From Modestobacter sp. Leaf380 (GTDB lineage: Bacteria > Actinomycetota > Actinomycetes > Mycobacteriales > Geodermatophilaceae), in NCBI RefSeq assembly GCF_001424485.1, contig NZ_LMQC01000019.1:310001-374000 (forward strand): a stretch of DNA of 64,000 bases. The letters are read 5' to 3'. A program made the position numbers and the translations under genes. Below, one piece after another: positions 1 to 64,000 of the stretch. Every line of letters starts with the position of its first letter. The stretch's first letter is position 1. The notes below the pieces were generated by a model. That model had not been told where the DNA came from. It saw only the letters and a program-made list of their open reading frames with translations, and ran no database searches.

Positions 1-149
1 GCAAGGCCCACGGCGTGCGCGACCTGTCCGGGCTGGTCCCGCGGCTGGCCGACGCACGGGCGCTGCTGGACGGTCTGGACCCCTCCGGCGTCTTCTCCTC
101 GACGCGACTCACCCGCCTGGGGGTCCGGGGGTCGCGGTACTCGTCATGA
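1..149 (+). CDS. FAD-linked sugar/alditol oxidase, C-terminal end only (partial)
   Basis: Only the last 48 codons are present, read in the frame that begins at base 3 and ends with TGA at 147-149. The segment LDPSGVFSSTRL followed by a short basic tail resembles the C-terminus of the D-arabinono-1,4-lactone oxidase/alditol oxidase/gulonolactone oxidase family, where a Leu-Asp-Pro-x-Gly-x-Phe turn precedes the end of the chain. Those enzymes carry covalent FAD and oxidise sugars or polyols. The assignment rests on this one motif and could be wrong. The neighbouring PTS component and LacI-type operator would fit a polyol-use locus extending off the left edge. Confidence 0.45.
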   Translation, partial: KAHGVRDLSGLVPRLADARALLDGLDPSGVFSSTRLTRLGVRGSRYSS

Positions 150-159
150 CGACTGGTAT

Positions 160-173
160 TGTGAGCGTTAACA
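160..173. promoter_or_regulatory. Candidate LacI/GalR-family operator
   Basis: TGTGAGCGTTAACA is an imperfect 14-bp palindrome centred on CG, the usual architecture of LacI/GalR-family operators; five of seven half-site positions are symmetrical. It lies 27 bases before the ATG of the EIIB gene, in a short AT-richer gap. No LacI-family gene is in the window. Confidence 0.4.
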
Positions 174-200
174 CTCTTCTGATCTTGGAGCACCATTCTC

Positions 201-506
201 ATGCCGAGCATCGACGGCTCCGCCGTCCGCAAGCTGGTCATCGCCTGTGACGCGGGGATGGCCAGCAGCGTGCTGATGAGCACCCAGCTCCGCAAGCACC
301 TGGCCCCCCGGGTGCTGGTCACCCACAGCCCGGTCGACGCCCTCCCGGCCGACGCCGACGTCGTGCTCACCCACGACAAGCTGGCCGCCCGCGCCCGGCT
401 GGCCGCCGGCGACCGGCCGGTCGTCGCCTACGACAAGCTCATCGGCGACCCCGCCGTCGCCGACCTGGTCCGCGCCATCCGCGAGGGCGAGCTCATCCAG
501 GCCTGA
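201..506 (+). CDS. PTS lactose/mannitol-type EIIB protein, stand-alone
   Basis: The 101-residue protein has the size and fold signature of a mannitol-type EIIB domain. The phospho-accepting Cys is in CDAGMASSVLMSTQLRKHL (residues 15-33), close to the CDAGMGSS loop of MtlA. Such domains take phosphate from EIIA and pass it to the sugar while EIIC transports it. Here EIIB is a separate polypeptide and no EIIA, EIIC, HPr or EI gene is visible, so its partners lie upstream or elsewhere, or it has a regulatory role. The ATG at 201 follows GGAG at 187-190. The next gene starts 3 bases after the stop, so the two are probably co-transcribed. Confidence 0.8.
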   Translation: MPSIDGSAVRKLVIACDAGMASSVLMSTQLRKHLAPRVLVTHSPVDALPADADVVLTHDKLAARARLAAGDRPVVAYDKLIGDPAVADLVRAIREGELIQA

Positions 507-509
507 GCC

Positions 510-983
510 GTGGCCCAGGTGCAGGCCGAGACCGTCGTCGCCGTCCCCCCGGACGTCGCGTTCGCGGTCTCCCAGACGACCGGGGGCACCCGCTACCGCT
601 GGGACCCGTTCGTCCGCGAGCAGCACTTCCTGGACGGTGCGACGCTGCCGGCGAAGGGCGTCCGCACCGCGACGGTGTCCCGGCACCGGCTGCGGATGGT
701 CAGCCGGTACGTCAGCTGGGCACCGGGCTCGCACGTGGGCATGACGATGACCGAGGGCCCGTGGTTCTTCGAGGTCTTCGCCGGCAGCTGGCGGTTCACC
801 CCCACCGGGGACGGCGGCACCCGGGCCGTGTGGCGCTACGTCTTCCGCTGCCGGCCCCGGTGGGCGGCCGGTCCGATGGAGGCCGTCGGCCAGCTGGTGC
901 TGGGCCGGGACGTCCGCCGCCGGATCGCGGGCTTCGCCCGCGGCTGCGCCGACCCGGTCGTGCTCGCCGCCGTCCGCGGCTGA
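510..983 (+). CDS. SRPBCC-family (START-like) protein
   Basis: A 157-residue protein starting with GTG only 3 bases after the EIIB stop. The opening AQVQAETVVAVPPDVAFAVSQ, a central run of strands with Trp/Phe (PWFFEVFAGSWRFTP) and a C-terminal helix match polyketide-cyclase/SRPBCC proteins, which bind hydrophobic ligands in a deep pocket. No catalytic residues can be assigned. It may share a transcript with EIIB. It converges on the LCP gene with just 7 bases between the two stop codons. Confidence 0.65.
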   Translation: MAQVQAETVVAVPPDVAFAVSQTTGGTRYRWDPFVREQHFLDGATLPAKGVRTATVSRHRLRMVSRYVSWAPGSHVGMTMTEGPWFFEVFAGSWRFTPTGDGGTRAVWRYVFRCRPRWAAGPMEAVGQLVLGRDVRRRIAGFARGCADPVVLAAVRG

Positions 984-990
984 CCGGGTC

Positions 991-2946
991 TCAGCCGCGG
1001 GTGGGCGGCTCGCCGGCGTCCAGCGCGGCCTGGGCGGCCGCCGGGTCGTAGGCGCAGGCGTTGCTGACCTCGTCGACCGGGCCCGCGTCGGTGGCCGGCG
1101 CCGGTGCGGCCGACGTCGTCGGCGCCGCGCTCGAGCTCGGCGCGGGTGCCGGGGCGGGCGCCGGCGCGGCGCCCAGCGCCTGCTGGACGAGCAGGCGCAT
1201 CGCGTCGTAGTCCGGGTAGGCCGGGGTGATGACGGTGTCGTCGAAGACCACGCTGCGGATGCCGGCGTCCTTCACCAGGAACGCCAGGTCGACGAACTCC
1301 CCGAGCACCGCCTGCGGGACGTCGGTGCTGACGATGTCCGACGTGGTCGCGGCCAGCTGCTGGTACCGGGTCAGCAGGGTGACCGGGTCGGCCGCCGCCA
1401 CGATCGCGTCCAGCACGCAGCGCTGGCGGTCCATCCGCTGGTAGTCCGAGAGGCCGAAGCGCCCGCGGGCGAAGTCCAGCGCCCGGGGCCCGTCCATCTC
1501 CTGGCCGGGGCCGGGGGCGATGTAGGCGTCGGGCAGCACGCCCAGCGAGGGCTCGCCGCCGATCGGCACGTAGTAGTTGACGTTGACCGTGATGCCCCCC
1601 AGCGCGTCGACCAGCTGGCTGAAGCCGTCCAGGTTGACCAGCACGTAGTAGTCGATCGTCAGCCCCAGGGCCGCCCCGACCCCGAGCTTGAGCCAGTCGG
1701 CGCCCGGGTCGGCGCTGGGCACGCCCAGGGCGTCGGGGTAGAGCGCCGGGCCGTTGCGGTAGACCGCGTTGAGCAGGCTCTCGCTCTCGCTGCCGGCGTC
1801 GAACCCGTCGGGGAACAGCTCGGCCAGCGGACTGCCCTCGGGGAAGGGCAGGTCCTCCAGGTTGCGCGGCAGGCTGAACAGCGTCGTCGCACCGGTGGCG
1901 GTCTCGATGCTGGCCACGATCACGCTGTCGGTGCGGACGCCCTCCCGGCCGTCGCCGCCGTCACCGCCCAGCAGCAGCACGTTGACCCGCTCCTTGTCCC
2001 CGAAGGGGTCCACCGGGTCCGCGGGCGGGACGACCGTCGCGCTCTCCCGGTCGGCGAAGACGGTGTCCACCAGCTCGCGCTGCGCGGTGGCAAGCTGCAC
2101 CACCGTCACGGCCGGGACGACGACGGCCGCCGACAGCGCCAGCACCAGCACCGCGCCCAGGCCCTTCTGCAGCCGGCTGGTCCGCCGGGGCACCAACAGG
2201 CCGTAGCCCGCCCCGACGACCGCGACCCACCCCAGCGCGAGCACACCCACGCCCACGGCGGCGCCCAGCAGCAGGTCCGGGTCGACCGCGGCCCGGACGG
2301 CCGTGCGCCGGCCGGCCGTCGCCAGCCAGAGCAGCCCGGCCAGCAGGACGACGAACACGGCCAGGACGACGGCGCCGACCCGCTTGCGCCCGGCGGCCAG
2401 CAGTGCGGTCCCCGGCACCAGGGCGCCCAGGGCGGTGAGGCCGGCGGCCCGGCCGAAGGTGGAGGCGCGGCGGGTGCGCTGCCCGGTGCGGTGTGAGGCG
2501 ACTCCGTCGTCGTCGTGGTCGCTGGACCCGTCGGCGTCGGGGTCGTCGGTGTCGGGGTCGTCGGTGTCGGGGTCGTCGTCCCGGTCGACCGGCGCCTCGG
2601 GCCGGGACCCGGCGGGCTCGACGACACTGGGCACCCGGGCGGTCTCGTCGTCGGCACCGGGGACGTCGGCGCGGCCGCGCTCGCCGCCCCCGCCGGGGGC
2701 GCCGTGGGGAGGCTCGGCCGGCTCCGGGTCGTGCGCGGGCAGGCCGGCGGCGGCCCGGGCGCGGGCGGCGGCCTCGGGGTCCAGGGCGCGGCCGCGACGG
2801 CCGGCGCGGCCCCCGGTGTCGGGACCGCCGACCGGCGGTGGGGGGCCGGCAGCCGGGGACGGCGGGACGGGCGGCAGCCTGTTCGGGAGGGCGCCGGGGT
2901 CGATCCGCGCGGTGCGGTCGTCGGGCACGTCGGGGCGCTCGCTCAC
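991..2946 (-). CDS. LytR-CpsA-Psr (LCP) family cell-wall ligase with long acidic N-terminus
   Basis: LCP proteins transfer lipid-linked glycopolymers to peptidoglycan outside the membrane. The protein has about 651 residues. Roughly the first 165 are cytoplasmic, Pro/Gly-rich, and contain a DPDTD acidic repeat. Three or four hydrophobic segments follow (about 170-300). The extracellular LCP domain includes VNVLLLGGDGGDGREGVRTDSV, the SLPRN motif, and later GPRALDFARGRFGLSDYQRMDRQ, with the conserved Asp and Arg residues. The tail is a flexible AP-repeat/Ser-Thr linker with a short end segment. The GTG at 2946 is chosen because the reading upstream (to 2994) is poor and the VSERPDV start is typical. 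Most LCP proteins have one membrane helix, so the multi-helix N-terminus is unusual. Confidence 0.85.
   Translation of the reverse strand: MSERPDVPDDRTARIDPGALPNRLPPVPPSPAAGPPPPVGGPDTGGRAGRRGRALDPEAAARARAAAGLPAHDPEPAEPPHGAPGGGGERGRADVPGADDETARVPSVVEPAGSRPEAPVDRDDDPDTDDPDTDDPDADGSSDHDDDGVASHRTGQRTRRASTFGRAAGLTALGALVPGTALLAAGRKRVGAVVLAVFVVLLAGLLWLATAGRRTAVRAAVDPDLLLGAAVGVGVLALGWVAVVGAGYGLLVPRRTSRLQKGLGAVLVLALSAAVVVPAVTVVQLATAQRELVDTVFADRESATVVPPADPVDPFGDKERVNVLLLGGDGGDGREGVRTDSVIVASIETATGATTLFSLPRNLEDLPFPEGSPLAELFPDGFDAGSESESLLNAVYRNGPALYPDALGVPSADPGADWLKLGVGAALGLTIDYYVLVNLDGFSQLVDALGGITVNVNYYVPIGGEPSLGVLPDAYIAPGPGQEMDGPRALDFARGRFGLSDYQRMDRQRCVLDAIVAAADPVTLLTRYQQLAATTSDIVSTDVPQAVLGEFVDLAFLVKDAGIRSVVFDDTVITPAYPDYDAMRLLVQQALGAAPAPAPAPAPSSSAAPTTSAAPAPATDAGPVDEVSNACAYDPAAAQAALDAGEPPTRG
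2532..2580. repeat. 15-bp tandem repeat inside the LCP gene
   Basis: The unit GGGGTCGTCGGTGTC is repeated about three times in tandem and encodes the DPDTD acidic run in the cytoplasmic tail of the LCP protein. Its length is a multiple of three, so copy-number change would keep the reading frame. Confidence 0.75.
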
Positions 2947-3058
2947 GCCCGCACCGCCTCGATCAGCCCGTCGTCCACCCCGCCATGGTCCCACCGGCGG
3001 GCCCGCCGAGGGGACCGGCCGGTGCCGGGCGACCCGGACGGGTGGGGTGTCCCCGCGG

Positions 3059-3658
3059 TCAGTCGCGGACCGTCGCCAGGCCCTCGCTCCGTGCAGCCGA
3101 CACGGCGGTCGAGCGCAGGGCCTCGACGTCCAACTCGAAGTGCACGGTCTGCAGCTCGGCGCCCGGGACCCGCTCGTCGAGCACCTCGCGGACCGGCAGC
3201 GAGCGCCAGAACGCCTCCGCCCCGGCGACCGCGGTGTCGGTGTGCAGGTACACGGTGCGGTGCCCGCCCTCGTCGACGGCCCAGCGCGCGGCGGTCTCGA
3301 CCAGGGCCCGGGCGGCGCCGCGGCGACGGTGCTCGGCGAGCACCCACACCCGGGCCAGCTGGGCCACCGAGCGGCCCCGGTAGTGGTCGACGAGCACCTG
3401 CGGGCTGCGCGGGCCGCCGACCTTGACCGCCGTCGTCCCCAACAGGGTGCCGTCGGCGTCCTCGGCGAGGAACAGCGCCTGACCGGGCGTCTGCAGGTAG
3501 GCCGCCGCCGGGTCGGCCAGGTCGGCGTGCCACTCCGGGCGGAAGCCGTAGCCCAGGTCCTCGGCCAGCACCCGCAGCATGAGCGTGCGGGCGGCCTCGA
3601 CGTCGGTGGTGCCCGCGTGGCGGACCCGGACCCTGGTGGCGGTGCTTGTTGCGAACAT
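3059..3658 (-). CDS. GNAT-family N-acetyltransferase
   Basis: About 199 residues. VLAEHRRRGAARALVETAARWA (middle of the chain) is the acetyl-CoA pyrophosphate-binding motif A (R/Q-x-x-G-x-A/G), preceded by the strand LARVWVLA. An acetyl-CoA-dependent transferase is therefore expected, with unknown substrate. The ATG at 3658 (MFATSTATRVRV) is preferred to the upstream ATG at 3697, which would add 13 unsupported residues; no clear ribosome-binding site precedes either. It is divergent from the desaturase gene, with 107 bases between. Confidence 0.8.
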   Translation of the reverse strand: MFATSTATRVRVRHAGTTDVEAARTLMLRVLAEDLGYGFRPEWHADLADPAAAYLQTPGQALFLAEDADGTLLGTTAVKVGGPRSPQVLVDHYRGRSVAQLARVWVLAEHRRRGAARALVETAARWAVDEGGHRTVYLHTDTAVAGAEAFWRSLPVREVLDERVPGAELQTVHFELDVEALRSTAVSAARSEGLATVRD

Positions 3659-3765
3659 CAGGCAACAGGGTGGCACAGGCGTGGGAACGCCCGCCACGGG
3701 GAACCACCCGGGAGCCGCGGCCGCGTAGGTTCACCGGTAGCCGCAAGTCCTCCCGGAGGTGCACC

Positions 3766-4728
3766 GTGCCCGAGACACCCGCCACGACCGCCCTGCTCAC
3801 CGAGCTCGAGCCCGTCGTCGAGGAGAACCTCAACCGGCACGAGAAGATGGCCCAGGAGTGGCACCCGCACGACTACGTGCCGTGGTCCCAGGGCCGGGAC
3901 TTCGCCTTCCTCGGCGGCGAGGACTGGGCACCCGAGCAGTCCAAGCTCGACGAGACGGCCAAGGCCGCGATGATCACCAACCTGCTCACCGAGGACAACC
4001 TCCCCAGCTACCACCGGGAGATCGCCACCCGGTTCAGCCGGGACGGCGCCTGGGGCACCTGGGTCGGCCGCTGGACCGCCGAGGAGAACCGGCACGGCAT
4101 CGCCATCCGCGACTACCTCGTCGTCACCCGCGGCGTCGACCCGGTCGAGCTCGAGCGGGCCCGGATGGACTACATGACCTCGGGCTACGACTCCGGGGAC
4201 AAGACCCCGCTGGAGGCCGTGGCCTACGTGTCCTTCCAGGAGCTGGCCACCCGGGTGAGCCACCGCAACACCGGCAAGGCCACCGGCGACCCGATCGCCG
4301 ACCAGATGCTCGCCCGGATCGCCAAGGACGAGAACCTGCACATGGTCTTCTACCGGAACATCGTCGGGGCGGCCCTGGACATCTCCCCGGACGAGACGAT
4401 GCGGGCCATCGCCGACGAGGTCATCAACTTCGAGATGCCCGGCGCCACCATGGCCGGGTTCCGGAAGAACTCCACGATCATCGCCAAGGCCGGGATCTAC
4501 GACCTGCGCCTGCACCACGACGACGTCGTCGCACCGATCCTGCGGCACTGGAAGGTCTTCGAGCGCTCCGGCTTCGGCCCCGAGGGCGAGAAGGCCCGCG
4601 AGGAGCTGGCCCAGTTCATGGTCGGCCTGGACGCCCAGGCCACCAAGTTCGTGGAGTCCCGGGACCGGATGCGGGCCCGCCTGCAGGCCCGCGCCGACGC
4701 CCAGATCGCCCCGCTCGCCCAGGCCTGA
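3766..4728 (+). CDS. desA: Acyl-[acyl-carrier-protein] desaturase (ferritin-like di-iron)
   Basis: A 320-residue soluble fatty-acid desaturase of the plant stearoyl-ACP/mycobacterial DesA type. It inserts a double bond into acyl-ACP using O2 and electrons from ferredoxin. The two di-iron ligand motifs are EENRH at 106-110 and DENLH at 188-192, within a helical bundle. The GTG start at 3766 is fixed by the perfect GGAGGT at 3755-3760. The gene appears monocistronic and is followed by a strong hairpin. Membrane-lipid unsaturation fits stress adaptation, but the sequence does not show how it is regulated. Confidence 0.92.
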   Translation: MPETPATTALLTELEPVVEENLNRHEKMAQEWHPHDYVPWSQGRDFAFLGGEDWAPEQSKLDETAKAAMITNLLTEDNLPSYHREIATRFSRDGAWGTWVGRWTAEENRHGIAIRDYLVVTRGVDPVELERARMDYMTSGYDSGDKTPLEAVAYVSFQELATRVSHRNTGKATGDPIADQMLARIAKDENLHMVFYRNIVGAALDISPDETMRAIADEVINFEMPGATMAGFRKNSTIIAKAGIYDLRLHHDDVVAPILRHWKVFERSGFGPEGEKAREELAQFMVGLDAQATKFVESRDRMRARLQARADAQIAPLAQA

Positions 4729-4766
4729 CCCCGCCCGCCCCGGCAGCGCCCGCCCCGCGCCGCCCC

Positions 4767-4825
4767 GGCATGGGATCCCCCGCATACCGCTGAGCAGCTC
4801 CGCCGTATGCGAGGGATCCCATGCC
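4767..4825. repeat. Long imperfect inverted repeat (hairpin) between desaturase and exonuclease III
   Basis: The arms 4767-4787 and 4805-4825 are 21 bp each with one mismatch, built around GGCATGGGATCC and GCATAC; the loop is 17 bases. It lies 38 bases after the desaturase stop and ends 25 bases before the exonuclease start. There is no U-tract. It can act as a terminator, and its sequence quality suggests a dispersed intergenic palindrome. Confidence 0.75.
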
Positions 4826-4850
4826 CAGGAGGGCCCGTACCGTCGACGTC

Positions 4851-5648
4851 GTGCGCCTGGCGACCTGGAACGTGAACTCGATCCGCACCCGCGTCGACCG
4901 GGTGGTGGGCTTCCTCGAGCGCAGTGACGTCGACGTCCTGGCGCTGCAGGAGACCAAGTGCCGGGACGCCCAGTTCCCCACCGAGCGGTTCACCGCGTTG
5001 GGCTACGAGGTCGCGCACGTGGGCCTGGACCAGTGGAACGGCGTGGCCCTGCTGTCCCGGGTCGGCCTGGAGGACGTGCAGGTCGGGTTCGAGGGCGTGC
5101 CGACCTGGTCGTCGAAGGAGGGCGTCGAGCCGGTGCGCGAGGCCCGGGCGATCGGCGCCACCTGCGGCGGGGTGCGGGTGCTCTCGCTCTACGTGCCCAA
5201 CGGCCGGCAGCTCGGCGACCCGCACCTGGCCTACAAGCTGGAGTGGCTGGAGGCGTTGCGCGCGGACGCCGCCGGCTGGCTGGCCGCCGACCCGCAGGCC
5301 CAGGTCGCCCTGGTCGGTGACTGGAACATCGCCCCGCAGGACGACGACGTGTGGGACATCGGCGTCTTCGCCCACTCCACGCACGTCAGCCCGCCCGAGC
5401 GCGCGGCGTTCGCCGCCGTCGTGGACGCCGGGTACGCCGACGTCGTCCGGCCGTACACGCCGGGGGAGTTCACCTACTGGGACTACACGCAGCTGCGGTT
5501 CCCGCGCCGCGAGGGCATGCGCATCGACTTCGTGCTCGCCTCGCCGGCGCTGGCCGCCCGGGTGACCGGTGCCGAGATCGACCGCCAGGAGCGCAAGGGC
5601 AAGGGCGCCAGCGACCACGCCCCGGTCGTCGTCGAGCTCGCCGGGTGA
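4851..5648 (+). CDS. xthA: Exodeoxyribonuclease III (AP endonuclease)
   Basis: A 265-residue member of the Mg-dependent exonuclease III/APE1 family acting in base-excision repair. Visible motifs are LATWNVNSIRTRVDRV at the start, LQETK (metal-binding Glu), GDWNIAPQ and the C-terminal SDHAPVVVEL with the catalytic Asp-His pair. The GTG at 4851 gives the family's usual VRLATWNVNS start; the ATG at 4821 sits inside the hairpin arm and would add ten unsupported residues. AGGAGGG at 4827-4833 may be the ribosome-binding site. The stop overlaps the next start by 4 bases, so it is coupled to the HD hydrolase gene. Confidence 0.93.
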   Translation: MRLATWNVNSIRTRVDRVVGFLERSDVDVLALQETKCRDAQFPTERFTALGYEVAHVGLDQWNGVALLSRVGLEDVQVGFEGVPTWSSKEGVEPVREARAIGATCGGVRVLSLYVPNGRQLGDPHLAYKLEWLEALRADAAGWLAADPQAQVALVGDWNIAPQDDDVWDIGVFAHSTHVSPPERAAFAAVVDAGYADVVRPYTPGEFTYWDYTQLRFPRREGMRIDFVLASPALAARVTGAEIDRQERKGKGASDHAPVVVELAG

Positions 5649-6355
5649 GCGTCACCGCCGCGTTCGAGCTGGCCCGCACCGCGCACACCGGGCAGGTCGA
5701 CAAGGTCGGGGAGCCCTACGTCGGGCACCCGTTGCGGGTCGCGCTGTCGGTGGTGGGCGACGAACTGCGCCAGGTCGGCGCGCTGCACGACGTCGTCGAG
5801 GACACCACGCTGACCCTGGCCGACCTCAGCGCCCGCGGGTTCTCCGACGCCGTGGTCGCCGGGGTCGACGCGATGACCAAGCGGCCGGGGGAGACCCTGC
5901 GGGCCTCGATGGCCCGGGTGTCGGCCGACCCGCTGGCCCGGGTGGTCAAGCTGGCCGACGTCGCCGACAACGCGAGCCCGGTCCGGCTGGCCCGACTCCC
6001 CACCGAGGAGCAGCGCAAGGAGCTCGCGCTGAAGTACACGGCCACCTGCACGCTGCTGGGCGCCGACGTCATGGCGGTCATCGGCACGGTCCCCGCCGAG
6101 CCGGCCGTCGCCCTGTCCCGCGAGCTGCCCGAGCGGTTGCTGGGGACCGGGTTCCGGGTCGTCGACCACCTGCGCGGGGAGTGGGTGCGCGTGGTCGGCG
6201 ACGACGCCGTGCTGGCCGTCGTCGGCACCACGGAGGACGCCCGGCTGTTCGTCGACGACACCCCCACCCCGTGGACGTCGCTGGCGGGGGCGTTCCGCGG
6301 CCTGTGGGCGGCCGTCCGGCCCGACGAGCCGCTCCCCGAGCACCTGCGGGGCTGA
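5645..6355 (+). CDS. HD-domain phosphohydrolase (RelA/SpoT-like N-terminal domain)
   Basis: A 236-residue protein starting with GTG inside the stop of the exonuclease gene (GTGA overlap). HTGQVDKVGEPYVGHPLRVA, ALHDVVEDTTLTLADL and KLADVADNAS give the His, His-Asp and Asp of an HD metal site, in the arrangement of the (p)ppGpp hydrolase domain of SpoT/Mesh1. No synthetase, TGS or ACT domain follows. The C-terminal 85 residues, with GFRVVDHLRGEWVRVVGDD, are not recognised. It could be a small alarmone or nucleotide hydrolase. Coupling with a DNA-repair nuclease is seen; a common role is inferred. Confidence 0.8.
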   Translation: MSVTAAFELARTAHTGQVDKVGEPYVGHPLRVALSVVGDELRQVGALHDVVEDTTLTLADLSARGFSDAVVAGVDAMTKRPGETLRASMARVSADPLARVVKLADVADNASPVRLARLPTEEQRKELALKYTATCTLLGADVMAVIGTVPAEPAVALSRELPERLLGTGFRVVDHLRGEWVRVVGDDAVLAVVGTTEDARLFVDDTPTPWTSLAGAFRGLWAAVRPDEPLPEHLRG

Positions 6356-6360
6356 CCGCC

Positions 6361-6726
6361 TCAGGCCGGCGGGACCACCCTCAGGTGGTGCGGTGGGAGG
6401 ACGGGCGGCGGCGCGGTCCGGCGGGACGCGACCCGGGACAGCGCCCGTCGCCACGCGGGTGTCCGGGCGTGCGCCTCCAGCCGGGCCAGCCGCGCCTCCA
6501 GCTCCTCGACCCGCCCGGCCGGGCGGACCGACGGCGGCGGTGCCTGCGCCAGCTGGCCCAGCTGCTCGGACAGCGCCCCGACCAGCTGGGCGGCCTCCTG
6601 CGGCGCGAGCTGGACCGTGCCCACGCAGACGCCGGCCCGCCAGACGCTGAGGTTGATCGCGCCGAGCTCGGGGTGCCGGGTGACCCGGACCCCGCGGCCC
6701 TCGCCGCGCCGGTCCAGCACCCACAC
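6361..6726 (-). CDS. Hypothetical protein (lineage-specific)
   Basis: A 121-residue protein, GTG start at 6726. The first half (VRVTRHPELGAINLSVWRAGVCVGTVQLAP) looks like a small antiparallel beta sheet ending in a strand with conserved-looking Trp and Cys. It is followed by a helical segment with QLVGALSEQLGQL and a short coiled-coil-like stretch EELEARLARLEAH, then a basic, proline-rich tail. I cannot assign a family or a function. It converges on the HD gene (5 bases between stops) and is divergent from the spore photoproduct lyase-like gene, with 111 bases between the starts, so the two may share a control region. Confidence 0.55.
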   Translation of the reverse strand: MWVLDRRGEGRGVRVTRHPELGAINLSVWRAGVCVGTVQLAPQEAAQLVGALSEQLGQLAQAPPPSVRPAGRVEELEARLARLEAHARTPAWRRALSRVASRRTAPPPVLPPHHLRVVPPA

Positions 6727-6837
6727 GCCCAGCCGTCCGAGGAGGGGGGGCGGCCGTCATGCGACGACGGTCCTCTGGTCCGGGACCGGGCGTCAACCGG
6801 GGAAGCGGACCCCCTGGTGCCGGTGTTGTCACCGGTG

Positions 6838-7929
6838 ATGCCTGCTGCGCTCACCACCCCCGCCCCCACCCGCGTCTGGACCCCGAAGCGCATCCTGGTC
6901 ACCCGTTCCGCCGCCGCCCTGCCGTACGGCCGGCAGGTGCTCGAGCGGGTCCGCGCCGCCGGCGTCCCCGACGTCGAGGTGCTGACCGGGGACCGGCTGC
7001 CCAACCTGCGCGGGGACGGCGACCGGGCCGCGTTCATGGCCGCCAAGGACACGATGGCCGTGGTGGTGGGCGCACCGTCCAAGCGCCGGCTGCAGCCGAT
7101 CCCGCCGTCGGCGGACTGGCGGTTCGACCTGGCCGAGGGCTGCCCCGCGCACTGCCAGTACTGCTACCTGGCCGGCTCGCTCACCGGCCCGCCCATCACC
7201 CGGGTCTTCGCCGACCTGCCCGACGTGCTGGCCTCGCTGGAGGGGTACGTGGGCCGCGGCGGGGTCACCTCGGGCACCCTCGAGCGCGGCCACGAGGGGA
7301 CCACCTTCGAGGCGTCCTGCTACACCGACCCGCTGGCGATCGAGCACCTGACCGGCGGCCTGGCCACGGCGGTGGAGTTCTTCGGCACCCACGACTGGCC
7401 CGGCCCCGTGCAGCTGCGCGCCACCACCAAGTTCGACGACGTCGAGCCCCTGCTGGACCTGCCGCACCGCGGCCGCACCCGGCTGCGCTTCTCGGTCAAC
7501 GCGGCCTCGGTCGCCCGCCGCTTCGAGGGCGCCACCTCCCCCGTGCCGGCCCGGGTCGCGGCGCTGGGCCGGGTCGCCGAGGCCGGCTACCCGGTCGGGC
7601 TGACGATCGCCCCGATCATGCCCACCGAGGACTGGCGCACCGAGTACGGCCAGCTGCTGGACAGCGTGGCCGCCGTCCTCCCGGACGGGGCCGACCTGAC
7701 CGTCGAGTGCATCACCCACCGGTTCACCCCGAACTCCAAGGCGACGCTGACCGACTGGTACCCGCGCACCAAGCTGGAGATGGACGAGGACCTGCGCACC
7801 CTCAAGCGCGGCAAGTTCGGCGCGGTCAAGCACGTCTACCCGAAGGACGTGATGGCCGAGCTGCGGGGCTGGTTCACCGATGCCGTCGACGCCCGGTTGC
7901 CCGGGGCGCGCTTCCTCTACTGGACCTGA
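6838..7929 (+). CDS. Spore photoproduct lyase family radical SAM protein
   Basis: A 363-residue radical SAM protein. GCPAHCQYCYLAG carries the CxxxCxxC cluster ligands at Cys102, Cys106 and Cys109, and the following TTFEASCYTDPLAIEHLTG, RATTKF and RFSVNA segments match SplB-family proteins. In Bacillus the enzyme reverses the UV lesion 5-thyminyl-5,6-dihydrothymine. In non-sporulating actinobacteria the homologue's substrate is not settled. Whether the SplB active-site Cys and Tyr pair are conserved needs an alignment. The ATG at 6838 follows an in-frame GTG at 6835; both are possible. The gene ends 84 bases before the AAA ATPase gene. Confidence 0.85.
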   Translation: MPAALTTPAPTRVWTPKRILVTRSAAALPYGRQVLERVRAAGVPDVEVLTGDRLPNLRGDGDRAAFMAAKDTMAVVVGAPSKRRLQPIPPSADWRFDLAEGCPAHCQYCYLAGSLTGPPITRVFADLPDVLASLEGYVGRGGVTSGTLERGHEGTTFEASCYTDPLAIEHLTGGLATAVEFFGTHDWPGPVQLRATTKFDDVEPLLDLPHRGRTRLRFSVNAASVARRFEGATSPVPARVAALGRVAEAGYPVGLTIAPIMPTEDWRTEYGQLLDSVAAVLPDGADLTVECITHRFTPNSKATLTDWYPRTKLEMDEDLRTLKRGKFGAVKHVYPKDVMAELRGWFTDAVDARLPGARFLYWT

Positions 7930-7951
7930 GCCCGGATACGGCCCCGGAGCA

Positions 7952-8003
7952 CTCCCGTCCTGAGCTGCAGAAACCGGCAGACGGGAGCTGGCGACGTCGC
8001 CAG
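7952..8003. promoter_or_regulatory. Two inverted repeats in the leader of the AAA ATPase gene
   Basis: CTCCCGTC (7952-7959) and GACGGGAG (7980-7987) are perfect 8-bp arms. Immediately after comes CTGGCGACGTCGCCAG (7988-8003), a perfect 16-bp palindrome ending 10 bases before the GTG at 8014. The first hairpin may end the upstream transcript; the second is placed to be a dimeric repressor operator or a structure that covers the ribosome-binding site. Confidence 0.6.
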
Positions 8004-8013
8004 CCTGGCGCCG

Positions 8014-9417
8014 GTGACCGACGCACCGCTGCCCGACCGCCCCTTCGACGTCCCCGCCTTCGCGCGACAGTTCCAGGAGTTCCTGACCTGGGTGCACAGC
8101 CCGGACAACGGCGTCCGGGGCGACTCGGTGACCGGCCGCCTGCTCGCCCACCTCGGACTGACCGGGGGCGACCAGGAGCGGCCCCCGGTCGTGACCCGGG
8201 AGCTGCCGCCCTTCGAGCAGGTGAACCTGCAGATCGCACTGGAGGCCTGGGCCGGCGACCGCACCGCCGAGGTGCTGGGCTGGTCGGTGCCCCTGCACCA
8301 CCAGAGTCCCGACCTCGGCCAGCTGCTGAGCGGTGAGGGCCTGCCACACCTGCGGCCCACGGCACCCGAGCTCGCCGACCTGCCCTCGGGCCCGGGTCGC
8401 ACGACCGCCGTCTGGCGGACCGTGGCGCTGCTCGTCGAGGACGACCGCGGCCGCTACGTGCTGACCGCCCGCGGCCCCGAGAGGCACCACGAGCCGACGC
8501 TGACCGTCGAGGTGGCCGGGCTGCCCACCGGGTCGGCCCAGCAGGTGCTCGCCGAGCTGGACGCGCTGCGCTCGGCGCACAACGTCTACCGGGGCCAGGT
8601 CCTCGAGCTCCAGCAGGGGATGACCGGCATGACGGTCGCCTTCCCCGTGCTGCCGCCCACCCGGCGCTCCGACGTCGTCCTGCCCGAGGCGGTGCTGGCC
8701 CGGGTCGAGCGGCACAGCATCGGGATCGCCCAGCAGCGGGAAGCACTGCGCGCCGCCGGACAGCACCTCAAGCGCGGCCTGCTGCTGTACGGACCGCCCG
8801 GGACCGGCAAGACGCACACCACCCGCTACGTCCTCCAGAACGTCCCCGGTGCGACGGTCCTGCTGCTGTCGGGCCGGTCGCTGCACCTGGTGGGGGCGGT
8901 GACCGCGCTGGCCCGGGAGCTGGAGCCCGCCGTCGTCGTCCTGGAGGACGTCGACCTGGTGGCCGAGGACCGCGACCACGGGCACGGGTCGCAGCCGGTG
9001 CTCTTCGAGCTCCTGGACGCCATGGACGGGGCGGCCGGCGACGCCGACCTGCTCTTCCTGCTCACCACCAACCGGGCCGAGGCTCTCGAGCACGCGCTGG
9101 CCGCCCGTCCGGGCCGGGTGGACGTCGCCGTGGAGATCGGCCTGCCCGACGCCGACGCCCGTCGGCGCCTGCTGGAGGTCTACAGCGCCGGGACCGGGCT
9201 GCAGGTGGAGCCCGCCGACGTGGAGGCCGTGGTCGCGGCGACCGCCGGTGTGACGGCGTCCTTCATCAAGGAGCTGGTCCGCCGCACCGTCCTGGAGTCG
9301 CTGCTGGAGCACGCCGACGTCGTCGGCGGGGTGCACCTGCGTCGGGCACTCGCGGACCTGCTCGACAGCACGCAGGGGGTCACCCGGGCGCTGCTGGGAG
9401 CGCCGTCCGCCGGGTGA
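8014..9417 (+). CDS. AAA+ family ATPase (classic AAA, Cdc48/FtsH/proteasome-like clade)
   Basis: 467 residues, GTG start. The N-terminal 230 residues are not recognised. The C-terminal AAA module shows Walker A GPPGTGKT at 260-267, Walker B VVVLEDVD near 300, the second-region-of-homology stretch LTTNRAEALEHALAARPGRVD with the arginine finger, and a small helical lid. The unusual acidic Asp-Val-Asp Walker B and the ARPGRVD signature place it in the classic AAA group that unfolds or remodels proteins. No protease or transmembrane segment is fused. A GTG at 9414 overlapping the stop would couple it to the next gene, but the better start for that gene is 9453. Confidence 0.8.
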   Translation: MTDAPLPDRPFDVPAFARQFQEFLTWVHSPDNGVRGDSVTGRLLAHLGLTGGDQERPPVVTRELPPFEQVNLQIALEAWAGDRTAEVLGWSVPLHHQSPDLGQLLSGEGLPHLRPTAPELADLPSGPGRTTAVWRTVALLVEDDRGRYVLTARGPERHHEPTLTVEVAGLPTGSAQQVLAELDALRSAHNVYRGQVLELQQGMTGMTVAFPVLPPTRRSDVVLPEAVLARVERHSIGIAQQREALRAAGQHLKRGLLLYGPPGTGKTHTTRYVLQNVPGATVLLLSGRSLHLVGAVTALARELEPAVVVLEDVDLVAEDRDHGHGSQPVLFELLDAMDGAAGDADLLFLLTTNRAEALEHALAARPGRVDVAVEIGLPDADARRRLLEVYSAGTGLQVEPADVEAVVAATAGVTASFIKELVRRTVLESLLEHADVVGGVHLRRALADLLDSTQGVTRALLGAPSAG

Positions 9418-9452
9418 CCGGGGCCGGGGACCGGCACCTAGGCTGGCTCCCC

Positions 9453-10196
9453 GTGCTCGTCCTGCTGCCCCCCTCGGAGACCAAGCACGCCGGCGGGGAC
9501 GGCGCCCCGCTCGACCTGGGCGCGCTCAGCCACCCAGAGCTGGACCCGGTCCGGGAGGAGCTGCTCACCCGGGTCGAGTCGCTGGCCGGGGACGTCGAGG
9601 CGTCCCGGGCAGCACTGGGCGTGAGCGCCAGGCAGGACGCCGAGATCGCCCGCAACGCCGCAGTCCGGACGTCGCCGACGATGCCCGCGCTGGACCGGTA
9701 CACCGGCGTCCTCTACGACGCCCTCGACGTCTCGTCGCTCACCCGCGGGCAGCGCGCGAGGGCCGACCGCCGGCTGGCGGTCGGCTCGGCGCTCCTGGGC
9801 CTGGTGCACGGCGGTGAGCCGATCCCGGCCTACCGGCTGTCGGCGGGCTCCCAGCTGCCCGGCTCGCCCACGCTGCGGGCGCTGTGGAAGCCGGTGCTCG
9901 GGCCGGTGCTGGCCGGCGTCGACGAACTGGTCGTGGACCTGCGCTCGGGCGGCTACGCCGACCTGGCCCCGGTGGACGGGGCGGTGACCGTGACGGTGCT
10001 CAGCGAGCGGGCCGACGGGAAGCGCTCGGTGGTCAGCCACTTCAACAAGGCGCACAAGGGCCGGATCGCCCGGCTGCTGGCGCTGACCAGCGCGGAGCCG
10101 GACTCCGTCGTCCGGCTGCGGGCACTGCTGCGCCGGGCGGGGTTGCACGTGGAACACGACGGCGGGGACGACCTGGTGCTCGTCGTCCCCGCCTGA
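9453..10196 (+). CDS. yaaA: YaaA/DUF328 peroxide-stress family protein
   Basis: 247 residues. The start VLVLLPPSETK at GTG 9453 is the family's N-terminal signature, and HFNKAHKGRIARLLA near the C-terminus is its second conserved block; both are seen. YaaA lowers free intracellular iron and limits oxidative DNA damage in Escherichia coli, and the fold binds DNA. Starting at GTG 9414 would overlap the upstream stop but adds 13 residues unlike the family. The gene lies 35 bases after the AAA ATPase and probably shares its transcript. A parS-like site lies inside its 3' end. Confidence 0.88.
   Translation: MLVLLPPSETKHAGGDGAPLDLGALSHPELDPVREELLTRVESLAGDVEASRAALGVSARQDAEIARNAAVRTSPTMPALDRYTGVLYDALDVSSLTRGQRARADRRLAVGSALLGLVHGGEPIPAYRLSAGSQLPGSPTLRALWKPVLGPVLAGVDELVVDLRSGGYADLAPVDGAVTVTVLSERADGKRSVVSHFNKAHKGRIARLLALTSAEPDSVVRLRALLRRAGLHVEHDGGDDLVLVVPA
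10142..10155. other. parS-like palindrome (13 of 14 positions)
   Basis: GTTGCACGTGGAAC within the yaaA coding sequence differs at one base from GTTCCACGTGGAAC, which occurs exactly at 28558 and 45182. This is the core of the ParB-binding parS site described in several bacteria. Confidence 0.45.
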
Positions 10197-10199
10197 GGT

Positions 10200-10238
10200 G
10201 GAGTGCGAGGGCGCAGGATCGCTGCGCCCTCACACTCC
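10200..10238. terminator. Bidirectional hairpin terminator between yaaA and the alcohol dehydrogenase
   Basis: Arms 10200-10216 and 10222-10238 pair over 17 bp with a single mismatch and a 5-base loop. It fills the whole 44-base gap between two convergent genes. Confidence 0.85.
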
Positions 10239-10240
10239 GA

Positions 10241-11281
10241 TCAGAGCCGCGCGGTGTCGATGACGAAGCGGTAGCGGACGTCGGAGCCGACGACGCGCTC
10301 GTAGGCCTCGTCGATCTGGTCGCCACCGATGACCTCGACCTCGGCGCCCAGGTGGTGCTCGGCGCAGAAGTCCAGCATCTCCTGGGTCTCCCGGATGCCA
10401 CCGATCTTCGAACCGGCCAGCGATCGGCGGTTCTGGATCAGCGAGAAGGCGGCCTCGGTCATCGGCTGCTCGGGGGCGCCGACCTCGACCAGGGTGCCGT
10501 TGACCCGGAGCATGCCCAGGTAGGCGTCCAGGTCCAGGGTGGCCGAGACGGTGTTGATGATCAGGTCGAACTCGCCTGCGAGCGTCTCGAAGGTGCTCTC
10601 GTCGCTGGTGGCGTAGTAGTGCTGCGCGCCGAAGCGGAGGCCGTCCTCCTGCTTCTTCAGCGACTGGGACAGCACGGTGACCTCGGCGCCCAGGGCGGCG
10701 GCGATCTTGACGCCCATGTGGCCGAGCCCGCCGAGGCCGACGATGGCGACCTTCTTGCCCGGGCCGGCACCCCAGTGCTTGAGCGGGGAGTACAGGGTGA
10801 TGCCGGCGCACAGCAGCGGGGCGGCCTGCTCCAGCGAGATGCCCTCGGGGATGCCCAGCACGTAGTCCGCGTCCACGACGATCTGCTCGGAGTAGCCGCC
10901 GTCGGTGGGCTTGCCGTCCTGCATGCCGCCGTAGGTGCCGGTCTCGCCCTCGAGGCAGTACTGCTCCTCGCCGGCCTTGCAGTTCTCGCACTCACGGCAC
11001 GAGTCGATGAAGCAGCCGACGCCGACCCGGTCGCCGACGGAGTACTTGGTGACGGCGGAGCCGACCTCGGCGACGGTCCCGGCGATCTCGTGGCCGGGGA
11101 CCAGCGGGTAGTTGGCGGCACCCCACTCGTCGCGCGCGGTGTGGATGTCGGAGTGGCAGATGCCGGCGTAGGCGATCTCGATGCGGACGTCGTTCGGGCG
11201 GACGTCGCGGCGCTCGATGGTGGTGCGCTCGAAGGAGCCGCCGGCGGAGGCGGTGGACCGGGCGGTCACGGTGGTGGGCAC
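10241..11281 (-). CDS. Zinc-dependent NAD(P)-alcohol/aldehyde dehydrogenase (MDR, cinnamyl-alcohol type)
   Basis: 346 residues of the medium-chain dehydrogenase/reductase superfamily. Catalytic zinc ligands are in GICHSD and GHEIAGTV; the structural zinc is bound by the four-Cys lobe [15 protein letters not shown]. The Rossmann motif is [15 protein letters not shown]. The closest type is the YahK/AdhC class, which reduces a broad range of aldehydes with NADPH; cofactor choice cannot be read with certainty. The GTG at 11281 follows GAGGAG at 11286-11291 and gives the usual VPTTVTAR start. It ends facing yaaA across a shared terminator. The upstream GNAT gene lies 117 bases away, so a separate promoter is likely. 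Confidence 0.9.
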
Positions 11282-11398
11282 GTGGATCTCCTCGGTTCGG
11301 AGTACGGGGGAGCGCCGGGGTCCGTGCGGGACCCGGCAGCGCACTCCTCACCTACCCGGGATGCGATCCATTGCACGCGACACATGTGGAGAGCTGCG

Positions 11399-11896
11399 TC
11401 ACCGACCGCCGAGGGGCTTCTCGAACCAGGCGATGTCGACGAACCGGCCGAACTTCCGCCCCGCCTCGGTGAACAGCCCGACCCGGTCGAAGCCGAAGGA
11501 CCGGTGCAGCGCCTCCGACGCGGGGTTCGGCTGGGCCACCACCGCCAGCACCCGGTGCACGTCCTCGTCGGCCAGCAGGGCGAAGAGCTCGGTGTACAGC
11601 GCCCGCCCCAGCCCCCGACCGACGGCGTCGGGCGCCAGGTAGACGCTGCTCTCCACGGTCGTCTCGTACGCCGCACGCGGGCGGAACGGGCTGCTGGAGG
11701 CGAAGCCGACGACGACGCCGTCCCGTTCGACGACCAGAGCCCGGTGCCGGCCGCCGGCGTGCTCGGCCAGCCACTGCAGGCGGTCACCGGCAGTGGGCGG
11801 CACCAGGTCGAAGGTGGCCGTGGAGTGCAGCACGTGGTGGTCGTAGACGGCGCTGATCGCTGGGGCGTCTGCCTCGGTGGCGGGTCGGACGGTCAC
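11399..11896 (-). CDS. GNAT-family N-acetyltransferase (phosphinothricin/methionine-sulfoximine type)
   Basis: 165 residues with the family start VTVRPATEADAPAI. The middle has SSVYLAPDAVGRGLGRALYTELFALL, whose GRGLGRAL is the acetyl-CoA loop, and the end has ASEALHRSFGFDRVGLFTEAGRKFGRFVDIAWFEKPL. The last block is typical of phosphinothricin N-acetyltransferase-like enzymes, which acetylate amino-acid analogues such as methionine sulfoximine. The GTG at 11896 is chosen over 11941 for agreement with the family. Its start is divergent from the amidase gene with 74 bases between. Confidence 0.85.
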   Translation of the reverse strand: MTVRPATEADAPAISAVYDHHVLHSTATFDLVPPTAGDRLQWLAEHAGGRHRALVVERDGVVVGFASSSPFRPRAAYETTVESSVYLAPDAVGRGLGRALYTELFALLADEDVHRVLAVVAQPNPASEALHRSFGFDRVGLFTEAGRKFGRFVDIAWFEKPLGGR

Positions 11897-11970
11897 CGGG
11901 GGAGTCTGCCGGACCGGTGTTCCCCGAATGTGTCTCACCACTGAGGTACTTCCCGCGCTACGGTCGCCCG

Positions 11971-13404
11971 GTGACCGACGAGCTGTGCACCCGTCCCGCC
12001 ACCGAGCTGGCCGCGCTGGTCCGTGACCGGGAGGTCAGCGCGCGCGAGCTGCTGGAGGCGCACCTGGCCCGGATCGACCGCTTCGACGGCCCGGACGGCG
12101 TCAACGCGATCATCACCCGCGACGACGACGCCGCCCGCGCCGCCGCTGACGAGGCCGACGCGCAGACCGCCCGCGGCGAGGTGCTCGGCCCGCTGCACGG
12201 CGTCCCGGTGGCGCACAAGGACACCCACCAGACCGGCGGCATGCGCACCACGTGGGGCTCCCCGCTGCACCGGGACACCGTGCCGGCGCGCGACGAGCTG
12301 GTGGTCGCCCGACTGCGGGCCGCCGGGGCGATCCGGGTCGGCAAGACCAACGTGCCGGAGTTCGCGGCCGGCTCGCACACCTTCAACACCCTCTTCGGCG
12401 CGACCCACAACCCCTACCGGCGCGGGTTGTCGGCGGGCGGCTCCTCCGGCGGTGCGGCCGCGGCGCTGGCCTCGGGCTTCGTGCCGCTGGCCGAGGGCAG
12501 CGACATGGGCGGCTCGCTGCGCAACCCGGCCGCCTTCTGCAACGTCGTCGGGCTGCGGCCCACGCCCGGCCGGGTGCCCTCGCACCCCACCGCGATCGGC
12601 TGGTCCCAGCTCTCGGTGCAGGGCCCGATGGCCCGCACCGTCGGCGACGTCGCGCTGGGCCTGTCCGTGCTCGCCGGCGCCGACCCCCGGGTGCCGATCT
12701 CGCTGACCGACCCGGCCGCGGCCTTCGCCGCCCCGCTGCCCACCGAGCTGCGCGGCCTGCGGATCGCCTGGACGCCGGACCTGGGCGGCCGGGTCCCGGT
12801 GGACCCGGCCATCACCGAGGTGCTCATGGCCCAGCTGCAGGTGTTCCGCGACCTCGGCGCCACCGTGGACGAGGACTGCCCCGACCTCACCGGCGCCGAC
12901 GAGGCCTTCGGGGTGCTCCGCGCCTGGCTGTTCGAGGCCAGCTTCGGCGACGCCGTCCGCCGCGCGCCCGACCAGGTCAAGGACACCATCAAGTGGAACG
13001 CCGCGAAGGGCGCCGAGCTCACCGGTGCCGACGTCGGCCGCGCCGAGGTCGCCCACACGGAGCTGTACCAGCGGGTGGTCGAGTTCTTCACCCGCTACGA
13101 CGTGCTGCTCGCCCCGGTCACCCAGGTGCTGCCCTTCCCCGTCGAGCAGGAGTACCCGACCTCGGTCGCCGGGGTGCAGTTCGAGGACTACCTGGGCTGG
13201 ATGCGCTCCTGCACGCTCATCAGCGCCACCGGCTGCCCCGCGCTCAGCGTGCCCGGCGGGTTCACCCCCGACGGGCTGCCGGTGGGCCTGCAGGTCATCG
13301 CCGCACCGCGGGCCGACCGGCGGGTGCTCGAGGTGGGGCACGCCTTCGAGCAGGCCACCGGCCACGGGCTCCGTCGTCCCGACCTGGCGGTCGTCGGCGG
13401 CTGA
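11971..13404 (+). CDS. Amidase-signature family hydrolase
   Basis: 477 residues, GTG start giving VTDELCTRPATELAALV. The Ser-cisSer-Lys triad is visible: Lys83 in PVAHKDTHQTGG, the cis-Ser in the Gly/Ser loop GGSSGG (about 158) and the nucleophile Ser182 in GSDMGGSLRNPA. Members hydrolyse carboxamides; the group includes GatA, but no gatC or gatB is adjacent, so this is a free-standing amidase of unknown substrate. Its stop codon overlaps the first copy of a 61-bp tandem repeat. Confidence 0.9.
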   Translation: MTDELCTRPATELAALVRDREVSARELLEAHLARIDRFDGPDGVNAIITRDDDAARAAADEADAQTARGEVLGPLHGVPVAHKDTHQTGGMRTTWGSPLHRDTVPARDELVVARLRAAGAIRVGKTNVPEFAAGSHTFNTLFGATHNPYRRGLSAGGSSGGAAAALASGFVPLAEGSDMGGSLRNPAAFCNVVGLRPTPGRVPSHPTAIGWSQLSVQGPMARTVGDVALGLSVLAGADPRVPISLTDPAAAFAAPLPTELRGLRIAWTPDLGGRVPVDPAITEVLMAQLQVFRDLGATVDEDCPDLTGADEAFGVLRAWLFEASFGDAVRRAPDQVKDTIKWNAAKGAELTGADVGRAEVAHTELYQRVVEFFTRYDVLLAPVTQVLPFPVEQEYPTSVAGVQFEDYLGWMRSCTLISATGCPALSVPGGFTPDGLPVGLQVIAAPRADRRVLEVGHAFEQATGHGLRRPDLAVVGG

Positions 13405-13570
13405 CCGGCGGGGGCGCGCACCCACGGCGGGTCTGCGCGCCCAGGCCGCTGGACGCCCCCCTCGACCGGCGTGGGCGCGCACGCCCGACGAGACTGCGCG
13501 TCCACTCCGCTCCGCGCCCCCATCGACCGGCGTGGGCGCGCACCCGCGCCCGGGGGCGCGCCCAGGGCAA
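13403..13570. repeat. 61-bp tandem repeat, about three copies, behind the amidase
   Basis: Units start at 13403, 13464 and 13525, each opening with GACCGGCG[T/G]GGGCGCGCAC; the third diverges and is incomplete. Within a unit, GTGGGCGCGCA and TGCGCGTCCAC can pair, so each copy can form a hairpin. This takes up most of the 240-base gap before the alpha-glucosidase. It may act as a terminator array. The rest of the gap holds no gene I can support. Confidence 0.75.
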
Positions 13571-13644
13571 CCGGGGGCGGCACCGGGCCGCGGCACGCGC
13601 GCTCGCCGTGGCACCCGCTGCGGGGTCGGCGGGGGGTCGGCAGG

Positions 13645-15363
13645 ATGGGGGCGGTGACCTCCGCGAACCCGCCCTGGTGGACCTCGGCCGTCGTCTACCA
13701 GGTCTACCCCCGCTCCTTCGCCGACTCGAACGGCGACGGCATCGGCGACCTCGAGGGCGTGCGGGGGAAGCTGGACCACCTGGCCGACCTGGGCGTCGAC
13801 GTCGTCTGGCTGTCGCCGGTCTACCGGTCCCCGCAGGACGACAACGGCTACGACATCAGCGACTACCGGGACATCGACCCCTCGTTCGGCACGCTGGCCG
13901 ACTTCGACGCGCTGCTGGCCGACGCGCACGCCCGGGGCATCAAGATCGTGATGGACCTGGTGGTCAACCACACCAGCGACGAGCACCCCTGGTTCGCGGA
14001 GTCCCGGTCGAGCACGACCAACCCCAAGCGGGACTGGTACTGGTGGCGCGACGCCCGGGAGGGCATGGCCGCCGGCGCCCCGGGCGCGGAGCCGACCAAC
14101 TGGCAGTCCTTCTTCTCCGGGCCCACCTGGGAGCTCGACGAGACCACCGGGCAGTACTACCTGCACCTGTTCAGCCGCAAGCAGCCCGACCTGAACTGGG
14201 AGAACCCGCAGGTCAGGGAGGCCGTCTACGAGATGATGCGGTGGTGGCTGGACCGCGGGGTCGACGGCTTCCGGATGGACGTCATCAACATGATCAGCAA
14301 GCAGCCGGGGCTGCCCGATGGCCCGCCGATCCCCGGCACCCCCTACGGCGACGGCACGGTCGCCACCTTCTTCGGGCCCCGGCTGCACGAGTTCCTGGCC
14401 GAGATGCACCAGGAGGTCTTCGCCGGCCGGGACGCCGAGCTGATCACCGTGGGGGAGACCCCCGGCGCCACCGTCGAGCAGGCCCGGCTGATCACCGACC
14501 CGGCACGGCGCGAGCTGGACATGGTGTTCCAGTTCGAGCACGTGCAGCTGGACCAGGGCGCCACCAAGTGGGAGCACCGGCCGCTGCGGCTCACCGACCT
14601 CAAGGCCTCACTGGGCCGCTGGCAGGCCGGGCTGGCCGACGTCGGCTGGAACTCCCTGTACTGGGACAACCACGACCAGCCGCGCGCGGTCTCCCGGTTC
14701 GGCGACGACTCCCCGGCGCACCGCCGGGACTCGGCGACCTGCCTGGCCACCCTGCTGCACGGCCACCGCGGGACGCCGTACGTCTACCAGGGCGAGGAGC
14801 TGGGGATGGCGAACGCCCCGTGGGCCTCGATCCGGGACTTCCGGGACATCGAGTCGCTCAACCACTTCGCCGAGGCCACCGCGGCCGGCGCCGACCCGGA
14901 GGAGGTGCTCGCGACGCTGCGCCCGGCCAGCCGGGACAACGCCCGCACCCCGGTGCAGTGGGACGCCTCCGAGCACGCCGGGTTCACCACCGGCACGCCG
15001 TGGATCGCGGTCAACCCCGACCACGTCGAGTGGAACGCCGCCGCCCAGCGGGAGGACCCGCACTCGGTGCTGGCCCACCACCGGGCGCTGATCACCCTGC
15101 GCCACGACAGCCGCACCGTCCAGCTCGGCGACTTCACGATGCTGCTGCCCGACCACGAGGACGTGTACGCCTACACCCGCAGCCTGGACGGCGAGACCCT
15201 GCTCGTCGTCTGCAACGTCAGCGGCACCCCGCACCCGCTGGCCGACCTGCTGCCGCAGGCGGCCGGCGCCGAGCTGGTGCTGGGCAACCGGGACCACCTG
15301 CCCGACCACGACGACGCCGTCCTGGCCCCCTGGGACGCCCGGGTGCTGCGCCTGCCCGACTGA
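13645..15363 (+). CDS. GH13 alpha-glucosidase / oligo-1,6-glucosidase
   Basis: 572 residues of glycoside hydrolase family 13. The catalytic residues are visible: nucleophile Asp in GFRMDVINM, acid/base Glu in LITVGETPG and the transition-state Asp in YWDNHDQPRAV. The start WWTSAVVYQVYPRSFADSNGDGIGDL and VMDLVVNHTSDEHPWF are typical of cytoplasmic enzymes that release glucose from maltose, isomaltose and related oligosaccharides. No signal peptide is present. The ATG at 13645 and the GTG at 13654 are both possible starts. It may act together with the amylosucrase at 53012 in alpha-glucan use, though they are far apart. Confidence 0.92.
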   Translation: MGAVTSANPPWWTSAVVYQVYPRSFADSNGDGIGDLEGVRGKLDHLADLGVDVVWLSPVYRSPQDDNGYDISDYRDIDPSFGTLADFDALLADAHARGIKIVMDLVVNHTSDEHPWFAESRSSTTNPKRDWYWWRDAREGMAAGAPGAEPTNWQSFFSGPTWELDETTGQYYLHLFSRKQPDLNWENPQVREAVYEMMRWWLDRGVDGFRMDVINMISKQPGLPDGPPIPGTPYGDGTVATFFGPRLHEFLAEMHQEVFAGRDAELITVGETPGATVEQARLITDPARRELDMVFQFEHVQLDQGATKWEHRPLRLTDLKASLGRWQAGLADVGWNSLYWDNHDQPRAVSRFGDDSPAHRRDSATCLATLLHGHRGTPYVYQGEELGMANAPWASIRDFRDIESLNHFAEATAAGADPEEVLATLRPASRDNARTPVQWDASEHAGFTTGTPWIAVNPDHVEWNAAAQREDPHSVLAHHRALITLRHDSRTVQLGDFTMLLPDHEDVYAYTRSLDGETLLVVCNVSGTPHPLADLLPQAAGAELVLGNRDHLPDHDDAVLAPWDARVLRLPD

Positions 15364-15396
15364 CCCGGGCTGCGCGGCCGGCCCGGTTCCGCCACG

Positions 15397-16071
15397 ATGG
15401 CCCGCGTGAGCGACCCGGACCGGCCCAGCGCCCCGCAGCAGCCCGCCCAGCCCCACCGGCCGGGACCCCCGCAGCCGTGGACCCAGGCGCCCGGGCAGGC
15501 ACCGGGACACCAGCCGGGTCAGCAGCCGGGCGGGCAGCCCTGGGGTGGGCCGCCTGGACAGCAGTCGTGGGGCGGGCCTCCGGCGGGCCAGCAGCACTGG
15601 GGGGCAGCCCCGGCCCGGCCCGCCACCGGGGGGCTGCCGCTGCTGGTGCTGGCCCTGGTCACCGGGGTCCTGGTGCTGGCCGCGTCGGTGCTGCCGACCT
15701 ACGACTACGGCACCGACATCGGCTCGTTCAGCCCGCTGCTGCAGCGCTTCGGTGACGAGACGGTCTTCCAGGCGCCCGGACTGGTCTTCCTGCTCGCCGC
15801 CGGCGTGCTGGTCACCGGCGGCCTGCTGAGCCGGGTCCGCAGCGCACTGGGCGCCGGGCTGGTGCTGCTGGGTGCCGGGGCGATCCTGCAGCAGGGGCTC
15901 GGGCTGCTGCTGGCCCTGGTGCAGAGCCTGGTCTCCTCCGACTCCTCGTTGCAGCTGCGCATCGGGGGCGTCGTGCTGCTGCTGGCCACCGCGTGCGCCG
16001 GTGCCGCCGCGGTGCTCGCGCTGGTCGCCCTCGCCCGGGGTCGCCGCACGACGGGTCCCGGCAGCTGGTGA
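15397..16071 (+). CDS. Membrane protein with Pro/Gln/Gly-rich N-terminus
   Basis: 224 residues. The first 75 are low-complexity and probably disordered (repeated PG/QQ/WGGPP). Four hydrophobic segments follow: LPLLVLALVTGVLVLAASVL, FQAPGLVFLLAAGVLVTGG, ALGAGLVLLGAGAILQQ and VVLLLATACAGAAAVLALVAL. Proline-rich cytoplasmic tails on small tetraspan proteins are common in actinobacteria and often serve as docking sites. I cannot assign a function. It follows the alpha-glucosidase by 33 bases and may share its transcript. Two compact inverted repeats lie downstream. Confidence 0.6.
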   Translation: MARVSDPDRPSAPQQPAQPHRPGPPQPWTQAPGQAPGHQPGQQPGGQPWGGPPGQQSWGGPPAGQQHWGAAPARPATGGLPLLVLALVTGVLVLAASVLPTYDYGTDIGSFSPLLQRFGDETVFQAPGLVFLLAAGVLVTGGLLSRVRSALGAGLVLLGAGAILQQGLGLLLALVQSLVSSDSSLQLRIGGVVLLLATACAGAAAVLALVALARGRRTTGPGSW

Positions 16072-16106
16072 CGGGGGGTCACCCCCACCCCTGGTCGGTC
16101 ACCGAA

Positions 16107-16213
16107 CGGAACAGTTCCGGACTCAAATGGGTGGAACACCCCGGAGGGGTGTGACCCGACTGCGGACGGCCCGTTGAGGTGGGAGTACCCGTCCCCGGGT
16201 GACCCGGGACGGG
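16107..16213. promoter_or_regulatory. Cluster of three inverted repeats ahead of the two-component operon
   Basis: CGGAAC-A-GTTCCG (16107-16119), ACACCCC-gga-GGGGTGT (16136-16152) and a 12-bp stem CCCGTCCC...GGGACGGG (16188-16213, one bulged base) fall in the 166-base gap before the response regulator. One may terminate the upstream gene; the others could be regulator sites. Confidence 0.5.
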
Positions 16214-16237
16214 ACCACCGACCCCGGAGCGTGTGCC

Positions 16238-16627
16238 GTGCCCAGCTCGCCCCTCACCGTCCTCGTCGTCGACGACGAGCACGACCAGGCCACGCTGCTG
16301 TGCCACCACCTGCACCGCGCCGGCTGCCGGACCGAGCGGGCCGCCAGCGCCGAAGTGGCCCTCGCCCGCACGGCGTCGCCCGCGCCGGACCTGGTCGTCG
16401 TCGACCTGCTGCTGCCCGGCCTGGACGGCTGGGGCCTGGTCCGCGCGCTGCACGACCGCTGGCCCGGGACCCCGGTCGCCGTCTGCTCCGTGCTGGACCG
16501 CCGGGACTACCCCGCCTCGGCCCTCGCCCTCCCCAAGCCCTTCACCGGGGGCGACGTCCGGGCGCTGCTGGCCGGGCTGGCCGCGCCACCCCGGCCGGAC
16601 CGGCACGCCCGGGCGGTGACCCCGTGA
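16238..16627 (+). CDS. Single-domain response regulator (receiver only)
   Basis: 129 residues consisting of one receiver domain and a short basic tail. Acidic pocket VVDDEHD (11-14), phospho-acceptor Asp56 in DLVVVDLLLPG, and Lys100 in ALPKPF are all present, so it should be phosphorylatable. There is no output domain, as in CheY or Spo0F-like phosphotransfer proteins. The GTG at 16238 follows GGAG at 16225-16228. Its stop overlaps the kinase start by 4 bases. It is a candidate intermediate in a phosphorelay with the kinase and the receiver-HPt protein encoded at 19097-19723. Confidence 0.88.
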   Translation: MPSSPLTVLVVDDEHDQATLLCHHLHRAGCRTERAASAEVALARTASPAPDLVVVDLLLPGLDGWGLVRALHDRWPGTPVAVCSVLDRRDYPASALALPKPFTGGDVRALLAGLAAPPRPDRHARAVTP

Positions 16628-18402
16628 GGCCCGCCGCCGAGTGCGGCTTCCGCCGTCCCGACCTGGCCGGCGTCGCCGAGCGCAGCACCCCGTTCCTCGT
16701 GCTGTACGCCCTGAGCCTGCTGCTCCTGCTCACCCCCGAGGTGCAGGTCGGGTCCGGCGCCCTCGTCGTGCTGTCCGTCGGCACCGCGGTAGCCGCCCAG
16801 CTGGCGGCCTGGCTGGCCCCCTGGGACCGGTTGCCGACGGTCGTGCAGCTCGCCGTCCCGGTGCTGCAGCTGGCCGCCGTCGGCCCGCTGCGGCAGACCA
16901 CCGGGGGCGCCGCCTCGCTGTTCACCGCCCTGGTCATCCCGCCGGTCATCGCGATCGCCAGCGACCGGCGCCGGTTGTCGGTGCTCGTCGCGGTGGTCGG
17001 GACGGCGGGGGTGCTGCTGCTGCCGGCCGTGCTCACCGGCGCGGTCACCACCGTCGTCGACCTGGTCCGCGCCGTGGTCACCCCGGTCGCGCTCGGCGTG
17101 GCCGCGCTGACGGTCAACGAGCTGTCCCGGCGGCTGCGGGCCCGGCTGCAGACCGTCACCGAGCTGCAGGCCGAGCAGACCGCCCTGCTGGCCCAGGCCG
17201 AGGCCCGCACCGCCGAGCTGGAACTCCTCAGCCGCCGCCTCGCGGCCACCACCGAGACCATCACCAGCGTCATCGACGCCGTCACCCAGCACGCCGTCAT
17301 CGGCACCGACCCCGACGGGCTCGTCCGGGTGTGGAACCCCGGCGCCGAGCGGATGCTCGGCCTGCCACGGGCCGACGTCGTCCGGACGCGGTCGGTGCTG
17401 GACTTCCTGGAGCCGGCCGAGCTCGACCCCGCCGACCCGGTGGCGACCCTGGTCGCCCGCGCCGGTGACGAGCGGGCCCGGGACGCGACGCTGGTCCGTG
17501 CCGACGGGACCCGGCTGACCGCGACCCTGGCCGTCACCCCGCGACACGACAGCGCCGGGGCGCCGGCCGGGTGGAACGTGGTCGCCACCGACGTCAGCGC
17601 CGAGCGGTCCGAGGCGCGGCTCAAGGACGAGTTCGTGGGGCTGGTCTCGCACGAGCTGCGCACCCCGCTGAGCTCGATCCTGGGCTACCTGGAGCTGGTC
17701 GTGGACGACGAGGACACCCCGCTGGACCCCGGGCACCGGGCGCACCTGCTGATCGTGGAGCGCAACGCCCAGCGCCTGCTGCGGCTGGTCGGGGACCTGC
17801 TCCTCACCGCCCAGGTGGAGGCCGGCCGGTTCTCCCTCGACGTGCGCGAGGTCGACCTGCGGACGGTGGTGACCGCGGCCCGCGACACGGCCTGCCCCGC
17901 GGCGCTGACCGCCGGTGTGGAGCTGCTCGTCGAGCTGCCCGACGAGCCGCTGGTCGTCGCCGGCGACCCGGACCGGCTCGGCCAGGCCGTGGACAACCTG
18001 CTGGGCAACGCCGTCAAGTACACCCCCCGCGGTGGCCGGGTGACGGTCGGGCTGCACCGCGGGTGGGCCGACCCGGACGGGCTGGCCGGTGCCCCCGACG
18101 ACACGTGGCGCCGCGTGCCGGTCGAGGTCGCCCGGATCACCGTGCGGGACACCGGTCTGGGCATCCCCGCCGACGAGCAGGGCGAGCTGTTCAGCCGGTT
18201 CTTCCGCTCCTCGAACGCCCGCCGGCAGGGCATCGCCGGGGTCGGCCTCGGGCTCACCGTGACGCAGGCGATCGTCACCGCCCACGCCGGGCGGACCGAC
18301 CTGCGCAGCAGCTGCGGGGAGGGCACCACCGCCACCGTCAGCCTGCCGCTGGCCGTGCCGGTGCCGGCCGCCCCGGGGACCGTCGGGGCAGGTGCCCGGT
18401 GA
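16624..18402 (+). CDS. Membrane PAS-domain sensor histidine kinase
   Basis: 592 residues. An integral-membrane sensor region of about six helices (residues 15-165) is followed by a coiled coil (about 165-205), a PAS domain (about 210-325, VIDAVTQHAVIGTDPDGLVRVWNPGAERMLG), a HisKA domain with phospho-acceptor His343 in VSHELRTPLSSIL, and a HATPase with N box DNLLGNAVKYT and the G boxes RDTGLGIP and GVGLGLTVT. There is no large extracellular loop, so it probably senses the membrane or a small ligand via PAS. It is translationally coupled on both sides to the receiver-only protein and the OmpR-type regulator. Confidence 0.93.
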   Translation: MRPAAECGFRRPDLAGVAERSTPFLVLYALSLLLLLTPEVQVGSGALVVLSVGTAVAAQLAAWLAPWDRLPTVVQLAVPVLQLAAVGPLRQTTGGAASLFTALVIPPVIAIASDRRRLSVLVAVVGTAGVLLLPAVLTGAVTTVVDLVRAVVTPVALGVAALTVNELSRRLRARLQTVTELQAEQTALLAQAEARTAELELLSRRLAATTETITSVIDAVTQHAVIGTDPDGLVRVWNPGAERMLGLPRADVVRTRSVLDFLEPAELDPADPVATLVARAGDERARDATLVRADGTRLTATLAVTPRHDSAGAPAGWNVVATDVSAERSEARLKDEFVGLVSHELRTPLSSILGYLELVVDDEDTPLDPGHRAHLLIVERNAQRLLRLVGDLLLTAQVEAGRFSLDVREVDLRTVVTAARDTACPAALTAGVELLVELPDEPLVVAGDPDRLGQAVDNLLGNAVKYTPRGGRVTVGLHRGWADPDGLAGAPDDTWRRVPVEVARITVRDTGLGIPADEQGELFSRFFRSSNARRQGIAGVGLGLTVTQAIVTAHAGRTDLRSSCGEGTTATVSLPLAVPVPAAPGTVGAGAR

Positions 18403-19115
18403 GCCGGGGTTCGGTCCTCGTCGTGGAGGACACCGAGGAGATCCGGGTGCTGGTGACGACGGTGCTCGAGCGCGCCGGTCTCGGCGTGCGGGCGGTCGGC
18501 ACGGCCCGGGAGTGCCTGGCCGAGGTGGCCGCCGAGCCGCCGGACGTGATCGTGCTGGACCTGGGGCTGCCCGACGCCGACGGCACCGAGCTGTGCCGGG
18601 AGCTGCGCACGCTGACCCAGGCCTACGTGCTGATGCTCACCGCCCGTGCCGACGAGGTCGACGTGCTGGTCGGGCTGGCGGTGGGCGCCGACGGGTACAT
18701 GGCCAAGCCGTTCTCCCCGCGGGAGCTCACCGCCCGGGTGCAGACCTTCCTGCGCCGTCCGCACGTGGTGGCCGCGGCGGCCCCGGCCCCCGAGCAGGTG
18801 ACCGCCCGGGTGCCCGCGGCGACCGTGCTGGGCGACCTGGAGGTCGACGAGGGCACCCGCGAGGTGCGGGTCCACGGCGCCGACGTGCCGCTGACCCGCA
18901 CCGAGTTCGACCTGCTGCACGCCCTGGCCAGCCGGCCCGGGCGGGTGCTGCAGCGCGAGACGCTGCTGCGGGAGGTGTGGCAGAGCGAGTGGGAGGGCAA
19001 CCTGCGGCTGGTCGAGGCGCACATGTCCAACCTGCGCCGCAAGCTGGTGGCCGCCGGGATGCACCGGCCGGAGATCCGCACCGTGCGCGGGGTCGGCTAC
19101 CGGCTGGTCAGCTGA
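18399..19115 (+). CDS. OmpR/PhoB-family response regulator
   Basis: 238 residues: receiver with phospho-acceptor Asp54 (VIVLDLGLPDADG) and Lys103 (MAKPFSPREL), a short Ala/Pro linker (about 120-140), and a winged-helix effector with LTRTEFDLLHALASRPGRVLQRETLLREVW and RLVEAHMSNLRRKL ending in RTVRGVGYRLVS. The GTG start overlaps the kinase stop by four bases. Its 3' end overlaps the convergent receiver-HPt gene by 19 bases, a tight arrangement that links the two transcripts. Likely targets are its own operon and perhaps the TasA-like operon next door. Confidence 0.93.
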   Translation: MSRGSVLVVEDTEEIRVLVTTVLERAGLGVRAVGTARECLAEVAAEPPDVIVLDLGLPDADGTELCRELRTLTQAYVLMLTARADEVDVLVGLAVGADGYMAKPFSPRELTARVQTFLRRPHVVAAAAPAPEQVTARVPAATVLGDLEVDEGTREVRVHGADVPLTRTEFDLLHALASRPGRVLQRETLLREVWQSEWEGNLRLVEAHMSNLRRKLVAAGMHRPEIRTVRGVGYRLVS

Positions 19116-19723
19116 GCCAGCGCCGTCCCGTCGACCCGCCCGGCGCGCGCCTCCCGCTCCACCGTCCGGCACAGCACCGCGGTCTCCAGCCGGCCCAGCT
19201 GCGCGCTGGCCCCGGCCAGCGCGTGCGCGGCCGCGGCGAGCGCGGCGGTGTCCACCGCCCGGGCCGCCTGCCGCAGCGCACCCAACCGCTGGGGCAGCGC
19301 CCGGGCGTAGAGCGCGTCGAGCACGGCGCGGAGCTCGTCGTCGAGACCGTCGTCGGGCTGGTCGGCCCGCGGCACGTGCCCGCCGGCGATCCTCTGCAGG
19401 GCCGCGGCGTCCACCGGCTTGGCCAGCACCGCACGGGCGTCGAGGGCCACCGCCCGCTCGCGGACGGCGGCCGACGGGTCGCTGGTGACCACCAGGGCCG
19501 GGGTGTCCCGACCGTCCGCGCGCAGCTGGGCGAGCATCGTCAGCCCGTCCCCGTCGGCCATCCACACGTCGGTGACCACCAGGTCGGGGGTGTGCAGGTC
19601 GTGCAGCACCCGGGCCTGGACCGGCCCGTCGGCGACGAGCACGTGCCACCCGGCTGCCTCCAACGCCGCACGGACGGCGTGCCGGCAGCCGGCGTCGTCG
19701 TCCACGACCAGGGCGGTCAGCAC
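19097..19723 (-). CDS. Receiver-HPt fusion protein (phosphorelay component)
   Basis: 208 residues. The receiver has Asp9/Asp10, phospho-acceptor Asp52 (VVTDVWMADGDG) and Lys102 (VLAKPVD). After a linker the C-terminal 90 residues are helical and contain AAAHALAGASAQLGRLE with His157, matching the HPt histidine motif (H-x-L-x-G-x-S). It can take phosphate on Asp and carry it on His, but has no DNA-binding output. The GTG at 19723 lies inside the end of the upstream secreted-protein gene, making this the last gene of the TasA/SipW operon. It therefore physically joins that operon to the two-component cluster. Confidence 0.85.
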   Translation of the reverse strand: MLTALVVDDDAGCRHAVRAALEAAGWHVLVADGPVQARVLHDLHTPDLVVTDVWMADGDGLTMLAQLRADGRDTPALVVTSDPSAAVRERAVALDARAVLAKPVDAAALQRIAGGHVPRADQPDDGLDDELRAVLDALYARALPQRLGALRQAARAVDTAALAAAAHALAGASAQLGRLETAVLCRTVEREARAGRVDGTALAQLTSR

Positions 19724-20148
19724 CGGAACGTCACCGTCGCCGGCACAGCGGTCCAGCCGTAGTCGGTGCGGGCCACGATGCTGAACGCGTGGGTGGCGGT
19801 CTGCAGGGCCGGCTTCGTCGCCGCCCGCTGGGCCGAGGTCCCGGCGAGCGTCACCGGCGCCCGGGCCACGCCGTTGACCGTCTCGGTGACCACGTAGCCG
19901 GTGACCCGGGCGGTCGTGCTGGCCGTCCAGCTGATCCGGACCGTGTAGCTGGTGGTCAGGCTCAGCACGCACGCCGTCGACCCGGCGGTCGTGGGTGCGG
20001 TCGCCGGGGCGACCGTGGCGGTGCCGACCGTGAGCGGGGCCGCCGCCCGGGCGGCGAACGCGGCCGAGGCGGCGCTGGGCGAGGTCACCAGCACGGCACA
20101 GGCCAGCGCGGGGACCACCAGGGCGCGGCGCACCCAGCCCGTCCTCAC
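19717..20148 (-). CDS. Small secreted protein with one FN3-like domain
   Basis: 143 residues. The N-terminus VRTGWVRRALVVPALACAVLVTSPSAASAAFA is a classical Sec signal peptide with an AxA cleavage site. The mature part is one beta-rich domain (VRISWTASTTARVTGYVVTETVNG and HAFSIVARTDYGWTAVPATVTFRC) resembling the first FN3 unit of the large secreted protein encoded at 54889-59025, which has the same TRYG/TDYG strand. Two Cys residues may form a disulfide. The GTG start overlaps the signal-peptidase stop (GTGA) and its own end overlaps the receiver-HPt start, so the operon is tightly coupled. Confidence 0.75.
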   Translation of the reverse strand: MRTGWVRRALVVPALACAVLVTSPSAASAAFAARAAAPLTVGTATVAPATAPTTAGSTACVLSLTTSYTVRISWTASTTARVTGYVVTETVNGVARAPVTLAGTSAQRAATKPALQTATHAFSIVARTDYGWTAVPATVTFRC

Positions 20149-20777
20149 GCGTCCTGCTCGGCCCGGGTGGGGCGCCAGACCGTGAGCAGCACCCAGGCGG
20201 CCGCCAGGGCGGGGGCGCCCCACACCAGCACCTCGGTGAGCACCGGGGTGCGCAGCAGCTGGACGACGTGGCCGACCTCCGGGACCGTCGCCCGGACCTG
20301 CCAGGCGGTGTCGCCGGCGGCGAAGGTCGCCGTCCAGGGGTCGGCCGCGTCGTTGGCGTCGCCCCTGGTCTGGACCGTGACGGACCCGTCCGGTCCGACG
20401 TCGGCGCTGACCACCCGGTGGGTGACGACGCGGCGGTCGCCGACCGGGATGTGGTACGTGAGCACCATGCCGGGCTCGATGTCGGCGACCGGCAGCGCGG
20501 TGTCCACGACGACGTCCCCGGGGGCGATGCCCGGCGCCATGCTGGTGGTCAGCATCGTGACCGTGCGGTAGCCGAACACGTGCGGGCCGACGGCCAGCGC
20601 GGCGAAGGCGAGCACCGCGACGACCAGCGCCAGGTCGACCAGTCGGCGGGCCACCAGGCGGGCCATCCGGAGCGCCAGGGGCAGCGGGCGGGTCCCGACC
20701 CGGCCGCCGGCGCGGTGCGCCCCGGCGTCCACCGGGTGGAGGACACGGGACGGGCGGTGCGGCAGGACGGCGGTCAC
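20145..20777 (-). CDS. SipW/ER-type signal peptidase I (family S26B)
   Basis: 210 residues. One membrane helix (about 47-66) is followed by the catalytic Ser79 in TMLTTSMAPGIAPGDVV, His120 in RRVVTHRVV and the acidic GDAND (Asp140, Asp143). A His instead of Lys as general base marks the archaeal/eukaryotic/SipW class rather than ordinary LepB. A second helix (VLVWGAPALAAAWVLLTVW) closes the protein. In Bacillus SipW processes the biofilm fibre protein TasA; here the gene lies directly downstream of a TasA-like gene. The 69-base gap between the two contains a GGGAGGAGA ribosome-binding site. Confidence 0.9.
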   Translation of the reverse strand: MTAVLPHRPSRVLHPVDAGAHRAGGRVGTRPLPLALRMARLVARRLVDLALVVAVLAFAALAVGPHVFGYRTVTMLTTSMAPGIAPGDVVVDTALPVADIEPGMVLTYHIPVGDRRVVTHRVVSADVGPDGSVTVQTRGDANDAADPWTATFAAGDTAWQVRATVPEVGHVVQLLRTPVLTEVLVWGAPALAAAWVLLTVWRPTRAEQDA

Positions 20778-20846
20778 GGGGTCTCCTCCCTGTGGACGGC
20801 GGGGTGGGGGGCGGTGCAGCGGGCGCGGGCGGTGCGCCCGCCCCGG

Positions 20847-21488
20847 TCAGCGGGCGGTGCCGTTGCGCTGCGTGCCGACGAACTCGAAGGCGATGACCGA
20901 GGACTTGGTCTGGAAGGTGTTGTCCGCCGTCTGGGGCAGGGTCAGGGTCACGACCAGGTTCGACGTGCCACCGACCGGCAGCGTGGCGGGCACGGCGACC
21001 GCGGTGGCGGCGCCGATGACCGGGCGGGAGGCCAGCACCGCGGTGGTCGTGCCGGTGCAGGTGTAGGTGTAGGCGGGGGCGACGCCGGCCTCGGTCCAGG
21101 GCACCGAGCAGGCGTTGACCGACAGCTGCAGGCCGTTGGTCGCATCGGTGTTGAGCAGGCTCGAGGTCGTCGCGGTCGTGTTCAGCACGACCCCGGCCAG
21201 CGCCTGGTCACCGGTGTTGGACAGCGTGACCGCGCGGCTGATCGTGTCGCCGGGGACGATGTTCGCCGCAGTGGCCGAGAGCCGGTTGGCGGCCGTGCCG
21301 GTGGCGCCCAGCGCGATGGTGACGGTGCCGCTGTTCACCGTCTCGCTGGCGCTCGTGCTGCTGGTGAACGTGCCGAAGGTGCCCATGCCGGCGACGGCGG
21401 CCGCGACGCCGACGACGCCGAGGGAGACGACGACCTTGCGGCCGGTCGAGTGGACGGTGCGGGCGGCGCGGCGGTGGGTGGTGCTCAT
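20847..21488 (-). CDS. TasA/camelysin-like secreted protein (SipW substrate candidate)
   Basis: 213 residues. The signal region RKVVVSLGVVGVAAAVAGMGTFGTFTSSTSASETVNSGTVTIAL is the SipW-type pattern: a hydrophobic helix ending in GTFGTFTSSTSA, immediately followed by a strand carrying the N[S/A]GTV segment of TasA-like proteins. Further hallmarks are NIVPGDTISRAVTLSNTGDQAL and a Ser/Thr/Val-rich beta fold. The family forms surface fibres and biofilm matrix in Firmicutes. In this protein two Cys residues (NACSVPW, YTCTGT) flank a loop. It is the first gene of the operon, with GGAG about 9 bases before the ATG. Confidence 0.85.
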   Translation of the reverse strand: MSTTHRRAARTVHSTGRKVVVSLGVVGVAAAVAGMGTFGTFTSSTSASETVNSGTVTIALGATGTAANRLSATAANIVPGDTISRAVTLSNTGDQALAGVVLNTTATTSSLLNTDATNGLQLSVNACSVPWTEAGVAPAYTYTCTGTTTAVLASRPVIGAATAVAVPATLPVGGTSNLVVTLTLPQTADNTFQTKSSVIAFEFVGTQRNGTAR

Positions 21489-21557
21489 GGCGGGTGCTCC
21501 AGGGTCTGCTCCGGGGGCCGGTGGTCTCCGGCGTCAGGGAGGACACTGACGAGCGAC

Positions 21558-21599
21558 CCACAAGACGGACCGCTGCGTTCCGCAAGGTCTCCACAAGAC
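21558..21599. promoter_or_regulatory. Direct repeats upstream of the TasA-like gene
   Basis: CCACAAGAC occurs at 21558-21566 and 21591-21599, 33 bases apart (three helical turns), in the 124-base gap between the PucR-type gene and the start of the TasA-like gene. Tandem half-sites with this spacing are typical for OmpR-type regulators. This is a candidate only. Confidence 0.35.
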
Positions 21600-21612
21600 A
21601 CTGGCGCCGCGG

Positions 21613-23082
21613 TCAGGCCTCCCGGTCGTTGTCCAGCCGGTGCAGGTCCAGGGCGACGAAGACGGCCATCCGCAGCTCGGCGTCCCCGACGAAGTCCCCG
21701 ATCGAGGCCTGCAGCTTGGCCAGCCGCTGCCGGAACGTGTTGTGGTGCAGGAAGAGCTGCCGGGCGGCCTCCATCGCGTTGCCGTGGGTGGCCCGGAAGG
21801 CCCGCAGCACCCGCCGGGCCTCTGCGGCCGCGGGGTCGTCCCCGGCGACGCTGCCCAGCACGTCCCGGGTGAAGGCGCTGCGCTCGTGCGCGGGCAGCTG
21901 GACCAGCAGGCGGTGCACCCCGAGCGTGTCGTAGCGGTTCACCCGGTTGACCGCGCCCAGCTGGCGGCCGATCGCGGCGGCCCGCTGGGCCTGCCGGTGA
22001 GCACCGGGAAAGCCGCGCACGTCGTCCACGGCGCGGCTGGCGCCGATCACCAGGGGCACGGTGACCCGGCGGTACATCGAGCGCTGCAGGCGCTCGAGGC
22101 CGACGTCGTCCCCGACGACGAGGACGACCGCACCCTCGTGGACGACGGTGAGCGCGCGCTCGTCCACCATCCGGACGGCCGGTTCCAGCAGCCGGGCCAG
22201 CCGGGTCAGCCCGGCGGTCGCCACGTCCACCCCGAAGGGCGTGACGACGAGGAAGACCGCTGACCGGGCCGGGAAGGCGGCCAGCCGCTTGCTGCGGCGC
22301 ACCGCCCGCTCCCGGGCCGCCAGGTCCTCCCCGAGCACCGCGCCCAGCAGCTCCTGCACCGGGGTGGCAGCCCGCTCCTCGGCCACCGTCACGCGCATGC
22401 CGAGCACCAGCACCGGGGTGACCTGGTCGACCAGCGCGAGCTCGTCGGCGGCCAGCGGGGTGGCCCGCTCGACCCGCCACAGGCCCAGCTGCCGACCGCC
22501 GTGCACCAGCGGCACCGGGACGACGTCCAGCCCGTCGTCGGGCTGCCCGTCCTCTGACGTCGGGTGCTGGGCGACCTCCCGGCCCCCGCTGTCGACCAGG
22601 GTCACGCGGGCGTCGAGCAGCTCGGCCACCCGACGCACCACCCGGTGGACGTCGACCTCGCCCTCCAGCACCCGGGCGAGGGCGTCGGTGAGGCGGGCGG
22701 GCCCCTCCCCGGTCCCCGCCGTCCGCAGCCGGTCCAGGACCACGGCGGGGCTCACGTCCTCGTCCACCCACAGCAGGGCGACGCCGGCCTCCCGCACGAG
22801 GTCCACGGCGTCCGCCGGGGGGCGGACCACCCGGCCACCGCCGGGCAGCACGAGGACGCCCGCGGGCGAGCCGCCCAGCAGCGGGGCCAGCAGCGAGCGC
22901 AACGGCGGCAGGGCCGACCCGCGCCGGGGCGGGGCCCAGACGGCGAGCAGCAGCTCCCCGTCCCGGGCCGGCCCGGTGCGTCCGTCCAGCAGCCGCACCG
23001 AGGTCACCACCCGGTCGGCGCCCTCGGGCACCAGCAGCTCGGCGCCGAGGGCGGCGGCGTGGTCCGCGACCGTCAGCGGCAC
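21613..23082 (-). CDS. PucR/CdaR-family transcriptional regulator
   Basis: 489 residues, GTG start. The N-terminus PLTVADHAAALGAELLVPEGADRVV is the PucR-type domain; a central GAF/GGDEF-like region (about 170-350) follows; the C-terminus VLRAFRATHGNAMEAARQLFLHHNTFRQRLAKLQASIG is the PucR-type helix-turn-helix. PucR activates purine-catabolism genes in Bacillus, but homologues control varied pathways. Its start lies only 14 bases from that of the divergent 2-oxoglutarate oxygenase gene, making that gene and the adjacent operon its likely targets. No strong ribosome-binding site is visible. Confidence 0.9.
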   Translation of the reverse strand: MPLTVADHAAALGAELLVPEGADRVVTSVRLLDGRTGPARDGELLLAVWAPPRRGSALPPLRSLLAPLLGGSPAGVLVLPGGGRVVRPPADAVDLVREAGVALLWVDEDVSPAVVLDRLRTAGTGEGPARLTDALARVLEGEVDVHRVVRRVAELLDARVTLVDSGGREVAQHPTSEDGQPDDGLDVVPVPLVHGGRQLGLWRVERATPLAADELALVDQVTPVLVLGMRVTVAEERAATPVQELLGAVLGEDLAARERAVRRSKRLAAFPARSAVFLVVTPFGVDVATAGLTRLARLLEPAVRMVDERALTVVHEGAVVLVVGDDVGLERLQRSMYRRVTVPLVIGASRAVDDVRGFPGAHRQAQRAAAIGRQLGAVNRVNRYDTLGVHRLLVQLPAHERSAFTRDVLGSVAGDDPAAAEARRVLRAFRATHGNAMEAARQLFLHHNTFRQRLAKLQASIGDFVGDAELRMAVFVALDLHRLDNDREA

Positions 23083-23096
23083 GGCACACTCGCCCC

Positions 23097-24092
23097 GTGC
23101 GCACGATCCCGGTCATCGACCTCGCCCCCGGCCGCGCCGATGCGGCCGACCGGGCCCGCACCGCGGAGCTGCTGGGGCACGCCTGCGACGAGGTCGGCTT
23201 CTTCCAGGTCACCGGTCACGGGGTGCCCGCCGAGCTGGTCACCGAGGTCTTCACCGTCACCCGCCAGTTCTTCGCGCTCGCTCCCGATGTGAAGGCCAGG
23301 GTCGCGCAGCCGGCCGCCGACCAGGTGCGCGGGTGGTCGGGGGTGGGCAGCGAGGGGATCACGTACTCGCTGGACGAGGAGTCCCCGGCCGACCTCAAGG
23401 AGAAGTTCGACATCGGCCCCTGGGGCCTGGACCCCGCCGACCCCTACGTCACCGACCAGGCGGCCGGACCGCACCTGGCACCGAACCTGTGGCCCCGGGA
23501 GCTGCCGGGGCTGCGGCCGCTGTGGGAGGACTGGTACGCCGAGCTGGCCCGGGTGGCCGGTGAGCTGATGGTGCTGCTGACCGATGCCCTGGGGCTGCCC
23601 CAGGACACCGTGACGTCCCGGACCGACCGTGCGGTGAGCATGCTGCGGGCGCTGTTCTACCCCGATCAGCCCGAGCCGCCGCTGCCCGGTCAGATGCGGG
23701 CCGGCATCCACTCCGACTACGGCACGCTGACCGTGGTCAGCGCCGAGGACCGGCCCGGCGGCCTGCAGGTGCTCGACCGCGGCGGGGAGTGGGTGGACGT
23801 CCCGGTCATCCCGGGGGCGCTGATGGTGATGGTCGGGGACCTGCTCACCGAGTGGACCGGGGACCGGTGGCCGGCGACCCTGCACCGGGTGGTGAACCCC
23901 CGCCGGGACCGGGCGATGGACTCCTCCCGACTGGCCTTCGCGTTCTACCACCACCCGGCCTACGACTCCCTGGTCGACGTGCTGCCCGGGCTCCCCGGGG
24001 GCGGCGACCCGCCCCCGGGGACCCCGACCGCCGGGGAGCACCTGCGGGAGAAGTACCTCCGGCAGACCTCCTTCGGCGCGGGCCACCACTGA
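23097..24092 (+). CDS. Isopenicillin N synthase-like 2-oxoglutarate/Fe(II) oxygenase (copy 1)
   Basis: 331 residues. The N-terminal RTIPVIDLAPGR and EVGFFQVTGHGVP are the DIOX_N signature. The Fe(II) facial triad is His205, Asp207 (GIHSDYGTLTVV) and His263 (ATLHRVVNP), and Arg278 (SSRLAFAFYHH) fits the 2-oxoglutarate carboxylate anchor. The family hydroxylates small molecules, for example thymine, flavonoids and gibberellins. It resembles copy 2 (28615-29601) along its whole length with ligands at the same positions. The GTG start has no ribosome-binding site in the 14-base gap to pucR, so leaderless translation is plausible. It converges on the VOC gene with one base between. Confidence 0.9.
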   Translation: MRTIPVIDLAPGRADAADRARTAELLGHACDEVGFFQVTGHGVPAELVTEVFTVTRQFFALAPDVKARVAQPAADQVRGWSGVGSEGITYSLDEESPADLKEKFDIGPWGLDPADPYVTDQAAGPHLAPNLWPRELPGLRPLWEDWYAELARVAGELMVLLTDALGLPQDTVTSRTDRAVSMLRALFYPDQPEPPLPGQMRAGIHSDYGTLTVVSAEDRPGGLQVLDRGGEWVDVPVIPGALMVMVGDLLTEWTGDRWPATLHRVVNPRRDRAMDSSRLAFAFYHHPAYDSLVDVLPGLPGGGDPPPGTPTAGEHLREKYLRQTSFGAGHH

Positions 24093-24093
24093 C

Positions 24094-24489
24094 CTACAGG
24101 GGCAGGAAGTTCACCCGCAGCACGTGCCCGTCCGGGTCCCGGACGACGGACTGCCAGGCCCCGTAGTAGGTCTCCGCCGGGCCGGCGAGCACCGTCCCGC
24201 CGTGCGCGACCGCCCGCTCGGTGAGCGCGTCGACCGCCGCCCGGTCCTCGGCCTCGAAGGTGAGGAAGGTGTCGACGCCGGTCTCACCGTCCGGGGGCAC
24301 CGGCAGGGCCAGCAGCTCGTAGGCGTGCGGCCCGCTGAAGCCCAGCACCGTGCCCTCCACCCACAGCCCCCGGAAGTGCGGGGAGGCCAGGTCGGTGACC
24401 TCGTCGAGGTCGAAGACGTCCCGGTAGAACTCCACCGAGGCGTCCGGGTCGGCCACCAGCAGGCTGGCGAAGGAGAGCCGGACGCCCAT
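24094..24489 (-). CDS. VOC-superfamily (glyoxalase/bleomycin-resistance-like) protein
   Basis: 131 residues. The start VRLSFASLLVADPDASVEFYRDVFDLDEV and the end YGAWQSVVRDPDGHVLRVNFLPL show two beta-alpha-beta-beta-beta modules. The usual metal-ligand positions are not obvious apart from the Glu/Asp strands, so it may be enzymatic or only ligand-binding. Its ATG overlaps the stop of the substrate-binding protein gene by one base (TGATG), making it the last gene of the import operon. A role in handling the imported or oxidised product is an inference from position. Confidence 0.75.
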   Translation of the reverse strand: MGVRLSFASLLVADPDASVEFYRDVFDLDEVTDLASPHFRGLWVEGTVLGFSGPHAYELLALPVPPDGETGVDTFLTFEAEDRAAVDALTERAVAHGGTVLAGPAETYYGAWQSVVRDPDGHVLRVNFLPL

Positions 24490-25556
24490 CAGATCGACGC
24501 CTGGTCGGCGAACTGCTCGTACCGGTAGGGGTTGGCCTCGATCGCTGCGGCGGCGTCCTCGGCGGTGACCATCGACTGCTCGACCACGTTGTCGAAGGTG
24601 ACCTCGCCGCCCTCCAGCGCAGCGCGGACCGCCTGGGCGGCGAGCAGACCGGTCTGGGCGGCCGAGTAGTAGCGGGTGGCCGACAGGTACGGCGTCTCCA
24701 GCCAGGTGAACATCTCGTCGTCGGCGTCGCTGGACACGTGGGCGATGCCGGTGAGGCCGTTGGCCTCCAGGTAGGCGGAGATGCCGTTGGACATCGAGGC
24801 GGAGTAGGCCACGATCGCCGTCACCCCCGGGTTGGCCTGCAGCCCGGACTCCACGATCGAGGTGGCGGTGTCCCGGGCGAAGAAGCCCTGCTCGCGGATG
24901 ACGACCTCGAACCCGCTGCCCTCCAGTGCCGCGTCCAGGCCCTCGTCGATGCGCTCGGAGAACCCCTGGCCGACGATGCCCTGGACCACGATGACCGGGC
25001 CGGGCGTGGCGTTGGCGATGAGCCACTCGCCGATCATGGTGCCGCCCTCGACGGAGTCCAGGTCGGCGACCCCGGCGTAGTACTCGTCGGCGTCGGACTC
25101 CCCGGGCCACAGCGCGTTGCCCACGGGCACGTCCTGCTGGGCGGCCAGCTGGGCCGCGCGGGCGATCGTGGTGGCGTCGGCCGGCAGCACGACCAGCCCG
25201 GCGATGCCCTGGCTGAGCAGGTTCTGCACGTTGCCCAGCTCGGTGGAGGAGTCGAAGTCGTTCTGCACGCCGGCGAAGGAGTACTCGGTGCCCTCCAGGG
25301 CCTTGAGCACTCCCTCGGCCACGTAGCTGGAGTAGGCGTTGTTGCCGTTCAGGGAGAGCCCGATGGTCTTCCCCGTGCCGACCGCGCCGCCGCCCCCGGA
25401 CGCGGCCGAGGACCCGGGGTCCCCGCCGCAGGCGGAGACCAGACCGCCGACGGCGAGACCGCCGCCGATCAGCCCGGTCAGGCGGAGGAAGTCGCGGCGG
25501 GCAAGCGGGGAGCGGGACAGCAGCGAGGCAGGGGTCGCGGCAGGGGTCATCGTCAC
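24489..25556 (-). CDS. ABC sugar-type substrate-binding lipoprotein (periplasmic-binding type 1)
   Basis: About 355 residues. SPLARRDFLRLTGLIGGG is a twin-arginine-like signal, followed by a lipobox ending in VSAC, so the protein is a lipid-anchored exported protein. The mature part (TIGLSLNGNNAYSSYVAEGVLKAL, GIAGLVVLPADATTIARAA, ATPGPVIVVQGIVGQGFSERIDEGLDAAL) is an RbsB/LacI-like two-lobed binding fold. Such proteins bind pentoses, hexoses, autoinducer-2 or nucleoside-like ligands; the ligand is unknown. GTG 25556 is preferred as GGAG lies 7 bases ahead; ATG 25550 is two codons in. It is separated from the permease gene by 76 bases. Confidence 0.88.
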   Translation of the reverse strand: MTMTPAATPASLLSRSPLARRDFLRLTGLIGGGLAVGGLVSACGGDPGSSAASGGGGAVGTGKTIGLSLNGNNAYSSYVAEGVLKALEGTEYSFAGVQNDFDSSTELGNVQNLLSQGIAGLVVLPADATTIARAAQLAAQQDVPVGNALWPGESDADEYYAGVADLDSVEGGTMIGEWLIANATPGPVIVVQGIVGQGFSERIDEGLDAALEGSGFEVVIREQGFFARDTATSIVESGLQANPGVTAIVAYSASMSNGISAYLEANGLTGIAHVSSDADDEMFTWLETPYLSATRYYSAAQTGLLAAQAVRAALEGGEVTFDNVVEQSMVTAEDAAAAIEANPYRYEQFADQASI

Positions 25557-25632
25557 GAGGGGGCTCCAGGGAGGACGCAGGGGAGGGGCGGCGAGCGGCC
25601 GGGCGACGTCGACCGGGTGGTGTGCGGGCCGG

Positions 25633-26760
25633 TCAGTCCGGCGGGTCGGCGTCCCGGCGCGAGGGGCGGCGCAGCAGCGGGTCGGTCGAGGCACGGACCG
25701 CGGAGCGGACGGCCGAGGCGCGCCCTGCCCCCCGGCCGCGGGCCACCCGGGCGTCGGCCGCGGCGGTGACCGTGACGGCGAGGATGAGGATGCCGCCGGA
25801 GACCAGCTCCTGGTAGGCGCCGGGGACCTGGAGGAAGGTCAGCGAGGCGCTGATGACGCCGAAGACCAGGACACCCAGGACGGTGCCGACCATCGTGCCG
25901 CGCCCGCCGGACAGCGCTGCTCCGCCGAGCACCGTCACCGCGATGACCGCGAGCTCCAGGCCGGACCCGGCACGCGGGTCGCCCGAGGCGAGCCGGGCCA
26001 TCAGCACCAGCCCGGCGAACGCGGCCAGCGTGCTGTTGCCGACGAAGAGCAGCACGACGTGCCGGCGCACCGGGATCCCGGCCAGGAACGTGGTCTGCCG
26101 GCTGGATCCCAACGCGAACGTCGTCCGGCCGAAGCGGGTCAGGTGCAGCACGACCCCGGCCAGCAGCACGACGACCACCAGGAAGACCACCGGTGCCCGG
26201 ACGCCGGCCCACTCGCCGAAGCCCCAGCTGTCCAGGCCCGAGGCGACCGGGACCGGGGTGTTGTCGCTGAGCACCAGGGCCAGCGAGGCGAAGACGCTGA
26301 GCCCACCCAGGGTCAGGATGAACGGCGGGACGTCGAGGAAGGCGACCACCAGGCCCCAGACCAGACCCACGGTGGCGCCCAGGGCCAGGCCGAACGCGAT
26401 GACCGCGACGTCGGACCAGCCGGCCGCGAACTGGCGGGCGGCGACGACCCCGACCAGGGAGGCCAGGCTGCCGACGGACAGGTCCATCTGGCCACCGATG
26501 AGCAGGAAGGTCTGCCCGGCGGCCAGGATGCCGAGCACGGCCACCTGGGAGAGCACGTTCTGCAGGTTCGCCTCGGACAGGAAGGCCGCGTTCTGGCTGT
26601 TCGTGTACAGCGACAGCGCGACCACCACGACCAGCAGCGGGACGACGGTGCGCAGCGCGGCCGTCGTCGTGTGCTGCAGGCGGGGGCGGCCGGCCGGTGC
26701 CGGCGGCGGGTCGGCGGCGGGGGACTGCGGGGTGGCCCGGGGCGGGGCGGTCGACGTCAT
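25633..26760 (-). CDS. ABC transporter permease (RbsC/BPD_transp_2 family)
   Basis: 375 residues with 8-10 hydrophobic segments. GGQMDLSVGSLASLVGVVAA and GTMVGTVLGVLVFGVISASL are the conserved blocks of ribose-type permeases (E/Q-x-D-L-S-V-G and the C-terminal Gly-rich coupling region). A 30-residue Pro-rich N-terminus and a basic tail of about 35 residues lie outside the membrane part. The ATG overlaps the ATPase stop (ATGA). Only one permease gene is present, so a homodimer is expected, as for RbsC. Confidence 0.9.
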   Translation of the reverse strand: MTSTAPPRATPQSPAADPPPAPAGRPRLQHTTTAALRTVVPLLVVVVALSLYTNSQNAAFLSEANLQNVLSQVAVLGILAAGQTFLLIGGQMDLSVGSLASLVGVVAARQFAAGWSDVAVIAFGLALGATVGLVWGLVVAFLDVPPFILTLGGLSVFASLALVLSDNTPVPVASGLDSWGFGEWAGVRAPVVFLVVVVLLAGVVLHLTRFGRTTFALGSSRQTTFLAGIPVRRHVVLLFVGNSTLAAFAGLVLMARLASGDPRAGSGLELAVIAVTVLGGAALSGGRGTMVGTVLGVLVFGVISASLTFLQVPGAYQELVSGGILILAVTVTAAADARVARGRGAGRASAVRSAVRASTDPLLRRPSRRDADPPD

Positions 26761-28316
26761 CGGGGGTCCTCCTGGGGGGCGCTGGTGTGCTGGTCGAGGG
26801 TCTCCAGCGCGTAGAGGCGTTCGGGGGTGGCGTCGGCGCCGTCGACGGTGGCGGTGACCCGGCCGCCGCGCAGCACCACGACCCGGTCGGCCAGCGCGGC
26901 GATCTCCTCGTAGTCGCTGGACACCACGACGACGGCGACGCCCTCGGCGGTGAGGTCCAGCAGCTGGGCGTAGATGTCGAACTTGGCGACCACGTCGACG
27001 CCGGCGGTGGGCTGGTCGAGCACCAGCACGCGGCAGCCGCCGGCCAGCCAGCGGGAGAACACGACCCGCTGCTGGTTGCCGCCGGACAGCACCCGGACCG
27101 GACGGCCGGGGTCGTCGGCCCGCACCCGACCCACCCGCAGCGCCTCGACGGCGGCCCGCCGGGCCCGGCCGGGCAGGTGCACCAGCGGTGCGGTCGGGCC
27201 CAGCGCCAGGTTCTCGGTGATCGAGCGCTCCAGCAGCAGGGCGGACCGCTTGCGGTCGGCCGGCACGAACCCGATGCCGGCCGCCGCGGCGGCCGGGCGT
27301 CCGGTCAGCGCGCCGTGGCCCTCGAGCTCCACCGACCCGGTGTCGGGACGGCGGACCCCGGCGAGCAGCTCGGCCAGCACCGAGGTGCCCGAGCCGGCCG
27401 GGCCGGACAGCGCCAGCACCTCACCGGGCCGGACGTCCAGGTCGACCGGCTCGAGCGACCCGGCGACCGACACCCCGACGGCGCGCACTGCGGGTGCCGG
27501 TCCCGCGCCGGGCGCCGGCCGCGGCGTGCGCGGCAGCCGCTGGTGGACGACGTCCCGGTCGAACATGGCCCGCAGCAGGCTGTCGGTGTCGGTCTCGGCG
27601 ACCGGGACGTCCAGCACGTGCCGGCCGTTGCGCAGCACCGTGGCGGTGTCGGCGACCTCGAAGACCTCGTGCAGGTGGTGGGAGATGTAGAGCAGCGAGG
27701 TGCCCCCGGCGCGCAGCTGGGCGATGACGCCGAACAGCGTCTCCACCTCGTCCCCGGCCAGCGATGCGGTCGGCTCGTCGAGCACCACGACCGCCGCCGG
27801 GCGGGCGACCGTGCGGGCCAGCTCCACCAGCTGCTGCTGCGCCGGCGACAGGTCCCCGGCGCGGGCGCGGGAGTCGATGGCCAGACCGAGCCGGTCCAGG
27901 TGCTCCTGCGCGCGGCGGTGCACGGCGCGGGCGCTCACCAGGCCCAGGGCACCCCGGGGCAGGGAGTCCAGCAGCACGTTGTGCCCGACGCTGAGCTCGC
28001 CGGCCACGTGCCGCTCCTGCGGCAGCACCCGGATGCCCAGCCGGCGGGCGGCGACCGGGGTGTGCGCCCGCATGGGCACCCCACCCACGACGACCCGGCC
28101 GGCGTCGGGCCGCTCGGCGCCGGTGAGCACCTTGATCAGGGTGGACTTGCCGGCACCGTTCTCGCCGAGCAGGGCGTGCACGCTGCCCCGGCGCAGACCC
28201 AGCGAGACGCCGTCCAGCGCCCGGACGCCCGGGTAGGTCTTGACCACGTCCTCACAGGCCAGCGCGTACCCGGGGTCGGTGACGTCGACCGGGTCCACCG
28301 GCAGGGTGGCGGTCAC
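26757..28316 (-). CDS. ABC transporter ATPase, tandem domains (RbsA/MglA family)
   Basis: 519 residues with two ABC domains. Domain 1 has Walker A GENGAGKST, signature LSPAQQQLVELA and Walker B VVVLDEPTASL. Domain 2 has GPAGSGTSVL in place of a normal Walker A (the Lys is missing), with signature LSGGNQQRVVFSRWL and VLVLDQPTAGVD. A degenerate second Walker A is usual in RbsA/MglA, where only domain 1 hydrolyses ATP efficiently. The GTG start at 28316 overlaps the ferredoxin-gene stop (GTGA). The protein powers the importer encoded with the permease and binding protein. Confidence 0.93.
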   Translation of the reverse strand: MTATLPVDPVDVTDPGYALACEDVVKTYPGVRALDGVSLGLRRGSVHALLGENGAGKSTLIKVLTGAERPDAGRVVVGGVPMRAHTPVAARRLGIRVLPQERHVAGELSVGHNVLLDSLPRGALGLVSARAVHRRAQEHLDRLGLAIDSRARAGDLSPAQQQLVELARTVARPAAVVVLDEPTASLAGDEVETLFGVIAQLRAGGTSLLYISHHLHEVFEVADTATVLRNGRHVLDVPVAETDTDSLLRAMFDRDVVHQRLPRTPRPAPGAGPAPAVRAVGVSVAGSLEPVDLDVRPGEVLALSGPAGSGTSVLAELLAGVRRPDTGSVELEGHGALTGRPAAAAAGIGFVPADRKRSALLLERSITENLALGPTAPLVHLPGRARRAAVEALRVGRVRADDPGRPVRVLSGGNQQRVVFSRWLAGGCRVLVLDQPTAGVDVVAKFDIYAQLLDLTAEGVAVVVVSSDYEEIAALADRVVVLRGGRVTATVDGADATPERLYALETLDQHTSAPQEDPR

Positions 28317-28612
28317 AGGTCCAGCACCAGCACCGGGTCGACCGACCGGTCCACGCACAGCGCCATCCGCCGACCCGCCGCCCGGGCTCGGGGCGAGAGC
28401 ACCGTGCAGCGGTGGTCCACCCGGCCCTCCAGGACCGAGCTGACGCAGGCCCCGCAGTCCCCGGCCCGACAGGTGGAGTCCACCGGGACCACCTCCTCGA
28501 CGACCTCCAGGACCGAGCGGTCGGCCGGCACGGCCAGCGTCACGCCGCTGCGGCGCAGTTCCACGTGGAACGCAGCGACCGGGGACCCCGCTCCGGCCGG
28601 CACCCCGGGCAC
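28313..28612 (-). CDS. Stand-alone 2Fe-2S ferredoxin domain (phthalate-dioxygenase-reductase type)
   Basis: 99 residues. The cluster ligands are Cys48, Cys53 and Cys56 (CRAGDCGAC) and Cys86 (RRMALCVDRS), the plant-type C-x4-C-x2-C...C spacing. The linker LEGRVDHRCTVLSPRARAAGRRM and the end VDPVLVLDL match the C-terminal ferredoxin domain of phthalate dioxygenase/vanillate demethylase reductases, but the FMN and NAD domains are absent. It is therefore either a genuine small electron carrier or a surviving fragment. The frame is intact and tightly packed (2 bases after the oxygenase stop, 4-base overlap with the ATPase gene), which argues for function. It also encloses an exact parS-like palindrome. 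Confidence 0.85.
   Translation of the reverse strand: MPGVPAGAGSPVAAFHVELRRSGVTLAVPADRSVLEVVEEVVPVDSTCRAGDCGACVSSVLEGRVDHRCTVLSPRARAAGRRMALCVDRSVDPVLVLDL
28558..28571. other. parS-like palindrome (exact GTTCCACGTGGAAC)
   Basis: A perfect 14-bp palindrome inside the ferredoxin gene, read there as part of AFHVELR. The same 14-mer recurs exactly at 45182. It equals the parS core used by ParB in pseudomonads and resembles GTTTCACGTGAAAC of other phyla. Confidence 0.65.
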
Positions 28613-28614
28613 GC

Positions 28615-29601
28615 TCAGACCCGCTGGTGGGTCTTGACGAACTTCGAGGTCAGGTGGTCACCCGAGGTCGTAGGCGCGTAGCGCGGCTCCTCGCCGGGGG
28701 CCACCGTGGTGGGCAGCGCCTCGATGACGGCGTCGTAGTTGGGCTGGTGGAAGAAGACGATCGACATCCGCTCGGTGTCCGCGACGACGTCCCGCGGCGG
28801 GTTGGCGACCCGGTGCCGGGTGGAGATCCACTGGTCGTTGGTCCACTGGGCCATCAGGTCGCCGATGTTGACCACCAGGGCGCCGGGGATGACCGGGACG
28901 TCGAACCAGTCGCCGTCCTGGGTGAAGACCTGCAGGCCACCGGGGGCCTCCTCGGGCCGCACGATGGTCAGGCTGCCGTAGTCGGTGTGCGCCCCGGCCC
29001 GCATCTGGCCCCGCAGCGGGGGCTCGTCGCGGTGCGGGTAGTGGATCGCCCGCAGCATCGAGATGTCCTTGTCCACGTACGGGGCGAAGAACTGCTCGTC
29101 GAGGTCCAGCCCGAGCGCGAAGCCGCGCATGATCGTGCGGCACAGGTCGTTGGCGGCGTGGAAGTAGGCGGTCCAGGCCTCCTCCATGCCGGCGGGCTCG
29201 GCCGGCCACTGGTTGGGGATGAAGTGCGGGCCGGCGTTCTCCACCGAGAAGTACGGGTCGTCCGGGACGCCGACCGGGCCGATGTCGAACTTCTGGTGCA
29301 GGTCACCGGGGGCACTGGTGTCGTCGTTGTAGGCGAAGGCCTGCTCACCGACGGCGGTGTAGCCGCGCACGGTCTTGGGGTCGGGCTGGGCGACGGCGCG
29401 CTTGGCCTCCAGCGGCTGGGCGAAGAACGCCTTGGCCGAGTCGTAGACCCCGGTCACCAGCTCGGGGTCCAGCCCGTGCCCGGTGATCTGGAAGAACCCG
29501 ATCTCCCGGCACGCGGCGTCGATCTCCTTGCCGACCGCGCGGCGACGGGCCTCGTCGTCGCTGGACAGGTCGCTGATGTCGATGACCGGGACCACGCTCA
29601 C
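28615..29601 (-). CDS. Isopenicillin N synthase-like 2-oxoglutarate/Fe(II) oxygenase (copy 2)
   Basis: 328 residues. Starts VSVVPVIDISDL; REIGFFQITGHGLDP is the DIOX_N block. Fe(II) ligands are His205, Asp207 (GAHTDYGSLTIV) and His263 (STRHRVANP), with Arg278 (TERMSIVFFHQ) for 2-oxoglutarate, at the same positions as in copy 1, so the two are paralogues. GTG 29601 follows GAGGAG with 8 bases between; the longer reading to 29670 lacks support. As first gene of the oxygenase-ferredoxin-ABC-VOC operon it probably acts on the imported compound or a derivative. Confidence 0.9.
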   Translation of the reverse strand: MSVVPVIDISDLSSDDEARRRAVGKEIDAACREIGFFQITGHGLDPELVTGVYDSAKAFFAQPLEAKRAVAQPDPKTVRGYTAVGEQAFAYNDDTSAPGDLHQKFDIGPVGVPDDPYFSVENAGPHFIPNQWPAEPAGMEEAWTAYFHAANDLCRTIMRGFALGLDLDEQFFAPYVDKDISMLRAIHYPHRDEPPLRGQMRAGAHTDYGSLTIVRPEEAPGGLQVFTQDGDWFDVPVIPGALVVNIGDLMAQWTNDQWISTRHRVANPPRDVVADTERMSIVFFHQPNYDAVIEALPTTVAPGEEPRYAPTTSGDHLTSKFVKTHQRV

Positions 29602-29755
29602 GGTGTTCGCTCCTCGCCGGGGGGATGGGGTGCGCGACCAGTCTGGCCAGCGGCGCCCTCCGGGCGACATGTGCAGCGTTCACCGTGCGGATGTCTCGCC
29701 GATGGGTGGTCTTCACACCCGAAACACGTGCGAGACCCGCTCGATCCCGGGCCGC

Positions 29756-29791
29756 CACACCGCCCGGGGCGACCCCGCCCCGGGCGGTGTG
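29756..29791. terminator. Hairpin terminator after NAD-glutamate dehydrogenase
   Basis: Perfect 15-bp arms (29756-29770 and 29777-29791) with a 6-base loop, starting 8 bases beyond the stop codon of the glutamate dehydrogenase gene on the minus strand. The rest of the 197-base gap (29602-29755) would hold the promoter of the oxygenase operon; no clear motif is visible. Confidence 0.88.
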
Positions 29792-29798
29792 CGGCGGG

Positions 29799-32700
29799 TC
29801 AGCTGCGGGCGCGCAGCCCCCGCAGCGTGCGGACGGCGACGACCAACTCGGCCAGCTCGTGCGCCTCGCCGGCGGCGAGCTCGGCCAGCTGGGCGGCGGC
29901 CCGCCGCTGGGCGGTGTCCCAGCGGGTGGCCCAGCGCTCGACCAGGGCGTCGGCGGGGTCGTCGTCCCCGGTGCGGGCGCGGAGCACCTCGGCGGTGAGC
30001 ACGGCCTGCTCCGCGGCGAGGTCGTCGCGCAGCGAGGCGCGGGCCATCGCCGGCCAGCGGCGGTCCCGGGGCAGGCCGATGACCAGCTCGCGCAGCGGGA
30101 CCAGGTCCAGCCGCTCGGCCAGGCACTGCCAGACCCGACCGGCCAGCCCGATCGGCGCCCCGGTGTCCTCGGCGACGACGGCCAGGTCCAGCGCCGCCGG
30201 CAGCAGCGCGGCGACGGCGGTGTCGGCGGCCAGCTCCGGGGGCACCCCGGCCGAGCGCAGCGACGCGGCCCGGTCGGCGTAGGCACCGGCGTCGGCGCCC
30301 AACAGCCACTCGGGCAGCTCGCGGGCGACGACGGCGACCGGGCCGGCGAACCGGGCGGTCACCGTGGCCACCGAGACGGCGGGCTCGGCGGCGAGCTCGG
30401 GCACCCGCAGCAGCCAGCGGGCGGCCCGCTCGGCCAGCCGGGTGGCCTCGGTGCGCAGCTGCACCTGGACGGCGGCGGGCACCCGGTTGTCCAGCGCGCG
30501 GGCGGCGTCCCACAGCCGGTCGACGTCGAACACGGCGCGGGCCACGGTGTGCGCCCGCACGACCGCGACCAGCGGCGCCCCGGTCTCCTCGGCCAGCCGG
30601 AACAGCCCGGTGACGCCGGCGGTGTTGACCGCCCGGTTGGTCAGCGCGGTGGCCACGATCTCCCGGCGCAGCGGGTGCGCCTCCACCGCAGCCGGGAACC
30701 GGGTGCGCAGCTCGGTGGGCACGTACTCGGTGAGCAGCCGGCCCAGGGCGGGGTCGTCGGGCAGCGTGGAGTGCAGCACCGCGTCGTCGACCTCGAGCTT
30801 GGCGTAGGCCAGCAGCACCGAGAGCTCGGGGGAGGTGAGCGCCTGGCCGTCCCGGCGCCGCTCGGACAGCGCCCGGCCGTCGGGCAGCGCCTCGACCGCC
30901 CGGTCCAGCCGTCCCGAGCGCTCCAGGGCGCGGATGAACCGGCCGTGGGCGTCCAGCAGGCTGCGGGCGGCGGTGGACTCGGCGGCCAGCGTCGCGTTCT
31001 GCGCGTAGTTGTCGGTGAGCACCTGGGCGGCGACCTCGTCGGTCATCGAGGCCAGCAGCGCGGCGCGGCCCTCGGCGTCCAGCTGGCCGTCGTCGACGAC
31101 CCGGTTGATCGCGATCTTGATGTTGACCTCGTGGTCGGAGGTGTCCACGCCCGCGGAGTTGTCGATCGCGTCGGTGTTGACCCTGCCCCCGGACAGCGCG
31201 AACTCGATCCGGCCGCGCTGGGTCAGGCCCAGGTTGCCGCCCTCGCCGACGACCCGGACCCGCAGCTCCCGGCCGTCGACCCGCACCGCGTCGTTGGCCT
31301 TGTCCCCGACGTCCAGCGCGCTCTCGGTCTCGGCCTTCACGTAGGTGCCGATGCCGCCGTTGAAGAGCAGGTCCACCGGGGCCAGCAGCACGGCGCGGAC
31401 CAGCTCTGCCGGCGTCAGCTGCTCGACGTCGGGCTCCAGGCCCAGCGCCTCCCGCATCGGGCCGCTGACCGGCACGGACTTCGCCGTCCGCGGCCAGACG
31501 CCGCCGCCGGCGCTGATCAGCATCGGGTCGTAGTCGGCCCAGCTGGACCGGGGGAGGGCGAAGAGCCGCTGCCGCTCCGCGAAGGAGGTGGCCGCGTCCG
31601 GGGTGGGGTCGACGAACACGTGCCGGTGGTCGAAGGCGGCCACCAGCCGCAGGTGCTCGGACAGCAGCATCCCGTTGCCGAAGACGTCGCCGGACATGTC
31701 GCCGACGCCGACGACGGTGACCTCCTGGCTCTGGGTGTCGATGCCCAGCTCGCGGAAGTGCCGGGTCACCGACTCCCAGGCGCCGCGGGCGGTGATGCCC
31801 ATGGCCTTGTGGTCGTAGCCCACCGAGCCGCCCGAGGCGAAGGCGTCGCCCAGCCAGAACCCGCGCTCCAGGGCGACGGAGTTGGCCAGGTCGGAGAACG
31901 TCGCCGTCCCCTTGTCGGCGGCGACGACCAGGTAGGTGTCGTCGGCGTCGTGCCGGACGACGCCCTCGGCGGGGGCGACCGCGGCGGGGGCACCTCCCTG
32001 GGACACGAGGTTGTCGGTGAGCGACAGCAGGGCGCCGATGAAGAGCTTGTAGCAGGCCTGGCCCTCGGCGAGCACCTGCTCGCGGGAGGCGCCGTCGGCC
32101 GGCGGCCGGAGCACCACGAACCCGCCCTTGGCGCCGGTGGGCACGATGACGGTGTTCTTCACCGTCTGCGCCTTGACCAGGCCGAGCACCTCGGTGCGCA
32201 GGTCCTCGCGCCGGTCGGACCAGCGCAGCCCACCGCGGGCGACGGCGCCGAAGCGCAGGTGCACGCCGATCACCCGGGGCGAGGACACCCACACCTCGCG
32301 GGCCGGGCGCGGCTCGGGCAGGTCGGGAACGGCGTGCGGGTCCAGCTTGACCGCCAGCGGCGTGCCGTCGGTGAACGCACCCGCGACGTAGGCGGTGGTC
32401 CGCTGGGTCGCCTGGACCGCGGCCAGCAGGGCGGTGAGCACCCGGTCGGCGTCCAGGGACTCCACCGCGCCGATCCGCTGCCGCAGCCGGTCGGCCAGCT
32501 CGCGCTCGGCGGCAGCCCGGTCCCCGGTGTGACCGGGGTCGAAGCGCACCGCGAACAGGTCCACCACCCCGGAGACGACGTCGGGGTGCGCGGCGAGCAC
32601 GGACTCCACGTAGCCGGCGGAGAACGGCAGCCCGCCCTGGCGCAGCCACTGCACGTACGCCCGGACGACGGCCACCTGCTGCCAGGTCAGCCCGGCCACC

Positions 32701-34781
32701 AGGACCAGCGCGCCCAGGCCGTCGTCCTCGGCGTCCCCGCGCCAGACCGCGGAGACCGCGTCGGTGAACCGGCGGGGGAGGGAGTCCAGCGCGGGGATCG
32801 CACCCGTCGGGGTGGCCAGGCCGAAGTCGTAGACCCAGGCCAGCGGCGCGCCGATCCGGTCGATCTCGTAGGGCCGCTCGTCGACGACGTCCACACCCAG
32901 GTGCTGCAGCACCGGCAGCACGTCGGACAGCAGCAGCCGCTCACCCACCCGGAAGACGGTCAGCCGGCGCTCGCCCGGGGCGGCGTCGCGCGGGGTCCAC
33001 AGCCGCAGCGACAGCTCACCCTCCGACAGCGACTCCAGCCGGTCCAGGTCGGCGACGGCGGTCGAGGCCGGGAAGTCCTCCTGGTAGGCGGCCGGGAAGG
33101 CGTCGGCGACCTGGGCCAGCCGGCGCTCGGCGTCCGCGCCGTACTCGGCGCCGAGCACGTCGGTGAGGTCGTCGGTCCAGCTGCGGGCGACCGCGGCCAG
33201 GGCGCGCTCCAGCTCACCGGCGTCGACATCGGGCAGCGAGGAGGCGCCGCGCTTGCCGATCGGCACCCGGACGACGAAGTGCAGCCGGGTCAGCACCGAC
33301 TCGGTGGACCGGGCGGTGTACTCGACGCTGGTGCCGCCCAGCCGCTCCAGCAGCAGCTTCTGCATCGCCAGCCGGACCTCGGTGGTGTACCGGTCGCGGG
33401 GCAGGTAGACCAGCGCGGAGAAGAACCGGCCGAAGGGGTCCCGGCGCAGGAAAAGGCGGGTCTGCCGACGCTCGCGCAGGTGCAGCACGGCCAGCGCGAC
33501 CGGCAGCAGCTCGTCCACGTCGACCTGCAGCAGCTCGTCGCGCGGGTAGGTCTCCAGGACGTCGAGCAGCTCCTTGCCGGTGTGGCTGTCGGCCTCCACG
33601 CCGGAGCGGGCCAGCACCGCCGCGGCCGTGCGCCGGACCAGCGGCACCTCGGTGACGCTGGCGGTGTACGCGCCGGTCGGGAACAGCCCGACGATCCGGT
33701 GCTGGCGGCCGCGGGTGCCCTGCGGGCCGGGCAGCGTGACGGCGACGACGTCCAGCCAGGCCGGGCGGTGCACCGTCGAGCGGACGTCGGCCTTGGTCAC
33801 CACGACCCGCCGTCCCACGACGTCGCGGGCCGCCGCGCCGATCGGCACCACCGGCGTGGACATGTCACCGTCGGCGCGCAGCACGCCCAGCCCGGTGCCG
33901 GGGACGGCGGCGGTCGCGGGGGAGCCGTCGGCGTCGACGACCAGGTCGACGTCCTTGGCGCCGAGGAAGACGAACGCGCCCTCGGCCATCCAGCGCAGCA
34001 GGGCGGCGGCCTCGTGCGGGTCGCCGAGCGCGGCGTCGGCCGGGTCGGACTCGTCCCACGGCTCGGCGTCCAGGAAGTGCGCCAGGTCCAGGGCGCGGTC
34101 ACGCAGCTTGGCGGCGTCCTCGTGCACCCCGCGGACGTCGGCCAGCACGGTGCGCAGCCCGGCGACGAGGTCGGCGGCGGCCTCGTCGTCGACCGGGCCG
34201 GCGAGGACCACGGCCATCCAGGACTCGGCGAGGGCGTCGGCGCCGCAGGTCTGCGGGTCCCCGGAGTCGCAGAACTCCAGCAGCTGCCCGGTGACGTCGC
34301 GGCGGACCACCACGACCGGGTGCACGACGTGCTCGAGCCCCACGCCCTGCCGGACGACCTCGGCGGTGACCGAGTCCACCAGGAACGGCATGTCGTCGGT
34401 GACGACGCGCAGCACGCCCGGGGTGCCGTCGGTGGGGCGTCGCAGGTCCACGGTGGCCGAGCCCTGCGGGCGGGTGGCGGCCAGCCGCAGGTGGTCCAGG
34501 GCCAGGCCGACCAGCTCGGCGGGCTCGTGGTCGACGACCTCGGCGGCCGGCTCGCCCCGGTAGTAGCGGTGCACCAGCGCCGGGACGTCGTCGGCGGTCA
34601 ACCCGGCCGGCAGCGCACCGACCTCGGCGGTGCCCAGCTCGGCGGCCCGGTCCAGCAGCTGCTGCTTCTCCCGGCGGGCCGCCTCCAGGGCGGCCAGGTC
34701 CGCCAGCCGCCCGCTGCCGCCCCCCGACGCCGTCCCCGCCGTCGAGGGCGGGGGACCAGGGAGGGTGCCGGGGCTCGCCAT
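29799..34781 (-). CDS. gdh: NAD-specific glutamate dehydrogenase, large (about 180 kDa) class
   Basis: 1660 residues, the usual size of the L_180 class known from Streptomyces and mycobacteria. It converts glutamate plus NAD to 2-oxoglutarate and ammonia. The central catalytic domain has [46 protein letters not shown], the conserved dinucleotide/substrate block with the catalytic Lys, and NKDN-like segments such as [15 protein letters not shown]. The N-terminal 600 residues hold ACT-like regulatory segments. In mycobacteria the enzyme is inhibited by unphosphorylated GarA, which is not in this window. ATG 34781 lacks a strong ribosome-binding site. The gene is divergent from the CHASE3 receptor. 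Its product supplies 2-oxoglutarate, the co-substrate of the neighbouring oxygenases; any link is only positional. Confidence 0.95.
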   Translation of the reverse strand: [1660 protein letters not shown]

Positions 34782-34911
34782 GCCTGGACGCTAGCCCTCC
34801 CGCGGCGCCTCGTCAGGTGGCGCACCGGTGGTCGTGCGGCTGCCCGCCAGGTCGCCGTGACGACACGGGCCGGGGGGTGACCCACCCGGCCGGCCGCAAG
34901 TCGGTCACACC

Positions 34912-34931
34912 CGCCGACTCCGCTGTCGGCG
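34912..34931. promoter_or_regulatory. Inverted repeat in the gdh/receptor intergenic region
   Basis: CGCCGAC and GTCGGCG form perfect 7-bp arms around a 6-base loop in the 220-base divergent gap (34782-35001). A candidate regulator site; no promoter hexamers are recognisable. Confidence 0.3.
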
Positions 34932-35001
34932 AGCCGTCCGGGGCCGAAACCGGTTCAGGACCCGGTCCCCCCGGAACCCCACCGATCGATGAAGGAGAAC
35001 C

Positions 35002-36603
35002 GTGAGCTCGCCTCAGCCCCTCCGCCGCCGCAGGTTCTCGGACCTCCGCACCGGCACGAGGTTGTCCCTCGGTTTCGCCGCCGCACTGCTGCCCCTGGTC
35101 GTGACCTCCTGGCTGACCGTGGACAACCTGCACACGCTGGACCAGAACACGGCCAGCGTGCTCCACACCAACGACGTGCTGGACCGCTTCCAGGACGTGC
35201 GCAGTGCCATCACCGCCGCCGAGACCAGCCAGCGGGGCTACCTCGTCACCGCCGAGGAGAGCTACCTGGCCCCGTTCACGACCGCGCAGCGCGACGTCGG
35301 GACGGCGCTGGACGCCGTCGCCGAGCTGACGGCCGACAACGCCGTCCAGCAGGACCGGATCGCCACCCTCCGACCGCTGGTCCAGCAGAAGTTCGACGAG
35401 ATGCAGTCGACCATCGACGTCCTGGGCGACGCCGGCTTCGAGGCCGCCCAGGCGATCGTGCTGACCAACGCGGGACAGGCCGTCGGCGAGCAGATCGACG
35501 GCCTGATCACCGACGGCGAGGACACGGAGTCCGCGCTGCTCACCACCCGGTCGGACTCCTCGACGGCGGCCGCCACCCAGACGCGGAACACCGTGTACCT
35601 GGCCCTCGTGCTGGGCGCGCTGGCCGTCGTCGCGATCGCCGTCCTGCTCACCCGCGGCATCTCCGGGCCCCTCCGGCGCAGCGTGCACGTCCTCGAGGGG
35701 CTGGCCGACGGACGACTGGACCAGACCCTCGACGTCGACACCCGCGACGAGGTCGGCGACATGGCCCGGGCGCTCAACCGGGCCGTGGGGTCCCTGGCCA
35801 CCGCGATGCGGGCCATCGACGCCAACGCCCAGACCCTGTCCGCAGCGTCGGAGGAGATGATGGCGACCTCCACCCAGCTCTCGGGCAACGCCTCCTCCTC
35901 CGCTCGCCAGGTGGAGGCCGTCTCGTCGGCCACCACACAGGTCTCCACCGCCGTCGGCACCGTTGCGGCCGGCACCGAGGAGATGGGGGCCTCCATCCGG
36001 GAGATCGCCCAGAACGCCACCCAGGCCTCCGAGGTCGCCCAGCGGGCGGTCGCCTCCGCCGCCACGACCACCACGACGGTCGCCAAGCTGGGGGCCTCGT
36101 CCCAGGAGATCGGTGCCGTGGTCAAGGTGATCACCAGCATCGCCGAGCAGACCAACCTGCTCGCCCTCAACGCCACCATCGAGGCCGCCCGCGCCGGCGA
36201 GGCCGGCAAGGGCTTCGCCGTCGTCGCCAACGAGGTCAAGGAGCTCGCCCAGGAGACCGCGAAGGCGACCGAGGACATCACCCGCCGCATCGCCGCCATC
36301 CAGAACGACACGGTGGAGGCCAGCGCGGCCATCCAGGAGATCTCCGACATCGTCAGTCAGATCAGCGACCGGCAGGCCACCATCGCCTCGGCCGTCGAGG
36401 AGCAGACCGCGACGACCACGGAGATGGCCCGCAACGTGTCCGACGCCGCGTCCAACGCCCAGCAGATCGTCGCCAGCGTCGCCGAGGTGTCGACCACCAC
36501 CGCGGAGACGACGGCGGGGGCGGCGAACACCGCCCAGGCGGCCGACGAGCTGGCCCGGATGGCCGGCGGCCTCCAGCAGCTGGTCGGTCAGTTCCGGTAC
36601 TGA
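35002..36603 (+). CDS. Methyl-accepting chemotaxis protein with CHASE3 sensor
   Basis: 533 residues. A membrane helix at about 20-40 leads to an extracytoplasmic helical CHASE3 domain (about 45-190; [26 protein letters not shown] is its signature), a second helix [20 protein letters not shown], a HAMP domain (about 215-268) and the signalling domain with the highly conserved hairpin tip [39 protein letters not shown]. It should signal to CheA/CheW, which are not encoded here. GTG 35002 is supported by AAGGAGAA at 34991-34999. Very similar in its signalling tip to the receptor encoded at 60089-61687. Confidence 0.93.
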
Positions 36604-36621
36604 GCGAGCGGTCGTGGGTGG

Positions 36622-37011
36622 TCAGTCCGCGCGGACCCGCAGCGGGAGCAGCAGCTCGGCGATCCAGCTGAAGACCGCGATCAGGAAGCCACCCACGACC
36701 GCCGTCCAGAACCCGTCGACCTCGAGCCGGTCGCTGATCGCCGCGGTGATCCCCAGCAGGGCCGCGTTGACCACCAGCAGGAACAACCCGAGCGTCAGGA
36801 CGACGAAGGGCAACGAGAACAGCCGCACCACCGGGCCCACGATCGAGTTCACCACCGCGAACAGCAGCGCGACCCACAGGAAGGTGCCGGTCTCACCGAA
36901 CGTGCCGTCGGGGTTGCCGATGACGGTGATGCCGCTGACCAGCTGGGTGACCACGTAGATGATCACGGCCAGGACGACGACTCGGAGGGCGAACTTCACG
37001 AGTGTGGACAC
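36622..37011 (-). CDS. Phage-holin-family-like membrane protein (mycobacterial 4-TMS type)
   Basis: 129 residues, four hydrophobic segments: FALRVVVLAVIIYVVTQLVSG, FLWVALLFAVVNSIVGPVVRLFSL, FVVLTLGLFLLVVNAALLGITA and FWTAVVGGFLIAVFSWIAELLL. NSIVGPVVRLFSLPFVVLTLGLF is the block shared by proteins called phage holin family or DUF360-like; these are ordinary chromosomal proteins, not evidence of a prophage. GTG 37011 (VSTLVKFALR) is preferred over the upstream start. Function unknown. It converges on the chemotaxis gene with 18 bases between. Confidence 0.8.
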   Translation of the reverse strand: MSTLVKFALRVVVLAVIIYVVTQLVSGITVIGNPDGTFGETGTFLWVALLFAVVNSIVGPVVRLFSLPFVVLTLGLFLLVVNAALLGITAAISDRLEVDGFWTAVVGGFLIAVFSWIAELLLPLRVRAD

Positions 37012-37110
37012 GCCGCAGACGGTAGCGGCGGTGATCACGGTCGGCCCGTCCGGCGCCCCGCCGCCGAGCTGCCCTGCTGTCCCACTGCCTGCTGCCCTGC
37101 TGCCTGCTGC

Positions 37111-37416
37111 TCAGCCGCCCGCCGAGCGCCGCCCCGCCCGGGAGCCCACCCACACCGGCAGCGGCCACCCCAGCAGGGCCAGCGTCGCCAGCGCCGGTCC
37201 GGCGCTCGGGCCGCTGGACAGCGGCCCGACCCCGGTGGCCGCCGTCGTCCAGCTGCACGACCAGCCCGGCGGCGCCCAGGTCCACTCCGCCCGGCCGTAC
37301 ACGGAGGTGCCCGCACCCAGCTCGCAGCTGTCGCCGGCCCACAGGTACACGCCCCACCAGCCGATGACGAGCAGCGCCCCGACGGCCCACGACAGGATCA
37401 GCAGCATCCGGGTCAT
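37111..37416 (-). CDS. Hypothetical small membrane protein
   Basis: 101 residues. One strong N-terminal membrane helix (MLLILSWAVGALLVIGWWGVYLWAG), a short exposed segment with two Cys (DSCELGAG and PGWSCSWTT), a second weaker hydrophobic stretch (ALATLALLGWPLPVWVG) and a basic tail. The paired Cys outside the membrane may form a disulfide. ATG 37416 with a G-rich stretch before it. I do not recognise a family. Between it and the holin-like gene lies a CTGC-rich low-complexity stretch (about 37071-37112). Confidence 0.5.
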   Translation of the reverse strand: MTRMLLILSWAVGALLVIGWWGVYLWAGDSCELGAGTSVYGRAEWTWAPPGWSCSWTTAATGVGPLSSGPSAGPALATLALLGWPLPVWVGSRAGRRSAGG

Positions 37417-37521
37417 GCCCCCACGCTCGCGCACGGACCCCGGCCGGGGCATCCACCCGTGGGCTGACCGGAGCCCGGTGGGGCCGTGCCCGGGTGGGAC
37501 CGCTCCCGGTGGGGGCACCCT

Positions 37522-38016
37522 GTGCCGGTGACCGACCACGACACCCGCCGGCCGCGGCCCGGCGGGGTCGACCTCCGGGTCCCCACCCGCGAGCTGGCCA
37601 TCGAGGCCCTGCTGGTGGCCCTGCTCGCCGGCGCGGGAGCGGTCCTGTGGCCGACCACCCTCACCCCGCTCGCGGTCCTGTGCCTCGCGCTCGCCGTCGG
37701 CGTCGGCGTGGGCGCCGGTCTCCGGGCGGTGGGCGGTGCGGTCGCGCACCCCGAGGGACACCTGACCGTGGGCTCGCTGTCGGGCACGGCCCGGTACGAG
37801 ATGGAGGACGTGCTGGACGTCGTCGCCGCACCGGTGTCCCACGACCCCGGACAGGGCCCGCCGATCCCCCTGGGGTGGGGTGCCGAGCTGGTGCTGAGGT
37901 CCGGGGTCGACGTCCCGCTGCCGTGCACCCGGGTGCCGTCGCTGCCCGCCCTGCGCCGACGGCTGGACCGGCAGGTCGAGGACCTCAGGGCCTGGCTCGA
38001 GGAGGGGCCACCCTGA
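37522..38016 (+). CDS. Small membrane protein, PH-like domain (hypothetical)
   Basis: About 164 residues. Two adjacent membrane helices (LAIEALLVALLAGAGAVLWP, TPLAVLCLALAVGVGVGAGLRAVGG) are followed by a beta-rich segment (HLTVGSLSGTARYEMEDVLDVVAAP, ELVLRSGVDVPLPCTRVPSLPALRRRLDRQ) of the kind seen in bacterial PH-domain/DUF304-like proteins. The function is unknown. Both GTG 37522 and 37528 are possible; GGTGGGGG at 37508-37515 favours 37522. It is divergent from the 101-residue membrane protein. Confidence 0.55.
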   Translation: MPVTDHDTRRPRPGGVDLRVPTRELAIEALLVALLAGAGAVLWPTTLTPLAVLCLALAVGVGVGAGLRAVGGAVAHPEGHLTVGSLSGTARYEMEDVLDVVAAPVSHDPGQGPPIPLGWGAELVLRSGVDVPLPCTRVPSLPALRRRLDRQVEDLRAWLEEGPP

Positions 38017-38057
38017 CGGCACCCTCGCTCGGCCTGGGCGGGACCCGATGATGCCCT

Positions 38058-38099
38058 CGTCTGGACCTCTCTAGCCCACGGCCTAGACAGCTGCAGACG
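38058..38099. repeat. Imperfect inverted repeat containing CTAG
   Basis: Arms 38058-38074 and 38083-38099 match at 14 of 17 positions (CGTCTG outside, TCTAG inside), loop of 8 bases. A second hairpin follows (38109-38119 with 38132-38142, one mismatch). Together they lie 42 bases behind the PH-like gene and may end its transcript. The remaining 116 bases before the AEC gene (38143-38258) show no gene; one 9-bp inverted pair, GGCCGGTCC/GGACCGGCC, spans it. Confidence 0.55.
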
Positions 38100-38258
38100 A
38101 CGACATGCGGGGCTCCGGCGCGGCGGGAACAGCCGGCGCCCCGGCGTGCTTGACTACGGGTGGCCGGTCCGGTCCATGCCCCCGGGCCTCACCCACGTCG
38201 CCACGAGCGACCACTCGCCGCGAGGCGGCTGTCGGACCGGCCCCCACTCCTCGATCGC

Positions 38259-39176
38259 TCAGCCCAGCAGCGCCGAGACGCCCAGCAGCACCGGGATCGA
38301 GCCCGCCGTCGTCAGGGTGACCGTCTGCTGGGCGATGCGCTGACCGGTGTCGTAGGCGACCGCGTACGTGTAGACGTTCTGCGCCGTCGGCAGCGCGCAC
38401 AGCACCACGGCGACGAAGAGGTCGGTGCCGGTGAGGCCGAGCGCGGCCCCCAGCGCCCACGCCGTCCCCGGCATGACCACCAGCTTGAGCGCGGTCGCCA
38501 GCAGCACCGCCCCACGGTCGGGGCCGCGGCCGGGCACCGGCGCCCCGTGCAGCGAGATGCCGTAGGCCAGCAGGACCGCCGGGATGGCGAAGGAGGCCAG
38601 CAGGGTCAGCGGCTCGAGCACCAGCTCGGGCACCGTCCACCCCAGGGCGCCGACCACCAGGCCGAGCACCGAGGCGACCAGCACCGGGTTTCGGAAGGGC
38701 GCGGTGAGCCGCACCCAGCGGGGGGTGCCGTCGTCCGGGCCGGACAGGTCCAGCGCGACCACCGCGGCCGGCACGAAGACGACCAGCTGGAACAGCAGCA
38801 GCGGGGCCACCAGCGTCGCGTCACCCAGCACGTGCACCGCGATCGGGATCCCGAGGTTCGCGCTGTTGACCATCCCGGCCGACAGCGCGCCGATCGTCGT
38901 CCGGCCCACGCCCCACCGGCGCACCGCGCCGACCGCCAGGAACACCCCCGCGCAGACCAGCGCAGCGGACGAGGTCACCCACAGCGTCCCGGAGAACACC
39001 TGCCCCAGATCCGCGGCGACCAGCGTGGTGAACAGCAGCGCCGGGGTGGCCACCCGGAACGACACCTGGGCCAGCACCACCTGCGCGCCGTCGGGCAGCA
39101 CGCCACGCCGGGCCGCGACGTAGCCGACCGCGATGATCAGCCCGATCACCACGAACCCGGTCAGGACCCCCGTCAC
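38259..39176 (-). CDS. AEC-family (auxin efflux carrier-like) permease
   Basis: 305 residues, about ten hydrophobic segments. The opening VTGVLTGFVVIGLIIAVGYVAARRGVLP, the NSANLGIPIAVHVLG break in helix 5 and the second-half ALPTAQNVYTYAVAYDTG are AEC/BART-superfamily features; these carriers export or exchange organic acids or small amphipathic compounds. GTG 39176 gives a typical family N-terminus; the upstream reading is proline-rich and unlike the family. The substrate cannot be told from sequence. Confidence 0.88.
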   Translation of the reverse strand: MTGVLTGFVVIGLIIAVGYVAARRGVLPDGAQVVLAQVSFRVATPALLFTTLVAADLGQVFSGTLWVTSSAALVCAGVFLAVGAVRRWGVGRTTIGALSAGMVNSANLGIPIAVHVLGDATLVAPLLLFQLVVFVPAAVVALDLSGPDDGTPRWVRLTAPFRNPVLVASVLGLVVGALGWTVPELVLEPLTLLASFAIPAVLLAYGISLHGAPVPGRGPDRGAVLLATALKLVVMPGTAWALGAALGLTGTDLFVAVVLCALPTAQNVYTYAVAYDTGQRIAQQTVTLTTAGSIPVLLGVSALLG

Positions 39177-39296
39177 GCGGGCGGCAGGCGGGTCGGCACG
39201 CCCCCCAGTCTGCGGCCCGGCCCCCGCGTGGCACCGAGTGCACCCCTGGTCTGCCCACCGGGCCCGGGAGACCAGCACCACCGCCCACTCGACGGG

Positions 39297-39584
39297 CTAC
39301 GGCGCCGGGACGACGACCTCGGCCTCCGTCGGGCCGCCGCACTCGGCGGTGCCGCCCACCCGCACGAACTCCGGCTCCACCGTCGACTCGGTCACCACGA
39401 CACCGGACTCGAGCACCCGGACGGTGACCTCTGAGGGGCGGCCCTCCAGCAGGGCGCACGCCGCGCGGCCGGCCGCGTCCACCTGGAGGGTCGGGTACCC
39501 GGGCTCGCCGAGTGAGCAGTCACGGTCGCTTCGGGCGCCCCGAAGGGACCGTGGGTGCTCACGCGACGGGTGGGGACGGGTCAC
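39297..39584 (-). CDS. Hypothetical small protein, uncertain start
   Basis: 95 codons, GTG start. The C-terminal two thirds (YPTLQVDAAGRAACALLEGRPSEVTVRVLESGVVVTESTVEPEFVRVGGTAECGGPTEAEVVVPAP) has alternating hydrophobic residues and two Cys, as in a small secreted beta domain, and has good codon use. The first 30 residues are Arg-rich and encoded across a 24-bp-arm hairpin (39512-39562), so they are probably not protein. It could be a shortened remnant of a larger secreted protein. No internal start is convincing. Confidence 0.35.
   Translation of the reverse strand: MTRPHPSREHPRSLRGARSDRDCSLGEPGYPTLQVDAAGRAACALLEGRPSEVTVRVLESGVVVTESTVEPEFVRVGGTAECGGPTEAEVVVPAP
39512..39562. repeat. Long inverted repeat (24-bp arms, 3-base loop)
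   Basis: Arms 39512-39535 and 39539-39562 pair as GTGAGCA-nn-CACGGTC-n-CTTCGGG, 21 of 24 positions, around the loop CGC. This is the strongest hairpin in the window. It sits between a doubtful minus-strand reading frame and the TVP38 gene, 46 bases ahead of the latter's start. Confidence 0.8.
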
Positions 39585-39607
39585 AGGGCGGGCGGCAGAC
39601 TGGGGGA

Positions 39608-40276
39608 GTGCGACGGGGCCGGGTGACGACGGCGCAGGCCGTGCGGGCCGGGCTGCTGGTCGCCCTGGTGCTGACCGGGCTCGTCGTGGCGCTGACCGTC
39701 GACCTGCCGTCGGTGACGGTGGTGCGGGGCTGGCTGGCCGACGCGGGCGCGTGGGGCTGGGTCGGGCTGATCGCGCTCAGCGCGCTGGCCACGCTGGCGC
39801 CGGTGCCGCGGACGGCGCTGAGCGTGCTGGCCGGGGTGGTCGCCGGGTTCTGGGGCGGGCTGGCGGTGGCCTGGGTGAGCGGCGTGCTGGGCGCGGCGGC
39901 CGGCTACGGGCTGGCCCGGGCGCTGGGCCGGGACACCGTGGAGCGGCTGGCGGGCCCGCGGCTGGCCCGGGCCGACGCGGCACTGAGCGGCCGCGGGTTC
40001 CTGGCCACGGTGCTCGGCCGCCTCACCCCGGTCGCCCCGTTCACGCTGGTCAGCTACGCGGCCGGGCTGTCGGGCATCCGGTGGTCTGCCTACCTGGCCG
40101 GCTCGGCGCTGGGGCTGCTGCCGGGCACCGTGCTGCACGTGGGCATCGGCGCGACCGTGGGTTCGACGGGCGGCGGCTGGACGCTGCTGGTCAGCGCCGT
40201 CCCGCTCGTCGTCGTCGTGGTGGTGGCCGTGGTGCTCACCCGCCGACGGCGTCTGCAGCGTTCTACACCCCTCTAG
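39608..40276 (+). CDS. TVP38/TMEM64-family (SNARE-associated/DedA-like) membrane protein
   Basis: 222 residues, about six hydrophobic segments. The conserved core GWVGLIALSALATLAPVPRTALSVLAGVVAGFWGGLAVAWVSGVLGAAAGYGLARALGRD and GRGFLATVLGRLTPVAPFTLVSYAAGLSGI has the re-entrant FSGLAG-like and R-x-x-P-x-x-P motifs of the family, whose members are thought to be lipid scramblases or flippases. GTG 39608 or 39623 could be the start; neither has a well-spaced ribosome-binding site. The stop TAG is in a short CTAG-containing segment shared with the end of the opposite gene. Confidence 0.85.
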   Translation: MRRGRVTTAQAVRAGLLVALVLTGLVVALTVDLPSVTVVRGWLADAGAWGWVGLIALSALATLAPVPRTALSVLAGVVAGFWGGLAVAWVSGVLGAAAGYGLARALGRDTVERLAGPRLARADAALSGRGFLATVLGRLTPVAPFTLVSYAAGLSGIRWSAYLAGSALGLLPGTVLHVGIGATVGSTGGGWTLLVSAVPLVVVVVVAVVLTRRRRLQRSTPL

Positions 40277-40304
40277 CGTCAGGGGAAGACAGCCCCAGAC
40301 GGGT

Positions 40305-40904
40305 CTAGGGGACGTCGACCGTCGTCGTCACCCGGACGACGGAGGGCTCCGCGGGGACCGAGCCGAAGCCGAACCGCACCGGTGGGTCGACGCGGGCCAG
40401 CCCGCCGAGGGGGGCGCCGTCCCAGCTGGCGGAGACGGTGCGCAGCCGGTGCAGGTCCTGCACGCCGTACCACTCGGTGCGCCCGTTCCCGGCCGAGCCG
40501 CGGGTGTGCAGGCCGGTGAGCAGCTGTGCCGGGCCGTCGAGCAGGCCGACCCAGGCGGGGGTGCGGGCCAGCGGGGGAGGGACGGCGCGCAGCAGCCAGC
40601 CCAGGCCCGGACGGCGCCCGGCGCGCACCCGCAGCCGCAGCGGTCCGGCGTCCACCGCCCAGTGCTCGGCTTCCCGCCCGACGGCGACGTCGACGACCCG
40701 GACCTCGTCGAAGGAGTAGGTGGCGGCGACGAAGTCGGCGAGCTCGGCGGTCTGGGCGAGCAGGGTGCGGTGCCCGTCGGCGCGCTCGACCATCACGTCG
40801 GACACCGCGCCCAGCGGGGAGCGCGGCCAGTGGCCCAGCACGAGCCGGGTGCCCGACGTCGTCCCGGTGCCGAGGATCCAGCCGTCGAAGCGTTCGCGCG
40901 TCAC
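40305..40904 (-). CDS. Hypothetical cytoplasmic protein
   Basis: 199 residues, GTG start at 40904. No membrane segments. It opens with RFDGWILGTGTTSGTRLVLGHWPRSPLGAVSDVMVERADGHRTLLAQ and ends in strands with PPVRFGFGSVPAEPSVVRVTTTVDV. The many beta strands and a WYGVQDLHRL segment suggest a lipocalin- or acetoacetate-decarboxylase-like barrel, but I do not recognise a family. Its codon use is like its neighbours'. It is divergent from the AAA ATPase gene (77 bases) and converges on the TVP38 gene (28 bases). Confidence 0.65.
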   Translation of the reverse strand: MTRERFDGWILGTGTTSGTRLVLGHWPRSPLGAVSDVMVERADGHRTLLAQTAELADFVAATYSFDEVRVVDVAVGREAEHWAVDAGPLRLRVRAGRRPGLGWLLRAVPPPLARTPAWVGLLDGPAQLLTGLHTRGSAGNGRTEWYGVQDLHRLRTVSASWDGAPLGGLARVDPPVRFGFGSVPAEPSVVRVTTTVDVP

Positions 40905-40932
40905 CCCGGGGGACTGCCCACCGCGACACGCG

Positions 40933-40968
40933 CTAGTCGCTTCTACCAGCTTCTACGTCGGGGACTAG
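40933..40968. promoter_or_regulatory. Candidate operator: CTAGTC/GACTAG inverted pair enclosing CTTCTAC direct repeats
   Basis: CTAGTC (40933-40938) and GACTAG (40963-40968) flank two copies of CTTCTAC at 40940-40946 and 40950-40956, exactly 10 bases apart. The element ends 13 bases before the ATPase start, in the divergent gap with the 199-residue protein gene. Confidence 0.45.
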
Positions 40969-40981
40969 AGAGCGGAATACG

Positions 40982-42181
40982 GTGCGACACATGGACCCCG
41001 TGCGGAACCCGTACGCCCCCGGCGCCGGTCAGCGGCCGCCCGAGCTGGCCGGCCGCGACACCGAGCTGTCCGCCTTCGACGTCGTGCTGGAGCGCATCGC
41101 GCACGGCCGGCCCGAGCGCTCGCTGGTGCTGACCGGGCTCCGCGGCGTGGGCAAGACGGTGCTGCTCAACCAGCTGCGCTCGGCGGCGATCGCCCGCGGC
41201 TGGGGCACCGGGAAGATCGAGGCCCGGCCCGACCAGTCGCTGCGCCGGCCGGTGTCCAGCGCGCTGCACATGGCGCTGCGCGAGCTGGGCCCCCGGCACG
41301 GGGACCAGGAGTCGGTGCAGGAGGTGCTCGGCGTGGTGAAGGCCTTCGCCCAGCGCCAGGCGCCGGACGCGAAGGTGCGGGACCGCTGGCAGCCGGGCAT
41401 CGACGTCCCGGCCGCGACCGGGAGGGCCGACAGCGGGGACATGGAGATCGACCTGGTCGAGCTGCTCTCCGACGCCGCCGGGGTGGCCGCCGACGTGGGC
41501 AGCGGCATCGCGCTGTTCATCGACGAGATGCAGGACGTGCAGGCCGACGACGTCAGCGCCATCTGCGCGGCCTGCCACGAGCTGTCCCAGCAGGGCGCCC
41601 CGCTGATCGTCGTCGGGGCCGGGCTGCCGCACCTGCCCGCGGTGCTGTCGGCGTCCAAGTCCTACTCCGAGCGGCTCTTCCGCTACCTGCGCATCGACCG
41701 GCTGGACCGGGCCGCCGCCGACCGGGCGCTGGTCGGCCCGGCCGAGCGGGAGGACGTCGTCTTCGAGGCCGACGCCCTGAACGCCCTCTACGCCGCCGCC
41801 GACGGCTACCCCTACTTCGTGCAGGCCTACGGCAAGGTCACCTGGGACGTCGCCGCCACCAGCCCGATCACCGCCGCCGACGTCGCGATGGCCGCCCCGG
41901 CCGCCGAGGCCGAGCTGGCAGTGGGCTTCTTCGGCTCCCGCTACGACCGGGCCACCCCCGCCGAGCGGGAGTACATGCACGCCATGGCCGACCTGGGCGG
42001 GCCGGGCGGGGCCGCCGTCGGCACCTCCGACGTGGCCGTGTCCCTGGGCCGCAAGCCCGCCTCGCTGTCCCCGGCCCGGGATGCGCTGATCAAGAAGGGC
42101 CTGGTCTACAGCGCCGAGCGCGGCCAGATCGCCTTCACCGTGCCGCACTTCGGCCGCTACCTGCTCCGTCACCCGGACTGA
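40982..42181 (+). CDS. AAA+/STAND-like ATP-binding protein with C-terminal winged helix
   Basis: 399 residues. Walker A is TGLRGVGKTVLL (about residues 51-62) and Walker B IALFIDEMQDV with sensor 1 PLIVVGAGLP. The lid carries AADGYPYFVQAYGKVTWDVA, and a C-terminal domain ending LSPARDALIKKGLVYSAERGQIAFTVPHFGRYLLRH is a winged helix. The layout is that of Orc1/Cdc6-like ATPases often annotated only as ATP-binding protein in actinobacteria and found in archaea. A DNA- or nucleotide-responsive switch is likely, but the role is unknown. GTG 40982 is chosen; ATG 40991 is possible. Confidence 0.8.
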   Translation: MRHMDPVRNPYAPGAGQRPPELAGRDTELSAFDVVLERIAHGRPERSLVLTGLRGVGKTVLLNQLRSAAIARGWGTGKIEARPDQSLRRPVSSALHMALRELGPRHGDQESVQEVLGVVKAFAQRQAPDAKVRDRWQPGIDVPAATGRADSGDMEIDLVELLSDAAGVAADVGSGIALFIDEMQDVQADDVSAICAACHELSQQGAPLIVVGAGLPHLPAVLSASKSYSERLFRYLRIDRLDRAAADRALVGPAEREDVVFEADALNALYAAADGYPYFVQAYGKVTWDVAATSPITAADVAMAAPAAEAELAVGFFGSRYDRATPAEREYMHAMADLGGPGGAAVGTSDVAVSLGRKPASLSPARDALIKKGLVYSAERGQIAFTVPHFGRYLLRHPD

Positions 42182-42213
42182 AAGACCGGCGGCGGTCCCG
42201 GACAGAGCACCCC

Positions 42214-42765
42214 GTGAGGACCGCACCGGACCAGCGGCGGGCCGACCTCGAGCGCGTCGTGCGCGCCGTGGTCGAGCCCGTCCGCCGACACCTGCACCGC
42301 CGCACCGACCCGGCCACCGCCGACGACGTGCTCGGCGAGACGTTGCTGGTGCTCTGGCGGCGACTGGACGACGTCCCGGCCGACCCGGTGCCGTGGGCGA
42401 TCGGCATCGCCCGGCTGCAGCTGGCCAACGCCGAGCGCGGGCGGCGTCGACAGGGCCGGCTGGCGCTGCGGTTCGGCGGGAGCGAGCCGACGTCGGTCCC
42501 CGACCCCACGGAGCCGGTCGCCGGCCGGCTGGACGACGCCGCCGTGGTGCGCGCGGCCCTGGACCGGCTGCGCCCCGCCGACGCCGAGCTGCTCCGGCTG
42601 GCCACCTGGGACGAGCTGACCACCGCCCAGCTGGCCCAGCTGCTGGGCATCACGCCGAACGCGGTCGCCATCCGGCTGCACCGGGCCCGCGGGCGGCTGC
42701 GCGAGGAACTCGGAAGAGCCGAGCCCCGGCCGGACACAGGACTGCGAGGAGAGGGGACCCGATGA
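42214..42765 (+). CDS. ECF-type RNA polymerase sigma factor
   Basis: 183 residues, GTG start. Region 2 is reduced but visible (ADLERVVRAVVEPVRRHLHRRTDPATADDVLGETLLVLWRRLDDVPADPVPWAIGIARLQLANAERG), and region 4 is complete: AALDRLRPADAELLRLATWDELTTAQLAQLLGITPNAVAIRLHRARGRLREEL. This combination defines group 4 (ECF) sigma factors. The stop overlaps the next start (ATGA), and the partner gene is a single-pass membrane protein, the normal sigma/anti-sigma layout. It starts 32 bases after the ATPase gene. Confidence 0.9.
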   Translation: MRTAPDQRRADLERVVRAVVEPVRRHLHRRTDPATADDVLGETLLVLWRRLDDVPADPVPWAIGIARLQLANAERGRRRQGRLALRFGGSEPTSVPDPTEPVAGRLDDAAVVRAALDRLRPADAELLRLATWDELTTAQLAQLLGITPNAVAIRLHRARGRLREELGRAEPRPDTGLRGEGTR

Positions 42766-43355
42766 CCGACGACGACCTGGACCGGCGACTGCGCGCCGCC
42801 GACCCCCTCCCCGACCTGCCCGCACTCCGGCCCGACCGGCTGGACCAGCTCCTGGAGGACACCGTGACCAGCACCGCCCCGACCAGCACCGCCCCGACCA
42901 GCAGCACCCCCGACACCCACCGCCGTCCGCGCGCGCTGCTGCTGGCCGGTGCCGCCGCGGCCGTCGTCGCCGTCGGCGGGGGAGCGCTCTGGCTGACCGC
43001 CGGCGGGGACCCGACCGTGCTGACCGCCCAGCCCGGCGGCGGCCCGGCAGCCAGTTGCGCCGCCCTCACCCCCGAGACGCTGGCCCGCAGCGACGTCGCC
43101 TTCGCCGCCCGGGTCACCGGCATCGCGGGCGGCACCGTGACCCTGGAGACGACGGAGCGCTTCGCCGGCGACGTCGCCGACACCGTCGAGGTGGTGCAGG
43201 GCGACGCCGGCGACGTGGTGGACGGCGCCCCGCTGGAGCTGCAGCAGGGCACGACGTACCTGCTCACCGCCGACGGCGGCACGATCGGCTCCTGCGGGGG
43301 CAGCGGGGTGGACAGCCCGGAGCTGCGGGCGCTGTTCGAGGCCGCGTTCGGCTGA
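42762..43355 (+). CDS. Single-pass membrane protein, presumed anti-sigma factor
   Basis: 197 residues. The N-terminal 50 are cytoplasmic and begin MTDDDLDRRLRAADPLPDLPALRPDRLDQLLEDTV, resembling short sigma-binding heads; no zinc-binding HxxxCxxC is present. A Thr/Ser/Pro repeat (TSTAPTSTAPTSS) precedes one membrane helix (ALLLAGAAAAVVAVGGGALWLTA). The extracellular part (about 85-197) has a pair of Cys (SCAALTPETLARSDVAFAARVTG and IGSCGGSG) and beta strands. The role as anti-sigma is inferred from coupling with the sigma gene and topology. Confidence 0.7.
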   Translation: MTDDDLDRRLRAADPLPDLPALRPDRLDQLLEDTVTSTAPTSTAPTSSTPDTHRRPRALLLAGAAAAVVAVGGGALWLTAGGDPTVLTAQPGGGPAASCAALTPETLARSDVAFAARVTGIAGGTVTLETTERFAGDVADTVEVVQGDAGDVVDGAPLELQQGTTYLLTADGGTIGSCGGSGVDSPELRALFEAAFG

Positions 43356-43365
43356 GCGTCAGTCG

Positions 43366-43827
43366 TCAGTCGTCGGTCGCGGTGATCCGCGGCGGCCGGC
43401 GCAGGTGCTCGTAGACGACGCTGGTGCGCACGTCGCCCACCTCGGGCCGCTGGGTGAGCCGGTCGACGACGAAGGCGTACAGCGCCTGGTTGTCGGCCAG
43501 CGCCACGTGCACCAGGAAGTCCTCCGCCCCGGAGACGACGAAGAGCCCGATGGTCTCGGGCTGGGCCTGCGCCCAGTCTCGGAAGGCCTCGATCGCCCGG
43601 CGGGACGGCGGCCGCACCCGGATGGCGATGAGCGCCTGCACCGGGCGGCCGACGGCGGCGAGGTCGACGTCGAGGGTGGCGCCCCGGATCACCCCGCGGT
43701 CGCGCAGCGCCCGGGTGCGTTCCAGCGCGGTGGACGGCGCGACCCCGACGGCGGCCGCCACGTCCCGGTTGGTCCGCCGGGCATCGGACTGCAGTTCCCG
43801 CAGGATCGCCGCATCGAGTTCGTCCAC
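43366..43827 (-). CDS. Lrp/AsnC-family transcriptional regulator
   Basis: 153 residues. VDELDAAILRELQSDARRTNRDVAAAVGVAPSTALERTRALRDRGVIRGATLDVD is the Lrp helix-turn-helix with its linker; the rest (ALIAIRVRPPSRRAIEAFRDWAQAQPETIGLFVVSGAEDFLVHVALADNQALYAFVVDRL) is the RAM ligand domain that binds amino acids and forms octamers. GTG 43827 starts the canonical VDELD. Divergent from the DUF2000 gene with 78 bases between; such pairs are common and the neighbour is a probable target. Confidence 0.93.
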   Translation of the reverse strand: MDELDAAILRELQSDARRTNRDVAAAVGVAPSTALERTRALRDRGVIRGATLDVDLAAVGRPVQALIAIRVRPPSRRAIEAFRDWAQAQPETIGLFVVSGAEDFLVHVALADNQALYAFVVDRLTQRPEVGDVRTSVVYEHLRRPPRITATDD

Positions 43828-43862
43828 GCGTCCATCCTGGCGGCTCCAGCCGAACGACGTAC

Positions 43863-43893
43863 GGCAGGCGCCCACACAGGGCGTCGATCTGCC
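43863..43893. promoter_or_regulatory. Imperfect palindrome between lrp-type gene and DUF2000 gene
   Basis: GGCAG-GCGCCC-acaca-GGGCGT-cgat-CTGCC: outer 5-bp and inner 6-bp arms (one G-T pair) in the 78-base divergent gap. It ends 12 bases before the DUF2000 start and is a candidate Lrp-family operator. Confidence 0.4.
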
Positions 43894-43905
43894 TAGCGTG
43901 ACCTC

Positions 43906-44379
43906 ATGACAGCGAACGACATCGGCTTCCTGCCCGACGAGGTGGTCACCGCCGAGCCGACCCGCAACGCCCGGCTGAAGTGGGTGGTGGTCGTCGACGC
44001 CGCGGTGCCCGCCGGTGAGCTGGTGAACGCCGTCGCCTGCGTGGCGGCCGCGACCGGGGCGGCGGTGGACCACCTGCTGGCCCACGGCGGCCCGGACGCC
44101 GACGGAGTGCACCACCCGGGCCTGCCGTGGGCCGGTTGCTCGGTGCTGACCGCGACCGCCGAGGAGCTGGCCGCCGCCCGGGAGAAGGCGGTGGGGTCGG
44201 TCGGTGTCCTGGTCGTGGACATGCCCCGGGCCGCACAGACCCACCGGGTCTACGACGGCTACCTCGCCGAGCTGGCGACCACGCCCGGTGCCGGGCTGGC
44301 CTGCCGGGCGGTGAGCCTGGTCGGACCCCGGAACCGGGTCGCCGCGATCACCAAGCGCCTGGCCCTCCTGACCGGTTGA
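43906..44379 (+). CDS. DUF2000-family protein
   Basis: 157 residues. LKWVVVVDAAVPAGELVNAVACVAAATGA and the DHLLAHGGPDADGVHHPGLPWAGCSVL and VGVLVVDMPRAAQTHRVYDGYLAELA segments match DUF2000, a small alpha/beta family related to peptidyl-tRNA hydrolase II-like folds and often beside Lrp regulators. The biochemical role is unknown. The ATG at 43906 has no obvious ribosome-binding site, so it may be leaderless. Confidence 0.8.
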   Translation: MTANDIGFLPDEVVTAEPTRNARLKWVVVVDAAVPAGELVNAVACVAAATGAAVDHLLAHGGPDADGVHHPGLPWAGCSVLTATAEELAAAREKAVGSVGVLVVDMPRAAQTHRVYDGYLAELATTPGAGLACRAVSLVGPRNRVAAITKRLALLTG

Positions 44380-44426
44380 GCCCTGCGCCGGTGGGCACCG
44401 CCGTCCCCGACGACGGGAGGTGGGCG

Positions 44427-45176
44427 GTGCCCACGTGGTTGGAGGCCGGGCTCTGGGGCCTGCTCGGTGGCGGCGCGCTGGTGCTGGGCGCACTGGTCGC
44501 CTGGTCCCTGCGGGTGCCGCAGGTCGTCGTCGCCTCGGTGATGGCGTTCGGCTCGGGGGTGCTGATCTCCGCGGTGGCCTTCGACCTGATGGCCGAGGCG
44601 GCCGAGACCGGCGGACTGCCGGCCACGGCCGTCGGGTTCCTCGGCGGTGCGGTGGTCTACCTGGGCGCCAACGCCCTGCTGGCCCGGCGGGGCGCCCGGC
44701 ACCGCAAGCGCTCGGGCGGGCAGCAACCCAGCGAGGACGAGCAGTCCGGCAGCGGGGCGGCGATCGCCGTCGGTGCCCTGCTGGACGGCGTCCCTGAGTC
44801 GGTCGTGCTGGGCGTCGGACTGCTGTCCGGCGGGGCGGTGAGCCTGCCGGTGCTGGCCGCGGTGTTCATCTCCAACGTGCCCGAGGGCCTGTCCAGCGCG
44901 GCTGGGATGAAGCGCAGCGGACGCTCGGCCCGCTACGTCTTCGGCGTCTGGTCCGGCATCGCGGTGCTGTCCGGGCTGTCGTCGCTGGTCGGGTACCTGG
45001 TACTGGGCAGCGCCCCGCCCGAGGTGATCGCGGTGATCACCGCGGTCGCCGCGGGCGCGATCCTGACCATGATCGCGGACACGATGATCCCGGAGGCGTT
45101 CGCCGAGACCCGGACCTGGACCGGGCTGATCACCGCACTGGGCTTCCTGGTGGCCTTCGCCATCGAGATGGCCTGA
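44427..45176 (+). CDS. ZIP-family divalent metal transporter
   Basis: 249 residues, about eight hydrophobic segments. The ZIP metal path is visible in helix 4 (AIAVGALLDGVPESVVLGVGLL) and helix 5 (VFISNVPEGLSSAAGMKRSG), with the conserved Asn/Asp, Pro-Glu pairs. A charged, Gln/Ser-rich loop (RRGARHRKRSGGQQPSEDEQSGSG) separates helices 3 and 4; it lacks the His cluster of many zinc ZIPs. GTG 44427 follows GGGAGG with 6 bases between. Probably zinc or another divalent ion uptake; the direction is not certain for this subfamily. Confidence 0.88.
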   Translation: MPTWLEAGLWGLLGGGALVLGALVAWSLRVPQVVVASVMAFGSGVLISAVAFDLMAEAAETGGLPATAVGFLGGAVVYLGANALLARRGARHRKRSGGQQPSEDEQSGSGAAIAVGALLDGVPESVVLGVGLLSGGAVSLPVLAAVFISNVPEGLSSAAGMKRSGRSARYVFGVWSGIAVLSGLSSLVGYLVLGSAPPEVIAVITAVAAGAILTMIADTMIPEAFAETRTWTGLITALGFLVAFAIEMA

Positions 45177-45181
45177 GGCCG

Positions 45182-45195
45182 GTTCCACGTGGAAC
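45182..45195. other. parS-like palindrome (exact GTTCCACGTGGAAC)
   Basis: A perfect 14-bp palindrome in the 39-base gap between the ZIP and hydrolase genes, the only copy in this window that is intergenic. Identical to the site at 28558. Candidate ParB-binding site. Confidence 0.7.
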
Positions 45196-45215
45196 GGGGT
45201 GGGCAGGGGGAGCCC

Positions 45216-46136
45216 ATGAGCGAACCCGTCGCCCCCGAGGAGATCCGCGTCCCGGTCGAGGGTGGTGAGCTGGCTGCGTTGTACTGGGCGGCCGACGCGC
45301 CCTCGGCGCCCCTGGTCGTGCTGGTGCACGGCATCACCGCCAACGCCGCGGCCTGGACCGCCGTCGGCGCCGCCCTGGCCGGCGAGCACGAGGTGGTCGC
45401 CGTGGACCTGCGCGGGCGCGGCGGCAGCGCCGAGGTCCCCGGCGTCTACGGCCTGCAGGCGCACGCCGACGACGTCACCGCGGTGCTCGATGCGTACGGC
45501 GCCGACCGGGAGGGCGGAGCGAACGCGGCGGTGCTGGTCGGGCACTCGATGGGCGGGTTCGTGGCCGCCCTGGCCGCCGCCGGCCCGGCCCGCGACCTGG
45601 TCCACGGGCTGGTGCTGGTCGACGGCGGGCTGCAGCTCGCCGTCCCGCCGGCCGGTGACGTCGACGCGATGCTGGCCGCCGTCCTCGGGCCCTCCCTGGA
45701 ACGCCTGGACCTCCGTTTCGCCGACCTCGACGACGCCCGCGCCTGGTGGGCACAGCACCCGGCGGTCGGGCCGTGGCTGGAGGACCCGGCGGTGGACGCC
45801 TACGTGCAGCGGGACCTGGTGCCCAGCGGCGACGGGCTGCGCAGCGCCGTCGTCGACCGGGCCGTGCGGGTGGACGGCGGCGAGGTGCTGCTGGACGAGA
45901 TGGTGCGCGAGGCCAGCGCCTCCCTGCCGGTGCCGGCGACCCTGCTGTGGGCGACCCGTGGCCTGCTCGGTGAGAGCCCCGGGCTCTACGACGAGGTCCG
46001 GCTCGCCGGCCTCGGCCTGGAGCCGGCCGGGATCACCGCGGTCGAGGTGCCCGACACCGACCACTTCTCGGTGCTGTGGTCCCCACAGGGCGTCACCGCG
46101 ATCACCGACACCGTCCCGGCGGCCGTCACCCGCTGA
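45216..46136 (+). CDS. Alpha/beta-fold hydrolase
   Basis: 306 residues. Oxyanion-hole block LVVLVHGITANAAAW, nucleophile elbow VLVGHSMGGFVAAL (Ser of GHSMGG), and catalytic His in DTDHFSVLWSPQ are present; the acid is probably the Asp/Glu following the sixth strand (TLLWATRGLLGE). Members include esterases, lactonases and haloperoxidases; the substrate is unknown. ATG 45216 follows CAGGGGGAG with 3-7 bases between. The gene converges on dctA across a strong terminator. Confidence 0.88.
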   Translation: MSEPVAPEEIRVPVEGGELAALYWAADAPSAPLVVLVHGITANAAAWTAVGAALAGEHEVVAVDLRGRGGSAEVPGVYGLQAHADDVTAVLDAYGADREGGANAAVLVGHSMGGFVAALAAAGPARDLVHGLVLVDGGLQLAVPPAGDVDAMLAAVLGPSLERLDLRFADLDDARAWWAQHPAVGPWLEDPAVDAYVQRDLVPSGDGLRSAVVDRAVRVDGGEVLLDEMVREASASLPVPATLLWATRGLLGESPGLYDEVRLAGLGLEPAGITAVEVPDTDHFSVLWSPQGVTAITDTVPAAVTR

Positions 46137-46149
46137 ACCCGGACAGCAC

Positions 46150-46184
46150 GACGCCCGCGTCCCCTCGTGGGGGGCGCGGGCGTC
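46150..46184. terminator. Bidirectional terminator between hydrolase and dctA
   Basis: GACGCCCGCG (from 46150) pairs with CGCGGGCGTC (to 46184), extended inward by C/G pairs after one mismatch; stem of about 15 bp with a short loop. It lies in the 66-base gap between convergent genes. Confidence 0.88.
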
Positions 46185-46202
46185 GGCGTCAGGGGGTGCG
46201 GA

Positions 46203-47660
46203 TCAGGTCAGCGAGTCCTTGGCGAGGGACCGCTCGGCGTAGCCGGCGTCGCGCTGGCCGGGGCCGGCGTTGGTGCCGCTGGCCGGGGCGGCGTCGACCG
46301 GGTCGCCCTCGGTGGTCGAGGGGCCGTGGTCGTCGTCGAGCATCGTGGTCTCGTCGAAGGGGCGGTCGCCGGCCAGCACGGCCGACATCTGCTCCCGGTC
46401 CAGCTCCTTGGTCCAGGTGGCGACCAGCATGCAGGCGATCGCGTTGCCGGAGAAGTTGGTGACCGCGCGGGCCTCGGACATGAACCGGTCGATGCCGACG
46501 ATCAGGCCGACGCCGTCCAGCAGCTCGGGGCGGTGCGAGGAGAGGCCACCGGCCAGCGTGGCCAGGCCGGCGCCGGAGACCCCGGCCGCACCCTTCGAGG
46601 CGATGATCATGAAGACCAGCAGGCTGATCTGCTCGGCCAGGCTCAGCGGGTCGCCGAGGGCCTCGGCGATGAACAGCGAGGCCATCGTCAGGTAGATGGC
46701 GGTGCCGTCGAGGTTGAAGGAGTACCCGGTCGGGACGACGATGCCGGCGACGGGCTTGCTGACGCCGATGTGCTCCATCTTGGCGATGAGCCGGGGCAGC
46801 GCGGTCTCCGAGGACGACGAGGAGACGATCAGCAGGTACTCGCGGCCCAGGTACTTCAGGAACGTGAAGACGTTGATCCCGACGACCATCCGCAGGATCG
46901 CGCCGAGGAAGACGAACACGAAGACCGCGCAGGTGGCGTAGAAGCCCAGCATCAGGATGCCCAGGCTCTTCAGCGCGTCGATGCCGGTGGCGCCGACGAC
47001 CGCGGCGATGGCACCGAAGGCACCGATCGGGGCGACCCACATGATCATCGCCAGGATGCGGAAGACCAGCTTCTGGATGTGCCCGATGCCGGTGAGGATC
47101 GGGGCGCCGGCGCGGCCCATGGCCTGCAGGGCGAAGCCGACGAGCAACGCGACCAGCAGCGCCTGCAGCACCGAGCCCGCAGTCAGCGAGGACAGCAGCG
47201 TGGTCGGGATGAGGGAGAGGATGAAGCCGGTGGTGCCCTCGGGTGCGCCCTCGGCGCTGGTGTCCACGAGCTCCTGGCCGGCACCGCGGACCTCGTCGGT
47301 CAGCTGCAGGCCCTCACCCGGGTGCAGGATGTTGCCCACGACCAGGCCGATGGCCAGGGCCACGGTCGACATCGCGATGAAGTAGCCCAGCGCCAGGCCG
47401 CCGATCCGGCCGACCTGCGCCGCCTGCCGGATGGCGCCGATGCCCAGCACGATCGTGCAGAAGATGACCGGCGCGATGATCATCTTGATCAGGCCGACGA
47501 ACGCGGTGCCCAGCCACTTGAGCTCGACGCCGAACTCCGGGAAGACCAGCCCGACGACGATGCCGGCGACCACGGCGATGATCACCGCGATGTAGAGCCA
47601 GTGCGTCTTGTCGCGCTTGACCTTCGGTGCCCCGTCGAGGGGGGCGCTGCGCTGTGCCAT
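46203..47660 (-). CDS. dctA: C4-dicarboxylate/H+ or Na+ symporter (DctA, DAACS family)
   Basis: 485 residues. Diagnostic motifs: the serine-rich re-entrant loop LLIVSSSSSETALPRLIAKM, VPTGYSFNLDGTAIYLTMASLFIAEA with the ion-coupling Asn/Asp, and ASKGAAGVSGAGLATLAG. These make it a succinate/fumarate/malate importer of the glutamate-transporter fold. The C-terminal 60 residues are acidic and disordered. ATG 47660 is preceded by AGGAG. It is divergent from a CitA/CitB-type system, which is likely to control it. Confidence 0.93.
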   Translation of the reverse strand: MAQRSAPLDGAPKVKRDKTHWLYIAVIIAVVAGIVVGLVFPEFGVELKWLGTAFVGLIKMIIAPVIFCTIVLGIGAIRQAAQVGRIGGLALGYFIAMSTVALAIGLVVGNILHPGEGLQLTDEVRGAGQELVDTSAEGAPEGTTGFILSLIPTTLLSSLTAGSVLQALLVALLVGFALQAMGRAGAPILTGIGHIQKLVFRILAMIMWVAPIGAFGAIAAVVGATGIDALKSLGILMLGFYATCAVFVFVFLGAILRMVVGINVFTFLKYLGREYLLIVSSSSSETALPRLIAKMEHIGVSKPVAGIVVPTGYSFNLDGTAIYLTMASLFIAEALGDPLSLAEQISLLVFMIIASKGAAGVSGAGLATLAGGLSSHRPELLDGVGLIVGIDRFMSEARAVTNFSGNAIACMLVATWTKELDREQMSAVLAGDRPFDETTMLDDDHGPSTTEGDPVDAAPASGTNAGPGQRDAGYAERSLAKDSLT

Positions 47661-47775
47661 GGACTGCTCCTGTGGAGTCGGTGGCGGGCGATCGGTGGAT
47701 CGGGCCGGCCTGGAGTGCGGTCGCCGGGGACCGGCGACGGGTAGACCATGACCGGTCGCGTGATGGCGGTCACCC

Positions 47776-47793
47776 TTGCGTTCATTGCGTGCA
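47776..47793. promoter_or_regulatory. Direct repeat in the dctA/two-component divergent gap
   Basis: TTGCGTTCA and TTGCGTGCA stand head to tail in the 188-base gap between dctA and the sensor kinase gene. A possible half-site pair for the CitB-type regulator. Nothing else in the gap (47661-47848) stands out. Confidence 0.3.
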
Positions 47794-47848
47794 CGACCGG
47801 TGGCGCCGGACAGGGCGCTGGGCAGCGCGGACGCGGCACACTCGCACC

Positions 47849-49501
47849 GTGCGCATCCCCGCCGTCCTCGCCCGCGGCCCCGTCGGCCGCCCGGGCCGTG
47901 GCGCGCGCTCGGACCGTCGCAGCCTGGCCCGGCAGCTGCTGGGGCTGCAGGCCCTGGTGCTGGTGGTCGTCGTCGTCGCGCTGGGCTGGGTCGCCGTCCT
48001 GGACGCCCGCACCGCCGTGGAGGACCGGGCCACCAACCAGGCCCGCAGCATCGCCGAGACCCTGGCGGACTCCCCGCTGGTCCGGGAGACGGTGCTCACC
48101 GAGGACCCGACGTTCGTGCTGCAGCCCTACGTGGAGCAGGTCCGCGCCGACACCGACACCTCCTTCATCACCGTGATGGCCCCCGACCGCACCCGGTTCA
48201 CCCACCCCGACCCGGCGCAGATCGGCAAGCCGTTCGTCGGCACCATCGACGACGCCCTGGCGGGGGACACCTTCACCGAGACCTACGCCGGCACGCTGGG
48301 CCCCTCGGTCCGTGCCGTGGCGCCGGTGTTCCGGGTGGGCAGCACGACCGACGTCGTCGCGCTGGTCAGCGTGGGCATCGTCCTGACCGCCATCGGGGAC
48401 GACGTCACCGCCGCCCTGCCCGAGCTGCTGGGCGTGGCCGGCGCGGTGCTGGCCGTCGGCGCGCTGGGCAGCTGGCTGATCAGCCGCCGGCTCCGCCGGC
48501 AGACCCACGGCCTCGGCGCAGCCCCGCTGGCCCGGATGCTCGAGTACTACGACGCGGTGCTGCACGCCGTCCGCGAGGGCCTGCTGCTGCTGGACGGCGA
48601 CCGGACCGTGCAGCTGGTCAACGACGAGGCCCGCCGACTGCTGGACCTGGACGGCGACGTCACCGGCCGGCACGTCAGCGAGCTGGGGCTGTCCCCGGAG
48701 CTGGCCGCCACGCTGTCCCAGCAGCGGCTGGCGGTCGACGAGGTGCACGTCAGCGGCTCCCGGGTGCTGGTGGTCAACCAGGCGCCGGCGACGCCGAAGG
48801 GCCGCTCGGTGGGCGCCGTCGTCACGCTGCGGGACCACACCGACCTGCAGGCGCTGACCGGGGAGCTGGACAGCGTGCGGGCCTTCGCCGAGTCGCTGCG
48901 CGCCCAGGCGCACGAGGCGGCCAACCGGCTGCACACCACGGTGTCGCTGGTGGAGCTGGGCCGCAGCGCCGAGGCCGTCGAGTTCGCCACCGCCGAGCTG
49001 GCGCTGGCCCAGCGGCTCACCGACCGGGTGGTCGGCGCGGTCGAGGAGCCGGTGCTGGCCGCGCTGCTGCTGGGCAAGGCGGCCACCGCCCACGAGCGCG
49101 GGGTGGCGATGGAGATCGACCCGGCCACCTCGGTGGGCAGCACCGGCATCCCCGGCGGCGACCTGGTGACCATCGTGGGCAACCTGCTGGACAACGCCAT
49201 CGACGCCGCCCTGGCCGGGGACGCCCCCCGGGAGGTGCAGCTGTCGCTGTGGGAGGAGGACGGGATGCTGGAGCTGCGGGTGGAGGACACCGGCCCCGGC
49301 GTCCCGGACCCCGAGCAGGTGTTCCAGCGCGGCTGGTCCACCAAGGCCGACGGCCCGCGCGGGAACGGCCGCGGCCTGGGCCTGGCGCTGGTCGCGCAGG
49401 CCGTGCGGCGCAACGGGGGGACCGTGTCGGTCCGGCCCGGGCCGGGCGCGGAGTTCCGGGTGTCGCTGCCGCTGCGCAGCACCGCGGGAGTGACGTCGTG
49501 A
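47849..49501 (+). CDS. CitA/DcuS-type sensor histidine kinase
   Basis: 550 residues. Helix at about 28-50, extracytoplasmic PAS (PDC) sensor about 55-185 containing SFITVMAPDRTRFTHPDPAQIGKPFVG and PVFRVGSTTDVVALVSVGI, second helix ALPELLGVAGAVLAVGALGSWLI, cytoplasmic PAS (YDAVLHAVREGLLLLD), the phospho-acceptor His355 in LRAQAHEAANRLHTTVSL, and a HATPase with GNLLDNAIDAAL, EDTGPGVPD and NGRGLGLALV. This layout is the CitA/DcuS family, which senses citrate or C4-dicarboxylates. GTG 47849 is used. Paired with the regulator by a 4-base overlap. Confidence 0.93.
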   Translation: MRIPAVLARGPVGRPGRGARSDRRSLARQLLGLQALVLVVVVVALGWVAVLDARTAVEDRATNQARSIAETLADSPLVRETVLTEDPTFVLQPYVEQVRADTDTSFITVMAPDRTRFTHPDPAQIGKPFVGTIDDALAGDTFTETYAGTLGPSVRAVAPVFRVGSTTDVVALVSVGIVLTAIGDDVTAALPELLGVAGAVLAVGALGSWLISRRLRRQTHGLGAAPLARMLEYYDAVLHAVREGLLLLDGDRTVQLVNDEARRLLDLDGDVTGRHVSELGLSPELAATLSQQRLAVDEVHVSGSRVLVVNQAPATPKGRSVGAVVTLRDHTDLQALTGELDSVRAFAESLRAQAHEAANRLHTTVSLVELGRSAEAVEFATAELALAQRLTDRVVGAVEEPVLAALLLGKAATAHERGVAMEIDPATSVGSTGIPGGDLVTIVGNLLDNAIDAALAGDAPREVQLSLWEEDGMLELRVEDTGPGVPDPEQVFQRGWSTKADGPRGNGRGLGLALVAQAVRRNGGTVSVRPGPGAEFRVSLPLRSTAGVTS

Positions 49502-50181
49502 GCGACCTGCGGGTGCTGGTGGTGGAGGACGAACCGGTCGCCGCCGACGCGCACCGGGCCTACGTCGACCGGACCGCGGGCTTCGTCGCCGTCGCCGTCG
49601 CCGGGACCGGGGCGGCGGCCTGGGACGCGCTGGGCCGGCTGCCGGTGGACCTGGTGATGCTGGACATGAACCTGCCCGACACGCACGGCATCGAGCTGGT
49701 CCGCCGGCTGCGCGCCGCCGGCCGGGACGTCGACGTGCTGGCCGTGACCTCGGCGCGCGAGCTGTCCACGGTGCGCGCCGCCGCCGCCCAGGGCGTCGTC
49801 GGCTACCTGCTCAAGCCCTTCACCTACGCCGCGCTCCGGGACCGGCTGACCGCCTACGCCGACTACCGCGCCCAGCTGCGCGCCGACGGCGACATCGCCG
49901 GGCAGGACGCCGTCGACCGGGTGCTGGAGGCCGCCCGCCCGACCCGGCCGGCCCCGCTGCCCAAGGGCATGGGCCGGGAGACCCTGGACGCCGTCGTCGC
50001 CGCGGTGCGGACCGGGGACGGGCTGTCCGCGGCCGAGACCGGCGCCCAGATCGGCGCCTCGAGGATCACCGCCCGCCGCTACCTGGAGCACCTGGCCGAG
50101 GCCGGCCTCGTCGTCCGCACGCCCCGGTACGGCGGGACCGGCCGCCCGGAGCTGGAGTACCGCTGGCGCTCCGAGGGCTGA
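49498..50181 (+). CDS. CitB/DcuR-type response regulator
   Basis: 227 residues. Receiver with phospho-acceptor Asp56 (DLVMLDMNLPDTHG) and YLLKPFTYAALRDRL; C-terminal helix-turn-helix AETGAQIGASRITARRYLEHLAEAGLVVRTPRYGGTGRPELEYRW, the form found in CitB/DcuR regulators. GTG overlaps the kinase stop. The expected target is the divergent dctA, which would give dicarboxylate-dependent induction of its own uptake. Confidence 0.92.
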   Translation: MSDLRVLVVEDEPVAADAHRAYVDRTAGFVAVAVAGTGAAAWDALGRLPVDLVMLDMNLPDTHGIELVRRLRAAGRDVDVLAVTSARELSTVRAAAAQGVVGYLLKPFTYAALRDRLTAYADYRAQLRADGDIAGQDAVDRVLEAARPTRPAPLPKGMGRETLDAVVAAVRTGDGLSAAETGAQIGASRITARRYLEHLAEAGLVVRTPRYGGTGRPELEYRWRSEG

Positions 50182-50199
50182 GGGTCCGCGCCGGGTCGA

Positions 50200-52413
50200 T
50201 CATCGGGTGGAGGTCCCGGTGGGGAGCAGGACGTCGCCCTCGGCGGGGGCGGGCTCCTCGCGGCGGGACACCGGGTGCGGCCACCAGACCCTCTTGCCGG
50301 TCAGGTACACCAGCGCGGGCACCAGCAGGCTGCGGACGACGAAGGTGTCCAGCAGGACGCCGAAGGCGACCAGGAACGCGATCTGGAGCAGGAAGAGGAT
50401 CGGCAGCACGCCCAGCGCGGCGAACGTCGCGGCCAGCACGATGCCGGCGCTGGTGATCACCCCGCCGGTCACCGCCAGGCCGTGCAGCACGCCGGGGCGG
50501 GTGCCCTGCAGCAGCGACTCCTCGCGCACCCGGGTCATCAGGAAGATCGAGTAGTCGATCCCCAGGGCGACCAGGAAGACGAACGCGTACAGCGGCACCG
50601 TCGGGTCGCCGCCGGGCAGGTCCAGCACGTGGTCGAAGACCAGCGAGGCCGCGCCCAGGGTGGCCGCGAAGGACAGCACGTTGGCCACCACCAGCAGCAG
50701 CGGGGCCAGCAGCGAGCGCAGCAGCACCGCGAGCACCACGAAGATCATCAGCAGGATCACCGGGATGATCCGGTCCCGGTCGGCCGTGGAGTACTCCCGG
50801 ATGTCGAGGGCCTGGGCGGTGGTCCCGCCGACGACCACGTCGCGGTCGACCTCGTCGAGGTCGGTGCGCAACGCGGCGACGGCGTCCTCGGCCGCGGGGG
50901 AGTCCGCGGCGTCCACCAGGGTGACCTCCAGCTGGACCCGGCCGTCGGAGACCAGCGGCTGCCCCGCCTCGTCCAGGGTGGGCACGACCGAGGAGACGCC
51001 GTCGGCGTCCTGCACCACGGTGGTGACGACGGACAGCTCGGACTCGGGGGCCACGACCAGCGTGGGGGAACCCGAGCCGGCGGGGAAGTGCCGGGCCAGC
51101 GCCTCGCCACCGACGACGGACTCGACCCGGTCCAGGAAGGTGTCGCTGATCGAGACGCCCCGGGTGTCCAGGGTCGGGGCGAAGGCAGCCAGGACGAGGA
51201 GGGCCAGCGTGCTGACCACGCCGACCGCGACCGGGCGGCGGCCCACCAGCCGGGCCACCTTCGCCCACACCCCGGTGACCTCGGGACCCTTCGAGCCGAC
51301 CTGCGGGACACCGGGCCAGAAGACCCAGCGGCCGTGCTGGCCGGGCGAGGTGCGTCCCGGCAGCACGAGCAGCGCGGGCAGGAAGGTCAGCGCGGCGAGG
51401 ACCGCGGACACGATGCCGACGGCGGCGACCGGGCCCAGCCCGCGGGTCGGGCCGATGTCGGCCAGCAGCAGGCACAGCAGGCCCAGCACCACGGTGGCGG
51501 CGCTGGCCGTGACGGGCTCCAGCGTCTGCCGCCAGGCCCGGCGCATCGCGGTGTAGCGGTCGTCGTGGCGACGCAGTTCCTCGCGGTAGCGGGCGACGAG
51601 CAGCAGCGAGTAGTCCGTCGCGGCGCCGACGACCAGGATCGACAGGATGCCCTGGCCCTGCCCGTCCAGGGTGACGACGTCGGCGTCGGCGAGCAGGTAG
51701 ACGACCAGGCTGGCGGTGGTGAGGGCGAACCCGGCGGTCAGCAGCACGAAGAACGGCAGCACGGGGGAGCGGTAGACGACCAGCAGGATGACCAGCACGG
51801 CGATCCCGGCGACCAGCAGCAGCGTGCCGTCGATGCCGCCGAAGGCGGAGACGAGATCGGCGGTGGTGGCGGCCGGCCCGGCCAGGAAGACCTCACCGCC
51901 CAGGTCGGGGACGACCGTGCGGAGCTGCTCGACGGCGGCGACGACCGGGTTCTGGCCGTCGGCGAGGGTCTCGAGCACCTGATCGGTGTCGAAGGTGAGC
52001 AGCGCGAGCACGGCCAGGCCGTCCTCGCTGGGCACGACGGGGATGTCCCCGGGCAGCAGGAACTCCCCGACCCGCTCGGCCGGTGCCCCGGCCACCGGCA
52101 CCTCGATGTCGGGGACCGACGCCGCGAAGTCGGCGAAGTCGGTCAGCTGGGCCGGGGTCAGCGGGGTGTCGGACTCCAGCAGCACGAAGGCCGGGAAGGC
52201 CTCGCTGTCGCTGAACCCCGCGGACAGCTCGGCGACCCGCTGGGACTCCGCCTCCGAGGGCAGGAAGTCGCTCTGGGAGTTGGACTGGACCTCCGACAGC
52301 TTGCCGCTGTAGGGCCCGGCGACGGCGGACAGCGCCAGCCAGGCGAGCAGCAGCACCGCGGGCAGCAGCCAGCGCAGCCGGCGGTGGGAGCGGGTGGGGG
52401 TGGTGCCGGCCAT
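50200..52413 (-). CDS. MMPL-family RND transporter
   Basis: 737 residues, twelve predicted helices in two repeats. Each half has a periplasmic loop (about 60-190 and 430-560). The proton-relay-type motifs are VVGAATDYSLLLVARYREELR in the first half and LVALGIDYSIFLMTRVREESL in the second. The family exports lipids and hydrophobic compounds, including in mycobacteria. ATG 52413 follows AGGAG with 6 bases between. It is divergent from marR with two palindromic sites between, so it is probably a repressor-controlled efflux pump. Confidence 0.93.
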   Translation of the reverse strand: MAGTTPTRSHRRLRWLLPAVLLLAWLALSAVAGPYSGKLSEVQSNSQSDFLPSEAESQRVAELSAGFSDSEAFPAFVLLESDTPLTPAQLTDFADFAASVPDIEVPVAGAPAERVGEFLLPGDIPVVPSEDGLAVLALLTFDTDQVLETLADGQNPVVAAVEQLRTVVPDLGGEVFLAGPAATTADLVSAFGGIDGTLLLVAGIAVLVILLVVYRSPVLPFFVLLTAGFALTTASLVVYLLADADVVTLDGQGQGILSILVVGAATDYSLLLVARYREELRRHDDRYTAMRRAWRQTLEPVTASAATVVLGLLCLLLADIGPTRGLGPVAAVGIVSAVLAALTFLPALLVLPGRTSPGQHGRWVFWPGVPQVGSKGPEVTGVWAKVARLVGRRPVAVGVVSTLALLVLAAFAPTLDTRGVSISDTFLDRVESVVGGEALARHFPAGSGSPTLVVAPESELSVVTTVVQDADGVSSVVPTLDEAGQPLVSDGRVQLEVTLVDAADSPAAEDAVAALRTDLDEVDRDVVVGGTTAQALDIREYSTADRDRIIPVILLMIFVVLAVLLRSLLAPLLLVVANVLSFAATLGAASLVFDHVLDLPGGDPTVPLYAFVFLVALGIDYSIFLMTRVREESLLQGTRPGVLHGLAVTGGVITSAGIVLAATFAALGVLPILFLLQIAFLVAFGVLLDTFVVRSLLVPALVYLTGKRVWWPHPVSRREEPAPAEGDVLLPTGTSTR

Positions 52414-52457
52414 GGGGGCTCCTGGCTCGCGGTCGGGCGGGGGGCGGCGCAAGATGG

Positions 52458-52500
52458 TCAGCCTGCTGAGGAAACCTAGCAGGTATGTTCAGCAAGCTGA
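52458..52500. promoter_or_regulatory. Twin operators TCAGC-NN-GCTGA (MarR-type)
   Basis: Two identical palindromes, TCAGC-CT-GCTGA (52458-52469) and TCAGC-AA-GCTGA (52489-52500), 31 bases apart centre to centre, about three helical turns, in the 114-base divergent gap between the MMPL and marR genes. TATGTT (52484-52489) overlapping the second site may be a -10 element for marR. Confidence 0.75.
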
Positions 52501-52527
52501 GCAATCGTCACCGGATCGGGGTGTCAC

Positions 52528-52983
52528 GTGGACGAGCAACCGGTGGGCAACGACCCCCGGACCTGGGCGACCGGGCGGCTGCTGTCCACGGCCGCCCGGC
52601 TGGCCGAACACGCCTGGGACTCCCACCTGGCCGGATGGGGTCTGAACCACGCCTCGTTCGCCGTGCTCTGGATGCTCGGGTCGGGACCCAGGTCCCAACG
52701 CGAGCTGGCCCAGGCCATGCAGGTCGAGGACCAGACCATGAGCCGGGTGCTGGAGCGACTGGAGCGGCACGGGCACGTCAGCCGGGCCCGCTCGACCACC
52801 GACCGCCGGCGCGTCGAGGTCTCCGTCACCGACGGCGGACGGACGGCCCTGGCCGAGGCGGGTTCCGACGCCGCTGCCGAGCGGGTGCTGGGCGACGCCG
52901 TCGCCGACCTCCCCGGGCTGCGCGAGCAGCTGGTGACCATGATCGAGGACCTGTCGGCCCGACGGTGGTCCACCGAGCGCTGA
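52528..52983 (+). CDS. MarR-family transcriptional regulator
   Basis: 151 residues. The winged helix is seen in [54 protein letters not shown], whose [10 protein letters not shown] wing and DxRxxxVxLT motif define the family. The flanking helices form the dimer interface. GTG 52528 is the only in-frame start near a G-rich stretch. It probably represses itself and the divergent MMPL pump through the twin palindromes. Confidence 0.92.
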
Positions 52984-53011
52984 CCCCGCCACCGGCTGCG
53001 ATGCTGCTGCC

Positions 53012-54937
53012 GTGCCCCCGGTCGACGACGTCCTCGCCACCCTGCCCGCGCACCGGCAGGAGCTCTTCCGGGCCCGCGTCGACCGGTGGCTCCCCGACCT
53101 GCTGGCCGGGCTCACCCCGCTCTACCCCGACCCGCAGGCCGTCGCCGACCGGCTGCTGGCCGCCGCCGCCGCGGCCTTCGCCGAGCGGGACGAGGAGCTG
53201 CACGCCCTGGACCTGCGCCGCACCCTGGCCCCGGACTGGTTCCAGCGGCCCGGGCTGGTGGGCTACGCCGCCTACGCCGACCGGTTCGCCGGAGACCTGG
53301 CCGCCGTCGCCGCGCGGGCCGGGTACCTGCAGGACCTCGGCGTCGGCTACCTGCACCTCATGCCGGTGCTCACCCCCGGCCCACCGCCCAACGACGGCGG
53401 GTACGCCGTCGCCGACTTCGGCGCCGTCCGCCCCGACCTGGGCACGACGGCCGACCTGCGGGCGCTGACCCGGGAGCTGCGCGGCCGCGGGATCAGCCTG
53501 TGCCTGGACCTGGTGCTCAACCACGTGGCCCGCGAGCACGCCTGGGCCCGGGCGGCCCGGGCCGGCGACCCGGCCGCGCGCGCCTTCTTCCACGTCTTCC
53601 CCGACCGGACCCTGCCCGACGCCCACGAGGCCACGCTGCCCGAGGTCTTCCCGGACCTCGCACCGGGCAGCTTCACCTTCGACGCCGAGCTCGACGGCTG
53701 GGTGTGGACGACGTTCAACAGCTACCAGTGGGACGTCGACTGGGCCAACCCCGACGTCTTCTGCGCCTACGCCGACGTGGTGCTGGACCTGGCCAACCAC
53801 GGCGTCGAGGTGCTCCGGCTGGACGCGATCGCCTTCACCTGGAAGCGGCTGGGCACCGACTGCCAGAACCAGCCCGAGGTGCACGCGCTCACCCAGGCGC
53901 TGCGCACGGTGGCCCGGATCGCCTGCCCGGCGCTGCTGTTCAAGGCCGAGGCGATCGTCGGCCCGCGGGACCTGGTCGCCTACCTGGGCACCGGCGAGCA
54001 CTGGGGGAAGGTCAGCGACCTGGCCTACCACAACGGGCTCATGGTCCAGGTGTGGTCGATGCTGGCCTCCCGTGACGCGGTGCTCGCCTCCCGGGCGCTG
54101 CAGGCGCTGCCGGTCCCGCCGTCCACGACGGCCTGGACCACCTACGTGCGCTGCCACGACGACATCGGCTGGGCGGTCGACGACGGCGACGCGGCCGCCG
54201 TCGGGCTGTCCGGCCCGGCGCACCGGGCCTTCCTCTCCGACTGGTACTCCGGGCAGTTCCCCGGCTCCTGGGCCCGCGGTCTGGTCTTCGGGGAGAACGA
54301 GGCCACCGGCGACCGGCGGATCTCCGGCACCGCCGCCTCCCTGGCCGGCCTGGGCGCCTGGGACCCGAACGCCGTGGCCCGGGTGCTGCTGGCCCACGCG
54401 GTGGTGTTCGGGTTCGGTGGCGTCCCGGTGCTGTGGTCCGGGGACGAGCTGGGCCTGCTGGACGACCCGCACTGGGCCGAGGAGCCCGGCCACGCCGAGG
54501 ACAACCGGTGGGCCCACCGGCCCCGGCTGACCTGGACCCCCGACGGCACCCCCGCCCCGGACTCCCCGGCGATCGTCGCCGGGATCGCCGCCCTGACCCG
54601 GGCCCGGGCGACGCTGCCCCAGCTGCACGCCGCGTTCCCCGCCCAGGTGCTCGACCCGCGGGACCCGGCGGTGCTGCTGGTCGCCCGCCGGCACCCGCTC
54701 GGTGCCGTGCTCGGCGCCTACAACGCCGCGCCCGAGCCGCGGCACGTGCCGCTCGACGTGCTGACCGACCTGGGACTGGACCCCACCACCGTCGTGGACC
54801 ACCTGACCGGTGAGCGGCCCCGGGTCTCCGACGGTGCCGTCCAGCTCGCCCCGTACCAGGCGGTCTGGCTGGTCGCGCCGACCCGCGCTCAGCGGACCGG
54901 CGACAGCACCACCCCGCTGCCGAGGTCCTTGGCGTAG
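53012..54937 (+). CDS. ams: Amylosucrase (GH13_4)
   Basis: 641 residues, close to the family's usual 630-650. It makes alpha-1,4-glucan from sucrose and releases fructose. The long helical N-terminus ([24 protein letters not shown]) and [16 protein letters not shown] are typical. Catalytic residues are Asp in [13 protein letters not shown], Glu in [10 protein letters not shown] and Asp in [10 protein letters not shown]. Domain B' (about 390-460) is present. No signal peptide. GTG start 28 bases after marR. The last 49 bases overlap the convergent FN3-protein gene, so its C-terminal 16 codons are read on both strands. Confidence 0.93.
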
Positions 54938-57900
54938 AGGTCGCGCAGCCGGTTGCCGTCGCTGGGCAGCAGCGCCTGGGACGTCGTCAGCAGCACCAGG
55001 TCACCGGTCACCGGCAGCACCCGGCCGTACTCGGCCGTCGTCACCGCGCCGGTCGGACCGGTGGTCGGCCGCCCGGCGGCGTCGGCGGTCACCAGGGTGA
55101 GCGCACCGGTGTCCAGGTCCCGCCGGGCCACGTCGGTGTGCCCGTTGGTGTCGGCGGCAGCGAGCGGCGCGGTCGTGGAGTAGAACGCGTACCGGCCGGT
55201 GGGGTCCAGCCCGACCTGGTGCTCCCAGCTGCCGGTCTGCCCGGTGCCCAGCGGGTCCAGCGCCCCGGTGACGGTGTCCTTGCGGTACGCCAGCCCCGTC
55301 GACCAGCTGGTCCCCGGCGCGGCCGGCTTGGCCGCCGTCACCAGGACCACGTACCGGCCGTCGTCGGAGACCGCGACGTCACCGGCGTCCCGGTAGACCG
55401 CGACCTCCGTCGTCCGCCCGGCCGCGACCACGGTGGAGACGACGACCGCCTCGCCGGCACCGGGCCCGCTCAGCGTCTTGCGGTAGAGCACCAGCGGGCC
55501 GCTGGAGCTGGTCGCCGGGAAGACCACGGTGCGGCCATCCGGGGTCAGCGCCAGCGCGGGCCCGGTCGCGGTGCGCGGCAGGTCGGTGCCGGTCGCCGTC
55601 GTCGAGACCCGGGTGACGACGCCGGTGGAGGGCCGCTTGGCGTAGACGTCGACGGCGCCGTTGGTGTCCCGGGGTCCCAGGTCGGCCCGGGCGGAGTAGA
55701 AGACGACCAGGTCGCCGTCGGCGCTCATCGCCACCGTCGGGCTGGTGGCCGCGACCGACGCGCCGGACTGCAGCACGGTGCCGGCCACGGTGGGGCTCAC
55801 CGTCCCGGCCACCGGGACGCTGACCAGCGACCAGGTCCGGGTGCGCAGGTCGAGCCGGTAGACGTCGGCGAGCCGGTTGGTGTCGGCCGGGACCAGCGCC
55901 GCGGTGGTGGCCAGGGCGACGTAGCGGCCGTCGTCGCTGACCGCCGGGGCTGCGGTGTTGGTCGGGTCCGACGCCCCGGTGGCGGTGGCCGGCAGCGGCG
56001 CGATGCGGGTCGCCGTCCCGGCGGTGCGGTCCAGCAGGTACAGCTCGTAGGCGGAGTTGGTGTCCGCGGGGTCCAGCTGCGCCCGGGTGCCGACCACGAC
56101 GAACCGGCCGTCCCGGCTCGCCGCCAGCCCGCCGGTCTCCCCGGAGCCCAGCGTCGGCACGGTGGTGGCCACCGGGACGACGGTGACCGCGACGGACTCC
56201 GCGGAGGCGTTCCCGGTGCCGTCGACCGCGACCACGGTGAACCGGTACGGGGTGCCGTTCACCAGACCGCTCACGGTGGCGGTCGTCCCGGTCACGGTGG
56301 CGACGACGACGCCGTCCTGCAGCACCCGGTAGGAGGCGAGGTCGGCGTCGCCCACCGGCTGCCAGGACACCGTGGCCGTGGCGTCCCCGGCCCGCCCGGC
56401 GACGCCGGTGGGCGCCGCGGGGGCGGTGGTGTCGTGGGGGGTGACGGTGACGGCGGCCGACGCGGGGGACACGTTGCCGTGCCCGTCGACGGCGACCACG
56501 GTGAACGTCACCGCCGTGGGCTCCAGGCCGGTGAGCAGCACCGAGGTGCCCTGCGAGGTGGCGACGACGACGCCGTCGCGCAGCACCCGGTGCTCGACGA
56601 CGTCCACGGCGGTGGGCGGCGCCCAGCTGACGGTCGCCCGCCGCTCCCCGGGGGTCGCCACGACGTCGACCGGGGCCGGCGGCGCGGTCAGGTCCGTCGG
56701 GGTGGCGTCGGCGGGGGCGGACTCGGGCGAGCGGTTCCCGTGGGAGTCGACGGCGACGACGGTGTACCGGTACGCGGTGTCGTTGGTCAGCGCCGGGTCG
56801 GCGTGGGACGGGGCGGTGACGGTGGCGACCTCGACACCGTCGCGCAGCACCCGGTAGGAGGCCAGGTCCGGCTCGGTGGCCGCCGCCCAGGTCAGGTCGA
56901 CCCGGCCGTCCCCACGGGTGGCGGTCAGCCCGGTCGGGGCGGCCGGCGCGGTGAGGTCGGTCGGGGTGGCCGGCACCGCCGGGTCGGAGGTGGCGGAGAC
57001 GTTGCCGTGGGTGTCGACCGCGGAGATGGCGTAGCGGTACGTGGTGTCGTTGGTCAGCCCGGTGTCGGCCAGCGTCGTGGTGCCGGCCGGGACCGTGGCC
57101 AGCACCACGCCGTCCCGGTGGAGGCGGTAGGACGCCAGGTCCGGCTCCGGGCTCGCCGCCCAGGCCAGGTCGACGCGGCCGTCCCCGCGGACGGCGACCA
57201 GCCCGGTCGGCACCGCCGGCGCGGTCAGGTCCGTCGGGGTGGCCGGCACCTCGGGGGCCGACGCCGCGGACCGGTTGCCGTGGGTGTCGACGGCGACCAG
57301 GGAGTACCGGTGGGTCGTGTCGTTGGTCAGCCCGGCGTCGACGAAGGCGGGGGTGGTGACCGTGGCGACCTCGACGCCGTCGCGCAGCACCCGGTAGGAG
57401 GCCAGGTCGGGCTCGGTGGCGGCCGCCCAGGACAACGTCACCCGACCGTCCCCCCGGCCGGCGGTCAGCCCGGTCGGCGGGGCCGGCGGGGTGAGGTCGG
57501 TGGGCGTGGCGGACACGGCCGGCGCGGAGGCCGGCGAGGCGTTGCCGTGGGTGTCGACCGCGGTGATCGTGTACCGGTACGTGGTGTCGTTGGTCAGCCC
57601 GACGTCGGCCAGCGAGGTCGCCGGCGCGGCGACCGTGGTGAGCAGGACACCGTCGCGGTGGACCCGGTAGCCGGCCAGGTCGGGCTCGGTGTTCGCGGTC
57701 CAGGTCAGGTCGACCCGACCGTCCCCGCGGGTGGCGGTCAGCCCGGTGGGCACCGCCGGCGCGGTCAGGTCGGTCGGCGTCGCGGCCACCGGGGGCGCGG
57801 ACGCCGCCGAGCGGTTGCCGTGGGTGTCCACCGCCACCAGGGCGTACCGGTAGACCGTGTCGTTGGTCAGCCCGCCGTCCACGTGGGCCGGGGTGGTCCG

Positions 57901-59025
57901 GGTGGCGACCTCGACGCCGTCGCGCAGCACCCGGTAGAAGGCCAGGTCGGGCTCGGTGGCGGCCGTCCAGGACAGCGTCACCCGGCCGTCGCCGCGGACC
58001 GCGGTCAGGCCGGTGGGCACCGCGGGCGGGGTCAGGTCGGTCGGGGTCGCGGACACCGCGGGGGCCGACGCAGGCGACCGGTTGCCGTGGGTGTCCACCG
58101 CGACCAGCGTGTAGGTGTAGGTCGTGTCGTTGACCAGCCCGGTGTCCACGGTGGTGGTCGTCCCGGTCACCGTGGCGACCTCGGTCCCGTTGCGCAGCAG
58201 CCGGTAGGAGCCCAGGTCGGGCTCGGTGGCGGCCGTCCAGGACAGCGTCACCCGGCCGTCGCCGCGGACCGCGGTCAGCCCGGTGGGCGCCGCGGGTGCT
58301 GTCAGGTCCGTCGGGGTCGCCGACACGGCGGGCGACGAGCCCGCCGACCACTGCCGGCTCACGTCGACGGCCTGCACGGTGTAGCTGTACGCGCGGTCGT
58401 TGACGAGGCCGGTGTCGACGAAGGTGCGGGGACCGGTGACCGTCGGGCTGACGACCACGCCGTCGCGCAGGACGCGGTAGCCGGCCAGGTCGGTCTCGGT
58501 GTTCGCCGCCCAGGAGACCGTGACCCGGTTCTCCCCGCGCGCCGCGGTGACTCCGGTCGGTGCAGCGGGGGCGAGACCGTCCTGGGGGTACGCGGAGGCC
58601 GTGGTGGCGACCGTGCCGGTGGCCGACGCCAGGTTCAGGAACCCGTAACGGGTCTGGGTGACCACCTCGACGGTGTAGTCCGTGCCGTTGGTCAGCCCGG
58701 TGAAGGCCGGGGCGGCCACGGTCCCCGTCGAGGTGGCGTCGGCGCCGTTCACGGTGATGGAGGTGGACCCCAGCCGGACCAGGTAGCCGCTGCGGTTCGG
58801 CTCGCTGGACGCCGTCCAGCTGATCGTGGTGAACCGGCGGTCCCCGACCGTGATCTGCACGTTCGTGGGCGGGAGCGGGTCGGCGTCGCTGACCGTGGCC
58901 AGCGCCGGGCTGTCGACCGGCACGGCGCGCTGCGCCGGACCGACGGTGAGCAGCACGGCGCCCAGCAGCAGCAGTGCGACAGCGGCTCGCGCCGTCCGCA
59001 GTCGTCGGCCCGTCGTCTGGTCCAC
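54889..59025 (-). CDS. Large secreted FN3-repeat protein with C-terminal beta-propeller-like domain
   Basis: 1378 residues. A signal peptide (about residues 10-35, [18 protein letters not shown]) is followed by ten FN3 domains of about 88-90 residues; units 3-8 are near-identical ([23 protein letters not shown] and [10 protein letters not shown]). The C-terminal 370 residues contain repeated [35 protein letters not shown]-like blades, as in TolB/WD40-like propellers. No LPXTG or membrane anchor, so it is free or bound noncovalently. FN3 arrays act as spacers in extracellular enzymes and adhesins; no catalytic site is seen. GTG 59025 has GAGGGG 8 bases ahead; GTG 59034 is nearer the ribosome-binding site. 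Confidence 0.88.
56688..58301. repeat. Tandem repeat of about 269 bp encoding near-identical FN3 domains
   Basis: Six consecutive units (the codons for FN3 domains 3-8) recur about every 262-275 bp, marked by the shared linker that codes for ATPTDLT. Copies are similar enough in DNA to recombine, so copy number may vary between strains. Confidence 0.85.
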
Positions 59026-59032
59026 GTGGAAC
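59019..59032. other. parS-like palindrome (13 of 14 positions) at the FN3-protein start
   Basis: GGTCCACGTGGAAC overlaps both candidate start codons of the FN3-repeat gene, read as VFHVDQ. One base differs from the exact sites at 28558 and 45182. Confidence 0.45.
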
Positions 59033-59117
59033 ACCCCTCGTCCGGACTGCCCACCGGAGGGTCGTCCGGAGTTCAGGTCGGCACAGGGTCGGAATAGTTG
59101 AGTCCGGACCTGTTTTG

Positions 59118-59129
59118 TTGATTTATCAA
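59118..59129. promoter_or_regulatory. TTGAT-TT-ATCAA palindrome upstream of the DODA dioxygenase
   Basis: A perfect 12-bp palindrome in an unusually AT-rich stretch (59109-59135) 23 bases before the dioxygenase start. MarR-family repressors recognise TTGA...TCAA sites of this kind. No MarR gene is adjacent. Confidence 0.55.
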
Positions 59130-59152
59130 GTACATCGGCCTAGGGTGCACCC

Positions 59153-60034
59153 GTGACCTCGATCTTCGACCCGCAGGTGCCCGCCGGGGCGTTCGACGAC
59201 TTCCTCGTCGACGCCCTGCCGGCCGCGCGTGAGCAGCGCTCCTGGACCGACGGGGACGACGCCCTGCCGAGCCTCTACCTCAGCCACGGCGCGCCCCCGC
59301 TGTTCGACGACGGCCCGTGGATGCGCGACCTGCACACCTGGGCGCTGTCGATGCCCAAGCCCAAGGACGTGCTGATCATCAGCGCGCACTGGGAGTCGGC
59401 GCCGCTGTCGCTGTCCGGGTCGGCCGCGGGCACCCCGCTGGTCTACGACTTCGGCGGGTTCGCCCGCCGCTACCACGAGATGGAGTACCGGACGCCGGAC
59501 GCCTCGGCGCTGGCCCGCCGGGTCGCCGCGGCCATGCCGGACTCCGAGCCGGTGTACGAGCACCGCTCCCGAGGCCTGGACCACGGCGCCTGGGTGCCGC
59601 TGAAGGTCATGTACCCCCTGGGCGACGTCCCGGTGCTGCAGATGAGCCTGCCCACCCACGACCCGCACCGGCTGCTGGACCTGGGCCGCCGGGTCCGCGA
59701 GCTCCGCGAGGAGGGCACCCTGGTCATCGGCTCTGGGTTCATGACCCACGGCCTGCCGTTCCTCACCCGGGAGTCCGTCACCAGCGGCACGGTGCCGTCC
59801 TGGTCCGCGGACTTCGACGCCTGGGCCGCCGACGCCCTGGCCCGCGGTGACGTCGAGGGCCTGGCCGACTACGCGGCACAGGCCCCGGGCCTGCCCTACG
59901 CCCACCCCACGGTGGAGCACTTCACCCCGCTGTTCGTCACCCTCGGCGCCGCCGCGGACCCCGAGCAGCCGGTCACCACCACCGTCGAGGGCTGGATGAT
60001 GGGCCTGTCCAAGCGCTCCTTCCAGATCGCCTGA
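59153..60034 (+). CDS. DODA-type extradiol ring-opening dioxygenase (class III, LigB-like)
   Basis: 293 residues, GTG start. Conserved His residues that hold the metal and act in catalysis are in LYLSHGAPPLFDD, VLIISAHWESAP and LDHGAWVPLKVMYP, and the later SGFMTHGLPFL. The family includes plant 4,5-DOPA dioxygenase and bacterial YgiD, which open catechol rings with O2. The physiological substrate is unknown. It has its own AT-rich promoter region with a MarR-type palindrome and ends at a hairpin. Confidence 0.9.
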   Translation: MTSIFDPQVPAGAFDDFLVDALPAAREQRSWTDGDDALPSLYLSHGAPPLFDDGPWMRDLHTWALSMPKPKDVLIISAHWESAPLSLSGSAAGTPLVYDFGGFARRYHEMEYRTPDASALARRVAAAMPDSEPVYEHRSRGLDHGAWVPLKVMYPLGDVPVLQMSLPTHDPHRLLDLGRRVRELREEGTLVIGSGFMTHGLPFLTRESVTSGTVPSWSADFDAWAADALARGDVEGLADYAAQAPGLPYAHPTVEHFTPLFVTLGAAADPEQPVTTTVEGWMMGLSKRSFQIA

Positions 60035-60035
60035 G

Positions 60036-60076
60036 CGGAGGGTGGGGGCGCAGGTCTGCTGCGCCACCACCCTCCG
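60036..60076. terminator. Bidirectional hairpin terminator between dioxygenase and chemotaxis receptor
   Basis: Arms 60036-60052 and 60060-60076 pair over 17 bp with one mismatch and a 7-base loop, directly after the dioxygenase stop and before the receptor stop (60089, minus strand). Confidence 0.88.
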
Positions 60077-60088
60077 CCCCGCCCGCTC

Positions 60089-61687
60089 TCAGAAGCGGAA
60101 GCGGCCGACGGTGGTGCGCAGGTCGTCCGCCATCCGGGACAGCTCGTCCACGGCGACCCGGGTCTGCCCCAGCGCCTGGGTGGTGGCCCCGGCGGCGGAG
60201 TTGACCCCGACGATGTTGGCGGCGATCTCGGTCGAGCCGCTGGCCGCCTCGGCCACGCTGCGCGACATCTCGTTCGTCGTCGCCGTCTGCTCCTCCACCG
60301 CGCTGGCGATGGTCAGCTGGTAGTCGTTGATCGACCCGATGGTCACCGAGATCCGGCCGATGGCCTGGACCGCAGCGGCGGTGTCGCCCTGGATGGCCTC
60401 GACCCGGCGGGCGATGTCCTCGGTGGCGCGGGCCGTCTCCTGGGCCAGCTCCTTGACCTCGTTGGCGACGACGGCGAAGCCCTTGCCCGCCTCGCCTGCA
60501 CGGGCCGCCTCGATGGTGGCGTTGAGCGCCAGCAGGTTCGTCTGCTCCGCGATGGACGTGATCACCTTGACCACGTCCCCGATCTCCTTGGAGCTGTCGC
60601 CCAGCCGGACGACGGTGGCGTTGGTGGCCTCGGCCTCGGTGACGGCGGTGCCGGCGACCCGGACCGCCTCGTTGGCGCTCTGCGCGATCTCCCGGATCGA
60701 CGCGCTCATCTCCTCGGCGCCGGCGGCGACGGTGGCCACGTTGCGGGAGACCTCGTCGGCGGCACCGGACACCACCCCGGACTGCACGGACGTCGCCTCC
60801 GCGGAGACGGCGATCTGGGCGCTGGAGCCCGACAGCTGCTGGCCGGAGGCGGCGACCGCGTCGGCGGCGGCGGCCACCTGGCCCACCAGGGTGCGCAGCG
60901 AGGACTGGGCGCGCTCCAGGGCGGCACCCATCCGGCCGATCTCGTCGTCGGAGCGGACGTCGGGGCTGACCGTGAGGTCGCCCCCGGCGAGGGCCTCGAG
61001 GGCCTTCTGCACCCGGCCGACGGGACGGGTGATGGACAGCAGCGTCGTCCGGCCGACCCAGCCGATCACCAGCAGACCGGCCAGTGCGACGGCGACCGCG
61101 GTCCAGCCGGTGGTCGCCGTGGTGGCGGTCAGCGCCGCGCCGGCGGCGGCGACCTCGGCGGCCAGCGCGTCCTTGGCGGTGCCGACGGCCTCGTCGGTGA
61201 CGTCGTTGGCGGTCTGCACGTCGGCCCACCGGGAGCGGGTGCCCTCCTGGTCGGCGACGGCGTCGTCGACGAAGGAACCGATGTCGGCCACGTAGGTCTC
61301 GAAGGCGCCGGTCAGGCCGGCGACGGCGGCAGCGCTGTCCCCGGTGAGCGGGATCTCGGCCAGCTGGGCGAGCAGGTCGGTCACCTGCCCCTGGTCGTCG
61401 ACGACGTCGGCCTGCTGGGCGGCGGGGTCCTCACGGACGAGGGCCTTGTAGCCGTCGACCTTGAGCTCGCTGGCCCGGGTGTCGAGCTGCAGGACCAGGG
61501 TCTGCGCGGTCGACAGCTGCTCCAGGCGGCTCGTCTCCTCCGAGATGCGCGCGTTGCCGACGAGCAGGGTGCCCACGAGGGCGCCGACGGCGGCCAGGAC
61601 GACGGCGAGCAGGACGGCGGCCTTGGTGCGCAGGGAGCGGTGGGCGAGGCCCCGGCGGGCGTGGGCGGGGACAGCGGTGTCGGGCAC
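60089..61687 (-). CDS. Methyl-accepting chemotaxis protein with four-helix-bundle sensor
   Basis: 532 residues. Membrane helix [24 protein letters not shown] (about 22-45), an extracytoplasmic four-helix sensor with [29 protein letters not shown], second helix [20 protein letters not shown] (about 190-209), HAMP, then the cytoplasmic signalling domain with the conserved tip [42 protein letters not shown]. The sensor differs from CHASE3 of the receptor at 35002, though the signalling halves are very alike. GTG 61687 has AGGAG about 7 bases ahead. Confidence 0.92.
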
Positions 61688-61860
61688 GGGGGGACTCCTG
61701 AGGACGGGCAGGCGGCCGGTGGTCTCCGGCACCACGCGTCACTTCGGCCCCATCAGTCCCGGTATCGCGCCGTTCCGTTGCGTCGTCACCGAACTGCTGC
61801 CCGGGAGGCGGGTCACCGTCCGCGGGACGTCGACACGGCGACCGCCCCGCACCCACGGCA

Positions 61861-61894
61861 GAGGGGCCGGGCAGCGTCTGCTGCCCGGCCCCTC
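61861..61894. terminator. Perfect hairpin terminator after the universal stress gene
   Basis: Perfect 15-bp arms (61861-61875 and 61880-61894) with a 4-base loop. It stands 40 bases beyond the stop of the universal stress protein gene (minus strand). Between them is a GTGCTGCGTC-like simple repeat (about 61899-61934). Confidence 0.9.
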
Positions 61895-61933
61895 CGATCG
61901 TGCTGTGCTGCGTCGGTGCTGCGTCCGTGCTGC

Positions 61934-62341
61934 TCAGGCGCCCGTCGGTGAGGACTTGACCCCGAGGATGGGGCACTCGACGTCGAGCAGGATGCGCTGC
62001 GCGGCCGAGCCCATGAGCAGCTTGCCGACCGCCGACCGCTTCTTCAGCCCGATGACCAGCAGCTCGGCCCCGGTCTCCTCGACCACCGCGGTGAGCTCCT
62101 CGGAGACGTCCCGGCCGCGGACCGGCTGGCGCACCTCGGCGCGCACCCCGGAGGCGGTGAGCTCCTCGTGCAGGTCCAGCAGCGCCTGGCCCTGCAGGAA
62201 GTCCGAGTCCACCAGGGCGTCCCCGCGGGAGCTGTTGACCACCACGAGCAGCGCGTCCCGGCGACGGGCCTCGACGAGAGCGTGGTCGAGCGCTGCGCGC
62301 CCGCGGGCATTGGGGACGTACCCCACGACGACGACGGCCAT
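61934..62341 (-). CDS. Universal stress protein (UspA family)
   Basis: 135 residues, ATP-binding type. VVVVGYVPNARGRAALDHALVEARRR at the start and LLVIGLKKRSAVGKLLMGSAAQRILLDVECPILGVK at the end; the G-x2-G-x9-G-S nucleotide loop is represented by GLKKRSAVGKLLMGSAAQ. ATG 62341 is preferred since GGAGAGGA precedes it; the in-frame ATGs at 62359 and 62362 are also possible. Co-transcribed after tctA, 17 bases downstream. Confidence 0.9.
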   Translation of the reverse strand: MAVVVVGYVPNARGRAALDHALVEARRRDALLVVVNSSRGDALVDSDFLQGQALLDLHEELTASGVRAEVRQPVRGRDVSEELTAVVEETGAELLVIGLKKRSAVGKLLMGSAAQRILLDVECPILGVKSSPTGA

Positions 62342-62358
62342 GGCCTGATCCTCTCCCA

Positions 62359-63918
62359 TCACTGGTCCTTGCCCGACGTGACGCTGCGCTCGTCACGGTG
62401 CTCCAGGTGCCCGTCGGCCTGGACCTCCTCAGGCGTGGCCCGCCGGCCCTTGACCAGGCGCAGCAGGAACGGCCCGACCAGCGCGAGCAGCGCCAGCAGC
62501 AGCACGACGCGGCTGAACCAGGTGTCGACCAGCACGCCCAGGTCGCCGTCGCTGATGGCCAGCGCGCGACGCAGGTTGTTCTCCGCGATCGGGCCCAGGA
62601 TCAGCCCGATGACCGCCGGGGCGACCGGCCAGCCGAAGCGCCGCATGACGAACCCGAGCAGGCCCAGCACCATGAGGATGACCAGGTCCAGCGGGTCGGC
62701 GTTGACCGCGAAGGAGCCCAGCGAGGCGAAGACCAGGATGCCGGCGTACAGGTAGGGCCTGGGGATCTTCAGCAGCTTCACCCACACGCCGACCAGCGGC
62801 AGGTTCAGCACCAGCAGCATGACGTTGCCGATGAACAACGAGGCGATCAGCGCCCAGACCAGCGGGCCCTCGGTGGTCAGCAGCGTCGGGCCGGGCTGGA
62901 TGCCGTAGCCCTGGAACGCGGCCAGGATGATCGCCGCGGTGGCCGAGGTGGGCAGGCCCAGGGTCAGCAGCGGCACCAGCACACCCGCGGCGGCCGCGTT
63001 GTTGGCCGCCTCCGGCCCGGCGACGCCCTCGATGGCGCCCTTGCCGAACTCCTCGGGGTGCTTGGTGAGCTTGCGCTCGGTCGCGTAGGACAGGAACGTC
63101 GGGATCTCGGCGCCACCGGCGGGCAGCGCACCGAACGGGAACCCGAACGCCGTCCCGCGCAGCCAGGGCTTCCAGGACCGGGCGAAGTCCTGCTTGGTCA
63201 TCCAGCTGCCCTTGTGGTCGATGACCTGGACGGCGCCCTTGCGCAGCCGGCTGGCCACGAACAGCGACTCGCCCACCGCGAACAGCGCCACCGCGACCAC
63301 CACGACGTCGATGCCGTCGGACAGCTGCGGGATGCCCAGGGTGAACCGCTCCTGGCCGGTGATCACGTCGGTGCCGACCAGGCCCAGGTACAGCCCCAGG
63401 CACAGCGAGGCCAGCCCGCGCAGCGGGGAGGACCCCAGCACCGTGGCGACGGCGACGAAGGCGATGACGGCGAGGGCGAAGTAGTCCGCCGCGGTGATCC
63501 CGATGGCCAGGTCGACCACGGTCGGGGCCACCAGCGCCAGCAGCAGGGTGGCGATCGTGCCGGCCACGAAGGAGCCGATGGCGGCCGTGGCCAGGGCTGC
63601 CGAGCCCCGCCCGGCCTTGGCCATCTTGTTGCCCTCGAGCGCGGTCATGATCGAGCTGGACTCACCGGGGGTGTTCAGCAGGATCGACGTCGTCGACCCG
63701 CCGTACATGCCGCCGTAGTAGATCCCGGCGAACATGATCAGCGCCGCGGTCGGCTCCAGCACGTAGGTGGCCGGCAGCAGCAGCGCCACGGTCATCGCCG
63801 GGCCGATGCCCGGCAGCACGCCGACCGCCGTGCCCAGGACCACGCCCAGCAGCGCGAAGAGCAGGTTGACCGGCGTGATCGCGTCGGCGAACCCGCCCAG
63901 CAGTGCGTCGAAGCCCAT
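62359..63918 (-). CDS. tctA: Tripartite tricarboxylate transporter large permease TctA
   Basis: 519 residues, about ten to twelve hydrophobic segments. [74 protein letters not shown] is the diagnostic TctA block; [21 protein letters not shown] is the second. It works with TctB and a periplasmic TctC to import citrate and other carboxylates with protons or sodium. ATG 63918 overlaps the TctB stop (TGATG). The cytoplasmic tail (about 40 residues) is charged. Confidence 0.95.
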
Positions 63919-64000
63919 CAGAACCAACTCGTCACGAACTCGAGGACCGTGCCGCCGGGCAGCGCCACGTTGAGGGCCTTCACGAACACGACCCAGGCGA
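63918..64000 (-). CDS. tctB: Tripartite tricarboxylate transporter small permease TctB, C-terminal end (partial)
   Basis: The last 26 codons read [21 protein letters not shown] and a short tail to the TGA at 63918-63920. A hydrophobic stretch with L-x-V-x-L-P-x-G matches the end of TctB (DUF1468) proteins, and the position directly before tctA agrees. The rest and probably tctC lie beyond the right edge. Confidence 0.8.

What the first reader, a model, noticed from the sequence alone, without database searches (positions are those of the whole stretch)
16238..21488. TasA-like fibre operon joined to a four-protein phosphorelay
Seen: an operon tasA-like, sipW-type peptidase, small FN3-like secreted protein and a receiver-HPt protein, each gene overlapping or abutting the next, runs head-on into a receiver-only protein, a PAS kinase and an OmpR-type regulator; the 3' ends of the last genes overlap by 19 bases. 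All four His/Asp relay roles (His343, Asp56, Asp52, His157, Asp54) are present. Known: SipW-TasA makes biofilm fibres in Bacillus. Inferred: this is an actinobacterial fibre/matrix module whose assembly is under a dedicated multi-step relay in which the secretion operon itself encodes the relay protein. I know of no described system with this gene combination.
Basis: partly seen in the sequence, partly recalled or inferred. Interest (0 to 1): 0.8.

Follow-up and report, generated by a model that had tools for sequence, protein, structure and literature searches.

The report
Biofilm-fibre genes with their own switch
Soil- and stone-dwelling actinobacteria carry a conserved gene set predicted to make TasA-like surface fibres together with a dedicated sensor, DNA switch and switch partner, and the partner has often lost the chemistry of a relay protein, which suggests a different way of tying fibre secretion to gene control.

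Summary
In detail: tasA-like, sipW, FN3-like and receiver-HPt genes run head-on into receiver-only, kinase and OmpR-type genes.

New evidence ties the regulator to the fibre. CTTGCGG-like units repeat every 11 bases before tasA (four in 56 of 66 loci; shuffles 0). The operator also stands before distant tasA-like genes and tracks the regulator (74 of 84 genomes with it, 1 of 28 without).

The phosphorelay reading is only partly right. The HPt phospho-histidine is intact in the window but is His in 27 of 81 aligned rows, and is the domain's most variable column; kinase, receiver-only and regulator sites hardly vary. In Arthrobacter and Nocardioides an HPt-like domain with Leu there is fused to SipW, opposite a related regulator.

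Best reading: a TasA regulon run by a two-component system, whose HPt-like partner mostly acts as a non-phosphorylated binder, sometimes tethered to the signal peptidase. Nothing was tested at the bench.

The parts
16238..16627 (+). receiver-only protein (Rec); Asp and Lys intact
   Evidence: Pfam Response_reg E 1.1e-14; Asp 56 of 56 and Lys 55 of 56 in the family alignment
16624..18402 (+). PAS histidine kinase with a hydrophobic N-terminal region, His343
   Evidence: HisKA, HATPase_c, PAS; His343 66 of 66 in the family alignment
18399..19115 (+). OmpR-type response regulator, Asp54
   Evidence: Response_reg 7e-26 and Trans_reg_C 3.1e-25; Asp54 70 of 70, Lys103 69 of 70 in the family alignment
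19097..19723 (-). receiver-HPt protein; Asp52 and His167 intact here, not in most relatives
   Evidence: Pfam Response_reg 8.4e-20, Hpt 4.4e-6; column counts
19717..20148 (-). small protein with N-terminal hydrophobic stretch and FN3 fold, two invariant Cys
   Evidence: model mean pLDDT 87.7; four Foldseek FN3 hits at E 4e-4 to 1e-3, prob 1.00; invariant Cys in 63 sequences
20145..20777 (-). SipW-type signal peptidase, Ser79/His120, two membrane helices
   Evidence: NCBIfam archaeal signal peptidase I 1.7e-13 and SipW 1.4e-12, both under their cut-offs; Ser 71 of 71, His 72 of 72; hydropathy
20847..21488 (-). TasA-like fibre subunit (predicted)
   Evidence: PF12389 in 64 of 64 aligned members; profile match to TasA structures E 4e-7; Foldseek TasA prob 0.97-1.00 but E 4e-3 to 3e-2
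21558..21597 (-). operator: four units CTTGTGG/CTTGCGG/CAGCGGT/CTTGTGG at 11-base period, starting 109 nt before the tasA ATG
   Evidence: only zero-mismatch match of the two-unit pattern in the 4.76 Mb genome; the window alone is not significant at up to 2 mismatches (1 match, 1.97 expected)
21542..21548 (-). CAGTGTC, mostly CAGAGT(C/T) in relatives; putative -10 region
   Evidence: aligned promoters; inference

Best explanation
This is a TasA-SipW surface-fibre operon with its own two-component control. The PAS kinase phosphorylates the OmpR-type regulator (inferred from family and gene linkage). The regulator binds four CTTGCGG-like units spaced 11 bases apart in front of tasA and of further tasA-like and small genes elsewhere in the genome, and switches on the fibre regulon (the operator is shown by comparison; that this regulator binds it, and that it activates, is inferred). 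TasA-like subunits are cut by the co-encoded SipW and assemble by donor-strand exchange as in Bacillus (inferred). The last gene of the operon encodes an HPt-like partner which is therefore under the regulator's own control (inferred). In most relatives this partner lacks the HPt histidine, so I think it works mainly by binding the regulator or kinase as a feedback adaptor. In Arthrobacter and Nocardioides the same kind of domain is fused to the inner end of SipW, so it could report on the secretion machinery. In the window's own organism the relay residues are still intact, so here it may also pass phosphate.
For: Gene set in one stretch of at most 15 kb in 45 of 112 family genomes, 52 if Rec is not demanded; receiver-HPt and regulator convergent in 65 of 65 loci with both. 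Operator, units with up to 2 mismatches: at least 2, 3, 4 in register in 65, 62, 56 of 66 tasA upstreams against means of 19.9, 0.45, 0.0 in 20 shuffles; the one miss is cut by a contig end (L083). Strict four-unit pattern at up to 2 mismatches in 75 of 112 genomes, reversed control 1 hit in all 112. Regulator ortholog and operator: 74 of 84 genomes with the regulator, 1 of 28 without, Fisher p 1.3e-16, uncorrected for kinship. Of 40 sites outside the fetched clusters, 18 stand before tasA-like genes over 160 bits, 15 of these far from any regulator ortholog, and 13 before other ORFs starting 102-122 bases from the operator start. Operator kept directly before the HPt-like gene in 7 of 10 loci without tasA and sipW. 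HPt His 27 of 81 rows, most variable of 84 columns, while L169, A170, S173, G177 stand at 81, 80, 79 of 81 and 79 of 79. SipW-HPt fusions: 15 ORFs; Leu at the His position in 18 of 18 aligned domains; homology to the family's HPt E 5.8e-7. Of 33 SipW loci outside the family, a related regulator lies on the opposite strand in 19 of 20 with an HPt-like domain and in 0 of 13 without.
Against: No binding, phosphotransfer or phenotype was tested. The window's HPt has its His, as does at least one copy in 27 of 68 loci, so phosphotransfer may be kept in a sizeable minority. In the window's genus, fibre genes persist without the receiver-HPt gene in 4 other genomes, without the kinase nearby in 3 of them and without a regulator ortholog in 1 (G082). 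10 of 84 regulator-positive genomes lack the strict operator, the window's among them, whose units have drifted; in the own genome the two-unit pattern at up to one mismatch has 5 matches against 33 for the reversed control, and in the window 1 against 1.97 expected. Of the 40 sites, 5 have no ORF at the expected distance and 4 are cut by contig ends; 3 of the 18 tasA-like hits (L349, L352, L353) lie near a regulator ortholog or at a contig edge and may be parts of clusters. Of 17 strong HPt-like matches in the Nocardioides-type family, 10 have no fibre genes beside them. Pfam Hpt passes its cut-off in only 1 of 3 fusions scanned. Rows without His are a little less conserved elsewhere too (0.71 against 0.80 mean top-residue share). 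Fibre formation is inferred; the Foldseek E-values for TasA are weak.
Confidence: 0.6

Rival explanations
1. A true four-step phosphorelay of Spo0 type: kinase to receiver-only protein to HPt to OmpR-type regulator, working in the window's organism and in the Blastococcus-type genomes that keep the residues.
For: All relay residues intact in the window; receiver set and His both intact in 15 of 68 loci; receiver-only Asp 56 of 56; HPt homology is real; two loci outside the family have an HPt with His beside a distant relative of the regulator and a kinase (L287, L288).
Against: No copy with His in 41 of 68 loci while kinase and regulator sites stay fixed; His label needs at least 7 changes on the regulator tree, 6 forced by well-supported branches; receiver half missing in several copies; Leu in all 18 aligned domains from outside the family.
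Confidence: 0.25
2. The HPt-like protein is a decaying remnant kept by its place between fibre genes and regulator, with no function where the His is lost.
For: Many rows without His; broken-up copies in L092 (75, 159 and 84 aa); absent in 4 fibre-bearing relatives of the window's genus; His-less rows slightly less conserved.
Against: Among the 54 His-less rows the rest of the domain keeps a mean top-residue share of 0.71 and several columns stay at 0.96-1.00; kept beside the regulator in 9 of 10 loci without tasA and sipW, with the operator in front in 7; fused in frame to SipW elsewhere.
Confidence: 0.12
3. The TasA-like protein is a camelysin-type metalloprotease rather than a fibre subunit, as the Pfam name Peptidase_M73 says.
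For: PF12389 match in 64 of 64 members.
Against: No His, Asp or Glu among the 19 invariant columns of 64 sequences, though three Asp are nearly invariant; the best profile matches among solved structures are TasA entries; an N-terminal segment left loose in the model would fit a donor strand.
Confidence: 0.05

Closest known systems
Bacillus subtilis tapA-sipW-tasA operon
   Same: TasA-family subunit plus dedicated SipW in one operon; profile match to TasA structures 8aur/5of1 E 4e-7. Passages seen: TasA polymerises by an N-terminal donor strand (PMC9674648); SipW is required but its peptidase activity is not needed for solid-surface biofilms (PMC5817204, a discussion passage citing Terra et al. 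2012; Terra et al. not held).
   Different: TapA was not searched for; an FN3-fold protein sits in the operon. In Bacillus the operon is controlled by SinR (PMC9674648 passage); here an OmpR-type system is linked and an 11-base repeat operator stands in front.
Spo0 phosphorelay (KinA, Spo0F, Spo0B, Spo0A)
   Same: Same four kinds of parts: kinase, receiver-only protein, phosphotransfer protein, DNA-binding regulator (recalled).
   Different: The phospho-histidine of the HPt is missing in most rows here.
Plant pseudo-HPt proteins such as AHP6
   Same: HPt fold without the phospho-histidine in a two-component setting (AHP6 recalled; pseudo-HPt papers seen only in search listings).
   Different: Bacterial, next to or fused with a signal peptidase; no inhibition shown.
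Caulobacter HmrABCX pathway (atypical HPt-type proteins in surface attachment)
   Same: HPt-type proteins tied to the choice of sessile life (PMC11481889, passages).
   Different: No TasA or SipW in the passages seen; HmrX is proposed to be phosphorylated on a His.
Archaeal bundling pili (AbpX)
   Same: TasA-related donor-strand fibres; weak profile match E 0.07-0.19, relation stated in PMC9674648 passages.
   Different: Archaeal; no regulators compared here.

Membership tests
TasA/camelysin family (PF12389) | profile match over curated cut-off | tested here: met
   window 35.5 bits against 22.5; 64 of 64 aligned members match at E 1e-3
TasA/camelysin family (PF12389) | NCBIfam TasA equivalog cut-off | tested here: not met
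   window 21 bits against 450; 57 of 64 members match the model at E 0.01: a relative, not a TasA equivalog
TasA/camelysin family (PF12389) | jelly-roll subunit with free N-terminal donor segment | tested here: inconclusive
   residues about 65-205 mostly confident, first 62 low; Foldseek TasA prob 0.97-1.00, E 4e-3 to 3e-2, none under 1e-3
TasA/camelysin family (PF12389) | fibre formation | not testable with these tools
   needs microscopy
SipW-type signal peptidase | Ser-His active site and two membrane helices (definition recalled) | tested here: met
   Ser79 71 of 71, His120 72 of 72, Asp140 and Asp146 72 of 72; hydrophobic stretches from 46 and 183
SipW-type signal peptidase | NCBIfam SipW equivalog cut-off | tested here: not met
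   47.6 against 190 bits; archaeal-type signal peptidase I 50.7 against 51.85
SipW-type signal peptidase | cleaves the adjacent TasA-like protein | not testable with these tools
   the SipW-dependent signal model TIGR04088 matches 9 of 64 TasA-like members and TIGR04089 5 of 64 at E 0.01
Multistep phosphorelay with HPt | HPt domain | tested here: met
   Pfam Hpt in the window 27.3 bits against 24.6; 22 of 23 members of A3 at E 0.01
Multistep phosphorelay with HPt | phospho-accepting His conserved | tested here: not met
   present in the window but His in 27 of 81 rows
Multistep phosphorelay with HPt | phosphotransfer through the HPt | not testable with these tools
   needs purified proteins
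OmpR/PhoB-type regulator | receiver plus winged-helix domain | tested here: met
   Response_reg 91 bits and Trans_reg_C 88.5 bits, both over cut-off
OmpR/PhoB-type regulator | direct-repeat operator of about 11-base period at the target (recalled) | tested here: met
   assignment to this regulator rests on co-occurrence

The most novel reading that the evidence does not exclude
A signal peptidase doubles as a signalling protein: its inner tail, or a separate partner encoded beside it, is a phosphate-dead HPt-like domain that holds or releases the fibre regulator according to the state of secretion, so that export of fibre subunits feeds back directly on transcription of the fibre regulon.
Probability: 0.3. 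Interest if true: 0.9.

Novelty: new variant of a known kind. Interest (0 to 1): 0.72.

Why it matters
It gives a TasA-type fibre system in Actinomycetota a predicted regulator, a predicted operator and a predicted regulon that can be tested at once. The SipW-HPt fusion offers a physical link between a matrix signal peptidase and gene control, relevant to the reported peptidase-independent role of Bacillus SipW (PMC5817204 passage). The repeated change of the phospho-histidine inside an otherwise conserved domain makes this a good natural series for asking what HPt-like proteins do when they cannot carry phosphate.

Tried and rejected
Rejected: the gene set as a chance neighbourhood; a general phosphorelay through the HPt; the protease reading of the TasA-like protein. 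Led nowhere: word counts upstream of the receiver-only gene gave GC-rich words of uncertain meaning; a word upstream of the regulator (CGATCACC, 55 of 70) was seen and not followed. In the own genome the two-unit pattern shows no excess at up to one mismatch (5 matches against 33 reversed); only its single zero-mismatch match, at tasA, is used, and the zero-mismatch count of the control was not shown.

Papers: search listings for TasA or SipW with actinobacteria, Geodermatophilaceae genera, Arthrobacter, HPt, response regulator, and for pseudo-HPt showed nothing on this system; several listings were capped, and the library lacks most subscription papers and all preprints, so this is not proof of novelty. 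Papers seen in passages only: PMC4551309, PMC4292775, PMC6334530, PMC5817204, PMC9674648, PMC11481889.

Limits: counts of relatives share ancestry. Gene calls on fetched loci come from my own codon-score caller, which can miss or mis-start genes. The 75 loci (74 genomes) were chosen by SipW or receiver-HPt hits, so the seven-gene count is given against all 112 genomes searched; five further loci without fibre genes were fetched later. The place list was cut in print; 42 outside sites with at most one mismatch is my reading of the printed part, and 40 of them were fetched. The match list was cut as well. Hydrophobic N-termini of the 13 other ORFs were judged by eye.
Full report
What is there. 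The seven genes are present as described, with small corrections: tasA and sipW are separated by 69 bases, and the HPt histidine is residue 167, not 157. The family is taken as Geodermatophilaceae on the same grounds (Blastococcus, Modestobacter, Geodermatophilus, Klenkia).

Conservation. SipW and the receiver-HPt protein were each searched in 112 genomes of the family. Around the hits I fetched 75 loci from 74 genomes (the window's own included) and called genes. All seven genes occur in one stretch in 45, six without demanding the receiver-only gene in 52, and tasA, sipW, receiver-HPt, regulator and kinase in 56. The usual order differs from the window: receiver-only, kinase, tasA, sipW, FN3 and receiver-HPt run on one strand and only the regulator is opposed; the kinase is on the tasA strand in 59 of 61 loci that have both, the two exceptions being in the window's genus. 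The receiver-HPt gene and the regulator are convergent in 65 of 65, with a median 3' gap of 90 bases; some loci have genes between them (gaps up to 2,312). Ten loci keep the HPt-like gene without tasA and sipW, 9 of them with kinase and regulator; four relatives in the window's genus keep the fibre genes without the HPt-like gene. The modules are linked but separable. Upstream flanks are also shared across several genera, so part of the synteny is inheritance of one locus.

The fibre protein. PF12389 matches 64 of 64 members. A profile of them finds TasA among solved structures at E 4e-7. The model is confident for most of residues 65-205 and leaves the first 62 loose; Foldseek lists TasA entries with probability 0.97-1.00 but E-values of only 4e-3 to 3e-2, and no hit of any kind under 1e-3. 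The SipW-dependent signal model matches only 9 of 64 members, so the substrate claim rests on gene linkage and the general shape of the N-terminus. The FN3-like protein folds as FN3.

The operator. Counting words upstream of tasA in 66 loci gave CTTGCGG in 64, against at most 21 for any 7-mer in 20 shuffles. Units with up to two mismatches recur at 11, 22 and 33 bases (180, 134, 87 pairs; next value 17); at least two, three, four in register occur in 65, 62, 56 of 66, against shuffle means of 19.9, 0.45, 0.0. The one locus without is cut by a contig end (L083). Units, spacing, a CAGAGT(C/T) and a distance of 79-119 bases (mostly 98-112) to the start codon hold across genera, with weaker units in the window's genus. 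The strict four-unit pattern at up to two mismatches occurs in 75 of 112 genomes and its reversed control once in all 112. A regulator ortholog at E 1e-70 is in 84 of 112. Operator with regulator: 74 of 84; operator without: 1 of 28 (Fisher p 1.3e-16; related genomes, so the p-value is too small). The ten with regulator but no strict operator are G000 (the window's), G007, G041, G046, G047, G056, G077, G079, G083, G097.

Outside the fetched clusters I took 40 of 42 printed sites with at most one mismatch: 18 stand before tasA-like genes over 160 bits, 13 before other ORFs starting 102-122 bases from the operator start, with an N-terminus that looks hydrophobic, 5 before no ORF at that distance, and 4 are cut by contig ends. 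Of the 18, L349 and L353 lie within about 3 kb of a regulator ortholog and L352 at a contig edge, so 15 are clearly apart from the cluster. Two more such tasA-like genes, picked by the two-unit pattern, are in G023 and G024 (L321, L322). In 7 of 10 loci without fibre genes the operator stands directly before the HPt-like gene: G038, G042, G048, G049, G051, G052, G059. In the window's genome the two-unit pattern has one zero-mismatch match, at tasA; at up to one mismatch there is no excess over the control, and within the window alone one match at up to two mismatches is what chance gives. The window's operator therefore rests on its place and on the relatives. Eleven-base repeats of related units (CTTGAGG and the like) also appear upstream of several tasA-like genes in Nocardioides and Micrococcaceae (by eye).

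The HPt-like protein. In the alignment of 82 rows, window and second copies included, the His column is His in 27 of 81 and has the highest entropy of 84 HPt columns, while L169, A170, S173 and G177 are nearly fixed. Receiver set and His are both intact in 15 of 68 loci, the window among them; 41 of 68 have no His in any copy. Among the 54 His-less rows twelve different residues stand there, and the rest of the domain keeps a mean top-residue share of 0.71, against 0.80 in the 27 His rows. Kinase His343 is 66 of 66, receiver-only Asp 56 of 56, regulator Asp54 70 of 70. On a tree of 106 regulators the His label needs at least 7 changes, 6 of them forced by starred branches; gains and losses cannot be told apart. 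None of the five extra fibre-less loci has the His.

Outside the family. In 397 genomes drawn from the order, the matches printed outside the family cover the receiver part only; the list was cut. Pseudonocardia bannensis (L252), found by SipW, has sipW, FN3, a receiver-HPt with His and a convergent regulator. In Micrococcaceae and Nocardioides-type loci 15 SipW ORFs over 260 aa carry a C-terminal HPt-like domain after the last membrane helix. Pfam Hpt reaches 35.1 bits in L264, over its cut-off of 24.6, but 24.0 in L181 and 15.2 in L250. The His position is Leu in 18 of 18 aligned domains, 14 of them fusions, and profile comparison places this Leu against the window's His (E 5.8e-7, probability 92). 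Of 33 loci with SipW outside the family, 15 have the fusion, 4 a separate HPt-like ORF, 1 a receiver-HPt and 13 none; a related regulator lies on the opposite strand in 19 of the 20 with such a domain and in 0 of the 13 without (related genomes, and some loci are short). In 149 genomes of the Nocardioides-type family 18 match the domain. In the 12 loci L275-L286 it is convergent with a same-clade regulator in 12, directly adjacent in 10, with one gene between in L276 and L284, and has tasA and sipW beside it in 2. Two further loci (L287, L288) have an HPt with His beside a more distant regulator and a kinase.

Reading. The data support a dedicated regulon for TasA-type fibres, run by the kinase-regulator pair. 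They do not support the secretion-operon protein as an obligatory relay step. The economical reading is an HPt-like partner of the regulator that kept much of its domain and often lost the phosphate site, placed behind the regulator's own operator and in some lineages tied to SipW. A discussion passage of another paper says that Bacillus SipW is required for biofilm but not through its peptidase activity on solid surfaces (PMC5817204); the original paper was not available.

Noticed in passing
L137:8611-14228 (own genome, contig C25): A second, distant TasA/SipW-like set in the same genome: TasA-like protein (244 aa), a second protein with a similar N-terminus (294 aa), a SipW-like protein (199 aa) and a separate response regulator.
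   Followed up: partly
L256 and L196 (named records): Records titled Vibrio cholerae strain 35D and Bacillus sp. AZ43 (marked unverified) hold SipW loci of actinobacterial type; the titles look wrong or the assemblies mixed.
   Followed up: no
L326, L328, L329, L332, L338, L340, L344, L357: Small proteins of unknown family (46-219 aa) with hydrophobic N-termini directly behind the tasA-type operator, mostly in Blastococcus-type genomes: possible new matrix components.
   Followed up: partly
L318:3659-3925: What looks like a degenerate tasA-like remnant behind an intact operator in a genome that lacks the fibre cassette.
   Followed up: partly
receiver-HPt relatives, column 178 of the window protein: A histidine just after the HPt glycine (QLGH) is kept in 71 of 79 rows but is Arg in the window.
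   Followed up: no
upstream of the regulator in 70 loci: A conserved word CGATCACC (55 of 70) in the regulator's own upstream region.
   Followed up: no
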